Positions 1 through 64,000 of a stretch of DNA of 64,000 bases are shown one piece after another. The stretch covers positions 8,060,001 to 8,124,000 of the forward strand of contig NC_060017.1 in the NCBI RefSeq assembly GCF_021134715.1. Reading direction: 5' to 3'. This DNA is from Daphnia pulex. Taxonomy: Eukaryota; Arthropoda; Branchiopoda; Diplostraca; Daphniidae. Below the pieces are notes generated by a model. That model was not told the origin of the DNA and searched no databases. It saw only the letters and a list, made by a program, of their open reading frames with translations. The position numbers were made by a program, and so were the translations under genes. Every line of letters begins with the position of its first letter. Position 1 is the stretch's first letter.

Positions 1-931
1 GCTGGGAAATGAAACCATAAAAATGACCGCCTTGCATTTCGAAATGTTGAACAAAGAAATCATAAAAATAAATAAATAAATAAACGGATCCCTTTTGGTT
101 TCCTTTCACCGTCATTATTCATCATGGGGATAGCGCCCGGCGTTTAAAAACCACCGCCGAACCCGGGAGACGAAAGCCGTTTCGTGTTTTGACGAGATGG
201 GCCATATGCGCGCGCCGAGTTGATTGTTAAGGTACACAACATTTATTTTTGTAAAAAGAAGAAGAAAACCGGTTTTGGGCGAAAAGCGATCGGTACCTCT
301 TTGGTTTCCAGCAGAAAATGTTGCGTCGATGTTTTGGCATTTTAAACCTGGGAATTTGGGAGTAAGAAGAAGGTAGTAGTTGAACACAAACAACATGTGA
401 AGAAGGAAACAAAGCGACGAGTGGAGGGGAAGAAGAATTCATTTGGGCTGCGTCATCAGCACGCGTTTGAATCACGATGCGCCCAGCAGTCGGGATGCTG
501 GGGTAGTAGCTCAAGATAAAAATCTCAACTGCCCATTCATCATAATGTCAACTCATTCTCTTCATCTTCTCTTGTAATTTTTTCTTTCGGGTTTCTTTTT
601 TACTACACGGCGAGAGCAGAGCTACCACCCACCCTAGATATCCCCTCCCGGGGTTGATTTCACATCACGTCTATTCCCGTTTATTCAAATGTTTCCCAAA
701 AATATTCTGATCAATTTTTCCATCCTCTGGCAGCAGCAGCCAGGTATCAATCGAGCCGAGAAAGTTGTGGCCATTTCTCTATCTTCCATCAGCTCTTCCA
801 GGTCCGCTGGCCGGAGGTGTGTGTATCCATCCACAAACACGCATGAATCCCAGCTAGCTATGGTAATTATTTATTTATGAGAAAACGAACCAACCCCTCG
901 AACTCGTGGGAGGTAGAAACCCGTGAATGTA

Positions 932-964
932 TACACACACACTGTGTGTGTGTATGTGTGTGTG
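932..964. repeat. (AC)n-(TG)n palindromic microsatellite
   Basis: A run of AC dinucleotides passes directly into a run of TG dinucleotides, giving a self-complementary microsatellite that could form a hairpin. Confidence 0.85.
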
Positions 965-2050
965 GATATACACTATACACGCAACGTGTCGGCGGATAGG
1001 CTCTCTGCGCGCCGCCAACAACAACCAGGAATTATTCGATAAGAAATTGAGGAACATTCCCATTTCTCTACCAGCAGTTCCGGCATCAAATGAGAAAGAA
1101 GAAGAAAGGCGTGGGCCGGACCAAACCCCGGCCGGCACTTGGCATCAGTTTGACATTTGTTCAAGATCCTCCTCTCTATACTCTACCGCTCACGCTCTCT
1201 CGTCTGATGCCCAACCCTGAAATTTAGATATTTTTCTTCTTCTTCCCTCCGTGAGTGTGTTGTGCCTCACCTTTCTTTAAGAAACGCTCGGCGCGCATCA
1301 CGCCAGTTATTTTCGTTTTATTCTTTCACAGTCGACTGGCCATCTTGCGTCTTGATCGGCAATCTCACGCTCACACCTTTTTTCTTCTCTTGGTGTTTGC
1401 GCATAGGCCCCAGGTTTTTTGTCCTGGACACCTTATCCCCGACCAAGATATTCTATATCCTCGTGCAACGTGTTATAACATTAACGGCAATAGCTTAGCC
1501 TCGTCACTCTTCTGGGAAAGTGCGGGATCCTCCTATCAGCCAGGGGACTCGACCGTTCAAGATCATCCAGTCACCGTTTCTTGATTACTCCGGTTTGGAC
1601 CGAATAATAGAAGAAGCCCAACAGCAATAATACCTTCTTTCTCTTCTTCTTATTTCTTTTCCCCCTTCCACCTTGTACACATTGCGTGAATAGCTATAGG
1701 TGTGTGTGTTGGTTCGTTTTTCTTTTAGCCAGAAAGAAAGAAAAGAAAAAAAGTGAAACGCCCAGTACCACCTGGGACCGGGAACGTTGTGAGAGAATAT
1801 AAGGAAAAAAAGGGCGAGAGAGAGAGAGAGGGAGGATAACCCACGCGTGGAGTCGGGAAACAACTTTAGTCTTGATTGCGTCTCCGTCCCGTTCGGTTGC
1901 GTCGTCCAATCGATGCCGTTTTTACTACGGCACTCTCCACACCCGAACGAACGAACGAAACCCTTTTTCGGTTATCCTTATATTTTGTTTGGGGGGGGGA
2001 ATGTTGTTGTGCCGCAAGGAGAATTGATACGAACGTAGAGAAACGTCAAA

Positions 2051-2078
2051 GTGTGTTGTTGTTGTTGTTGTTGTTGTA
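2051..2078. repeat. (GTT)n microsatellite
   Basis: Eight or so uninterrupted TTG/GTT triplets in otherwise non-coding DNA. Confidence 0.9.
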
Positions 2079-3384
2079 GCCGAGTTGTAGATGCTCTTTC
2101 GATATTTTGATATGGGGCGAGCGCGTGACTCGACCTCATCCGTGACTCGGGGAAAAAATAACAGGAGACACCCACCCTCTTCCAAGTTGGGGCCCCGGTT
2201 ATTTTCTCTTCTTATTTTCCCGATCTAATTCTTATATGTCTTTGCTACTCCCCTTTATGATTGGTTTTGATTGTTGGCCCTTTTTCTTGTCACGGCTTTT
2301 TTGATTATTTCCGATTTTTCGGCTATTCTTTTCTAATAGACTCACGTCAATTTGACGTAAGCGCCATTGAGCAATTTCCTACTCCCCCACATCAACGGCC
2401 TTGTTGTCGTTTTTGATTCCGATCGATCCGCATCAAGTCTATTTGTTCCGTGCACTCGAGTCTGCCAGCAGTGCTGCAGGATGATGTGCGTCTGTCGTGA
2501 GTGTGTGTCTGTCTGTGTGTGGGTCGGCTGTGTGTACGTGTGTGGTTGGTGGGGGGCGAGGACGAAGCCGCGGGAGTGACTGCTGGAATGGAGGGTTTCG
2601 CGCGAAGGCAAGATGTCGGCATAGCTGACGTGATAATCCGAGTGTAGCTGTGTTACATCGTGCCAACGTGAACCGCTCCCAATGACTTCACCCGCCGCCG
2701 TCTATCCCGCGGACTAGTTGTCCAACAACAACTGTCTCATCGTCCGCTTATTTTTTCTATATTTTCTCCTTTTGTCATTTTCAGCCGAGAATTTCTTGTT
2801 TGCTGATTGTGTCGTTCACCTTTTGTCACCCCCTGACAAGGTGGGCGGATGCTCCGCTTCCTCGTCTGCATCCGCCCGTTTTTGATTTCGTTGATTCACG
2901 CTGAGGCCTTTTGTTTCTCCATCTCTGATTTCTCATCTTCAGGTGGTGATTTCATTCCGTGTGTGTCTAACCTTCATCCTCCTTTTTCTCTTTACCTGAT
3001 TCCGCCCCATCCTCTCTAGCCGAGCCGGGCTGGGCTGGGCTGGGCGTGATGTCAATGAACGATTTGCGCGATCCGCCATCGCTAGATTCTGACATGATGA
3101 GCCCCAGCGATGACGCCATTCCCTTGTCGGGACAAGCCAGACCCGCCACAACCAAACATTCCAGTACAACTCTGACGTTCCTGCCGGCCCGGCCAGGCCC
3201 CGTCCTTCTATAATAACCAACATGACGCCGTGGACAAAAGGTAAACAGGTATATAAACGCAACCGCGAGAAGAGCAACAGCAGCAAACAGTTTCGCATAG
3301 TATCTGCACACGCAGGATCAGCAGCTGGGCCATGTCTCGTGCCGCCGCGGTATTATAAACTCCAATTTCTTACAACTTTTCTTT

Positions 3385-3408
3385 TGTTATTATTATTATT
3401 ATTATTAT
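3385..3408. repeat. (TTA)n microsatellite
   Basis: Seven to eight uninterrupted ATT triplets, followed within 20 bases by a run of T. Confidence 0.9.
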
Positions 3409-5114
3409 GATTTGGGTTGGGCGGCTGTTTTTTTTTTTCGATTCACGACCCTCTGTGACCTGCGTGAGTTTGCCGCCTTCTATTGACACCCGCCGCCCAA
3501 TAGTCATAACTCTTGCAATCAGCAGCAGCAATCCGCAATAGGATCGTCTACCAGCAATTGAATGCTGACTAATAATCCAGCGGATGGTTATAATACGTCG
3601 CAGCACAGGAGAGAGAAACGTGAGATGATGTCGATTCATTTACCTTTTTCACTTGGTTTTATCTCGTTATATTACATGAATTTTTGGCTTCTTCTCTCTT
3701 TTCAATGTTTGTGCCGTGATATCAGTTTCCTGTTGTTGTTGTTGTTGACGTCCCCCCATCCTTCTCTCACTCATCTTTTTTCCCTATTTTTTGATTCTTT
3801 CATTCTCTCCACAACATAACGGCCATCATCATCACTCACAGCGCGGCCGATCCATTCGAGATTGAGGTCGTCCAACATATTGCGCGCGCCCACCCCGTCT
3901 GCATCATATGCGCCTACTACAACAACAACAGCAGGGGAATTATGAATGATAATCACCCGGTTATTATGCAGTCAAACCTAATATCGATAATTTGAATACA
4001 TACCCAAAGAAAAAAACAAAAATTTCCCTTTTCGACTGGAAAGGCCGGCCGGTACGTTTTCCTTGACCATCTGATCTCACCGTCGGCGGCTCTTTTTCTC
4101 TCCACGTGCCGCACTTGGAGCAGGAATGCCGCCGTCAACATGTCCGGCTGGAGATTATCTCAGCCAGAGTTATGTAACACGTCGTCATTTAATCGAGTTT
4201 AGAGACGAGCCAATCACGTCGTCGTCATCGCGGGAATGTTTGAATCGTGGCGCTCTTTTTTGGGTGGCAGATCGATACATAACCGGGGCTAAAGTGACTG
4301 CTGCAGTTGAGGCACCGTCGTGAGCAGCAGCAGCAGCAAATAACCAAGTTATACAGGAAGAAAAAAAGATGAAGGAACAGCAGCAGAGATTTGTGGTGGT
4401 GGCCCGACCAGGAAAATATAAGATTATGGATGGCACAGACATATCAGCAAGAGAGGCTGCAACTTCTTTTTTTCTTCCTATCTCGACTGCACGTCTGCCG
4501 CTTGTTGTTCCGCGTGACGAATAAATCGTTTTCTTCTTCTCAACTCCTATTGCGGATGCGGTCGATGAGATTTAGAGAAGACGTCAACGGCCACCACCGG
4601 CGTTTGGAGTAAAATCACGACTTGTGTGTGACCATGTACATCTTCTTCTTCCATTTCTCTATCGAAATCCTCCGCATTCTCGTCGTGATTCATCCAGTCC
4701 CGTTTTCTCCCCCTTTTATTATTACGCTGTTGATAATGAAATGGACTATGGGCCATTTTGCTGGTCGAAAAATACACCGCACTATTATTGTATTCTGAAT
4801 GTTGTTTACTCGCGCGGCCAGGTGTTAACTATATTGTCTTGATTTTGACGTGAGCGTTCAACCATTTTCCCAGCCACCTCTTCTTCTTCTTCTTATGCGG
4901 TCGACGTGTGTAAAACAATCCACGGACGGCATTGTGTATCATTTACAAGACCGCAATGGCGACCGCACCATTCTCTTTTCATCCTATTCCTGGAAATTAC
5001 ATATGTACACGTACAGCAGCAGCAGACCAATGGCAAAAACTCAACTTGATTCCCATTTACAAGTCGTGAAAATCAAGGAGGGGCTGGCTGGGGTTTAGTT
5101 TTGCATATATGATG

Positions 5115-5128
5115 ACAGCAGAGGGCGC
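5115..5128 (+). promoter_or_regulatory. CTCF-like motif match
   Basis: The 14 bases ACAGCAGAGGGCGC match the CTCF core consensus CCASYAGRKGGCRS at every position but the first. CTCF is an insulator protein of bilaterians, and its motif is strongly conserved. A single motif match in a long non-coding region has a weak prior, so this is only a candidate. Confidence 0.3.
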
Positions 5129-7090
5129 CAGCTATGTAGCCTGCGGGCCTTTGCGGCCTCAGCAACGCCATAAATGAGCATGTATCGTTGTCTCGGAAAA
5201 ATGTGTGATGCGAGCACGTTGGTATCGCGAGGTATAGAGAATATAACCAGAGAGAGAGAGAATTACATTTATGGGTGGTTGAAGCCGGCCCAGCAGCTAG
5301 TGTTTCTACCGGGTGACGTGATCCTCCCCCTCCTCCCTTCGTACTATGACCAGCCACACACACGCATCATCACGTAGTGAAGACTCTCACACTTATACGT
5401 CCAACACGCTCCATCTTCTTTTGTATTTGTGTGTGTATGAGCCCTTGATTTCTTGGTGGTGGTAGTGGCCGTCCAGGATCACCAAAACGGATAAATCTAA
5501 TCACGCGCGCGCAGGTTTTTGATTCACGCTGAGTTGCCTTTTCATATGTTTTGTTTGTTCCAAACTCGAGCCAAAAAAAGAAGGTAGAAAAGAAAAGAAA
5601 AAGAGATTTGGGTGCCAAGTAAATAACCTCTTACATGGTGAATCACCTTTTCTTCTTGTCAAAAAGAATAGAAGGAAGTTAAGGTACACACGGAAAATAA
5701 ATAAATAAAAAAAAAGAATAGACAGGAAGAAAAAGAAACTGGGATGATGACCTACTACTACTATACTCCTACCAGTACACACACACGTTTCTCTCTCTTC
5801 ATTATATATGCGTCGATGATGTCACAACTCCAAACTGAGCGCTACAAAGAAGAAGGGAGAGCCCAAAAAGAAACAGTACCGATTGTGTGTGCCTTTATAG
5901 AAACACACACAAAGGTGGCACCCACACCACTAGAATAGACAACTCGACCCGGATTGCCATATTCTTTCTCTCCTTGTAAACTTTGATGGATTCGGCCTAA
6001 TGATGATGTAATCTCCCAAATTTTTTCTCTCCATATCATCAGTTGATTCAAGACAATTACCAAGTTAAATCATCTTCCAGTGCAATTGGTTTCATAGAAA
6101 TTTGATCATTTTTTCCTATTAAACTGTTGCTCCGGGATTTCATCTCTCTACGTGAGCCTTCCAGTTTTTGTTCTTTATTCAGTGCCAGTACCAGTCTCAG
6201 AGGAGGGTTATTTATCAATGCCTGGGCTGTATTCAAAAATAATAGTAAAAAAGAGAAAATATTCCAGGCTTGATTTCCTAGTCGCCCATTTTCTCCGGGG
6301 CTCCTTTGACGCATAAGAAGAGGCGAGGCAGCAACATCAGACCGCAGCAATGACTCGCTCCTGTCAATCCATCTTCATCACGTGATCAAAAAGTCTGGGA
6401 TGAGCCGCGGGGAAGCCTAGGCCACGACCAACATAGAAGAGAGAGAACCAAAAATATACCAATCCCTCAAGCACAAACAGGAAAAAACAAAAGAAATCAA
6501 CAGAATCCCAAGAAAATTCTGAAATGAAATATATAAAACCAAAAACAAAATGGAATTTGAAAATGAAACAACAAAAAAGAGAGAAAGAACCGGTCGAAAT
6601 CGACGGGGGATTGTCTGCTGGCAAATTGACGCGTGTAATGGAAGACTGGGAGCAAAAGTTAACGAAAAAAATATAAAAAAAAAAAAGATGAACAGAAAAA
6701 TAGGGGGGAAAATACAAAAGACGTTTGGAAGAAGAAATCATAAGCGCTGGACTGCGAAAATGTGATGACGGTTAAGCACAGCATCTAAACACACGGTATA
6801 CACGCAAACACACACAGAGTTTGGCACAGAGAACAAGGATGTTTGATGGACCCATCGCGGGTTCACTCATAAAGCACATGCATCATCAATTCGTATAATA
6901 AACTTCTCTGGAAAACAACAGAAAAACGACGAAAATGGAAAAAGAAGAAGAAAAATTTTCGAAAAAATAAAAAAAAGAAACATCAATTTTTTGGGTGTGA
7001 GGTGCTTCTTCTTCTTCGACGTTGTACGGTATTAGACAAAACAGCTGAGCTGACTTTTCTTAGAATCGCCTTTATCTTTTTCGTTTTTTT

Positions 7091-10000
7091 TTAAAAGAAC
7101 CAGTGTGAGTAGGTGGCGGTCCATCCGTGAGCGTACATCCACGGCGGAAACTTCTTCTTCAAGGTGTTGGCAAATTCATTTTCTATGGATTCGTGTCCGT
7201 GCAGGATGTGGCTCGTCACCGCCATCTCCAACACTTGCTTCCCACTCAAAGAGGGTGGGACCTTGGTCGTCGTCGTCGTCGTCATCAGACCATATACAAG
7301 CGCCAAAAAGGAGAGAGAGAGAGAAAGATGAGGTTGGGACAAGCAAACAAACAAAAAAAGAAAGTGAATCATTAGTTAAGGTAATTTACGACTCTACCAA
7401 CGACCAGTTTCAAAAACAAGAGTCGTTCGTCACCCAAAATAGCCTTTGCCAGAAAGAAAGTTTAAAATTTAAAAAGTACCTTTAAAGTGACTGTTAATTC
7501 GTAAGGGACGTCGGGCTGAACGCCGTAAAAGTAAGTCACGAAATAAAGCGGCCGTTCGGTGTAGAAAGAATCGGGCAGCGGCAACTCCTGGCTGGCGGAC
7601 CAGGCGACTAGTTCAACTCCCTTGACGGGCCATATCAACAGAGTCATGTGATCCGGACCTGGTCGATCGGAACAAAAAGAAAAAAAAGGAGCATTTAAGA
7701 TTACGCCACGAGGGACATGAAAGATGACCAAAGAGGGATACAAATGCTCACCCGTCAGCGTAAAGGTTAGGCTTCGTTTATCTATGCCAGAAAGCTTTTG
7801 ATCAATCAGCTGGATTTTGGCTGGATGATAAATTAATGGTTGCGGAGCCGGCGCCCAATAGGAAGATCTGTCGACAGAGTGGCGGTTTCGATAGATAATT
7901 TTAACCGACAGTTTTCTTTTCTCTTTTTTTTTTTCATTAAGATGGGTTGGAAGGACTTGGGACGCAATCAAAATGTGTGTGCATTACCGAATCCTTTTTA
8001 GTGAAGGGAAGTAATAAGGCAGACCGCAATATGGGAGGGTGTGACAGTGCGATTCGTCGACAAGTTGGACGCCCTCTTTTGGCTCCAGTGGCGCCAGCAA
8101 TTCCGGTTTAATGTGATGATCCCAACCGAAGAGCCAATACCCGGACTCCCGCCGGCGGACCAACCCGTTCGACTCGTAAAAGGTCCTCTCGACGTGCTGA
8201 AATAAAACAGCAGATATAAACCAAAAGAAGAAGGTTCAAAATCTATCGCTCTCTCAACATTTTTACGATCAATTCATCTACCAGAATTTGGACTCTCTGA
8301 GGTTTAACTTCAACAAGGCCGGCCGAGTAAGGGAACCCCAACGGAGTGAATATTATTCCGATGGCAACCAGAAGGTGGCCGGCCAACAGAACGTACAAGA
8401 TCCGGCGGGCATGGCGTATTAAACTCGTCAAGGGGAACTGCCAACAAACCGAAAAAATAAAAAAGATGCAAGTTATTACGTCACTCGATAGATCACGTCA
8501 CATATTCGAGAGAATTCAATGTCAAAAAAGAAATGTGAGGCCTACGATAAACGCCGTGATCACCAATCCAAATGCAACCGTCACCATGGCGACTAACAGA
8601 TCGGGATTGGTATGGATGCCATTCCGTCCGGAAATCGGCACCAAAAGTGCAATCTTTAGTAATGAGAGGAGGACAATGGATTAATTTCTAGTAAATTACG
8701 GAAAGGTTAATGAGAATAAAAAAAAAAAGAGAAAAGAAATTATTACAACGCTGTCCGAGAGGTAAAGAGTTTGTAAAATGGGAACGGCAAACGAGAAAAA
8801 GTGAAGAAGAAGCCAACCGCCATCTATCGTACACAGAAGAGATTATTGCATTTTTTTAAAACGGATAAAAGTCTCTCTCTCTAGATGAAGACGAATAATA
8901 TCAGGCAAGGAAAAACCCGTTATTACCTATTCTTTTTCTTTGATAAATCTTGTCCAAAAACCATCGGCCAAAGATGGCCGAAGCCAGCCAGAGGAGTAAA
9001 AGTACATTGGATCGAATACCGTACATGTAGGTGAGGAGAACAATCAAACTCAGGTTCAATTTAGCGCCTTCGAATTGAACTCGTTCCACTAGAAAACTGG
9101 ATTTCAGGGCTCGTTCTTGGGCTGCCGACACTTGGAGAAAGAGGAAGAGTGACATGCCCAGAGATGGCAATCCGTACAACCCCATGAGGACGTGAGGGAG
9201 ACTGTACCACGACATTGTGCTCCCAGTCAACGTCATAACACCCACCACCAGCCAGGCCGTGAAAAACGCACCCAACATTTGAAACACACCTGTCAAACAA
9301 CTAAAAACGACTTGTTTGCAAACAGTGCCAATCCGGCCGGAAGGAGAGTCAGCTGCATAAATAGAAAGCAAATCAATTAAAATATTTATAACATGAAATT
9401 CAAATTTGATTTACCGTCTTGGATAGTCACCCAGGCGATAGATTGGTAAAATGCTAGGGAAATCAGGGTGATATTTAAAAGGTGCCACGATAAGTTGGAG
9501 AAAGTGATCATGAACAATCCCAAGTAATCGAAAAAGATAATAATGTCGCTAGAATCTCGAACAGATGGCCAATCAGACTTGGCCAAGTTAGAAACTAAAG
9601 CAAGTAAATTATCACCAGCTCGTTGCACTGAGCTTAATGAAACGTGCTGGATATCGTCATATTTCGTGTGGTAGACATAACCGTTCTTAAAATACGCGAG
9701 GTCGAGTCCTAAAAAAAAAAAAAAACAGTAAAGAGCCTTCTCGTGAGTAGGAGGAATATTTATGATGAATCACATAAGCATCCAGACCTGGAATTTTGCC
9801 AAAATCTCGAAAGATTTTGAAATCGGTGTCAGAAGGCACCAACTTTGCATCAAAGATTTCCTGGCCGACGATGTTTGCGAAGGGATAAGGGGCAGCTGCC
9901 GCGTACGCCTTTGCATCGTTATTACACAGTATCAGTTATATATGCCTCGGTAATAACGTTGGAATATTGATTAGAATGAACCTTTATAAGCCACGCATTG

Positions 10001-10955
10001 CCGGGACCCGCCTGAAAAACAATTTCTCTGCCTCCGGTTCCACAAGCGTCTAGATTTACGAAGGCCCCGATTTGTTTTGCCCACATGTGTTGCGTGATGA
10101 AGCCATGCGCACCCTAAAAAACAGAATTGAAAGAATTATAACACGGATCTTACCCTCGAATTATAAGATGCAATCCTATACCAGCATGCCCTTTTCTTCT
10201 GCACCATTAAAAAGAAAGATCACTGGATGTTTGGTGGGTTCTTTTCCACGAGAGAGCACCTCCAGTACTTCAAGAGCCACTGCAACACTGACACCATTGT
10301 CACTCGCACCTACAAAACATAGGCATTAAATAATTTTACAAAAAACAGAGATATTTTAACAGGATTTAGAAAATCTATAACCTGGGCTTCCACGAACACT
10401 GTCAAAATGAGCATTGATTAACAATGCTTCTTCTGCATTCACATCTGTTGAGTTTTTATCTTCAATTTTGACAATGACATTTGCGAGTGAATGATAAATT
10501 GTGTTGTGATCCAACCCATGAGCAACTGGAGTCATGACACCAGAAGGTTTTTGAAGATCCATGGTGATTTTGTGAGCAGGATGGGCAAATTGTTTTATGA
10601 ACCCAATTTCTCTCATAAGCAAATCAACAGCTCTGATTTCATTCTCATAGCTGCCAGCCACTCGGGGACCGATGCTTGTTAATCTCTCTAGGTGCTTATA
10701 AGCACGCTCTCCAACGAAAGCTCCAGGGTGAGAACTGGAATCTTTCAGCAAGATTGGATTTGGTAGTCGATGGTCCGATAACATTGAAATTCCCATGAGA
10801 ATTATAAAGCCGAAAGCTAAACTAATTAAAGAGGGAAGTAAAGGGAATTTCCAAGACTGGCTGTAACCGTTTTTATCCGTCATTCCAACGGCCGAGCCAA
10901 ATGGAGTCAAATCACTAGCGAGTTTCCCTCGTTTTCTTATATTGGCCTCCTGCAT
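7091..10955 (-). CDS. ERMP1: Endoplasmic reticulum metallopeptidase 1 (M28 family)
   Basis: Complete 13-exon gene, 912 aa in my model, against about 904 aa in human. Minus-strand exons: 10955-10382, 10309-10182, 10113-9982, 9908-9788, 9708-9415, 9352-8927, 8823-8747, 8653-8546, 8437-8282, 8196-7988, 7915-7752, 7658-7480, 7261-7091; every junction keeps frame. A membrane anchor near residues 45-60 precedes a lumenal M28 zinc-peptidase domain whose ligand motifs are visible: [25 protein letters not shown] and YHTKYD. A multi-span membrane region (exons 5-9) follows, then a C-terminal lumenal domain ending [13 protein letters not shown], as in vertebrate ERMP1. The family acts in the ER membrane and is linked to follicle organisation (rat Felix-ina). 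The start ATG opens a short basic cytosolic tail. The exon 10/11 junction has an A-rich acceptor and is the weakest call. Confidence 0.95.
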
Positions 10956-11232
10956 TCAGAAACAAAACTGTGCATTAAAGAAAAGATCAAAAGGAAAAAT
11001 AGCTTTCAGACCTCAAACATTTTCAACCAAGTCACTTTACACGTGTATTGTTATTGTTATCACCAGCGCCATCTAGCGTTCAATGGCGACTTTTTGTAGT
11101 TGGTTTGTTTCAGGTTTGTTTAAGTCCAAACGCGGGGTTCCCTTGAAAAAAAAAATATAAATAATTAAATAGGTAAAAAAATAGAATTTTTTCTAATGAA
11201 CTTTATTTATGTTAGCTTTGTAGGTAAGTGAG
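10956..11232. promoter_or_regulatory. ERMP1 upstream region
   Basis: This short interval holds the 5' flank of ERMP1 (transcribed leftwards) and lies between it and the first foldback element. I see no clear TATA box. A CTCF-like motif lies at 11065-11078. The foldback insertion begins less than 300 bases upstream of the ERMP1 start codon. Confidence 0.4.
11065..11078 (-). promoter_or_regulatory. CTCF-like motif match near ERMP1 start
   Basis: On the minus strand the bases read CGCTAGATGGCGCT, matching the CTAGATGGCGC core of known CTCF sites; I count 12 of 14 consensus positions. It lies about 110 bases upstream of the ERMP1 start codon, between the gene and the transposon pair. A weaker relative (CGCTAGATGG) occurs on the minus strand at 26671-26680. 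Confidence 0.35.
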
Positions 11233-11238
11233 TAAAAC

Positions 11239-11800
11239 TATGGGGTGCGGAATGAACACTTTTTCCAAAAAAAATGTTCAATAATCGATTACCATATTTG
11301 ATGTGAAAACAAATTGATAATCGATTTGAATATTGAAATCAAGTTGAAAATATATTCAAAAATTGAAAATCTTTTGAAAACGATTTCATAAATTGAAAAT
11401 GATTTTGAAAAATGAAAATGATTTCGAAAAACTAAAATGAATTTGAAAAACTAAAATGATTTCGAAAAATGAAAACGAATTTGAAAAATGAAAATGAACT
11501 TGAAAAATGAAAATGAACTTGAATATCCATACAATTTCGGGAGTGCGATATGACACCACCCTACTCTATCCCCAGCTCTCTCCGGATGCTATAGCCACCC
11601 CGAGACAACCGACTAGCCATTGATGGCTATGTCGCTGATTCCAGCCAGCAAGGCCGTCAGCGATACTGTCAGCCCTTGCCGGGCGGTGCTGGCCACCGCT
11701 GCCGCCACTACGGCCGCCGCTGAAGTCTCTCTCGACCGCAGGCCGAGTATTCTACACAAAAATAGATTACACGATCCAACGTGAAAAGTTTCATGTTCCT
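11239..11800 (+). repeat. Left inverted-repeat arm, foldback element 1
   Basis: The arm has three parts: a terminus of about 100 bp containing ATCGATTACCATATTTGA; a tandem array of degenerate GAAAAATGAAAATGATTTC-like units to about 11525; and a unique segment to 11800. Read on the minus strand, the unique segment carries an open frame that ends at 11613 with a hydrophobic, Ala/Leu-rich C-terminus (...LTALLAGISDIAING). The right arm carries the same peptide in inverse orientation. Confidence 0.9.
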
Positions 11801-12438
11801 GCAGTAAATGACACACAGCCTACCCAGCAACGATGAAGACGGAACGGCCGAATGGGTGGCTTTCACCTGAGAAAAGTTCCAGTCACGCCTCGGTATGACG
11901 TTCTCGCGAAGTTCTCGTCATTCCACTAACTGCCAACTGCCCGGAAAGAAGTGTTCTGGTACGTTTCGCTGGATAGGCCTATGCGTCCTGTACTGCTGCG
12001 ATACTCTGCCGTTCAATCCGACGAGAAGAAGAAGGCGGACACGCCGTCTTGCTGACGTGGATCCTCATGTTGGTGCTGGCCCTGCTGGAAATTATCCGCT
12101 ATCTAAGCGGATTGGGGAGCTGGACTTCTCTATTGTCTCTACGTCTTTGCCATGTGGTCCACTTGCGCCGGAAGTGTTACCTACCCGATACTCTACGGCA
12201 TTTATATACAATTGGGCCATTTCCAAGGAAGAGCTCATTGGAAGGATGGCTCTGTCTCAGCTGCAGCGACGGATTGAACACCAAAAATTGGCGCAACGTC
12301 TATCTTTTCTACCATCATGGAGGCAGCGGACATGGCGGTGGAGGCCAAAGAAGAGGATCCAAATGGTCATGTTGCTCATGTCCGTTTCAACAGAAAAGCT
12401 TTTTTTTCATGGCCGGCCTCAAATAAAAGTAGTCGTAT
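11801..12438 (+). pseudogene. Broken ORF in spacer of foldback element 1
   Basis: The plus strand has an open frame from 11895 to 12440 with coding-like composition in its middle (for example IGELDFSIVSTSLPCG and YNWAISKEELIGRMAL). Near 12300 the plausible coding signal moves to another frame that starts STIMEAADMAVEAKEEDP and runs on to about 12449. This looks like a single frameshift or a missed intron. I do not recognise the protein. It may be a captured host gene piece or a relic of an element-encoded protein. Confidence 0.4.
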
Positions 12439-13004
12439 AGGAACATGAAACTTTTCACGTTGGATCGTGTAATCTATTTTTGTGTAGGGTAATACTCGGC
12501 CTGCGGTCGAGAGAGACTTTTAGCGGCGGCCGTTGTGGCGGCAGCGGTGGCCAGCACCGCCCGGCAAGGGCTGACAGTATCGCTGACGGCCTTGCTGGCT
12601 GGAATCAGCGACATAGCCATCAATGGCTAGTCGGTTGTCTCGGGGTGGCTATAGCATCCGGAGAGAGCTGGGGATAGAGTAGGGTGGTGTCATATCGCAC
12701 TCCCGAAATTGTATGGATATTCAAGTTCATTTTCATTTTTCAAGTTCATTTTCATTTTTCAAATTCGTTTTCATTTTTCGAAATCATTTTAGTTTTTCAA
12801 ATTCATTTTAGTTTTTCGAAATCATTTTCATTTTTCAAAATCATTTTCAATTTATGAAATCAATTTCAAAACATTTTCAATTTTTGAATTTATTTTCAAC
12901 TTGGTTTCAATATTCGAATCGATTATCAATTTGTTTTCAGATCAAATATGGTAATCGATTTTTGAACATTTTTTTTGGAAAAAGTGTTCAATCCGCACCC
13001 CATA
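12439..13004 (-). repeat. Right inverted-repeat arm, foldback element 1
   Basis: Reverse complement of the left arm with few differences. In the plus frame it repeats the Ala/Leu-rich C-terminal peptide ending at 12630 (...LTALLAGISDIAING, stop). It has TTTAGCGG where the left arm has TTCAGCGG after GAGAGAC, plus a length change that breaks the upstream reading frame, so only the left copy keeps the longer frame open. Confidence 0.88.
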
Positions 13005-13468
13005 TAAAACCAAATTGTCATCAAATTTGTGTGAAAGTTTTGTGTGAAAATGGATAAATTTATTAAAATTTTTGCATTGTAAAAATAACTGGTTATTAAA
13101 ATGTCATCATACATGAATGTATCAAATTATGTTAATATTGGAAGAACAAGTAAATACTATGGGGTGCGAATTGAACACTAAAATGATTTTGAACAATTTA
13201 AATGAATTTGAAAAATGAAAATGAATTTAAAAATCTATACATTTTCATATGTATATGTGTAATATGAAATCAATTCAATTATCATGTTCGGTACTATGAA
13301 GATTAAAGTAGTTGAATGAAAAATTACGTGAAATTATTGATTTTTTCAGCTGATACTCTGATAGCGACGGTGGCGCCGTCCCAACAATAGCGCCACACGA
13401 GAAAAACCACCATAAAACGCCGTTTACTTGAAACAACGTAATAGTTAGATGTTTTATTCTCGTCCAAA

Positions 13469-13645
13469 ATGGACGGTTTAAAAGACATTCAAGAATTGCT
13501 GTCACAACCTATAATAAGGACCATCGCCGATGCAGCCATGCAATTCTTTCAAGGAATCGCGAACCAAAACCCACAGCAGACTCAAAATGAGAATCCTGGC
13601 ATGAGTCCCTCCACCCAGAACTTCTTTGGAAATTTCACAGTTTGA
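13469..13645 (+). CDS. 58-aa ORF in left arm of foldback element 2
   Basis: An ATG-initiated frame of 58 codons begins MDGLKDIQELLSQP and ends NFFGNFTV before TGA. The composition is hydrophilic and Gln/Asn-rich, and I recognise no family. The right arm carries the same ORF inverted at 14050-14226. Between the two copies I noted two synonymous changes (ATC/ATT and GCG/GCC) and one Phe/Leu change. Expression is unproven; it may be the first exon of a captured gene. Confidence 0.4.
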   Translation: MDGLKDIQELLSQPIIRTIADAAMQFFQGIANQNPQQTQNENPGMSPSTQNFFGNFTV

Positions 13646-13716
13646 TTCCCCAAGGGAGGCCACTGGATTTCTGTTACCGGACATGGATCGCAAAGAATAT
13701 CCAAGACGATAACCAG

Positions 13717-13978
13717 TTTTAGATACGCACGAAATGGAATGGTAAGTTATACATGGTTGTAAAAATAATAACAGAATTTAAATTTTTATTTATATCAAGC
13801 GCATCTAATGTAAATGAGGATTATGGAGCCGAGACCAAATTGGTGAAAAAGACCCGATACGAAGACGAGAGTGAAAAGTACGACATGCCTAACACCAGAT
13901 CGAAAAGTGTCACCCGTGGATCTTGTGCTGGCAATTCGTGTACAACGTCATCGGATATATCTCCTATTGCTGGGCCGT
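13717..13978 (+). other. Spacer of foldback element 2, coding-like
   Basis: The plus strand is open across most of the spacer and into the right arm (13753-14193). The spacer part reads as a charged Ser/Thr-rich peptide with the segments NEDYGAETKLVKKTRYEDE and SDISPIAGPSGYRLGYS. I see no known domain. After entering the right arm this frame is antisense to the 58-aa ORF, so that part is probably a shadow. Confidence 0.3.
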
Positions 13979-14049
13979 CTGGTTATCGTCTTGGATATTC
14001 TTTGCGATCCATGTCTGGTAACAGAAATCCAGTGGCCTCCCTTGGGGAA

Positions 14050-14226
14050 TCAAACTGTGAAATTTCCAAAGAAGTTCTGGGTGGAGGGACTCATGCCAGG
14101 ATTCTCATTTTGAGTCTGCTGTGGGTTTTGGTTGGCAATTCCTTGAAGGAATTGCATGGCTGCATCGGCGATGGTCCTTATTATAGGTTGTGACAGCAAT
14201 TCTTGAATGTCTTTTAAACCGTCCAT
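14050..14226 (-). CDS. 58-aa ORF in right arm of foldback element 2
   Basis: Inverted copy of the ORF at 13469-13645, with the same length, start and stop. One residue differs (Phe to Leu in the QFFQ segment). Retention of an open frame in both arms could reflect recent arm duplication rather than selection. Confidence 0.4.
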   Translation of the reverse strand: MDGLKDIQELLSQPIIRTIADAAMQFLQGIANQNPQQTQNENPGMSPSTQNFFGNFTV

Positions 14227-14401
14227 TTTGGACGAGAATAAAACATCTAACTATTACGTAGTTTCAAGTAAACGGCGTTTAATGGTGGTTTTTCTCGTGT
14301 GGCGCTATTGTTGGGACGGCGCCACCGTCGCTATCAGCTGAAAAAAAACAATAATTTCACGTAATTTTTCATTCAACGACTTTAATCTAATGTATAGATT
14401 T

Positions 14402-14761
14402 TTTAATTCATTTTCATTTTTCAAATTCATTTAAATTGTTCAAAATCATTTTCAATTTTCAATTTATTTTTTCAAATTCATTTTCGTTTTATCAAAATCA
14501 TTTTCATGTTCTTTAATTATTTTCATTGTTCAAATTCAATACAAGTTTTCAAAATAATTTTCGTTTTCCAATGAAATTTTTTAAATACATTTTCATTTTT
14601 CAAATTCATTTCACTTGTTCAAAATCATTTTTCCATTTTCCATTTATTTTTTCAAATTCATTTTCGTTTTATCAAAATCATTTTCATTTTCTTTAATTAT
14701 TTTCATTGTTCAAATTCAATTTAAGTTTTCAAAATCATTTTCGTTTTCCAATGACATTTAT
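14402..14761. repeat. 180-bp tandem duplication inside right arm
   Basis: Segments 14402-14581 and 14582-14761 are near-identical AT-rich copies with an offset of exactly 180 bases (for example TTCAAATTCATTTTCGTTTT at 14471 and 14651). This duplication explains most of the extra length of the right arm of foldback element 2. Confidence 0.85.
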
Positions 14762-14945
14762 TAAAATCATTTTCACTTTTTGCAATCGTTTTCAAAAGAT
14801 TTTCAATTTTTGAATCTTTTTTCAACTTGATTTCAATATTCAAATCGATTATCAATTTGTTTTCAAATCAAATATGGTAATCGATTTTTGAACATTTTTT
14901 TTTGAAAAAGTGTTCATTTCGCACCCCATAGTTTCGCACCACATA

Positions 14946-17900
14946 AAATACCGCTCCCGAGAAAACGTTCAACACGGCGCTTATGGCAGAAAGCCAGAAA
15001 TCAAAAACTAAAAAAATGTGTTGTTCCTTAACCAAACAACCCTTCGACTCTCGCTTAGTCTTAATATATAGGGAATTTTATTTATTATAAGTCTATTAAT
15101 TTATTTTAACAAGGTGAGTACAGCCTATAAGTTATTTTCGTTATTCTGAACCCTCCTTTGACACATTGAGTTTGAGTAACATGTGTTAGTTAATAACACA
15201 CCCGCTTGGCGGGACTTTTTACTAGCCACTGCAACTTACGCCACCATCCCACCAACCGGCAATCGCTGCGAAGTTGCTTCCCATTTCCCAAAAATTGGAC
15301 AGTGTAGTACTGTAGTAGCCTAAGCCAGTGTTCTTTTCTTTGTTCTTTCTAAATTCTAATGTTCATTGTTCTCTAATCTCTTCGGTGGACGTGGTCGTGG
15401 ACCCTGGTCGTGGACGTGGACGTGGTTGAACCCTGATGGGCCGATGGCTAATCACTCCTCTCTGGGCTGATGTTCAGATTCTATGTGAAATATTGTAACG
15501 TGTGATAGCATGTTGTTGGTTAAGATAATTTAAACACACTAGCTTAAATAAAGAAAAGAACGAAACGCCCTTGTTATTTCTTCCGACCAACACATGTGAT
15601 AGGCGGACAAAGGCAGTTTTTCTTCCTGTCGCAGTTTCTGGATAAGGGGTCTCACACGGCGAAGTTCGTGATACCGTAGACCAAAGACATCGACATTGGG
15701 GTGCTCTTGCTTTTATTCCCCCAATCAAAATGAGAATTTCCTTTGTCTTTATTCTTGTCTCTCCATCGAAAAGGAATGGATTGGATAATAACTGCTTAGT
15801 GAATGTTATTCCAAACGTTACCCCTAAAGAAAATTATTATCCATTTACAGTGTTGTACTTTTCCTAGGAAGTGAAGATCTCCAATTTTTATCATCTACAT
15901 TTATCAGCTGCCATCGTCAGCCCAGATGGGTAAGTAAAGTGACAAATGTTTATTTCCAGAGAGAGATTAATAAGCTAAAATTATCATGCAGTCATCCTTT
16001 TTAAGTGACTTCAAAGTTGCTCCAACACATGGTGAGCCCACCATCAATGTGACTGATCTAAGGACTAAAACATACATATCCATATTGACTGGAAATCCTC
16101 ATACCCCTTGGTGCATTGCTTGCCATCTTCATTGAAATATCATCCTAGAAACAGGATGTCTTGGAGGCAAGTGTCTGAAGTTTGTGTTTGGGGCTTGTCT
16201 GTAAGGTATTTTTGTTTAACTGAAAATCACATATCCTTTTTTCATGGAAAACAGTTCTTTATCATTCTAGAGTGGGAGAAAAATGTGGTCAGCAGCAACC
16301 ACAGAAGTTAACACAGCGATTACTTCACTTCTTGTATTTCTGGGATTGGGATATTCCACATTTGCCAAATAACGTACAGCCAATAAGAAGCAGAAACTCT
16401 GGTATTTTCTTCTTTATCTATCACTCATCCAACCAATAGCCTCCCCTTACATGAATACGTCAGTTTTGACCCTTTGTGTAGTTTGTTACTTGCTAGAATA
16501 TCCAACACTTGTGGCATATCTGAATTTGTGTCTGGTGTAATAAGTGGCCCTTGAACATTATGAGGTCCTTCTCGAGTTCTGAATCCTATACTGTACCGAC
16601 TCGACTCGAGTGCAATTAACGCAACCTTCTAAGCCGTTATCAAGTGAGTGTCATGGTTTCTTTACAGCATCACTTGTCGTTCCAATGTTTTTTTTTTTTT
16701 CGCTTAAAATACCTAGTCATGATTTACGAAAGTACGAAAGACTACGAGTTCGTTATCAGGAACTACGCCTTCGCGATGCAGAACTGGAACTTAACGCCTC
16801 CGGCTGTAGTCAGTGGACCATCAGCAGCAGCAACAACAACTTCCTTTCATATTAATAGCGAAGTGCATCCACTTCTGTCGCACCAACTCCTGTTAGCGTT
16901 CCTTTCGCTCCCATAGTTGAACCGTCCATAAGTAACAGTAGCCGCTCCCACCCCCTTCTGTTGAATCAAATATATTGAACGCCTCTCCGTCCAGCGACAG
17001 GTTCTGGCGCACGCTGATGAACGCGGCCGAGAATCTGCCATCAGGTAAAAGATTCATTCTCCTCATTATTATGAAATTGCCGTGGATTTATAAGCTATTC
17101 TTGGTATTATTCAGTCTCTTCGTCCTTTGATAGAATGGCTAGAGTCTCATTTCCGACCTCAGCGTTAGCCAATGAGCATATTGACCCAGCTGAACGAAGC
17201 CAGCCGCTGTAGCCAACCGCATTGTACAAGTAACGATGGTTCCATGGCCGCTGGAGAAGTCAGATTGATGGCGGCGGTGCGTCTACGGTCAGTTTTAGTG
17301 ATAGCAGCGTATCATTCGTGTCGGGCCTTTATCATTAATTTGTCTTGTTTTGTTGTTATTCTTTTATTTATTAGCCCACTCTTTCAGATGTGACGGATAA
17401 ATCCACCGCAACGCCACAGTCGAGTCCTATTCGTTCACCTCGGGAAGTGGAACAGCAAATGAGGTAAACGAACTAAACATTAATCGCTTCATGAGGACAG
17501 CAATTTTTTGCCTGATAATTTATTTGACAGGCTTCTGTGAAGAGGGTATTTGTTTCAAGTGGTTAATGTGAAGCTGAATAATATGGGTTAACGGCGGCGG
17601 AAGCAGTAACACTCCCAGCTCTCAACAGCCATAGCGTTATCAACGACCAAAAACGAACTCTTTATTTTCTCTTTCTTATTGATGTTTTAATATGATGGAA
17701 TGAATTTGACATCACCATTAACAACGGCACCTTTCACAGTCATCAACAAACTTTGCGAAACATGCCAAAATTGTTAGGTTAGTGCAGCACCCTTACTTTT
17801 TATTTAAAAAATTGTAGCGCCACACCCATCTGCAGTTCTGCACTGAAGATTTGTAAACGGAAAGCGGAATTGCCTTGTGAAACTCAATATTTGTTCCTCT

Positions 17901-20900
17901 TTATTTACTATATCTACGGCCATATCTAAATGAAATCCCATGGCGATGAAAGTGCTCCCCTCCCCCTTTGCTGAATTTTCGACGTAATCTTTTCTATTCG
18001 TCCTCTTGTTTGAAACTATAAATGTTTTTCGTTTTAGGTTCACCACCTCTCATTCCGATCTATTAGAGCAGTAAGTTACACTCGTGTACAAAGGCGTGCA
18101 AGATCACTTAAAGTGACTTTATGAGATGACTAAAGTGAAGGATTAGCGACTTGAATCCGGTGGTCCAAAACTGATGGCACAGCTCTAAATTGGGCAAAAT
18201 GGACTGCGCTAAACTTCTTGGGTCGTCTTTTCAGCAGAGTCGAACAAGGTTTGATCGTTCAACTTGACGGATTATGACAGGTATTCTCTTGTTTAAATTT
18301 TTTTTATTGTGACGACCATTACCTTAACAATGAAATGTTTTGGATTTTGGAAATGGAGAGTTAAAATATGGTTCGCCTTCTTCCTGCTAGATGTCACCGT
18401 TGCGTGCTCGTGCCATGCCACACCCGGGGGATTTCGTCTGCAGTGAATTGTATCACAACTCCTGTTGGTAGTTTGGCATCTCCTGGCAGGTAAAACTTAG
18501 GCTTAAAGCACAGGCAGTGAAGCTGCCTAGGACGCAGAAAAATATTATAAATTCTTCAGCCCTTGTGTTACGTGATTATTTTAAGCATTTTTATGGTGAG
18601 ATCTATTGCGCCGTGGTCCGTGGAGTCCTCGGCATCCGTAATAAAATACCATTTAGTTCTATGTGTCTTTATTAGGCTGTAAGTATGTAATGCAGTAAAC
18701 TAAATATTCAGTGTCAGACTCGTATTCCTTTATTGGCCTTTGTTGGCCTGAAATAACAAGAATTCCAATCTCAATTCTAGGTCAGGATCAGCAACCCCAT
18801 CAGTTTCAAACATTAGTTGCTTGCAGTTGGGATTAAGATGAAATGTGAAAAGGCCATTGGTTAAGAGTTATAGAGTTATACAATATCAGCTGGGAGTCTG
18901 GTGGCTCCCATATACTGTTCACAAAATAACAGAGGTACATACAATAAACTAACTAGTTTTTATTAATTTTTTTTATATAGCCAATAGTTTTTTATTATTC
19001 CAGGCAAGAACAAATCCACTCAGATAATCATCATACTTGAGAAAGAAATTTGTCAAAGTAATGGAAACAAAGAAGGACAAAATGGAAACTGTATGGAAAA
19101 GTTGTGAGAAGGTACGGCTGGCAAAAGTAGATGACGTCATGCTGCAGTTACATGCGGAAACTGAACCCAGAGTAGAGTCCGCTCCCGGTAAACCAACAGC
19201 CAACGGAACTTGATCCACTCACTCCGGTACTGGCATAATTGTGGCGCGCACTTGTATTTCTGGGGGAGTCGATATCAAGGAAGAAAGCAGTGGCACACCC
19301 CAACCCCAAGTGCATAGTAGAATTTTCGGTGTGATTTTTACATGACTTGATTTCGCATTGGATTCATGCAGTCATCATTTACGCGCTTTTTCCCGAAACA
19401 ATCCGCTTATCTGCCCGATCACTGGACTCTCCGAGTTCCCCAATGCAAAATCCTCTTTCAGCGAATGCCAATCGGCCCAGTTGATGCTCTTGTGCTTCAT
19501 AGCATTTCTTCCTTGGGCTTACACGAAAATGAACTTCCCGTCATTCTTCTTTCACTTTTGCCTGTTTGCCATGTATTGTATATATTTTACTTAGAAAAAC
19601 ATTTCTTTATTTTCATTTTCTTCTTTTCTTTGTAGGTATTAATGGAAAAGCGAACGAATTGAAGAGAACGGCTGACTGAAGAGAGAATCGTGATTATTAT
19701 CATTCGTAGATCTGCACAATACAGTATTAGATCTCTTGCCTCACTTAATAAGCTCTTGGTTGGTCATGCTTCCGTTGTATTACCAGGATTCGAAGGCTCT
19801 GATTGAACGAGGTCCTCGTGTTCACAGGATATCCTTTGAATGGTCACGAGACTATCCAGCAATTCAACGATGACTAATCGCCCCGGTAAGGACAATTCCT
19901 TTGTTTTTGATCATGGACCTTTATTTCCACTTTTCTCATCTATTTCCTCGGTAGATAAGCATCAGATTTAGATAGGCTGAACATACCTTAACTCTGGAAG
20001 AAACCCTTGACTAGCAGAGCAGATACTTCGGCTTTCACTATCTACTCCTGATGTGACGATCTATTCAATTACGAGATACGTGCATCATCATGGACCACAT
20101 CCTACTTGCGGTGACGGTATCGTTGGTACTTTCTTTTAATTTTTAAAAATACTGCAGGCATTTATGATTGAAATAGGTAGGTATTACGTGAATTCTCTTA
20201 AAGTAAGATGACCTATGACTTGATATACTTTCTAGTGGAAGTGTAGTAGTTGGGTGATGCAATTGAAAAACGTGAAAAGCATGAATATCTCAACTTTTCC
20301 CTCGTTAGGTCTGAGTCAAACCCAATTTGTTAATTGACAATTATGTCAACTCAGTGTTTGTTGTTGTTGAATCCTAACCTATAAGGGTGAAAGAACTAAA
20401 GAGGGAAGGAGACTGAAAGCAGTGCAGGTGTGCAAGTGCGTTATCATAGACGCAGGTAAATGACGCACGTCCCGTTCTAGTACACCATTGTTTTTGGCAT
20501 TGTTTCAACAGGTTAGATGGGATATAGAGTTGAACGACACGTGATAGCAAACAGAAGTGCGGGTATGCAACAGATTCACGCACATTTGATTTGAAACACG
20601 GCTGCGTTAAAATCCTTTTCACTTTTTTTTTATTGCGGGCGAATCGCTAGGGAAGTATTAATTCTACAGTTGGTTTCAAGCAAATCAACTATCACTCCAA
20701 CATGAAGTAAAATGAAATCCACAATTATGTATTTTGCCAGCTGAACAACTAGAAAATAATAGTTTTCTTTTTATAAAATATAGTCTATTTAGACAAGGAA
20801 TCAGTTTAGTTTACCTAGTTTTACATGTAGAGAAGACTCGACGTGACTATTTCTTTTACTTCAATAATTTATTAAACCGCCTCAGCCTCAGCTGATGAGT

Positions 20901-21459
20901 TCGCAAGAAAACGATGTGCTGGCCCTTTCGATTTCGTTATTCAGATTACAGCCGTTTGGTTTCGAGCTAAAAACGTATGCTGTAGTATTTTTATGGCGTG
21001 AAACGGTTGTGTAGCTAACGAATCGAGAAGTTGACATTGGCGAACCTTCTTTCTCACGAATCCCACCCATTCCACTCCTCAGCCACTTTGTTGATATGTG
21101 GGTCTAGAATCAGTCCTTTTACAGCGGGAACACACCAAATGAATTTTGTTGTTCAAATTCGAGTTTTTTCCAGATTAAAGCTCAAAAGTAAAATATTGCG
21201 GAACATGGGTGTGGTTGAATCATCCAAGGGTAAAAGCGAAAACGAGATTCACCAGCAGGTGTATCCTATCCCATGGATACACCGGGCGGTATGACTGCTC
21301 GCATGGACTCTCGTCAAACGAGATTTCAAGGTCACTAGCATTTTTAGTGAAAGGATTTGGTTTGAACTTGAAATTTGAACATAAAATAATTGCGGAAGTT
21401 TTTTTCTCACAATTCAAGTAAAGGGTGTAGTCTTTTGCCCAACGGCATATTTTGAACGA
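14946..21459. pseudogene. Decayed gene-like fragments
   Basis: I could not build an intact gene here. Several pieces look like ageing plus-strand exons separated by stops. At 16715-16850 a charged helix reads KYERLRVRYQELRLRDAELE. At 17388-17465 a Ser/Pro-rich piece reads TPQSSPIRSPREVEQQMR before a GT donor. At 18390-18490 a piece ends TTPVGSLASPG before GTAAAAC. At 19040-19215 a Lys-rich piece contains KKDKMETVWKSCEKVRLAKV and ends in a stop. At 15380-15430 the Arg/Gly-coding repeat GGRGRG continues only after a frame change. The order and shared strand suggest one degraded multi-exon gene of unknown identity. Confidence 0.35.
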
Positions 21460-21467
21460 TATAAAAG
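21460..21467 (+). promoter_or_regulatory. TATA box
   Basis: TATAAAAG lies 75 bases upstream of the start codon of the secreted-protein gene. That spacing suits a transcription start near 21490 with a short leader. Confidence 0.7.
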
Positions 21468-21534
21468 AAGACCCCAATTCCAATCTCTTCACTTGTTCAC
21501 TGCAACGTCTGTCCACAACAAGCATTATCCCAAC

Positions 21535-22153
21535 ATGAAATTCTTGGTAAGTTCTTTTGTCTCTATCCAATTCTTTTTAATATATTTCCATTCTCTACCA
21601 TTAACAATCAATTCAATTTAATCAATAGATCATCAGCTTCTTCTTGGCTTGCGCCTCTGCCCAATGGGTTGCCCCATATTACAGCCAATGGTCCCCATAC
21701 AATCCTCAGTTTACCAATGACTTGTTGTCGAAGAGCGTTGACTTGAACAAGGACGGCCAACCCGATGTCCCAGTCTACACCGCAGCCCCCGCTCTCTTGC
21801 CCAACTACTTCCCCTACGCCGGTCTGAACTACCGCGCTGGATTCCCCTACACTTACGGCGCTCCTTTCACCTACCCCTTCGTCCAGGCTGCCGCTGCTCC
21901 CGCCGCTGCTCCCGCCGCTGAGGTCAAGTCCACCCGCAGCAAACGTCAAGTTGCCGTCCTTCCCCACAACCCAGCTGAATTCCTCAACGATTTCCGTTAC
22001 AAAAGCGTTGACCTGAACCAGGACGGCCAGCCCGACAACGCCGTTTACACTGCCCCAGTTGCTCCCATCGCTCCTGCCCGATTCGTCACTCCTTACCCTG
22101 GATTCACTGGATACCTCCCTCAACCTTACCCATTCTTCAACGGATTCTATTAA
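21535..22153 (+). CDS. Secreted protein with two DLNxDGQPD repeats
   Basis: Two exons, 21535-21546 and 21629-22153 (178 aa). Exon 1 holds only MKFL. The protein begins with a signal peptide (MKFLIISFFLACASA, cleavage before QW). The mature chain is rich in Pro, Tyr and Ala and has two copies of a module containing KSVDLNxDGQPD followed by VYTA, separated by an Ala/Pro stretch and a dibasic STRSKRQVAVL site that could be cut by a furin-like protease. The D-x-N-x-D-G-x-x-D spacing matches calcium-binding loops such as VCBS/FG-GAP or EF-hand-like repeats. Composition and architecture suggest a cuticle, matrix or silk-like structural protein. I know no named family for it. A four-codon first exon before a signal-peptide exon is typical of arthropod cuticle protein genes. 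Confidence 0.85.
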
Positions 22154-22988
22154 CTTAATAGTCCGTCAAACCGCCGCTGAAATGATCTGTTGTTATAATT
22201 GTTATTACCTTTTTGTTTTGAAACTCTATTTGTTTCTTACTTTCTGATTACAAAATTCATATCGCACTTTTATGGATCAATCACTGGTCATACTAAAAAT
22301 TAATAGATACTTAATAGTGGTGAATTGGAAAGGAATCAACTCCTCAAACTTTTCAATTAAGGCACAATTCTTGGCTACCATGCAAGAGATGACCCCCGCT
22401 TGAGTTCTAATTTAGAACCAGTATTGATTCATTTGAAGTATTGTTGGTTGTCTCCATCTTTTTTTAACAATATTGTGTTCATTCATTAAATTGTGTTTTC
22501 ATTTCAGGGTAAATCGTTTGAAGAATGGATGCGTCCGGTGTCACTGAATTTTAGCTGCGTGACGATAAAGAAAGTCTTAACTCCTAAATCCCAAACAACT
22601 TATCTTTTATCCTGTCTCTTGGTTTGTGATTCTTTTTTCTGTAAAGAAAGTAAACATTAAAAAAAAACAGTCTACCGGAACCGGAGCATCAATAAAGAAG
22701 AGAAAGTGTGCTGAAGTGTTTTGTTAATCATAGAGGTTCTATAGATTTGTCAATCGATCTCGGGTCTGGATTCGGGTTTTTCTTTATTCAAGATTCTAAT
22801 TTAACACAATTTTATTAGTCGTTAAGCCCAGCAGGTTAGAATGGTGAACAGTGAACCTTTTTATATTCACAGCACAGTCGAACTTTTGCCGCTTCGGCTG
22901 ATTGGCTCTTAGCAGGGATGCCAGATGCGGACGTTTTTAATTGCAAGACTGAAAATGGCAATGTTGCGCCTTGTGCGTTACTTTCAAG
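22154..22988. other. Non-coding interval
   Basis: The 3' UTR of the secreted-protein gene lies at the left. An AATAAA at about 22691 is a possible but distant poly(A) signal. Otherwise I see no coding exon. Confidence 0.4.
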
Positions 22989-23042
22989 ATGGCTGCTGAC
23001 AGTCTAAAGGCACTGAGCGGAAAGGTCCAGTTACTCATTCAG
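22989..23042 (+). CDS. Possible first coding exon, no continuation found
   Basis: ATG opens MAADSLKALSGKVQLLIQ and ends in phase at CAG followed by the donor GTGTGT. The context AAGATGG is a good translation start. I found no convincing second exon in the next 1.6 kb, which has only short frames. It could start a gene with small or distant exons, be the remnant of one, or be chance. Confidence 0.3.
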
Positions 23043-24688
23043 GTGTGTTTTTTCCATGTTTTTTACTGATATACTTCATCTGTTGAAACTGCTATCAATT
23101 TTTCCCAAAATGTCTCTTGCTCGTTTCGTCACATGTGGAACACTTTCAGAACAATTAAGTAATTATAGTTGATTGCTACAGATTTAGTTGATGACGAGTA
23201 GACCCCTTTGCTTCTCTGTTGCAATTATGAGTTAAGACCATTATGGAAATGTGGATTACATTTGTTATTTTCAAGTTGGAAAACTTGACAACTACAAATT
23301 CCTTTGTAAGATTTATTAAAGTAATTCTGAGAGATTGTATAGTTTAACTTCATACTTCTGTCGTTTTGTTATGTCACATGAGATTCTGTTCCTTGATAGT
23401 AACTTGATTTTGTTTTTCAATAGCCAGGTGAAGTCTGCGCTTCTTTGTTGCAGTCTAATGTGCACATGGATTGGTTGCAGTCATCCAGTGAAAGGTGTGA
23501 TTAAATTGAGCTGTTGCATGCAGTCTTTGGTGCTGATGTTGTCCTGAAGTGTGGGAGAGTTCCATGCTTCAAGTCTTCTGGGATCAGCCATATCTGAGTT
23601 GACGCTGGATCATGCTGCATTGAGGTTGCCGAAATGTGGGACATCTAGTAGAACTGCAAGAAGACTCCTTGTAATGGTAATTTGATAAAAATTATAAGTT
23701 CTAACTTGAAAAGTGTCATGCTTGGACTACTATAATTGCTTACATTGTTTAATTTTAACATTTGGGGATTTCATCTTGTCAACAGCTCCATCTTTCCTTC
23801 GATCATATGTAAATTGAGTTATGGATTGTTTAAGGGGAATTGGTTAACGAGATAGGCAGATACTGTAGAAGAATGTTTTTGTTTCGCTGCAAAGCACTAC
23901 AAATTTCAAATGAATTTGTATTGAAATCTTAAATGAGTAATCTAGTTTCATGTGAATTTTTGTTTAAACTATAGTTATCAGATAGCAGTATTGTCGTAGA
24001 ATAATTGGGGTGAACTCCATTTGAAGTGAATTTTTTTTCTTATTTTATACAAAATTTCCATTGATCAAACATTAATTTCATTTTGGTCATAGGTTTATGT
24101 TTACGCAGCAGTGATGTTGCTGTCCAATATGGCATGTTGTTGCAGCCTATAGACTGGTGAAAGATTTTTTGCATCGAGTTGCATATGCTGTTGCTGTTCC
24201 TTGGTGCCGGACTGCTGCCTGGTGTTGTGCACAAAAGTTACATCCAGTTTTAATTGTTATTTGTGTCTATGCAGTTAACCGTTTATATGTTGAGAATGAA
24301 AAAAAAATACGGGGAATTTTTACGTTGAACAAATAATAAACATGCCTTCGCGATTGGGAAATCAGCGAGGAGGAGATTGGGGGGGGGGGGAAATTGATTT
24401 TCATTTACTAGAAGAAGTTGTTTGTTTTAATAAGGTAGAAAAAAATCCTTTGTCTATCACATCCATATACTACCAATATAACCACATCTATTTCTCAAAC
24501 CCAAAACTTCCATCAACATCCATTCCTTAAAACCCCATTTCCCCACAAATGTCAATTACCTGTAATATGTAATATATTGTTGAATAAATAAACCAATTTT
24601 ATAATATGTAAAACTCATTTTTATACTGGAACACTTACAAAATAAAAAATTCATTAAACAGAGCGTCCGATTCAAGACAATTTTTTTT
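23043..24688. other. Non-coding interval
   Basis: No exon that I can support. It is AT-rich sequence with an 11-base G run near 24380. It may be intron if the short exon at 22989 is real. Confidence 0.4.
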
Positions 24689-25207
24689 GTGCGAGGCTTT
24701 TTAGCAAGCAATCCACCACCCTAATTTGACACAAAGTGATAGTTTGCTTTCACGGAAATTGCGTCAGACGGTTGCAAAATTTCTAGTTCAACAATCTCAT
24801 GTAGAAATTTGCATCTAGTCTACTGGTGCAAATTGCGATTCTTTAAGCTCGATTATTTAGGAGATGTGTTAAAAAATTGTGAGTAGCCAATAAATTGAAC
24901 TAATTCGCTTTTTCAGAATATTTTGAAGATAGATTACAAGAAAATCTAAAAACAACAAAGTGATCTAAAACCAAAATATTCAGAAAAAGTGGATTACTTC
25001 AATTGTTTAGCTACCCACAATTGCTTTTAACACATCACCTAAATTAATCAAGCTTAAAGAATCGCAATTTGCACCAGTAGACTAGATGCAAATTTCTACA
25101 TGAGATTGTTGAGCTAGAAATTTTTCAACCGTCTGACGCAATGTCCGTGAAAACAAACTATCACTTTTTGTCAAATTGGGTGGCGGATTGCTTGCTAAAA
25201 CTCGCAC
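24689..25207. mobile_element. Near-perfect inverted-repeat element (MITE/foldback)
   Basis: The left arm 24689-24925 and right arm 24972-25207 (237 and 236 bp) are reverse complements with few mismatches, around a 46-bp loop. Ends are GTGCGAG and CTCGCAC. The arms share no sequence with the foldback pair at 11-15 kb and have no ORF. I found no convincing target-site duplication. A T run abuts the left end. Confidence 0.8.
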
Positions 25208-25289
25208 ATGCAGTGTCGGCGTAGATCCAGGGAGATTACCTGGAAATGGAAGAGGAGAGAAGAGTGCGAGGCAAGTTTTACTGGGGAGC

Positions 25290-25375
25290 GATTAATCATA
25301 CTAGGCTTCCGGGTTAGACTCATGACCCTCAGATCATGCGCCTTCCAAGTCCCCGTTCGACCAGAGCCCTCCCCT
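25290..25375 (-). repeat. Possible tRNA-derived SINE or tRNA pseudogene
   Basis: On the minus strand TGGTCGAACGG fits the RNA polymerase III A box (TRGYNNARNNG). Downstream the segment CATGATCTGAGGGTCATG can fold as a five-pair anticodon-like stem with a seven-base loop. It is followed by GAGTCTAACCC, a degraded B box lacking the usual GTTCGA core. I could not pair a full acceptor stem, so it is not a functional tRNA. It abuts the inverted-repeat element. Confidence 0.35.
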
Positions 25376-25474
25376 CCTCCTGGTTTCACAGCGGGTGAGT
25401 GACCACCGGCGGGCGTTGGTTAGTGGTTAGTTAGGGAAACGGGGCCACAGAAATGCACTTGTACTTTATAAACA

Positions 25475-27378
25475 TTAAAATAATTTATCAATCTTGAATT
25501 TCAGCGCGTCCGACCACCCGTCATTTCCCGCCAATTGATAAAGTCTATCGAACAGCGGCGAGGGTAAACCTGAAAAGAGAATTAAGAGATTAATTACGAA
25601 TGCAGTAAATTAATAAGATCAGGGGAAGATACCGGGAACAAATCTGCATAATTCTTGGAGGAATGAGATCCTTGAAGTATTTTCTCCTCACTTTCTCTTC
25701 AAAAGTTAACCTGAAATAAAATTAAATATTTTCATTAGATCACAATAACAATAACACATTACCATTTCCATCACTTATGAAGGACATCTACAACATTATT
25801 CACTATGTATTATAAAAATAACAGGAATTTCAAGTGAGTGGTGAAGCTAAAAACTTTAACAATAAAGACAGTAAATAAAAATTTGTTTCATTTAAATATA
25901 CTATCTGAGCTGCAGAAACTACTCTCTTGACAAGTGTCACAAATTTGAATTCAGCAGAGACTTAAACAGATGGGAAACAAATTGAAAGGAGTGTCAATTT
26001 TGAACAGCAAAATTTCCTTGAATAAACTAAAACCCTCCTATCCTAGTTATCAGTTTATCACAGTGTAAACATAACTAACAGCTGGATTATTAGGAGTCAA
26101 GGGAAAATGGCAGCAGAAAACAAGGAAGCCCATTAATTTATTAAATCATATTACCGAATTATGATCTTGCACCAAGGGTTCTCTTCCATTCATGGCAAGA
26201 TCAGAATCGTCAGATGTTGCCTTGTTGCTTGCTGGCCAATGAGCAATACTAAGCGAATACAAAGACTTTATCCATTACTACTTAATTCTCTATGCAAAAA
26301 ATGTCACACAACTTACAATTTAGAAAATTTTAGGCTGTTCACTAGTTCAGAAGTGATATCTCCAGCAGATTCTCGACCCTCCCAACATTGTTTCGTTTTC
26401 CATCTTGTCACACTAAAGTTTTCTTTTCTCTACTTTTTCCTTATTGAGAGTTTTGATGAAACTTTGTATCGTCTGGAGTTTTCTTTAATAGCTTCGCGTT
26501 AAATAAAGCCGAACGATGATGATTTCTGGAAAACTCACTTCCTTTCCTTCTGTTCAGAACAAAATGACGTGTAAGTGTAAACCATGGGTGTAAAAAACTG
26601 TAAACATTCGAATTCGTTGGGCGTAGCGAACGCCACCACCAAGGTGCGGTTGAAAATAAAAATAAAAAAGCCATCTAGCGACAAAGTCTTTTTGGAGCGA
26701 AAACGGAAACGATTTTGAGTAAAGAAATGAAGAAAAAGTATCACCAACCCAAAAAAAAATTCTCGAGATTCTGTGATTTGTTAATGCCTTAATGGTATTA
26801 GTGATTGAAGAAATCATGGAGAAAACAGCGTAGGAAAATAAATAACGAATGCAAAACAGAGACTTAATGGAAAAATTGAAATCTCCGTATTGACTTCCAC
26901 TGTTTCCCATTTCTGTTTGTATAAAATAACTATACATTAAACTAACAAATTCGTTTAACAACTCCTACATTTACTAAAAGTAACTAATGTTCTGTAGCAT
27001 AAACCCTGAGAAATCCAATCAAGTAAAAACCACACTGAGAATTCTACTATGCTATGCTATACTATAATTAGATAAACATGACAAGTGGGAATCAGCTTGG
27101 ATTGAAAATGGTTGATGGACTGAAATTTGAAACCTGTCTAGGGTTGTTGGAAACCCTCTCACATAGCATATTATGACTAAGCACAAATAATGTTTGAAAC
27201 AAATACTTACTCCATGCATTGACAGTCATTTGGGGGAAATTTCACATGGCTGTCTATAGGTAAAGCAGAGCTTTAGTATCCAGGTAATGTAGCTAGTAAA
27301 AGTGGGGAGATTACCGTTGACCCACCGGCAGTCAGTTGGGTAGTCGAATGATGCTGGCCGCGTAGTTGGATCAGCCAT
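25475..27378 (-). CDS. Small four-exon protein, unrecognised (84 aa)
   Basis: Exons 27378-27315, 27253-27211, 25710-25633 and 25544-25475 join in phase to 84 codons. The protein starts MADPTTRPASFDYPTDC, continues with a Cys-containing segment (FPPNDCQCME), then a basic helix (TFEEKVRRKYFKDLIPP) and ends KFKIDKLF. The CxC and extra Cys might bind metal or form disulfides. I do not recognise the family. The last acceptor is uncertain: a stronger-looking one at 25569 would put the frame into an early stop after RFTLAAVR, whereas the acceptor before 25544 keeps a longer open tail. Intron 3 is about 1.5 kb, much longer than its neighbours. Confidence 0.5.
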
Positions 27379-30300
27379 GGTGCAGGCTCAATCGGAGCGA
27401 CGAAAGGACGGCACGCCAGTGAGAGGTACTGCTGACTATCTCGGATGATCAAATTTTCGTAATAATGCCAGAATTATTGTATGATGACTATCTCGTATGA
27501 CTATCGTCACTGATCTCTCGTCAGTTTCCAGTTTTCCACCATCGAATACTTAATAGCGATGCAGGATTAATCTGAAACGAGAATGGGCAATACTTTAGAC
27601 GTCATTAATTTTAAAAGAAGATTGTAGCGACACCAAGCAATACCTCAAATCAAGAGCTCAAGCCCGTTCTAAGGAACTCACAGAGGGAAATTTAAAGTAG
27701 CAGTCAACGGGTTGACAAACAAAGAAATTGGTCAAACGTTTTGCAATTGCAAAATGTTGTAAAAATGATAGATTTTATGTAAACATACTTACAGATGATC
27801 TTAGCCAATCCACATAGTAGAATCTTGATGGTTGTCTTATTTCTTTTGTGAAAATAGCCACAGACTGTTTCAATTACACGTGTAGGCTAGTTCAAGTATA
27901 GCAGTACAGTTCTACCTTTATCTGTTAGAGAGGGCCTGTCAAATGTTATAAATTTATTCATTGTGTTTTGTCATCGTGATGTCGAGATAGTCCTACTCCT
28001 ACATGTAAATGTGTTTGATGTGGTATTAAAATAACCATGTGATGCTTACCTGTTTCATCCATCGAAAATTTTCGGGTCATAAAGCAGCTGATGTCTGATA
28101 GCTAAAGTTGTGTTTAGTACTAGTAGATGTACTCGTACATATATGAAATAGTCAGGATGTTGTCAATTGGGAATACCAATGACCTTCTATGAACAAACAC
28201 CTTAGGATAATCGGACAACACAACAGAAAGTCAGACACAATATACCTAGCAACAGTAGAATCAAAAAATTTATGTAACACTAAACAACCGTGATTAGTCT
28301 ACAACTACGGACTTGTTTTTACGTATCAAATTTGTGGTAGAATTTGCCTCGTAAAAACTAAAAACCGGTAAAAACAAACAATCTCGAACACAGTTACAAG
28401 TCTGTTTACTTTTGTTCAAATCATAAATTCCATCTAGCGAGTAAAACGAGCAACATGTGTGATTAAATCACCAAGCCATCTGTTAGGGAAAACTTGCTCC
28501 AGTATTCAAAAAAAAAACCTGTACGGAAAAATCCCTGTACGGGGAAATTCTGATCTCAGTTGCATATCTGTGATCAATCAGTTGCTGAGTTGGAAGTGGA
28601 ACATTATTAGCTTTACCGGAAAGTTAATAATTATTACAATTCAAAGTTTGAAACCAGGCAAATAGTTGAAAGCGCACCAATCAAATGGCGCTCTCTTTGA
28701 ACCGATGAATTCAAGGTATAATAATCGAAAATCAGACTCGGGATAATAACACATTCTGAATAAAAAGAAGAAAAAAGTTCCCCAAAAAAAATGAGCATTG
28801 GTATAGTTCTTTTTGGTTCTGTTAAAACGAGACCATGACTGAGCAACTCTAATAAACTTGACGAGATTCCGCTGTTGAAATATATATACATGTTATACGT
28901 TCTACCTTTTTCGGTTCATCGTAAAACGCGCCCAGTTACTAGATTTCCCGGCTCCACCTTATTGCGGCTTCACCGCCCTCGCGTACACGGTTATTAGAAG
29001 GCCATAAAAAGATATATATATTTTTTTGAAAATCAATATCATCTTTTATTTACTAGCCATTCATAAAGGGCAAAACACAAAAGTTCCTGGGGCATCGCTT
29101 CTTCTTCCTTCCAGACGAAGATTTTCAAACACTTGCAACGATGAAATTGTTGTCAAATGTATATGGATGATATCGTGATGAAATCGAGGAACCAATCAAG
29201 TCAACACATCTGTTTGCACGACAATAAAAAGAGGACCTGTCAGAAAAAAAACGAAGTGGCGAAGGGAAACAAAGCAATCAAACCGTCATCATCAGGCTCA
29301 CAAAATACACCCAGAGCGTTCCACACTAGCGCCGCGTATACAATCTCCAAATCCTCCATCTTGTAATTTTGGGGGGAGTCAATAGAATTGTTGGAGAAGA
29401 ATTAATCCACAAAACTCGGTGAATGGAAAAGAAAAATCAACTCAAAAATGGAGGTGCTTGTTTTTTTAAAAAGGATCAACGATAAATTTGATCGGATGAT
29501 ACAAACCTTGGCGAATCGATTGCTGGAAGGCAATAAGGACGTGTACTATATATACCAAATAAGCACCGATTCTTAATCTTTTTTCTTCTTTTGTTGTTGT
29601 TGTTGTTGGAAATCATTTAGACAGACTTTTGGGAAACGATAAAATATATCATAGCGAAAAGGGCTTAGAAACTCGGGTTGGGATTATACGGTTTTGAAGC
29701 TAAAAAAGAAGAAATGGCGTATACCACGTACACACCATTTTGCCACGACAGGATATTATGCGGGGGATATAATACGATATTGTCAAGTTAAAGAAACCGA
29801 CCAACGATTGATGGGGACCGCCATCACAACGACGAAAAAATGAGGAGGATGATTTAACACACAAGATTCTACTGCGCAGAGAAATGCCAATGATTTTTCT
29901 CTTTCGGTATTATAATAATAATAACAGGACAGACGATAGAAGAAGAAATGGCTGGATGATCGAAGGATGGTTCACGCTGGGTTAAGTGGGAAAATTAGAG
30001 ACTAGATAGTTTGCAGGAGAGAGAGAAAAAACATATGGATGATAACAAACAGCGAGACACTGATATAAGACTACATTGAATCGAAAGGGTTTTTGCTTCA
30101 TGGAAGAGTGATGACTTGATAGAACGCGGAAGGGGGTCTGACAAAGTTACACAATGACAAGGTTAGACGGGGATTGGCTTTGGGGGGATGACGCAGAATA
30201 ATGGAATGAGCTGCTGGCCGTTTTTCTCCGCCAGCAAGTGGTTGGAAGTGTAGACGTCATCAGCTCAAATCAAAGTTATATATTCTTCTCGGGCGGGAGG

Positions 30301-30912
30301 AGAAGTTGAGTCAGATATATAAAAGATGGTAAATAAGCCACACAACGTCGGCGCAAATTGAAAAAAACAAAACGAAAAAAACGTGAATAGACGAATAATC
30401 ACGAATGGAATGGTAGTTGAAGTATATAAGGAGGACCTGCAGGTGTTGGTGGTGGATTTTTGCGAGTGGGCACACAAAGCATCTAACATTCCTTTTTTTT
30501 TTGTTTTCAATCACGTAAGACACAATATCAACGACAACCGTAGAAGTATATATGTGTATAAGCGTCATAGGGAGGAGCTCTGTGGGCGTCTCACAAGAAC
30601 GTGAAAAACATCACGCCCGTGAATTATTTCTAGTTTATCTTCTTTCTTCTTCCACCAACGCGTTTTTGTTTGTTTGCTTTGTTATCTTTTTGTTTTTTTC
30701 CCGTGACATCCACAAACAGGTTCGCACAAATGTTGTTCTATTCAATTTTTCAAAAAGACTCTGGCAGCAGCAGAATATAAGGGGGAGGGCTTCATCTTCG
30801 GGGAAATGTGTGGGATCGAAAAAGGAGTTTTTGCATTATCTCGCCAGCCAACGTGCGATCGTCGGTGTACACGTGTATGTATATTTTTTGTGTGGTGAAT
30901 AAGACGGCGTGT
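27379..30912. other. Intergenic and PKA-RII 3' UTR
   Basis: No coding exon that I can support. The right part must include the 3' UTR of the minus-strand PKA gene. The first AATAAA downstream of its stop on that strand that I noted is at 29045-29050, which would give a UTR of about 1.9 kb. CCATCTAGCG near 28430 repeats part of the CTCF-like motif seen near ERMP1. Confidence 0.4.
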
Positions 30913-33900
30913 TTACCGGAAGTCGCTCATGTTGAACCGGGAGCCGAAAATGCGCACCAGTTGATCTTCGTAGTCGTCAATGTTTCTCTTCATTATGTTC
31001 ATGCACGGCCCCATCAAACGCTCAAACGCCTGCACGTCCAAAACTGCAGAGAAATGAAGTCAATTAAATGAATCAGCCATTATTCTTTTTAGTTTATTAT
31101 TTAAAAAAAAACTTACAGGCGAGACGAACGGGACCGACGCAATAGGCGGAGGCGGCTCGCGGTCGATGGGTGACGAGCGCCAATTCTCCAACGTATCCGC
31201 CCTTGGTGACCCGACTGACCTCGACCTCAATTTCATTTTCTCCGGCGACGGCGATGCGAACGGTGCCCGTCTCGACAAAGTACATGCCGTCGGCCGCGTC
31301 GCCCTGCCGGATGATGCATTCGCCATCTTCAAATGTTCGCGGATTGAGCGCATCCGCCACGTTCATCCTCTCGTACGACTACATCAAAAGAATTGCCCAA
31401 CACATTAGTCGTCACGTTATAATATCCTATAGACATGTTGATGACTCAATTTGGCAAAGGAAAAGGTATGAGGGTATTCTAGAAGTGGATGGAAATGAAA
31501 ACGAGTTGGATTTTTGGAGGCCATTTGCCAAATAGCGACTCGGAATGACAATTGCCAGTCTTGAAATGTGTCACATCAGCCGGAATAGTTTTCCCATCGT
31601 TCGTCGGAGTGAGAAAATGGGAATTATGTCGTCATTTGGCCAGGATAAAAGAAAAATCCGCCTATTAATATTAAGGCCATTGCATCTACGGGATAGACGC
31701 CACACACATGCTGGGAAAACATGTTCCAACTCGATCTCAATTTAATGAGATTCTCCGTGGTGTGTGTGTTTTTGTTGTCGAAGAAGAATAGCCGAGCTGC
31801 GGGATGGATTTAAGACTCTTGGGGAAGCGTCAAGCTGCTGTACTGCCGTTGACATCGTCGTTCCCCCTGCAAATAAGTGATTCCCTCCCCTCCGACAAAC
31901 AGGACACGAAACAGAAAATTCAAACACAAAGGCCCGCGAGTGGGTATAACGCGATTGTTCTTGAAGAGATTCAAGTCGTGTGCAACGAGAGAGCGGAAAT
32001 GTTTGAATGCCCTTCTCGTCTACGAAGAAACAAAAGAATGACGTGCACATATACAGAGAGATATATCTGTGTGTGTATGCGCTCTTCTCTATAGATCTGA
32101 TTGTGTATCCTCTGTGTGTTGGAAAGAGGCCTACATAGACAACACAAGGTCCTTTACTACTATTAGATTTGATTGACGTCCAAATGAAGTTATATAGCGT
32201 CTTGTTTCTCTTTTCTTTTATTCGTTTTCTCTTCCGCTCTCATCCGTCCGGATCAAAAGACTCGGCGGATGCGAACAGACTGGATGCACCATCCGATTTG
32301 CCGCCTTTCCCTTCCAGTTCTCCCCCTTTTTCTCTTATTTATGATTCGGAAAAACATTTCCATCGTATTAAAAAAAAGCCTCTTGTTATGCAGCCCACGT
32401 CAGTGGATGGCGTCGACGTTATCAGACGAGACCCCCCGCTCACGAAATTCCTTTTGAAAACAACCAATTAAGTTGCCGGGAATCCCGAATGCCATCAAAA
32501 GAATCAAAAAATGTCCCATATCAAAGAGCCGCTCCCATAGATGATGTGCTGGAGGCGGCCAAAGTTATGACGACGAAAGACTTCATCACCCGCCAGTTAT
32601 TTTGTAATTAATTATTTATTAGGCCGACAAATAATCAGATTTCGACTATAGAAGAAGAAGAGGCGCTTTTGTGCACACGAGTATTCTAGGAAATGATTCC
32701 AGCAGCGGCCCAGCACGATCGATGCTGGGAATACACAACGGCGACGGCGGAATAAGAGTCCAATGTATTATTTCAACACGGACCGAACTGCTGTTTGCAT
32801 GAGATTGTCACGAAAAGACTTTTGCCGAAGGGGGAAAAAGGAATCCCAAGGAAAAGGAAAAGACAGTGAGACCCACTTTTATTATTGGCCTATACCCCGT
32901 TGGGTCTATATGGAGAAGAAGAGTGAGAGGCTATCGATCGTCTGAGTTTGTGTGTGCGTTCACGACGAGCGAGAAATATAAGAAAAAAGAGACGCGGGCC
33001 GTGACGAAATCTGCGCGGAGAATAAGGGGAACAAGAAGAAGCCCTGATGAATAGATAGACTACAACAGAGAGAGAAAGAGAGATGCAAGTGTCGGTGGAT
33101 CGATAACAATGAGCGCCGCCCGGTCCTTTCCGTGTGAAGGTGCTGACAGCTCAATAGGAAACGCCGGTCCTGGATGGGCTTTTGTGTTGCTGGTCGCCGA
33201 CAAATAAGTCGGAACGGGGGGCGACCAGCAGAAGCACTAGAGACAGACTATATAGTCAGGCTGACACGATCTAGAATTGGTTTAGAGTAATTGGATTTCA
33301 ATCGTGGCCAAAAACCCATTGCTCCAGTTGAATGGCTCCAGCCCGAAAATTCTCAATGCCCTGCCTGGTAAAAACACACAGGCCAGCACGGGGCACGTTG
33401 CAGCTCGGCTTACATCGTCCTCGTGATTCAATGCGACCGGTAAATCAGACTCATCGATTCGCCTATTTAATCCGCCCGGCCCACGGCAAATTGGTCAACA
33501 TCCGCGTGAAATGAACCGCGCACAACGGTGAGTGAGTAGAGACCAGCCCAGTCCAGGCCAATCCCAGCACTTTTTCCCATCCATCGTGTAGTACTACCTC
33601 ATCCACACACACACAAGAGCCGGACAATGGGCCTTGGATTTCCGTTTCTTTTTCCAATGGCCGCCGTCGTTATCTTCTGGTAAAAGATGTGCGTTGCGTT
33701 CACTCTTGCGTGACCAAAAGTACTTGCAAGGGGCTTAGATTGTTCTGACCGATTCACGTCAACTTGGCGCTATCGAATCGATTCTCTAAATGGCGCCTTC
33801 GCTTTAATATTCTTCCATTACGGCGTATCAAATGGACGGTGGTGTCAATCACTTCCATTTTACATTGGGCGGTTCTATTTTAATTTTTGACTCACCGTTA

Positions 33901-36900
33901 GCGCTCGCAACATGGGCACCGTTTCCAGCAGCGTCTCGTACATTTTGCGCTTCTTGCAGGCCGTTTTGAGGATAATTCGCCTGAACGTAGTCCGGTCCAT
34001 CGCCCACAGGGATCCGTGACTCATGGCCTAATACATTCAACATTCGTTATATTATGACTCGATTCTTTTGCTTTTTCTTTTGCATGAAACACACAAACCT
34101 GAACTGTTGCAGCGCGGGGCATGTTGTACATGAGGGCCAGCTCTCCAAAACTGCCGGACCCTTCGTACTGGCCTACCAGCCGCTTGGTTGGCTCCGTGTC
34201 TGTGGCGACGTAGATGTGGAACGCACCGCTGAATAGAATGAATTTTTAAAATGACATAAATGAATGAGTTGACGAACAAACAGTTGATGTGTGTGTACCT
34301 GTCGATGACGTAAAAGTTGTCCCCGTCGTCCCCCTGACGGATGACGTAGTCACCGCTGTCGACCGTTTTCTCGAACATGGCGTCCAGGACGTCCTGCACT
34401 TGGTCCTGTGTGTGTGTACAACATCAAACAATAAGAAAATGAAAATGTCTATTTAAATATGTAGAGCAGCAATCTATGTAGTATATCCGTCGGGAGCAGA
34501 GGACACGAAATTAATTGGATCATGTCTCTTATTACCGAATTTCGCCCGGCTTTTTCTAACATGTACACGAGCGCAACATGGCGAATATTGGGCGACCAAA
34601 GAGAACAAGGTATATATCAACTGCTGTACATCGTTGATGTTAGACGTTTAATACAATCCGGCCTTAGTTGACGGCCGAGCGTCAACTTTCTTCTTTTTAA
34701 AATCGACGGGCCTTTCTTCTTCGTTGATTTTCGATTGAAAAACCTGCGGTTCCCCTTCTTCTTTACCCTAAGGCGTACCCCCGTGTGGATTCACGCTGCT
34801 CTTTCCATCCATTCTGATCTACATGGCAAGGATCGATCGATCGTCGCTCATATCGTCTTGTGTACTCTCTTTATGTACGCATCGCCGAGTATTTCCTGTC
34901 CGTCTCTCGAAGACTTGAGGCCGTTCCTACCGTGTCCACATGTCCGTGAAGCTTCAACAATAACTCCCGACAATTGAACTAGATAGCTTTTTCAACCGTG
35001 ATCGAGAGATAGGGTGGGAGAGAGACGGGAAAAATGATGGCCCAGCCACCGCAGCGGATGGATGGACGGACCTTCAACTACTAGGAGCGAGTGCACTGGA
35101 CAATGGCAAATTGATTCTCATTTGCCCATGTATTTATACTAGCAGTCGCTTTCATGTAGTAGCGACAGATTGAATGACTGATTTGATTATGACCTTAATA
35201 CAATATCTACAGCTGGATCGGATGGATATTGATGGAAGAGAGTTTTGTTCTTTTGTAGGGGTCGGTCGCTGTTGAGGAAGTTGAGATTCTCTCCCTTCGA
35301 CATGATTACCTAATCCTTTTTGGACGACGCTAATAATGCAAATGTCAACGAGCGTATAGAGAAAGGGGGGAGGAAGAAAAGCAAAAGAAGAAGAAGAAAG
35401 AGCCGAGTAGTCGTCGTCGTAATAGGGGCGAGGCAGAAGCCAAAAGAACGTCAGTGGCAGTCAGCCGAGTCAAATGCGCAGGTAAAATGTCAGAAGACGA
35501 TCAATACAATGTCCTCCCAGCCAGCCAGCCAGCCGGCGATATATCTTTAGATAAATATATGTAGACGGGAATATGGCATTTGTTGGTATTAAGGCGGACA
35601 TAGAGATCCCCGCTCCCACCCTATGTCGACCCACAGGGCCGCCGCTTGTGTTTAGGCTAATAAATGAAATTAATCAGAGGCTTTGATGTCAAATAGAACT
35701 CGCGGGACTCTTTCGAGTACCGTCAGTCGAGTAGGCACTCGTCGGTAGTACACAACTTTTTCCCTCCCCCCTTTGCCTGTCGTGATGATTAAACGTCGTT
35801 ACACTGGACGGACACGGCGCACACACTTGTGTGTGATGTTGCTCTTTGCTTTTTTCTATAATGACAAGAATAATAAGAAGAGAGGGGCTATTGACGTACC
35901 GGGTCCAGTGATCGGAAGATGAAAATATTCTTGACGGCTTCGGCGAGTCGATGACGTTGTTGGTCGGATTTCGGATGAACTACCTGGAAAGACCAAAGAG
36001 AACAACACAGAGAAAAGAAGAAAAAGTTGTTGATTACATAATCTGCGTCACCCAAAGACCAAACGAGCAGCAACTATACTCGACTCGAGCAAAGTAGAAG
36101 CGCACACATGTTACATAGTTTAGGGGATTCATCACAGATCTAATAAAAGACAAGCTAGTGGAGGGGTATTATGAAACGGACCCTCTTTTCAAAGGATTTC
36201 AGGAAACAAATGTTTGACCTATACTACGAGTGCCTAGAACCGCAGAGTATCTATAGAGACAATATGGCTGAAAATGCTTATTAGTCGGGTCTGAATAGTG
36301 ATGAATGATCAAAGAGCGTCTAGGACAAAAACAAAAGTTGGGAATGAAATATATTTCCATAGATAATAGAGGACATACCTTTTCTCCTTCGTCGTCATCG
36401 CCTTCGGGATCGTACGACTCGGCGAAGACGGACTTGCGGCGATTGAATCGATTGGCCAGAGATTCTTTGATGGAAGGGAAAAGACAAGCAATGGTTAGAA
36501 ATGGATTCTTCCACGTTGGCAAATAAAATGTTTTCCCCGGTTGCAAACAAGATATATATTCAATTGGCATATTTTGATTCAGATGCAATTGCACAGAGAG
36601 AATGATATCGGGATTGCATAGCTAGCTGCTGTTCTGGAACAAGCAAACGACCGCGAGCTGGATCTTATTCCTCCATTTCGTGGCTGCTGGCGTGGCCAAT
36701 CATCCATTATTTCCGGGCTGTCGGATCTTGATTCTTTGACGTTCCTTTTTTTCATATTCCTATCTGCTCAATTTTTTATATTCGTTGCACTTGACGTTGG
36801 CATGCAGAAAAAGATCGTCGTCGTCGCTTGACTTTTTTTTGGGCTTGACGGTCGTTACATCACTGGCTGCTTCTATTATTTTTTGTTGTTGTTTAGGGGG

Positions 36901-37540
36901 GATGCAGAGAGTTTCCGCTCATTTTTCTAGATCGTCTATCAATTGTTGTCTTCCGTTGCGGTGATTGCGGTTCGATATTTTCAGTTTCCCACAAGATAAG
37001 TTTTAAAGTTTCCTGTTTCTGACGACCACGTTCAAAACGCTCCCAAGTTTTAAACGTTTGTAATAAGAATAAACGGCGATATTGGTCACGTAACTAAACC
37101 ATCGGGTCCCGTCGAATGACGTAAGCGACTACAAAGTTAAACATGCACACCGTGACTGAATTAAAAATATAAAACAATTCCCATCGGCACAAAAAGGATA
37201 AATCGAATATACGTAGAATAAAGGTTAGTGGTGGTTTCTTACCTGGCGAAGGTTCGTCACTCTCATCGGTAAGCATGGAATCATCCGACTCGGGTCCGTG
37301 TCCATTCCCGTGTGCCGCCGATCCAGCCACTAAACCTCCGCCCGTCTGCTGCTGCTGCACGGCTGTCTGCTGCTGCTGCTGCTGTTCGGTCCGCCTTTGT
37401 CGGAGCTGAGCAAAGTAGTCGGCAGCAAATTCGACTAAATCCGCCGGTCGCTCCACCAGGCAGCTGACGGTGAAATCCAGCAGCAACTGCTGCAGCTGGC
37501 CGGGGATCTCATATCTACTGGCGGCAGCGTCACGTGACAT
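30913..37540 (-). CDS. Pka-R2: cAMP-dependent protein kinase type II regulatory subunit
   Basis: Eight exons: 37540-37243, 36464-36379, 35983-35900, 34405-34299, 34228-34099, 34027-33896, 31378-31117, 31043-30913. They join in frame to 409 aa, the usual RII length. Residues 1-50 are the RIIa dimerisation/docking helices ([20 protein letters not shown]) that bind AKAPs. A Gln-rich, low-complexity linker follows, then the inhibitor site RRKSV, whose Ser marks type II (autophosphorylated) rather than type I. Two cAMP-binding cassettes carry [15 protein letters not shown] and [15 protein letters not shown], including the Glu and Arg that hold the cAMP ribose-phosphate. The subunit keeps the kinase inactive until cAMP binds. 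The frame upstream of the ATG is open for about 45 codons (Gly-rich) but has no ATG before a stop, which supports this start. Confidence 0.97.
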
Positions 37541-40500
37541 GGCCCCCGATCCTCCTTCAATACCGATACCACCTCCTCCTCCCCCACCACCACCCCCAGC
37601 TGCTTCTTCTTCAACCCCTCCACCTCGAATGACGACGCCCTGTCTTGTAGTCTCTCTTCCGCTGCTGCTGCTCCCGCCGCCACAGCGTCAAACGCACATA
37701 CACAAATATCAAAGAAAATAATAACAAGAAGGAAAAGTATTGAATGTCACATCATAAAAACCCAGAGACGACAGAATATCTCGGTGCCATCTTCTTTTGG
37801 GGGGACAATAACAAGTCACGACGTCAAAAAAGTATCGACTTGCCTTTCATTTTCCCATTTCACTTTCTCAGCGCTCTTTTTTAAACCACAACTTTTGAAC
37901 CCGAATCTTTGGCAATCAGCTTTGCTTGGGGTTGAATCGGTTGGAATTGATTCGGCCGCAAAACGCTCATATCATTTCATTTTGCGCATCACTCGGTCGT
38001 TCAAAGTGAAATGAATGGCGAATTTCTTTCATCAAACTCTTCATCTCCCAAAACCGCTTTGATTGACTACGTACTAAGTGCAGGTTGAAAGTGGGAAGCT
38101 CATGATTCGTCGCTGGAGGATGCCAACAACTCTTAACACATTTGCATTTCAAGAGAAACGGTGCCAATCAATCTCAACATCAATCTCTCGCCCGGCTTGT
38201 CCACCTCTAACTGTTAGTCTACTTGCACATCTAGTCGTCCACCGTCGATGATATCGTCGACGACAAATTCGTAAGTCGTAAGAGATGATATCGTTTCTCC
38301 CCGTTTAGAAAAGGCAACCACTTCAACGTAGGTGGGCGTCGAGGGGAACTGGGTAACGCGGGTTAGGTACCGCCCCCCTCTTACGCCCCACCCCACCGTC
38401 GACGCAGGGCATCTGGCGACGCCAAGAGGCCCCAGTCCATCGATCGATGAGCGCACTCTCCCCACCCCTCGTAACATTTTTTGGCTTGGCTTTGACAACC
38501 ATCTCCATGGCGATCTTCAATCCCTCTGTTGACGGGTCCGCTCACCTCGTGTGGAAGGTGCAAAAAAGCCGGGCCAGACCCCCCCAACAGCAGCGGCGTC
38601 CACCTTTCCCCACCCGTAACGCCCGTAACGAACTCTATTGTCTCTCTATATATCTCTCAAGTGTTGCACGAGCGAGAGTCGACCAAGAGAGAAAAAATCT
38701 AAAACATACAGACAGATGTTGTAAGCTCCCGCGGCTCCTATTTTTTTGTACATCACGGCCGATATCTAATAGACTGGGCCGTGTTGTTATGGGGCCGGGC
38801 AGCTCTTCATTTAGTGGCTACCCTAGATGCCTATTGCCTATTGCCTAGACGTCAGCAAGTTCATCGATCCTACACGACCAACCGAGTCTTATTGCTTTTT
38901 CCCAGGATCCCATCTATCGGTTGATTGCGTCCGGACGTGACATTTTCTTCTTCTTCCATCGCTCGGCCAATGACGACAACAGAAAAAAGACGACGACGAC
39001 AATATTCTCATCATTGACGAGTGTTTCTTACCTTTTTTTTATTTTGGTTGTTGAGATGATGACAATCTTTGAAATCGAGGGCAGCCCCCACGACGATCGA
39101 CGCCCAACAGTCTGCCCGGCTCTGGTCTGGTCAGGTCAGTTTTCTGCGAAAAGAAAAGAAATAAAAGAAAATAAAAAGTTGTAAAAAATTCAATGGCAGC
39201 GTGTGCCAAACTAGTGCGCAGCGGTTCAACTTTCTCTTTCTGCTCTCAATTAACTCGAATCTGCACCAGGCATCTAACGCCAGATCGCGTTACGACGACT
39301 AGCCTCGTGCAGCAGTGCTAGACGGAGGAGTCCTCATAACCTACTACTACTACTACTACTACTCATTTGGCACTCGTGATGGATCTCTTCTCTCATCCCT
39401 TTCATCTGACTCGTCTCTACTATATGCACATTGTCTATCTCTCCTTCATTCCCTGGGTGCCTCTTACTCTTTGACTCTCGGCTGGCAGCAGCAGCTCCGG
39501 CAAAAGGAAGAAGAAGAAGATCGATAGACAGACACAGAGCTTGCAACCCACACGGCAACACACACACGCAATATGTGCAGGCCTGCCCGTCTTTTTCGGG
39601 TAGGCGGGGATCCATAGAGTTCTCTCCTCTCTCTCCGGGTTGCAATCGATAGACATTGTGTAGCCGGCGAGCAAAGAGAAATGGAGGCCGCCCGATCCCG
39701 TATGGGTGTGTCGGTCAAATCCAAATGGAAAAGAAATACACAAAGAAAAATCGAGAGCAAGGCCAAGTCCTACTTGTCTAGGCAGCACACAAAAGCATCT
39801 GTCAATCGTCAGGTTATATCATGAGGTTATCATCGCTTTTGTTTCAGCCATTAAGATAGTAGTGTATAGATATAAGTCATAGACACCTGTTCAATGGATG
39901 TTGACGATGATGGGCGATTTTTCCAGTTGATGACACTTTCCTGCTGTCGATCCTTTTTTTCCCGTTTTGACGGATGCACTTTGGTGGCTGGGCAGGTTTC
40001 ACCGCAACACAGATGGAAATGTCCTATCCACCCCCGACGACGATGAACCTTTGAATTAAAATCGACGGTACACTCAAAGGAGAGAAGAATTATGGCAGCG
40101 ATAAATTTCAACGTCAACAGCAGCAGCCGTTTTGTCAACGCAATGAAGCAGAGACAATATTATTCCCGTAGTGTACACACACACACACATACACACGCAC
40201 AAATGGTCCAAAAAAAAAACCAAAACAAAAAATGTGTTCCGGCCGGGGGGACGATGAAAAAGGTGCGCGATACGAGGCCCGAACCCGTTGACGAGCCGCA
40301 ACGAAATGAGTCTCGAGTATCTTCTCCGACTGCGAACACTGTACACGGACACTCCTCCTCCCTTTCTCCCGGCTCGAAAAACATGGCGCGGGCCGACTAC
40401 CTGGCGGATCGAACCGATCGTGCGCGAACGTATAAAACTCGGGTGGAGCCTATAGGTGTGCTAGCTGCTGCTGGGGTGTCACGGCATCTTCCATGTCGAC

Positions 40501-41327
40501 TTTACCGTCTTTGGCGTAACCCATCGACAAAGAGTCTTATGACACTTTGGCCTGCGGGATTTTCACGACAAGCACTCTCTCAACGTCGCCTCAGACTGCT
40601 CCTTGAACTTTTTGATTGCGCGCCATTCTAATTGTGTCAGCTAGGCCTTTTGCTTCTCGACCGGCTGCATTTCCAGCACATTGAAATGTGTGTGTTTGGG
40701 GTGGTCGCGTGACGAAGCAAAACAAAAATAAATAAAAATTGAGTGGCTGGGCATAATAACAATAATAATAGTGAGCTCCTTTTTTAAAGAAAGAATAGGC
40801 GAGACAATAAAATCAATACTCACCAACGGGATCGGAGTTGGACGCGAGAGGTGGGGCTTGCACGACACGAGTCTACCCCCCCAAGAAGATGTGGCGGCTA
40901 CATTGTGACGTAAACGGGGGGAGGAGGTGGCCTCCCATTTTTCCCAGTGACTAGAAAGAGAGGGGGGAAACTTGTTTTGGCGCACAGCTCGCAAAACACA
41001 CGACATTTGTATTTGAAGTTGTATATTATGTTAACGCGTCGTCAACGTGATCCTCTGGACAACCAACAACACAATACAAGAAATGTGTTTATATGAAACA
41101 AAACAAAAGAAAAAGTTTTTTCTTTTCTCAAATATCAGGCGATTAAGATGGGAGGTGAAAGCGCTTATAGATTAAACGGTTTGTTAAGACAAAAGAAATG
41201 ATAGAAAGGAAATGTCTGCTCGACGAATTCGAGACCATATTTTTAAGAGATGAAAGCCAAACAAACCGAAAAGTTAATTGCCCTATTTACAGAGATGTGG
41301 ACTTGTTGGCACCTCGGACAAGGATTC
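37541..41327. other. PKA-RII upstream and intergenic region
   Basis: No gene that I can support. The left end is the GC-rich 5' leader of PKA-RII. The rest is simple-sequence-rich, with open frames in low-complexity DNA only. A (TAC)n run lies at 39343-39363. The right end should contain the LEPROT 3' UTR. Confidence 0.45.
39343..39363. repeat. (CTA)n microsatellite
   Basis: Seven uninterrupted ACT/CTA triplets in non-coding DNA. Confidence 0.9.
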
Positions 41328-42181
41328 TCACCACATACTGTAATCCACATCGTCGTTATCGAAAGCGATGAAAAATCCCAAGATAGTGAGAAAGACGATT
41401 ATGTTGGCCGTGATAACCAGACCCGCTGATCCCCACATGATCTAAGGGAAAGAAAAAACAAACAAAGGAAAATACATTTCAAGAAAAAACTTGTTAAATG
41501 TTTGTTCTTCTTCTTACCACTGGCGTCAACTCTGGGGCTCTTGCTAGGATGATGGGTAGACCGAAGGCAGACACAACAATGACTGCTGTTATGAACATGG
41601 CAATTTCACGACAGGGATTTGTGTTTCCTGTTCCATCTCCATACCTTCGTGAAATGACAACTGGGAAGGGTGCCAAAAGGTAAAATGCTACCATGAAAAA
41701 TGGCCACCAGTTGCTGAAAATCATTTGGCAAAACATCACTTGCTATTAGTATTCAGTATGGAAAAGTTTACCAACAACGGCTTACCTGTACTGCGGCAAG
41801 GCACAAGCCAGAACAAGAAAAGTCATTCCGATAGAGCCTGAGAAGGCTAATCCAATAAGGCTGTAAGAAAGTATAGACAGCTTAAATTACAACTTTCTCA
41901 AAGGCTGAAAAGAATAAATATTGCTCGCTTACGCTGAACATGGGGGGAGAATGTCACACAAAGGAAAAACCGATTCCAAGTTGCAGAGTGATTCCATATT
42001 AATGAAACAAAGAAAATAATCCACAAATTAGCCGATGCAGTAAATGACTTGGTAGAAGACGGAAGTATATGAGTCACAAAATCGGTTGTTGCAAAGGAAA
42101 GGTGAGCAGCACATCGCAGAGTTTGCACAACGTGACAAATATTTCATGTGCAAAACTCAACTTACCCCGAATTCCTGCCAT
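41328..42181 (-). CDS. LEPROT: LEPROT/LEPROTL1 (Vps55-family) membrane protein
   Basis: The exons 41860-41786, 41713-41518 and 41441-41328 encode LIGLAFSGSIGMTFLVLACA, NWWPFFMVAFYLLAPFPVV, CREIAMFITAVIVVSAFGLP and a final membrane span ending in an acidic tail. That is four transmembrane segments and the CRE/VVSAFGLP signatures of the family, which works in endosome-to-vacuole/lysosome traffic and lowers surface levels of some receptors. The conserved N-terminus MAGIR lies at 42181-42166 with donor GTAAG, but leaves one base, whereas exon 41860 needs two. An isolated C at 41933, flanked by TTCAG and GTAAGC, would supply the missing base as a one-nucleotide exon, giving Ala as in vertebrates and 133 aa in total (human 131). 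An alternative start at 41997 (MESLCNLESVF) also reads in frame. Confidence 0.9.
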
Positions 42182-43736
42182 TCTTTTATTTTGTGTGTAT
42201 CAAGTTGTGTTTCTAATAAATTGGCCAAGTTTGCACAGATTAAGAGACGCTCTAAAACCAAATTCGATTAATATCGTAGACTCTGCTCCTGCTGCTGTCA
42301 GACGACTTGCCGATTGCATCGAGCAACTACGGACGAAGCCTCTTCTGCGACGATTGAATTTGGTGACACACCAAATTGTCGTGGATATTTTTGGAATCGC
42401 CCAATAAGCTCTTGTTAATTCACAGGAAATGCAAGTTCCGGTATTATAAATGAGTTTTCTTAATCAAGTTTAATCGTTCGTCCACGAGTAATTCGCGAGA
42501 AATTCGATCGAATGACAACAATTCGCCAAAAGTTAACAAAACCGGTCGGATATATAAAAGAAACCGATCAAAATGCAACAAAAATAACAAAAGAATGTAA
42601 TATATATTTTATTTCCCGTGGTGCATTGTAATTAGTTTTGGATTAGCCTGTTGAGAAAATCGACTCGACAAAAAAGTGCTGCAAGCATCATGCAGGGATC
42701 CGCGCATCCATCAAACGCAACAAGACCAGCACGACTAATGAAAAAGGGTGTGCCTCAATTCCGTCTAGCAGCACAGATGGACGACGAAGCAAATGGATGA
42801 GTTTTCTCATGCCAACAAGTATTGCACACGCCATTTCAACCCAGATATAATATATACTACTACAATAAATCAGAATTAGCATATGTAGCCAGCGGCCATT
42901 CTCGGTCTCGAGCTATAGCTACGCACTATTCCAACGTGTGCACATAATATTATTTGGTTATATAGTCCAGAACAAAGGGACAAGAAGAACGCTGGAATAT
43001 ATATAAAGTTTTGAACCCGAGAGTGCAAGCAAGCAAACTCTCGGTCCGTCCGAAGGCGGTGACGTATGCGTTCAATGGAATGATTTAATGGCAGCCCACG
43101 GCACGGGGGTATAACAGGAATCAATCAAGGTTATACCGGGAACATGCAAAGACTTTATTATGTGCACATGCCAATTGTATGACTCATTTAAATTTCTTTA
43201 TACTAGTGTATACAAGCTCAGGTCTTATTATTTATGTGTGTGTATAAACTTTATTCGGAAAAGAAACCGCGTCATTTGTTATTGTTGTTATAAATAATGG
43301 CTGGTGGGCGTTGGGCGTTACCAAATGACGAGTAGAAGAACTTGTTGTTGTTAACAACAAATTAAAAAATAAATAAATAAATAACAAGTGTAGTTAATGG
43401 ATTTATCCCCAAACTGTAATTCTATATAACCTTCATCACTAATAAGTCGCCAAATTGTCCCGTATAACCCCGACGGCCTCAAAATTCATTGAGCGTACGA
43501 CAAATTAACATTTGGAAATATTGCCAACGCCATTTGTTAACCCAAACGCTATGGTCGATTGTAAATTGCTTAGACCATCCAAGTTAGTAGGTTGTTTAGA
43601 TAAGATGTCCAATTTTATCAAACGAAAGTAAACATTGCATTAATATAAGGTTTGACGTAAGATCGTGACGTTTTACTGCTCTGTGACAAGTGACAGTTGA
43701 TTTGTTGACTTGATAAATTTACCCAAACCAAATAAA
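42182..43736. other. Non-coding interval with LEPROT promoter
   Basis: The left end is the LEPROT 5' flank. I see no supportable gene. A plus-strand open frame to 42407 overlaps the LEPROT first exon and intron and is probably chance. The right end is the trypsin promoter. Confidence 0.4.
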
Positions 43737-43743
43737 TATAAAG
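43737..43743 (+). promoter_or_regulatory. TATA box of trypsin gene
   Basis: TATAAAG lies about 160 bases upstream of the chosen start codon, in a stretch without other gene signals. The leader would be about 130 bases. Confidence 0.5.
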
Positions 43744-43899
43744 TCAAAAAAGCTGTTTGTCGAGTCAAAGTTGATAGTGGAAAGATATACAAGGGCTCCC
43801 GTACCGAGCCTACCTCTTGTATTTAAAGCTGCAGGTTACATAACACTCCAATGTAACCAACAAATTGTAAATCAAGAAAGCTCACACTATTTAGAGAAA

Positions 43900-45371
43900 A
43901 TGGCCAAGTTAGTCGCTGTGATAGTTGGAGCGATTTGTGTGCAATGCTTGTTTGGTATTGTTAAATTTATCAAATTTGTTTAATAGATTAATTCGTTAAC
44001 TATAGAATTATTTTATAGCGCTGCCATCACCGGGCCGAAATGATTTGGTGTGGCGACGGAATCAAAAGTCTGCGACTCCGTTGATTGTTGGCGGTGAAGA
44101 GGCGCTGCCCAACGAATTTCCGTTCATGGTGTCGATGCAATCGCTGGCAGTCGGCGGGACCTACAATCACCGATGTGGCGGGGCAGTTATTAACGAGCGC
44201 TGGGTCGTTAGCGCATCTCATTGCACCGAAAAGTATACAGCACATGTCTATCATTTGATATCTTTTTTCAAATTGATGTGAATGCCTTTTATATTTTCTC
44301 TATTGCAGTGCTTTAGTTGGTGCCACCAGGATAGCTGCCGGTGAGCACAGTTTGTCTACCACAAGCGGCTTTGAACAATTCAGCGATGTCGAAAAGTTTG
44401 TTATGCATCCAAATTATGACACGTGAGTTCTATGGCGAATATTTTACATATGGCATATTTGACTAAAGTTAAACTATTTTACCAGGGTTACATTGGAAAA
44501 CGACATTGTCTTGATTAAGGTAATATAAATGTTGATTAATCATTTTTGTGTAAGATGGCAATTATAATAATTAATCATCTCGATTTCAGTTAATTACTCC
44601 TCTTGATTTCTCTTCGGGGAAAGTCAGCCCAATTTCGCTTCCGGCCATGGGCCAAGAAACTGCCGCCGGAACCAACGTTACCGTTACAGGCTGGGGCAAT
44701 CTCGAAGTGAGTCTTGTGTACAATAATAATGATCTTTTACTTATCAAATTCGATTTTTGTGCTGATGAATTATTCTCCCTCATATCGAAATTGTTAAGTT
44801 TAACAATCCTAATCGACCGGACGTGTTGAATAAAGTCGGGATCCCAACCGTTTCGGACATGGAATGTCGGCGATCGTACGGGCCGATCGACATGTTTGAT
44901 TCTTTCATCTGTGCAGGAGTCCCAGAAGGTTTGTGCTGTCGCTCTCGGTTATTCAATATTTAATCAATCAAGTTTCACAGCTTGAACGCTTTTCAAGTTC
45001 TTTTATACGCTGGCACCTGAATTATTGATTAATCCATCCGAATATTATATCAAATACAGGAGGGTTGGATTCGTGTAACGGTGATTCAGGAGGGCCGCTT
45101 TTTACCAGCGATCCGCAGCAATTGATTGGCATCGTCTCGTGGGGCAAAGATTGCGGCAAGTTGAATATTATTATTTTCTCAAATCATTTTTGCTTTCAGA
45201 CTAGAGAATAGCGTTTGTTATATTGTTTTGACTAAGTACTATAGTGCTGCACTGTTCAATCAATTTTTGATCCGTCTTTTAGCTTTACCCGGTTACTATG
45301 GCGTCTATACGGAAGTGTCTTATTTCTCCGACTGGATTGCTGCCACCATCGCTGCTGCTGATGCTCATTAG
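43900..45371 (+). CDS. Trypsin-like serine protease (S1A)
   Basis: Eight exons: 43900-43954, 44019-44232, 44309-44422, 44486-44519, 44590-44706, 44799-44928, 45060-45155, 45283-45371; 282 aa. A signal peptide ([19 protein letters not shown]) is followed by a short propeptide and IVGGEEA, the start of the protease. The catalytic triad is in VVSASHC (His), ENDIVLIK (Asp) and GDSGGP (Ser). Asp six residues before the catalytic Ser ([10 protein letters not shown]) predicts cleavage after Lys/Arg. It is probably secreted, digestive or regulatory. Two oddities: the residue before IVGG is Leu, not Arg/Lys, and intron 7 uses a GC donor (G|GCAAGT). I chose the ATG at 43900 rather than an in-frame one at 43771 because it opens directly into the signal peptide. 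Confidence 0.95.
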
Positions 45372-48300
45372 CATGATTATTATTATCATCCCGCCCAATA
45401 AGCCAAAAAGCGGAACAGCAGCCCGTTGAATGCGCAATTTTCTTCGAGTGGCTTATCAATTGGTTATATCGTGTGTGGCATTATATTCCTTGAATTCTTA
45501 TTAAAAGCTGGCTTATTATAATTTTTAGAAATGATACATTAAGTCACCCAATACGAAATTAGAAAAAGTGAAAGTATTATATTCCCTCTTTGTTTTTGTG
45601 ATTACTTAACACCAGCACAGGTAAAAAAAAACAAAAAACAAAAATCAAACATTTGGCACAGAGTTACACAATAGCCCTGGCTGGTAATGGAGACAGTCTG
45701 TCGGGGTCGTTCGTTTTTTCACGATAAAGTGCATGATGCGGCTGAAGTATGGTGTGACGTCAGTCGGAAATATTTGATATACCGACGTCAAATAACTCTT
45801 TTTTTTTCTGGTATATCAAGACAATAAAATAGCGAGGATATGAGAGAGAAACAGGACACAGTACGTCAGTTTGACGTGGTGCTGCAATAGCCCATCAAAT
45901 CGTCGACTGCTGCTTCTATATGCCAAACAACCGGATAGATCAGCCTCAAGGTGTGAACCCACGGACGTCACATCACAACCGGCGCACAGCAGCAGCAGCA
46001 CAATCACTATACGCGGATAAATTGGTTGCGATATATGGAACGTGCTAATTGTAGATTGTTTATGTGTGCAGCCGACGCTCCATCCGAGAAATACGGATTA
46101 ATCTTATACACAGAACATTTGAATAAAAGATTTCAAAGCTCTCACAACATGTTGATAAAATCTACATGGGCCTATAAGTCGTGAGTCTTTTGCCATATAA
46201 TTGTGTGCCGCTGAAAAATAAGGCTACATACAACTCTAATAATACGACGACAACAAATGTAAAAGAAACTTTTATTCCCCCACCGGAAAAACAGATCGAT
46301 AGACGGTTGAGTTGGGGCAGCACTCGCAAGTTTTCTTGACAGAAAAGCAAAAAGGAACTTTGCAAAGTAGATTATATAGTCTATAAGGTATAGTACTATA
46401 GTAATGGCAATCAATTACGGTGTTGCAAGTCTAGAACGTTATTGATCAAGATACCGTTTTCAAGTAATAGATGTACCGATGGCTGGAATACGGAGGCGCA
46501 AGTTGTGCTGTGCGTGTATTAGACGACGTCAATGTCTTATATAGTCGGTCGCCCATTGCACGTCAAGACAAAACTGCTCTCGCCTTTTCCTATCGACTCG
46601 TCAATTGAAAATCGAAATGCGTAGGACCCATAAAAATGATGACGCGCGTGAATTCATATAGAAAGTAGTTCAGTCTTTATTTCTCTGCTGTTGATCTTCC
46701 GCTTTTTCTTTTCGGATTTGTTTTCGTATGCAAGATCCGTCCGTTTGCAATTCTTGCGAAATGGCCAGTAGCAGACCGTTTAAATAAAGAACGCGCATAG
46801 CAATTAAAAACATTTGACCCAAATCGAGTGAAACGAACGAAATATAAGCGGCTCCATTCAATGTCAACCAGAGTTGTCGTTCTAGCCATGCAAATCTTTT
46901 CTAGGAAGGTTGTGGCGAATATGAGAATGGCCATATCATCCTATAATCATTTCCTATAAAATCAGCAATAAGCCGCAGTATATCAGATAGACTATCAATC
47001 CTCGGCAGCAGCTCGATTCATTCGGATGCTGTGCGTGAGCCCCGGTTGTTCAAAAGCCACCGGAATTCCAAAACAAATATAGACATTATTTACAGAGTCG
47101 TGCAGTCTATGTAGATGAAAAGAGACTCGACGACCTTTGAATACAAAAATGACTAGATAATAAAAAAAGGGTGTGCTGCGCTGTGTGGTGAATAGCCAAC
47201 GACTTTAAACGCGCGTCAGTCTCTCTAGATAATACCGTGCGGACGCTGGAATATTTAATGTTGCCCTCGGGATGGGGGGGGGGGGAATCGAAATGCGGAA
47301 TATCTCAACGTCTTAATTGATTGAAGAAGAAAAGAATGGACGGTACACAGCTAGCACATGTGTTGTGTTTATAGATTGCGATTAACATTCAATGGCCTTT
47401 TGTTTCTTCTCCGCGATGAATTATGATGCCGAAATGTTTTTCCAGTGAAGGGGAAACAGCAGCAAGGGCAGTCGGAAATTCTTGACCCATTTCATTGAAT
47501 TATTGACAGCTCAGAAAAACAAGATTTGCTCCGGCACATTTTAAATTGCGTCTGCCGACGACTGATATTCTCACAGCAGCACTGCTGCATAAAATGAACA
47601 TATCAAGTCATATTTTTAATGGCAGTTGTATAGAGTCGGTTGTAAAATAGCCTCGCAACAGGTGATAACTGGAATATGGAATTATGGATAAATAGACCGT
47701 CGATTTGCTGCTGTCTACATCTTCTGGATTCGGGTCTGTATATAATACTCTATCATAAGGAGGGTGTGTAGTGGCGAGAGCCCAGCTGAACGGCATTCGA
47801 ATCAATACCTAACATGTACAGATATTATATAAGCTCACCGGCGTGGCAGCAGTTGCTGTTGAATGCAATCACCATTTTTGATGTTCAATTCTAATCGATT
47901 CTAATAGCATCAAACCACGCCATTTCAGACTTATAGTATACTATAGGACTATATAAAAAAAGGTTATTTTCTATAAGGTATACTATAGATGTTATTTAAA
48001 GTATACAGCACGCGCGGGCATGTTGGACGCCACGCGTCTCTATCCCGCGTCAAAAATGATGAAGCGGTACCAGATGGATGGCTGGGTTATACACGTACAC
48101 AGAACAGCAGAGGAATCAAATCATTGATTGTTTTTTCTCTTTCTATGCTGCTGCTGCCCGGACAACCACGTCACCAGTCTCAACCAGCTGCAATCTTGTT
48201 TTCCCCCCTCCCTTTTAGTTTTATTTCTTTTGGCTGAATAAAAAAACCCACAGTTGCGCACTGATGCTTTACTCGACAGTCACTGCAACTCATAAGATGT

Positions 48301-48845
48301 TGTTGTTGCTCCACATTTCTCTCTCTCCTTTTTATACTCATCTGCTCTGCTGCTCGATATTACGTCAGCAGCGCCCAAATAACTATATATAAGATATCTA
48401 CGTACTATATTACTTAGTATAAATCTTGATTAGCAGTTCGCCATGACAGCCAAGTCAGTCTAGAGAGCAAAACCCGGCGGGTGTATATAGCCGTGCTGGC
48501 TAAGTAGAATATAAGAAGTCTCTCTCTGCGCCAGTATACAACCTGTAACAGAGTGCACAGCATACAACCTGTATATGATGTGTATAATAAAGGATAGACA
48601 CAACCTGCTGTACATATAGTCTCTATATAGGTGGTTATGCCTTTCAACTGCTGGTTGGCCGAACTCAGCGCCAACAGCAGCAGCAGAGAACAACATGATC
48701 AATAACCGCAGCAGACGCGCATGCTGGGCTGCAGCAGCAACCGTTTTCTCTCCACACATCACAGCCGCATATAGTACTGTGTGTTATGTGTTATAATATA
48801 TAGACACAGCAACAGCTAAATGAAGGTAAATGCTTACATATTGCT
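45372..48845. other. Intergenic region
   Basis: No coding exon that I can support. An ATTAAA near 45499 may be the trypsin poly(A) signal. The region contains short AT-rich tracts, CAG/CTG runs and a G run near 47275. Open frames are short and of low complexity. Confidence 0.45.
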
Positions 48846-48897
48846 TACCCGTGATTGTATTTTACCCGTGATTGTACTTTTACCCGTGATTGTACTA
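48846..48897 (+). repeat. Three tandem 17-18 bp repeats at LINE 5' end
   Basis: TTACCCGTGATTGTA occurs three times in a row with one- or two-base joins. The LINE coding sequence begins right after it. It may be part of the element (5' UTR remnant), or target-derived sequence formed at insertion. Confidence 0.7.
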
Positions 48898-49010
48898 GTC
48901 AAACGAGGAAGTGTGTAAATTGTAAAGGAGCTCACCAATCTGGTGATCGCTTTTGCCCCATTCAAATGAAGGCCGTGGCGAGATACAGGGTGCGAATGGA
49001 AAGAAATTAA
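48898..49010 (+). CDS. LINE ORF1 C-terminus (partial, zinc knuckle)
   Basis: The frame contains RKCVNCKGAHQSGDRFCPIQ, a Cys-x2-Cys-x3-His-x6-Cys knuckle as found at the end of gag-like ORF1 proteins of R1/I/Jockey-type LINEs, and stops at TAA (49008-49010). Only about 37 codons remain. ORF1 proteins bind the element RNA. The stop overlaps the ORF2 start in TAATG. Confidence 0.8.
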
Positions 49011-52000
49011 TGTTGTTGACTCAGATATCCTCTACAAAATGCCGCGAATTTAAATCCCTCAAATGTCTCCAAATTAATCTTCGACACTCCAAAATTGCTT
49101 CTGCCTCCCTTGCTCAGGTCATTGTTGATTTAGATATCGATCTGGTCTTGATACAAGAACCCTATGCATTTTCTGCAACACATCCCGTTATCCCAAATGT
49201 CCCCACTGGTTACTCTCCCTTCCACGCTCTAACTAAAGATCATGCGTATGGCTCTGCCATAATCGCTCGTGATTCGATAGCAACTAAATTCAATCTGAAA
49301 AATAGGCACCTTGACAATCATGTGGCGTGTATTGAATTAAAAACTGTTGATGGCCCTCTTTGTTTCTGTTCGCTCTACTTGAGACCGTCTGAGCCAGCTT
49401 TTCTTTCATCGGCTACCTCAATCTTTGACTCCATTGGTTCCACTAACGTGGTATACGGAGTTGACTCAAATGCGCGAAACCCTGTATGGAACAGTATTAC
49501 AACTGATGTCAGAGGCGCTGAGCTTGAAACCTTGCTGCACTTTAAAAAACTAAACATCGCTAATGTGGCCAGAGAAAATCTTGTTTTTGTACCTAACGGT
49601 ACGTCATTTGTGGATCTCACTCTGTATGGTGATCGTGTAGATATACAGTCTTGGTCTTTCTTGTCCATCCCATCCTTGTCAGACCATCCTTACATCTTGT
49701 TTGAAGTGAAATTGGTGAAACCAGCTCCACCTAGAGCTAAATGTTCAATTCCCCCTCTTCCGAAACTGTGCTCGATTAATCAGGAGCTTTTCAATGAGTT
49801 GCTTTTGAAAGAATCGAAGCAGTGGAAAGATCCACCTTCCCTTCCATCTATCTCTGAAATTGAAGAATTAGTTGATAAAATCTCCTTGTCTATCGCAAAG
49901 TGTGCTAAGCTTTCTAAAATTCCTCGTGTTGCCCCAATCGTTTCATGTAATATGCCATGGTGGTCGGACGAGCTGCGCCTTTTGCGCAACTCAGCCAGGC
50001 ATAGATACAGATTACTTTCCAGATCCCATACCAATGAAAATAGTAATAATTACAAAAAAGCACGCTCCATTTATCAAAAAGCACTTCGCTCTGCAAAGAA
50101 TAAGTCTTTTGCTAAATTTCGGACAGCAGCAACGACTACTGATACTTTTAAAGCTTTATCGGATTTTACTAACAAAAAGAAAACTATCTCTCTTCCTGAT
50201 ACGATAATCATTAATGGTATCCCCACCTCTGACCCATCCAAAATTATAAACGCTTGTGCCGATCATTTCTTTCCTTCTCCAATGCAATCCAGCTGCTACC
50301 ACAACGATATTGAAACTAACTGTAATGCCAAATTAGCTGAAGCCACGACTGACCCAATTCCTCCAATAACGAACTGGGAGCTAGATGCTGCTATCTGCTC
50401 CTTAAATACTAAGTCAGCAGCCGGGTTTGATGGATTAACGAATGCTATGGTCGTGCATTGCCTGCCAGTAATTAAATCTCACTTGATGATAATTTTGAAT
50501 GCATGCATTATGCTCAGTTTCTTCCCTGATAAATGGAAAATTTCTAAAGTCAATATAATCGGAAAACCAAACAAACAGAGCTACAGTGAGATTCAGAGTT
50601 TTAGGCCTATAAGTCTGGCCAGTTCTTTTTCTAAGATCCTGGAAAAAATCATTCTGGGTCGTCTTCAATGGCTGGCAAGATCTCAAGATTGGCTAAGCCC
50701 TGACCAGCATGGCTTCCGAAGCGGCAAATCCACTGAAACGGCCGCTCACTCTTTGGTGACCGGCATTGAAAATGGATTTTCCGCCAAGGAGGTCACAGCT
50801 TGTGCTTTCTTGGACATTAAAAGCGCCTTTGACTCTGCCTGGCATCCTGCTATAATGAGTGCTCTTATCAACAAATCATGTCCAATCTACCTTATTAAAA
50901 TCATTCATGATTTCTTGACTGGCAGGAGAGCGATTCTTACGACGCATGGTACTTCTATCACCATACCGGTAAATCTGGGCTGCCCTCAGGGAGGTGTTTT
51001 GTCTCCGTTCCTTTGGATTGTGCTTATTGATGATATTCTTCGTTTATCTTTTCCATTTCCTTATAAGATCGGTGCTTTCGCCGACGACTTAACGACATCC
51101 TCTACTCACCTTTCACCTACTCAGGCAGTGTCTAATCTGCAGATTGTGTGTGATACAGTCAATCAAAAATTACGTGATATCAAACTTAACCTAAATGCAC
51201 AAAAAACAGTTTTCATGATCTTTTCCAAACGACGTACTAAATTACCTAAACTCACACTGACTGTAAACGGCAACCAAATCCATCCCTCTGAGTCTGCAAC
51301 CCTCCTTGGACTTGTCTTAGACCCTCAATTAAAATGGACTAGTCATATCAAGGCCAAATGCGCGTCAGCAAAGAGAGCTCTTTTTGCTGTAAATAATTGT
51401 ATTAGAAACTCATGGGGCTCCGACCACAACAAATTGCGCTTCTTATACTCTTCTGCTGTCGAACCCATTTTAACATACGGCTGTGCGATTTGGGTCTCAG
51501 CTCTTAATCGTAAATCTATAGTCAAACAGTTGAGGTCATTTCAAAGGACAGTGGGGTTGCTGTTAACAAGATCTTTTAAAACTGCGTCCACTGAGTCGAT
51601 AATTTTACTAGCTAATATTACGCCAATTGATCACGTCATAATCCGCATCGCTGCATGTCGTTTTATGTCAAACAGAGATGATCCTTTTACTCCTTCCTCT
51701 TTTAAATTCCTGAATACTTCAATACCTGATATAGTCACCAAAGAGAAATCTGAAAAATCCGAATCTCCCTTTTCCGGGTCTCTCCCACCATGGAAATTTT
51801 GTTTTAATATTTTACTGCTCCCAAAACACATAGTTGTCCCACTGCTGCCATCAGATAATTCAGTAAACGTCTACTCTGTAAGCACTCATTCACCAGTCCA
51901 AACAGTCACAGGAATAGTAGTCACTAATCACTCCGGTGTAATCTCCTCGCACAGCTTCTCTTTTAAATCCAACAAATCAAAACTAACTAACTCCAGGTTA

Positions 52001-52717
52001 GCATTCAAAAAAGTGCTTGGTATCGCCCTCTCACTATCACACTGTCATTCAAAAATTGATATTTTCGTCCAGTCTAGTAGTGATTACTCCTTTGCTAGAC
52101 CATCTAGCAGGCATGATTCCCTTGATGCTGAAAATTTTACTATTCTGACTTCTATTCGAGGCCGAATAAATCTTTATTTCGGCCTCCATAGCGCGAACGC
52201 TGGGTATGAAGCTGCTAGAGAGGTGTCCACCAGGAACTCTCCTCTAGTGATGGTGAACTTTCCACCATCGAAAATTGAAAACAAAAGGGAAATTGAATGC
52301 TTACTTATCTCTGTATGGGAATCTGAATGGAGTAGTACTCAAAAAGGCGAAACAACTCGGAATTTTTTTCCTAACGTTAAAGCCGCTGCTATCCTTAAGA
52401 CTAAAAAATCGAACAATAAGATCGCTCAAATTCTGACAGGCCACTGCTTACTAAATGCCCACCAGCACAGATTTGGATTTGTTAAGGATCCTTCTTGCAG
52501 TTGTGGTGATCCTATTGAGTCAATACCCCATTTCCTTTTCTTCTGCCCAACCTATAACATCATTAGAGGAGAGTTTAAAGACATCTCGCTGGAGGCGTGT
52601 AATACCTGGCCACCTGAGCTGTCTATGATACCACAATCCGAGGTAATGTGGAGAGCCATGAAAAATTTCATATTTAAATCCAAACGTTTAGACCCAAATG
52701 TCCAATTAAGAAAGTAA
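49010..52717 (+). CDS. LINE ORF2: endonuclease-reverse transcriptase
   Basis: Uninterrupted 1235-aa protein from the ATG at 49010. The frame is open further upstream but has no other ATG. Residues about 15-240 are the apurinic-type endonuclease (LQINLRHSKIAS, LIQEPY, GVDSNARNPVW, LSDHP). A reverse transcriptase spans about residues 450-780 with LKNFRPISL-type, QHGFRSGKSTE, LDIKSAFDSAWH, GCPQGGVLSP and the catalytic FADD near residue 690. A region after about residue 950 may be a degenerate RNase H fold. The C-terminus has a Cys/His cluster (CSCGDPIESIPHFLFFC). The protein nicks target DNA and copies the element RNA in place. The intact frame contrasts with the missing ORF1. Confidence 0.93.
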   Translation: MLLTQISSTKCREFKSLKCLQINLRHSKIASASLAQVIVDLDIDLVLIQEPYAFSATHPVIPNVPTGYSPFHALTKDHAYGSAIIARDSIATKFNLKNRHLDNHVACIELKTVDGPLCFCSLYLRPSEPAFLSSATSIFDSIGSTNVVYGVDSNARNPVWNSITTDVRGAELETLLHFKKLNIANVARENLVFVPNGTSFVDLTLYGDRVDIQSWSFLSIPSLSDHPYILFEVKLVKPAPPRAKCSIPPLPKLCSINQELFNELLLKESKQWKDPPSLPSISEIEELVDKISLSIAKCAKLSKIPRVAPIVSCNMPWWSDELRLLRNSARHRYRLLSRSHTNENSNNYKKARSIYQKALRSAKNKSFAKFRTAATTTDTFKALSDFTNKKKTISLPDTIIINGIPTSDPSKIINACADHFFPSPMQSSCYHNDIETNCNAKLAEATTDPIPPITNWELDAAICSLNTKSAAGFDGLTNAMVVHCLPVIKSHLMIILNACIMLSFFPDKWKISKVNIIGKPNKQSYSEIQSFRPISLASSFSKILEKIILGRLQWLARSQDWLSPDQHGFRSGKSTETAAHSLVTGIENGFSAKEVTACAFLDIKSAFDSAWHPAIMSALINKSCPIYLIKIIHDFLTGRRAILTTHGTSITIPVNLGCPQGGVLSPFLWIVLIDDILRLSFPFPYKIGAFADDLTTSSTHLSPTQAVSNLQIVCDTVNQKLRDIKLNLNAQKTVFMIFSKRRTKLPKLTLTVNGNQIHPSESATLLGLVLDPQLKWTSHIKAKCASAKRALFAVNNCIRNSWGSDHNKLRFLYSSAVEPILTYGCAIWVSALNRKSIVKQLRSFQRTVGLLLTRSFKTASTESIILLANITPIDHVIIRIAACRFMSNRDDPFTPSSFKFLNTSIPDIVTKEKSEKSESPFSGSLPPWKFCFNILLLPKHIVVPLLPSDNSVNVYSVSTHSPVQTVTGIVVTNHSGVISSHSFSFKSNKSKLTNSRLAFKKVLGIALSLSHCHSKIDIFVQSSSDYSFARPSSRHDSLDAENFTILTSIRGRINLYFGLHSANAGYEAAREVSTRNSPLVMVNFPPSKIENKREIECLLISVWESEWSSTQKGETTRNFFPNVKAAAILKTKKSNNKIAQILTGHCLLNAHQHRFGFVKDPSCSCGDPIESIPHFLFFCPTYNIIRGEFKDISLEACNTWPPELSMIPQSEVMWRAMKNFIFKSKRLDPNVQLRK

Positions 52718-53063
52718 AATCTTCGGGGTGTATGGGGACTGCGGGAACCAACTACTCTCCTATCCATGGCTATGCCGGTGGCCCCCTCGTGGGGCCTTGA
52801 AGGTCCAACCATACCGGATAGGCTTCAAGAAGGATGAGAGGCTAGCTGGCTCTTTTTGCCCGAACCGACACCAGAGTATTCTCGTCCGACAGGCCCAGTT
52901 TCCCAAATAAACTTTCAATGTTGTATATCCTTCTTGTACAGTCCTATCTGTCTATATCACTATATATCATGTATTCATGTATCAAAAATTGTATTGAGAT
53001 TCTTATTATCCTTAAATGAATACACGGCAGCAACACTCCGTTCTAGGAGTATGCGCCATCAAC

Positions 53064-53080
53064 AAAAAAAAAAAAAAAAA
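53064..53080 (+). repeat. A-tract at LINE 3' end
   Basis: Seventeen A bases in a row end the 3' part of the element, consistent with reverse transcription from a polyadenylated or A-tailed RNA. Confidence 0.7.
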
Positions 53081-56000
53081 TATTACGGTCCATATTTATA
53101 TGCCGCGCTCCAACCAGCAACTTGTCGTGATTTGTGTTCGCAATTCATGGAAACAAATGCACAGCAGTCGAGCTGTTCTACTAGGCCTACTTTATTATAC
53201 TGTAGCGGACATATAGTTGACGTCGCAGAGTTATAATGGTATAAATAAATTTCATAATAATTGGATTAAAATGACAGTTGCGTCAGACGAACGAGTAGTA
53301 TTATTTATACGATCTAATACTGATGGTATAAACGTGTAAATCAAATGGTTGTCATGTGAGTTTTGGAAAAGAAAAGCCGACGCTTTTGAAAAACAAATTT
53401 AATTGGCAGAGATATAAATAATACAAGAGCTCCGCTTTATTAGGATTGTTTCTTCTTGTTCGCGATCCATTCCAAGAAAAGTAGACGTCAATAATTCCAT
53501 CCCGATACAATTCAAACCCGCGTGAATGCGATACAGTCAAAAGCGGGTGGGCCCTTATTATTACTTTTTTATAAATCGCTGTCATGACTTCTCTCTGCTA
53601 CATAGAAAATTATTGGCCTATTATAGTCCAAGTTCTCTCCATAGCTCTGAGACTGCCATACACGGTGAATTTGATAGCAGCGAGAGAAGCACTAATGATC
53701 CCGTCACTTTGAACTTAATACCTGAAGGATGTGGTTTCATATAATAACGCGCAACATGCAGCAGCAGCAGCAGCATGTAGCTAGGGCTCGCCTCTTTGTA
53801 AAAAGTGGCTCAATAGATCGCTGATGTGATACCACCGAGCGCTCTAAATAAAACGTTTCTCTCTCCGTTTCTTATACATAGACGACAAACCCAATTTTCA
53901 GCCGAGTATACTTTTTTTTTCAAATCCGGTTATTACCTGTTTAACAAGTGCCTTATTAGGAATACTCTTTATACCCATAGAGACATATAGAAAATAGCAA
54001 CAGCCGAGAAACAGCTCTATACTCAAATGACGCATTCATCTTCTTCTTTTTCATCCACCATCACAATATCCAACGGCATGCGAGTCATTTCGACCTTTCA
54101 CTCAGCATCAGAGTCTAAACGACCAGACATTCAAAGAAAAGTTTTATTATCTCGAGAAGCCCAATGACGTCAGTTGTGATGCGATACACTTTTTCCCCCC
54201 AGCAAACCGGAAAGATGAGCCTTTTCTATAATAACGACATTAAACAGAAATGTTTTATGTGACATTTGCGGATTCTATTGGATGAAATTGCAAAAATAAA
54301 TCAATTTGAGATATATAAGTAGGAATAAAGAGATCTCTAATAAGAGCTGATGGAATTGATCTTAAATCTGATCAAAAATGGGATAACAAAGTGAATTTTA
54401 ACACGACAAGGGGAGGAAAGATTGCTGGGGGATTCCAGTGAAAACCGCATCGATTAATACTATGGGTTCGCGATTTTGCACATTTTCCCTGCGCATATTA
54501 TTACAAGAGACATCATGTGCACTATACGTCAATTGAGGTCCTTGACAGTCTCTGACGTATTGTGCCATATATACTCTGAGAAATGGAAAAGGTCTCGTCG
54601 AGGTATGTATAAAAGTGGGCTAATGGATTCAAATTCAAATTGAATTGCCCTTTGTTTTCTTCTTCTTCTTGGATCCCCTCAAAAGTTGTGAGCCTTCGTC
54701 TTGTTTTGTCTTATTCTTGTCGTCGGTTCGGGGCTTACATATTAATGCTGACTAGCCAATTTCCACTGCACATAATCCATTAAGCTTCAACGGGTGGATA
54801 ATTTTATAATTAAAAGACCTTATGAACCCTCGTGTCGCCGTGTTAAGCGGAAAACTAGTAGTAGGGGAAAACTTGCATTTATAATTTACACATTGATGAG
54901 GGAAAAAGAAAAACTAGTTTGGTCGTATCCCAGCAACCGGCAGCTTTCCAGGGAAAGCTTCATACCTTTTAAAAATGTGAAAGATGAGTTTTTGAAAAAT
55001 AATGATTTTAAATGTTATTTGTCGTTAAAGAAATGGAAATTGTGACGATCAATAAAGTTTATAAGGAGATTCAATACAGTTTTCCTTGTGGTATTTCATA
55101 CAGTTTATTCTACAGAGAATTATATTCACGTTTCGTATATAAGTTGTAATTTCTCAAAAGTCCATTCAACAAGAAATTCAATGGGTCCTATTCGAAAAGG
55201 AAAGTCTGCATACTATGAAATGAATCATCTTTAGAATTGATGGCGGAATATATATATTAAAGATTATAAGTCTGCAACAGTTGCCATCTCTCTCTCCCCC
55301 CGAAGAGATATGTAATCGATCCGCTTGATATAGGCTATCGCTGTTGCCTGTCGTAACGATGGCGAGTAGGAGGACGTGAACTCTTGGGGATCGCCGGTAT
55401 AATCTCCCATCGATCGAGTTGGTTGACATCGAGTGCTGCGCTCTCCTTGTAATATCGTCTATACAGAAAGTTGTTGCTTCTTAGTCCCGAGACTAAATCC
55501 CGCGGGAGACCTACGATACAACAATCCAATGTCCTTCCCCAGCAGCATCTAATACAGTGAGACTTGTTTGACCTTTAACTCAAATCCTTCGAATCGAATG
55601 TGTGTAAATATATCCAAACATTATATTGCAGAGTGAGTTCTGGAATAAAAAGTTGCGTAATTCGTGTGATATTGTACATTCACGTCGTCACTTCCGAAAC
55701 GGCAGCATAATTTCCTTATTCATCAATGCTATCGGTAGATTTTACCAGTTTAGTAGAAGATTTATTACAGATGAACATGACAATCAGCATATAGTGTCTG
55801 GCGGGGTGGCGCCTGCGCTGCATTATCGAGAAATAATAACAATCAAAATCCCGTCAGATTGCCAACAGCAGCACACGGGCATGCGGTACAGTCGGAAAAA
55901 AGAAATGATGATGCGATTTCATTCCATCAAATTTTTCATTCGAATGGGTTTGTTTATTTTTCCCGGAATGAGATCTCGTTAAGATTCTGTCGATGTCTTT

Positions 56001-56269
56001 GTGGACGAAAAATCAACGCCTTTCGTCGGTTTGTGCACAGTCGAGAGCGATGACGGCCAATATATCTGGTCAAACGAGTTGTAAAATTCAGTTGGCCAGC
56101 GACACTTCTCCCAATAGGTGCGTATGACGTTTGTTCAGGTGTGGCTGGACTGCATGTCGTGTTCTGCGCCAGCCCTTTCGACGGCTGTCGTTATTACGTG
56201 TTCGACCGAGTGAAGTGAGAAATCGACGGAATCGAGAGTCGAGTGCCAGCCAGCCAAACCTTTTGAAAA
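53081..56269. other. Intergenic region before K+ channel
   Basis: No well-supported gene. It contains a CAG run near 53760 and several short open frames without recognisable features. The right end is the 5' flank and leader of the potassium-channel gene. Confidence 0.45.
54794..55045 (+). CDS. Small basic ORF with nearby AATAAA, doubtful
   Basis: ATG-initiated frame of 83 codons, strongly Lys/Arg-rich (SCRRVKRKTSSRGK, SLKKWKL). The poly(A) signal AATAAA follows within about 10 bases of the stop, at 55052-55057, which is unusually tight. I recognise no domain. It could be a terminal exon of an unseen gene, a degraded element, or chance. Confidence 0.25.
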   Translation: MDNFIIKRPYEPSCRRVKRKTSSRGKLAFIIYTLMREKEKLVWSYPSNRQLSRESFIPFKNVKDEFLKNNDFKCYLSLKKWKL

Positions 56270-58914
56270 ATGGGATGGAAAAGTTCACTGGCTATTCATT
56301 TGGGATTTTGGTTTTATCTGGTCGGAGGCGGAGCAATTTATTTCTACATTGAAGACCCGTACTATCACCTCCCCGCGCCGCCAAAACGTAATGTAACACA
56401 ATTATTTCAACTGTTTTGACCTACATTCACGAATATTTGTGTCTGAAGAATCTGTCGGTGTGACGACATGGCAATTTAAGCCGATCAACAAGTCCTCGCT
56501 TGTCTTTGTGCTCTATAAAAAGCCAAATAGTCGCTAAGCAACAATGTGTAATGTGCCCTTGTGTGTCAGCCAAATATGGGCAGTTGTCACAATTTGATCC
56601 ATTTATTTATTCTGACGTGTACACTTAAATATTTACAGTGAAGACGATCAATGCCACTTTCTGTCAAAACCTGGTGAATTATACTGGTAAATTGTCTTCT
56701 TACTTGTAACTGTAACAATTCCACATATTGTATTTAATCAATATGATTGGTTATTATTATTAGTTGACAATTACGCAACGAATAACCGTGTGGCTGTGCC
56801 GCTTCAACACAACCACTCAGATGAAGCGTGGTTCAAGTTACTAAACGATTCCTGCCACAACCTGACAAATTTGGAAAAAGACGGAAACAATCCCAGTCAA
56901 GACGTTGCCTGGGAATTCTCAAGTGCGCTGTTTTTGTGCATGACAATTCTCACCACCATCGGTAATCATAATTAAATCTTTTCTATCTTTCCAGACTCCG
57001 AAATAATTTTATTTCCGTTTATTTCAAAAGTTTATATGGTAACAAGTCCAACAGTCGACAAGCGATTCTTGTACGAGTATTCCTTTTCCTGTTGATCTTA
57101 TAGCTTGCCTCTATTATGAAAATACTGAATCTGACCGGTTTACGTTGTCCCTCAGTCAGCCTTACATATTACTCAAAGCAATCACGAATAAGAAAAAAGA
57201 TATTGAAAATGTATGGGGCTTATTTGATTGAACAGTCGGAACGTGGGTTATTTTATCCAGTAACACCAATAAGAACACGCGCTATAAAACTGTGACGTTC
57301 ACATTGTTTACTGATTCTTCTTTCTATTTTTTTTTCAGGTTATGGGGAGTTGAGGTAACTAATTGAATATGAGTTATCACTTGACGTCAAAATAAATTAA
57401 CAATTGACAAAAATTTAGTCCCAAAAGTTGCTGGGGAAAAGTCTTTTGCATATTTTACGGCTTCATCGGAATTCCGATATTTGGAATAGTCCTGGCTTCG
57501 ACTAGCAACTACTTTAGCGCCGGTTTTCTGCACCTGTACGAACGACGACGATCTAAGCTGCAAAAAGATAAGTGGCACGACATTTTTATCGCAGCCACCG
57601 CCTTTCTTCTTCCCGGACTGGCTGCCTTCCTTTTCATTCCGGCCGGAATTTTCGTTTACTTGGAGGTATTTAATAACAACTGGTTATTACTCAATTAAAG
57701 ACGAGTTTCTATCAAACTACAATTCATTTGAGTGATTCATTCAAGGGCTGGTCCTATTTGGATGCGACATATTTCTCCTTTATAACGCTGACGACGGTCG
57801 GATTTGGAGACATTGTTGTTGGTGAGACTGACAAATTCGATGATTTATTATTTATATTGCGCAATCAATGACAATTTATTATCGGCGTCACATAGTATAA
57901 CTGAGTGTGTCAACTTGATTATAGCCCAGGAAACGAATTTCTCGCAATTGTGGATTTACCGGATTTGCTGGATTATCTGGGTCATGTTGGGCATCGCTTA
58001 TTGGGCCATCATCATTTCTTTCATCACGAAGGCTCTCAAGGTAATAAGTCAACGTGAAAAGCAACTGGTTGGCCAATTTACTTACGATGAAAAAATCTGC
58101 TTTTACCAGTCGAAAAAATTGAGGCAAAAATGGGAAGAAACCAGTTTGAAACTCACTGAGCAAGCGCGGCAAATGATTGAACATCAACTCGCAACCAACG
58201 GCCACAATAGAGGCTCATTTGTTGCATTTAAATCCAAAGTACATATGAATTATATCATTTCAATTTCAAAACGAAAACATCATTGATGACTTTGACCAAT
58301 TTTCTGTTGAGGCGGTCTTTGATTTCGCTCTGCAACTCACGGGCTCCATGGGGAATGTGCGAGCTGAACTGGAGCGGCATCCTCTTCCTGGCTTGGCAAC
58401 GGCCTTCAAACCGGCCGTGCCCGGTCGTGGATTACTTTCTCTAGTCGAGCTGTCGGTCAAAACACTGGGCCACAGAAAAGGACAAGAACAACAACAACCA
58501 GTTGAAATCCCTGCTGCACCGGTTCCTGTCCTTGCCGAAGACCAAGTTCAAATGTCGCCGCAAACTAGTGTCAAATCTCGGCCGTTACTCGTCAACACCC
58601 ACTCGTCCAGCATGGACTCGGGTTTTGATGATGATGAAATCAACAGCAGCTCGTCTCCAGGGTGTTATTCGAGGCAACTGTCTAAAACAAACAGCAACTG
58701 TTCACTTCCTTACACGTCCGAGCAAAAGTCCAGGGCAATCCTAAGTAAATGGAAGTCGTTCACTCGCAGCCAAACCGAACCCGAATTAAAACATCAAACC
58801 TTGTCAATAACTGGACGCCAAACTTCACTTCGACAACTCCTCATGGAAGCCGTACTCATCTTGGAAGAAGCTGAAGTGAAAGAAGCGGCCTTAAACAATC
58901 AATCAGACGAATAA
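56270..58914 (+). CDS. Two-pore-domain potassium channel (KCNK family)
   Basis: Eight exons: 56270-56387, 56639-56686, 56764-56961, 57339-57354, 57419-57665, 57746-57821, 57925-58238, 58312-58914; 539 aa. Topology is M1 (about residues 6-26), an extracellular loop with several N-x-S/T sites, pore 1 filter TIGYG (about 118-124), M2, M3, pore 2 filter TVGFGD (about 226-231), M4, then a cytosolic tail of nearly 275 residues. Two pore loops per chain define K2P leak channels, which set the resting potential as dimers. The tail is Ser-rich with several RxxS sites (for example RQLS, RSQT) that kinases could use. Exon 4 is only 16 nt and encodes the YGEL of pore 1. I cannot assign a vertebrate subfamily. 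Confidence 0.95.
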
Positions 58915-59027
58915 CAATTTCTATTTGAATTCATCGCCCATAAGAGTATACCTCGCAGTAACTATCTAGATTTGTTACTCAAATGACTAGGGATTGACAT
59001 TCAAATTCAAAAGATAAACTTTGCTCC

Positions 59028-59033
59028 TTTATT
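59028..59033 (-). terminator. Poly(A) signal, minus-strand 205-aa gene
   Basis: AATAAA on the minus strand, about 150 bases downstream of the stop codon at 59182. Confidence 0.55.
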
Positions 59034-59123
59034 CATGGTGAAATATATAGACAGTATCTGATTATTAATTGCTAAACGCTGAATCTCTATGAATGCTTTA
59101 CAAAAAAATGGTAGAAATCGAGG

Positions 59124-59129
59124 AATAAA
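59124..59129 (+). terminator. Poly(A) signal, K+ channel gene
   Basis: AATAAA on the plus strand, 210 bases downstream of the channel stop. Together with the minus-strand signal at 59028 it predicts overlapping 3' UTRs. Confidence 0.5.
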
Positions 59130-59181
59130 TATAGATCAGGGAAAGAAAATTATTAGACTTGACGGGAATAAAAGGCGTCAA

Positions 59182-59924
59182 CTATTTCGTCGGGGCAGAT
59201 AAGCCGAAATTGGATGGAGATGGTGGAGGAGCAGAAATACGCTGTTGCAGCTCTCTAGTGCAGTTCTTTGGTGTTACCATGCCAGATGACATGCTCTTCT
59301 TTGCCTCCATTCCCAACATGTCACGAAAAGCCTGTCGACAGATATAAACAAATTAGAAAATGAATCAACGAACGATAACTTCATATTCATACACTCACCT
59401 GATCTGTTTTGCGTAAAGCTTGTTCAACATTCTTCAGAATCTCTTCAGTTCTCGGCGAGCGAATGATGGAAAGACGATTGCTGTTGGACTGGAATTCACC
59501 TTGTTCTTCTTCGTAGCACAATTGTGGATTGCTCGACCACATGCTCTCCTCATCGTCGTCCAAAAGTCGATCCAATTCTTGTCCTGGACCATACAATCAT
59601 TAGCAACAATCGAAAGCTAATTGACAAAAAGTAGTTGTTACCTGGTGGAAGCATGACGTCGTCCATGTTGGTGTAGCGTGGGCCATCGGCGAACGAAGGT
59701 AAGCCAATGCGAGGGATCTCGATGCGTGGAACGCCTTGTAACGATGAACTGCGGAAACGTTGGCCAATCTCTCGATGAATGTCACGAATTTCTCGGCCCA
59801 TGTTACGAAACTCGTTGCCGAAATCACGACTCATGTCACGCAGATCGGCACTTAAACGACGCGAAGTATCACGTACTAGTTCCACAGTGGCCGTGGCCAG
59901 ACCTCTCGGCGATGAATTCGACAT
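59182..59924 (-). CDS. Uncharacterised 205-aa cytosolic protein
   Basis: Three exons, 59924-59642, 59583-59399 and 59331-59182, join in phase to 205 aa. I see no signal peptide or membrane segment. The first 65 residues form a highly charged amphipathic helix with repeated R/D-x-M-x-R-D/E units (RDMSRDFGNEFRNMGREIRD), probably a coiled coil. The middle is acidic (DRLLDDDEESMW) and Ser-rich (NSNRLSIIRSPRTEEI), followed by a second helix and a Pro/Ser tail (ISAPPPSPSNFG). I do not recognise the family. The SIIRSPR site could be phosphorylated. It is tail-to-tail with the K+ channel gene. Confidence 0.8.
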
Positions 59925-60426
59925 ACTTATTTTCGAGTGGTACAGCAGAGAGAAAGTAACTAGATAAAATGTAGAGTCAAAAATATTTTAAAAAAAAGGC
60001 AGGGCTTAATAAAAAGGAAATTTTACCTGGCAGTGTCGAACGATGAGATCTCCGTGAACACAAGTTATTTATTCTCGGCTGCAGTTGAACAAGTTGAACA
60101 ATGGCGACCATCAGAAATGAACTCGTGCACACAACTGACGTTTGCTCCCTCTCTCTTTAATATTTTACGTCAGGAATTCTCAAATACCCCCCGACCTTGC
60201 CGCACACAAAAACTTGTCTCTAATGGCCTTCCCCTTCCCATGTTTTTACACGAGTCCCGCTTGAGGGTAATTAAAACGCCCAATCAGGACCTACTGTCAA
60301 TGACAAACAAATCAACCCGGGAACATATTTTACGCTCTAAAAATTTGTTTTTTTTTTTTAATATTTTTTAAATCTAGAGTTTAAACGAATTAGATGTACA
60401 ATTTAATGTATTAATAAAAAATAACC

Positions 60427-62435
60427 TTATTGTTCCAAAACGAGAGATTTGGTTAATCGATCACATATTTGGGAACCTTTTTCTTTTCTGGCTTCGGTTT
60501 TTGCAATTCTTGATCCAAACTGAATGGCTCGTTTCGGTTCAATGGCCGTTTTATTCAATCCCATCTGAAAGGCAAGTGCTCTAAGGATGATTTTATCGCC
60601 CAAGCCGATCGGCAACCTTAGATCGACCTTAGTCCAGATCGGCAACTGAGCTAGATATTCAACAACCATTTCGTCGAGGTACGGCAATCTTGGAGCTCTG
60701 CCATGATCGGCTAATATACGGTTGTCGCGACCGAGATTTCGCTCTGATATTCGGTTCATTTCCATTTCGATCTCGGAGACAAGCAACGGCCAGCCCCCAT
60801 TGGCGAATTTTTGGCGATGTCGAGCGTAACCAGCCATTTGTTCGTCCGCTCCTGCACCCATCAAAACAACCTTAAAAACCAATGACGTCAATCGAAAGAA
60901 ATAAATATGAATGAACAACAACAACCGAATTTAAATTGAATGCAAGTGTCGCATTACCCTGGCCGGAGATACGTATTCCTCATTGTTCGAGATCAAAACA
61001 CCTCGCCCACGAGTGGCAAACCATTGGGCACAACCGATGCTGTCGTCGAGGACGGTTGAGGCTGGATGAATGAGCGTCGCGATCCTCGACTTCCTCATTT
61101 CTAGTAACTCTTCCAATTCCACGTTGATCTAATAATCGTGGGAGTAAAGGGACGTATTAAATTAAAACAAATCAGCAATTACTTTTTGATAATAATTCAA
61201 AAATACTTCGCAAAAATTCCATTTCCGAGAGGGGTTGAGCTTTTGTAATTCTTCTAACGCTTGGAGACCAGTCAAACGGTCAGGGACATCAAATTTGTTA
61301 GCGGTGGGATTATTCTTGGTGCGTAATGGAAATGCTACATTCAGTAGATCAATGGATTCGTTTTCTGGCCAGACACGATCTGTAAGTGCAGCTAGAACAC
61401 TCGAGTCCAATCCACCGGAGAATAGAATGGCCACTTTTGAATGGGTGCACTTGATTTGATTTCCATTGAGATGCAGTAGCACGCACGCCTTACAAAGCAT
61501 TGGCTGGCAATGAACTCGAGATTTGATTGAATCCAACAGAGCGGCTTTCAATCCTTCTACTTCCTTTTGCCAAATGTTCAAGTAATCACTAATAATTTGA
61601 TCAGAAGATTTGCTGTCCAACAAATCACTGAAATCAGGAATCCAACCAAAAAATTCGTGGTCAGAGACAGGCTTCTTGTTTATCTCATATGGATTTCGCG
61701 AGTAGACCTTTTTAACTGAAATGGTGTTTTCAAAGCTGATTTGGTACAAACTGGAAGCAGGTATTTCACATAATGTGGAGCATTGTGATGAGGATGAAAT
61801 TATCAATTGAGGACAGGAGAGTTCCCCATCCCCATTTAAGCAATTCCAGAGTAAACTATGTCTTCCAAACCTATTATAACAAGTTCTATGTAGTAATATA
61901 CCAACCATATTAGTATTTAAACTTTGAACAAACCTGTCTCTTCCAGTAATTATTCGATTGAGGCTTTTCTTGTAATAAATCAGCGACCAGGGTCCCTTTA
62001 TGATTTCCAAAGTGTTACATATTTCTTCCACTGTTTCAACATTCTCAAGTTTGTCTAAAAGAAATTTGGTGTCTGAATGTCCTTTTGGAATGTGTTCATC
62101 TCCAATTCGACTGTAAAAAACATCCCCATTCCATAGAAGGATATTGCCACTTGAGTCTACCAATGGTTGTGGAACAGGAAAATCACCTTGTAGCCATAAG
62201 GTATGGCCGGAAAATGTTGCTTTCCAAGATGTTGATAAGTCAATTTCAATTTCATGACTAGCATCTGGACCTCTTCGTTCCAGTACAACTTTATTTTCAT
62301 TCTGCAGAAAAAAACAGTCTAGTTAATGCAAATTTATTCGACAAAAATTAAGTATAGTTTAGGTTAAGCAACCAGTTGTTTAGTGCACTTGTGATCCTCC
62401 GACTTGGTTCTGACACATAATAGAATTCCACACAT
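60427..62435 (-). CDS. ASNSD1: Asparagine synthetase domain-containing protein 1
   Basis: Five exons: 62435-62373, 62301-61934, 61870-61183, 61128-60958, 60870-60427; 577 aa (human about 640). It opens with MCGILLCV, where Cys2 is the N-terminal nucleophile expected of a class II glutaminase domain, then the asparagine-synthetase domain with the ATP pyrophosphatase loop SGGLDSS near residue 294 and GAGADEQMAGY further on. The C-terminal PYLDEMVVEYL and LPIGLGDKIILR are typical of ASNSD1. The true biochemical reaction of ASNSD1 is not settled. Intron 2 (61871-61933) is 63 nt, a multiple of three and free of stops, so it reads through as coding. I excised it because RDRFGRHSLLW is then restored to family form. 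Confidence 0.93.
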
Positions 62436-63031
62436 TTTCAGTCGATATCTTCAGTCTGTACAGCGTAACCTACACCTGTCGCGAGTCCACGACTAGCTTG
62501 AATTTCCCCCAACATTGTCGTCTGCTTTTATTTATATTTCGAACAACAATGCCAGAGAACTTCTTGGTTAAATGAATTAAAAAAAAAGAACTGGTAAGAA
62601 AATGGGGGGGGGGGGGTATACAGTATGTTTGGCATGCCCATGCCAAGAACAAACCCTTACAAAGCATAAAATGACTACACTAGCCGCAGATGAAGACGTC
62701 CGGTAAAACTGTGATAACTTAACTGTACTCTGTACCAACGGTGTAGGTTACTGAGTATAATCTATCAAACCTTTCCCTATTCTGTGATCAGAACTTGAAT
62801 TTTCATCTACATTACTCCTTCGTAATGTGGTAAATAAGAAGTAATTTGACAGATTTTTAATTTGTTTTCCAGTCACAGCATTGATACTTTCACCACCTTA
62901 AAAGCAACTACTGGCCAACTAACTACGTAATAGCATAGCACCGCGAAATGCTTTAAAATATTCCGATTATTAAGCAAAAACAGTAGACGAATTAAAAGAC
63001 AAGTAACAATCGTAAATCAAATTTGATAATC
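62436..63031. other. Non-coding interval
   Basis: The left end is the ASNSD1 5' flank. A 12-base G run lies near 62605. I see no coding exon. Confidence 0.45.
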
Positions 63032-63037
63032 TTTATT
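63032..63037 (-). terminator. Poly(A) signal of right-edge gene
   Basis: AATAAA on the minus strand, just left of the exon candidates at 63.04-64 kb, which suggests where that transcript ends. Confidence 0.45.
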
Positions 63038-63041
63038 CACA

Positions 63042-64000
63042 TCATCCAACAGAAACTAGACTAATGAACATTATGAAACACCTGGCGCCTTCATGTTTGT
63101 GCGTATGACCGATGCAACAAGGACAGCATTTCATTCTTGAATCACGTTTAAATCTATTAAAGTAAATAAAGTTGTTAACTACCCACAAATTAGCATGACT
63201 AAGTAGGACAGAATATGTAGCGTAGCTTTCCACTCCCCATGTCTACAGTACCAGACAAGACGAAGGATATACTACGTACTATTATTTTCGACAGCAGGGA
63301 TGTGTACAACTACAACAAGTAGAAACACCATAAATACTGCCGTCAAACGCAAATGGGAAAAATGAACCGAAGAATACCTGGATATTTGAAAACGCCAAAG
63401 AAAATCCAACCGAAACGTCAGCTCGGCACCAAACACCAACTGTACAAGAGACGAGGATTAAAAGTCTGCATAATATAGAGCAATAAATATTGCTCTTCAA
63501 CCCTTAGATTTCCTGTCAAGAATTGAACAGGAGACCTTACACGGAATAGCATTTTACTGTTCCCACCGTATACCAAAGAACAGCCATTTATGAGCATATC
63601 CAATCGGCTTAATTAGTGGGGTAAATACTGTTAGATGGTTACCAACCTGGAATAAGCCCCATCCGACTCATGGCAACGAATCGCCCTACAGGTCGACGTG
63701 CCTAAACAAGAAAAAGAAAAATTGTATTGTAGGAGAACTTGCTATGAAACTTGGTACAATGTCGAGTTCAACTCTCAAGTCTTCAAGAATTCTTCGAGAT
63801 TTGAAAACACCCATGCCAGAACGGCACAGACGCCTTCCACTCGAAGAATTTTTTATTTACCACCAAAGTAACGCCACAAACCGAGAAAAAGAGTAAGCCG
63901 CTGACTTTTCGGTGAAAAACACAATTTGATTCGAGTAAATATAATACCTGTCCATGCCTAATCCTCCCATTGACTTGCGACAGCCCATCCAACGGGAAAA
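63042..64000 (-). CDS. Partial minus-strand gene at window edge, unresolved
   Basis: At least two exon-like pieces are in phase. The one entering at the window edge ends at 63948 (SQVNGRIRHGQ, then donor GTATTA). The next is 63701-63647 (RRPVGRFVAMSRMGLIPG), with acceptor TTTAG and donor GTTGGT. A frame ending at 63042 has a Cys/His-rich stretch (MKCCPCCIGHTHKHEG) that could be the C-terminus, but I could not join it in phase with certainty. I do not recognise the protein. Confidence 0.35.

Follow-up and report, generated by a model that had tools for sequence, protein, structure and literature searches.

Two inverted-repeat elements lie 153 bp apart in the window, the 64,000-nt stretch of Daphnia pulex contig NC_060017.1 analyzed here (Table 1). 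Element A occupies positions 11239-13004 and has arms of 486 nt with 98% identity; element B occupies 13158-14945, with inner arms (13358-13716 and 13979-14337) of 359 nt and 98% identity. When equal flanks were scanned at k = 2-14, the sole matching length for both elements was k = 6. The initial annotation had placed two foldback elements here, with this spacing and with the flanks TAAAAC and AAATAC, and we confirmed both at the same coordinates; the 3' terminus of A had to be changed to CGCACCCCATA, one C having been missing. For B, the 6-bp repeat required the outer variant end CGCACCACATA, its outermost right end being CCACATA. The inner copy of this end has the exact terminal motif, but no flank length matches there. 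A genome search found no transposase match inside A or B.

Table 1. Features of elements A and B, in positions of the window.
Feature	Position	Strand	Related sequence or comment
TAAAAC, left 6-bp target duplication of A	11233..11238	.	right flank matches at k = 6 only
IS3EU-type left end of A, TATGGGGTGCGGAATGAACAC and AT-rich 19-bp tandem units	11239..11532	+	87% to C7 element end
End-like sequence of second foldback family, left copy in A	11533..11606	+	79-87% to L082, L083, L085, L086, L087
Receptor-like cargo, inverted copy, inner left arm of A	11607..11795	-	76% to L072 1501-1704
Displaced second piece with homology to the same C11 locus, loop of A	11821..11893	+	84% to L072 1460-1395
Main receptor-like (GPCR) fragment, loop of A into right arm	12042..12636	+	77% to C11 locus L072 2126-1501
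End-like sequence of second foldback family, right copy in A	12635..12710	-	
IS3EU-type right end of A, terminating in CGCACCCCATA	12711..13004	-	
TAAAAC, right 6-bp target duplication of A	13005..13010	.	
AAATAC, left 6-bp target duplication of B	13152..13157	.	
Short left IS3EU-type end of B, without most of the right-side AT-rich array	13158..13243	+	13180-13243 pairs with 14389-14452, 98%
ORF of the terminal repeat (MDGLKDIQELLSQPIIRTIADAAM...) in the left arm of B	13469..13642	+	
Inverted 96-bp copy of second-gene segment in B	13621..13716	-	99% to L010 2062-2157
Segment of C7 second (weakly HECT-like) gene in B	13717..14074	+	98.9% over 358 bp to L010 2419-2062
Right arm of B (long), with homology to C7 terminal repeat	14092..14930	-	94% over 841 bp to L010
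Tandem 15-bp duplication of right end of B; outer copy CGCACCACATA adjoins target duplication	14917..14945	-	
AAATAC, right 6-bp target duplication of B	14946..14951	.	

The 133-Mb source genome was scanned with a 21-position terminal pattern, allowing at most 3 mismatches and using the reversed pattern as control. The pattern had 35 matches compared to 8 for the control, the control figure covering all matches at up to 3 mismatches. Counts of elements and duplications rest on the 21 of these 35 matches that were exact; they made up nine two-ended elements and three single ends that had no exact partner. Both sides of the nine elements carried the ends TATGGGG..CCCCATA (the outermost right end of B excepted). 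Direct repeats, exactly 6 bp long and with no other length matching, flanked eight of the nine, and the ninth (C3:956847-958619) had none. The eight elements, with different 6-bp duplications, were found on six contigs, and most of them had nearly identical interiors. The initial annotation had supposed a single mobile family whose members have ends and 6-bp duplications in common but differ in their interiors, and had named a lack of further copies, or of a consistent 6-bp duplication, as speaking against it; the genome-wide check bore the family out. Static inverted duplications produced by local rearrangement, with no transposition, would fit the two-ended C3 copy that lacks a duplication. 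However, the dispersed copies with different 6-bp duplications and mostly near-identical interiors already refute this explanation, and we assign it a negligible probability.

One relative, the C7 element (10,830 bp, with the duplication GAAAAC), has the same ends as the family, and its two terminal repeats show no difference over 1,825 bp. Its spliced transposase model matched the integrase core PF24764 (rva_4) at positions 1-186 of 194 with E 3.3e-65, and candidate D, D and E residues were recognized by eye. The signature of IS3EU, in the accessible text of PMC10045372, is TA..TA ends with a duplication of usually 6 bp, and the available portion of PMC12730594 gives the termini as TAYGG..CCRTA. 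With TATGG..CCATA ends, 6-bp duplications and, in the C7 member, an integrase-core DDE transposase, the family of A and B very probably belongs, judged from sequence, to this known superfamily. The initial annotation could not name a superfamily from the termini and the duplication length; together with the transposase of the related element, these now point to IS3EU.

Polinton/Maverick elements, whose ends are AG..CT, likewise duplicate 6 bp of their target and possess long terminal repeats. An assignment to this type would account for the 6-bp duplication, the long terminal repeats and the integrase-like core, all of which are present here. However, the observed ends are TA..TA, not AG..CT, and the C7 core fits rva_4 (E 3e-65) far better than rve (E 8e-7); we regard a Polinton-type origin as very improbable. 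Matches to DNA polymerase or capsid families were absent from the 9 of 15 listed C7 frames (at least 90 aa) and the three further pieces that were searched.

Besides the transposase gene, the C7 element has a second gene convergent with it. Only the C-terminal part of the second gene matched Pfam HECT (E 9.6e-4 and 0.0071; 19.3 and 16.5 bits, with the cut-off at 23.9). In a PDB search, the C-terminal piece of the protein hit two HECT ligases, one with E 0.26 and the other with 0.8; the joined gene model had no HECT ligase at E ≤ 0.1, and the profile of the protein had none at E ≤ 10. The hhalign comparison with two host HECT frames gave a probability of 0.5% and E 0.12, with an alignment around the cysteine. 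An identity as a HECT E3 ligase was not upheld, as the scores fell below every curated threshold (Pfam, PDB, NCBIfam, hhalign), and the gene is therefore called weakly HECT-like.

Transposon copies were absent among the best 61 candidate matches of a Pfam HECT genome search, and we therefore based the proximity test on matches to the C7 second-gene protein, merged by hand into 9 places (from 11 rows). The transposase matches of the genome search were likewise merged by hand, into 53 places (from 85 rows). Five of the nine second-gene places were within 10 kb of a transposase place, whereas 20,000 random placements over the same contigs averaged 0.11 and never exceeded 3, which was their maximum; one of these five pairs is C7, the source of the query. 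The pairs at C7, C2 (9481182-9487093) and C8:4.86 Mb are convergent, and those at C8:4.91 and C8:7.55 Mb are on the same strand.

The whole interior of B occurs only in B, and the genome search found it in pieces in C7 and at four C9 loci. The second-gene segment at 13717..14074 holds a GT-AG intron (recognized by eye), and the long right arm contains the start of the terminal-repeat ORF at 14131-14226. Compared to the C7 repeat, the outer 60-bp blocks of this arm were 93-100% identical and two blocks over the coding part were 83-90% identical. By all appearances, B derives from a C7-like element through inverted duplication of one side, which comprises the terminal repeat and a part of the second, weakly HECT-like gene.

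It was unexpected to find a coding-exon model within the terminal repeats of C7, one that can be connected in reading frame with each of the two convergent genes. The model covers C7 element positions 705-849, and its predicted acceptors are at 1818 on the left and at 2176 or 2224 on the right. Between C7 and B, the dN of this exon was 0.07-0.08 and the dS was about 1. Among its four C9 relatives we found no excess of silent change, and by coordinates no transposase place was within 10 kb of them. Our hypothesis is that the exon may be common to the two C7 genes. If it is really shared, the long terminal repeats would have a coding role as well as a reason to stay identical.

The cargo of A was about 77% identical over 595 bp to the C11 locus. 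This locus matched Pfam 7tm_1 at positions 202-260 of 260 with E 8.5e-4 and 19.3 bits, below the cut-off of 30.5 bits. Since the identity is only of this order and the receptor match is under the Pfam cut-off, the donor and the gene of the cargo are uncertain. The A-type interior had 8 full-length copies in the genome (92-100% identity); the 7 of them that are two-ended, at different places, were 97.7-99.0% identical to each other overall. The sequence evidence identifies A as a multicopy cargo element, in which IS3EU ends enclose the ends of a second foldback family and about 0.6 kb of homology to a receptor-like (GPCR) locus. The initial proposal that the family mobilizes variable cargo holds twice, for the receptor-like homology between second-family ends in A and for the part of a relative's second gene in B.

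In the second family, the foldback L085 (the one copy tested) has a target duplication of exactly 9 bp, and the copies at C5, C9 and C10 (L082, L083, L087) combine the family end with homology to the same receptor-like C11 locus. Mutator/Foldback (MULE) membership, as in many known foldbacks with gene cargo, would explain the foldback shape and the cargo, and it would agree with the 9-bp duplication of L085, since ends of the family of L085 are found inside A. Yet exactly 6 bp, not 9 bp, are duplicated at A, B and six relatives, and the C7 transposase is of the integrase-core type; hence we hold this origin to be highly unlikely.

A could also be a passive nest, that is, a second-family foldback inserted into an IS3EU element with no capture by IS3EU. 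The second-family ends directly adjoin the receptor-like homology (at 11607 and 12636) and sit within the IS3EU ends of A, as a nest would have it, and other second-family copies bear receptor-like homology where the genome scan showed no IS3EU end. On the other hand, the sequence of A has no 9-bp duplication around the second-family end; the flanks of the inner unit are inverted copies within the arms. As these flanks are mutually inverted as parts of the arms, at least one inverted duplication came after. We give the nest slightly less than an even chance.

Overall, we consider it highly probable that A and B are non-autonomous IS3EU foldbacks mobilized in trans, B being a one-sided duplication and A a cargo-bearing and amplified element. 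Both would have moved by cut-and-paste with a transposase supplied from a C7-like element, each insertion duplicating 6 bp of the target, as seen in the flanks. Since the ends of A and C7 have no more than 87% identity, C7 itself is at most a candidate helper of A. The structures suggest that a foldback would form when one half of an element (the terminal repeat and the interior next to it) replaces the opposite half as an inverted copy of itself; the probable mechanism would be template switching in repair or replication. In the case of B, a C7-like element would have been duplicated in this one-sided way without its transposase gene. In the case of A, the interior may first have gained an end of the second, MULE-like family (with 9-bp duplications) and the receptor-like gene fragment, and may afterwards have been amplified as a unit to 8 copies.

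The C3 copy without a duplication, the three unpartnered exact ends and the need of B for the outer variant end are points against this explanation.

The Drosophila foldbacks FB, Tetris and Galileo have long inverted arms, as do A and B, often with tandem subterminal units; they belong to other superfamilies with other duplication lengths. The present family resembles IS3EU/GingerRoot in its TATGG..CCATA ends, 6-bp duplication, integrase-core DDE transposase and second gene in the opposite orientation. In fungal IS3EU with TET/JBP genes, the second, oppositely oriented gene is an alpha-kinase gene (accessible part of PMC12730594). Unlike IS3EU/GingerRoot, C7 has terminal repeats that are very long, identical and provided with a coding-exon model, its second gene is weakly HECT-like, and the family has foldback derivatives with cargo. 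We found no literature linking IS3EU with HECT, a weak negative since Repbase Reports and most subscription papers were outside the search. Among the papers listed, IS3EU and foldback were joined in PMC8268682, where the words were confined to a satellite table and a reference. Judged by titles and abstract starts, nothing relevant on a shared or first exon in terminal repeats was found among the papers listed.

In having a putatively host-derived fragment between TIR transposon ends and being amplified as a multicopy unit, A is similar to the Pack-TIR elements described in the accessible text of PMC8277862, whose main text does not contain the word IS3EU. Pack-TIR elements are marked by homology to a host gene elsewhere; A has 77% identity over 595 bp to the C11 locus, a putative host gene with a sub-threshold receptor match. 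Unlike in Pack-TIR elements, the cargo of A is combined with second-family ends and folded back. In C. elegans, Turmoil-1 likewise has inverted terminal repeats that enclose protein-coding sequence (PMC2572040, available portion); it is another element, and its coding sequences derive from known host genes, whereas only a putative source is present here.

In layout, B resembles Mu killer of maize, an inverted duplication of a terminal repeat and part of a parent transposon gene, which was shown to silence MuDR, with hairpin RNA proposed as the cause (PMC3440606, in the part accessible). Unlike Mu killer, B duplicates a part of the second gene, not of the transposase gene; by analogy, a silencing role may be hypothesized. 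We also think it possible, though unlikely, that two things hold together: that IS3EU terminal repeats would provide a shared promoter, first coding exon and intron 1 for the convergent transposase and HECT-like genes, with N-termini kept identical by repeat homogenization, and that B, with this promoter region, the exon and part of the second gene in its arms, would be a natural Mu-killer-like hairpin source silencing the family.

For an animal, gene capture in which a receptor-like fragment is handed on from one superfamily of elements to another would be unusual. IS3EU is a little-studied superfamily, and here one genome has an element of full length whose transposase core model is open, a derivative with inverted duplication of one side and a cargo element that has been amplified. 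With these three forms side by side, the route from an autonomous transposon to a foldback and then to a gene-carrying element may be read from sequence.

The initial annotation had described two adjacent elements with 6-bp flanking repeats, and we found both where it had placed them, 153 bp apart. All flank lengths from 2 to 14 were tried, and 6 bp was the sole match for A as well as for B. The right end of B is a tandemly repeated 15-bp end, and the 6-bp match depends on its outermost copy; from the inner copy no flank length matches. Beside A lies an M28-peptidase-like frame (E 0.0023, below the cut-off), whose first in-frame ATG is 283 bp from A, with the start of A upstream.

Coordinates of the elements, their relatives and other features (window positions unless a contig or locus is named)
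Feature	Position	Detail
Element A	11239-13004	6-bp duplication TAAAAC
Second-family-like stretches in A	11533-11608; 12635-12710	
Cargo of A	12042-12636	
Relative of the cargo	C11:3701475-3702100	
Element B	13158-14945	6-bp duplication AAATAC
Second-gene segment of B	13717-14074	
Repeated right end of B	14917-14945	
C7 element, largest copy	C7:1935278-1946107	10,830 bp; duplication GAAAAC
Exon model	705-849 of the C7 element	
Tandem array	L009 1223-2202 (C7)	
Ninth two-ended element	C3:956847-958619	
Single exact ends	C1:457574; C3:4275660; C4:7174569	
Lone A-type end	L018 3277-3569 (C4:7174277-7174569)	
Second-family foldback	L085 134-1196 (C3:6954350-6955700)	1,063 bp
Exon relatives (L089-L092)	C9:3570273; 3611046; 4072785; 4194420	all same strand
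M28-peptidase-like frame	10359-10955	minus strand
mir-31-like match	2595-2677	
1256-aa open frame	48947-52717	
Amidotransferase/synthase-like frame	61165-62322	

The window occupies C1:8060001-8124000 in a genome of 133.2 Mb and 13 contigs. A search of this genome with the terminal pattern at up to 3 mismatches gave 35 matches, compared to 8 for the reversed control. Elements were counted from the 21 exact matches, the 14 inexact ones being left out; these 21 ends formed nine two-ended elements and three single ends. A consistent 6-bp duplication at other copies had been set as the test of the family, and it was present at eight of the nine (TAAAAC, AAATAC, AAATTC, ATTTTG, GAAATT, TCAACA, AAATAT and GAAAAC), with no other length matching. 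Since about 3e-4 chance matches of 6 bp are expected per element (an estimate from base composition), the eight duplications are far beyond chance. The ninth element has a partial extra end beside it and showed no duplication at the flank lengths tested. One of the single ends, that on C4, is a lone A-type end (98% over 293 bp) whose adjoining interior is unrelated; in the 6 kb examined a second end was not seen. This may be a truncated copy or one with other cargo. Contig 13 has a full-length COX1 match with nine internal TGA codons, as expected for a mitochondrial contig.

The ends of the present family, TATGG..CCATA, and its 6-bp duplications are like those of IS3EU. Published IS3EU elements begin and end in TA..TA and usually duplicate 6 bp of target (PMC10045372), rust-fungal ones have TAYGG..CCRTA ends (PMC12730594), and the superfamily is listed at 0.05% of a D. 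pulex assembly (PMC8594854). A candidate for the autonomous copy with a transposase, sought by the initial annotation, is the C7 element. Its modelled transposase core stays open once three short predicted introns are removed, and the product belongs by its match to PF24764, an integrase-core family (E 3.3e-65, positions 1-186 of 194). Candidate catalytic residues fall in LWHVD, RSDHGTEN and HNQRVE, motifs read by eye. The terminal repeats of the C7 element show no difference over 1,825 bp, which points to a young element or to recent homogenisation. Judged from sequence, A and B are assignable to IS3EU as real, formerly mobile, foldback elements carrying cargo.

The right arm of B is 94% like the C7 terminal repeat over 841 bp, an inner segment is 98.9% like the second gene of C7 over 358 bp, and the left side is an inverted repeat of the terminal repeat plus 96 bp of the second-gene segment. 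Because of these matches, the right half would stem from a deletion that brought the opposite terminal repeat up to the second gene; the left half would be an inverted copy without most of the AT-rich array. No further full copy of the B interior was found among the genome matches listed. The interior of A, by comparison of copies, has eight full-length representatives at 92-100% identity; seven two-ended A-type copies are 97.7-99.0% identical pairwise over the whole element, with arms 97.3-99.5% identical within each. Each of the two elements resembles a one-sided inverted duplication, likely produced by template switching, as replication fork switching is proposed for multicopy Pack-TIRs in PMC8277862.

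From its similarities, the interior of A is composite. Two stretches resemble the ends of a second foldback family (79-87%), and directly adjoining one of them is a segment with 77% identity to a C11 locus, where an open frame matches the end of 7tm_1, the rhodopsin-type receptor family (positions 202-260, E 8.5e-4). Since this match is below the cut-off (19.3 bits against 30.5), identification as a receptor (GPCR) gene is probable rather than certain. No intact receptor frame was seen in A, and the longest frame there (189 aa) had no Pfam match at E <= 1. Three second-family copies, L082, L083 and L087, share with A the homology to the C11 locus, and the terminal-pattern search found no IS3EU end at any of them. 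As they carry the cargo homology without such ends, the second family probably took up the receptor-like fragment first, with relay into the IS3EU element afterwards. Another copy of this family, L085, is a foldback rich in C/G runs, with two pairs of arms (250 and 179 nt, 100% complementary) and a duplication of exactly 9 bp, GAAATTTCG. MULE/Foldback elements likewise have a 9-bp duplication.

Both C7 terminal repeats contain a predicted 145-nt exon with the start MDGFKDIQELLSQP; behind it the repeat stretch holds a tandem array of units of ~148 bp. In the predicted splicing, the exon donor joins acceptor 1818 in frame toward the transposase gene, and exon 2 would then start within the last 8 nt of the terminal repeat; toward the second gene it joins acceptor 2176 in frame, and 2224 is also open. 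Element B has a related MDGLKDIQELLSQP in both arms. Over 32 codons, third positions account for 13/16 and 14/18 differences between B and the C7 exon (dN 0.07-0.08, dS 0.96-1.2), while the sequence directly upstream is nearly identical; this pattern indicates a mosaic origin together with constraint at the protein level. Four relatives on C9 (MDGIKDIQDLLSQP..., one of them with an altered start codon) differ from C7 and B mostly at third positions, where dS was mostly saturated and not computed. Among the four themselves we found no silent excess (dN 0.04-0.08, dS 0-0.03). They are possibly relics, or else a source gene of the host.

The second gene of C7 and the transposase gene are convergent. 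The match of the second gene to HECT was weak: E 9.6e-4, below the cut-off, for the C-terminal part and 0.0071 for the joined model. Against PDB, the C-terminal piece hit two HECT ligases (E 0.26 and 0.8), the joined model nothing at E <= 0.1 and the profile nothing at E <= 10; hhalign with two host HECT frames gave a probability of 0.5%, the alignment being centred around the cysteine. Homologues of the second gene lay within 10 kb of IS3EU transposases at five of nine places, C7 itself being one, compared to 0.11 expected from random placements on the same contigs. The two genes of a pair converge at C7, at C2 and at one C8 place; at two other C8 places they share a strand.

Elsewhere in the window, endonuclease and reverse transcriptase domains lie in an open frame of 1256 aa, probably ORF2 of a non-LTR retrotransposon. 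We also observed a match to the mir-31 microRNA precursor (55.6 bits) and a frame with weak glutamine amidotransferase and asparagine synthase matches, below the cut-off.

Because the hairpin of element B combines the C7-type upstream region and the exon with a portion of the second gene, we liken its layout to that of Mu killer of maize, a locus with a partial inverted duplication of mudrA and two terminal repeats that silences MuDR (PMC3440606). Given the similar layout, a Mu-killer-like role of B is our hypothesis. The nested receptor-like fragment, the one-sided inverted duplications and the terminal-repeat exon would be new as variants of a kind already known.
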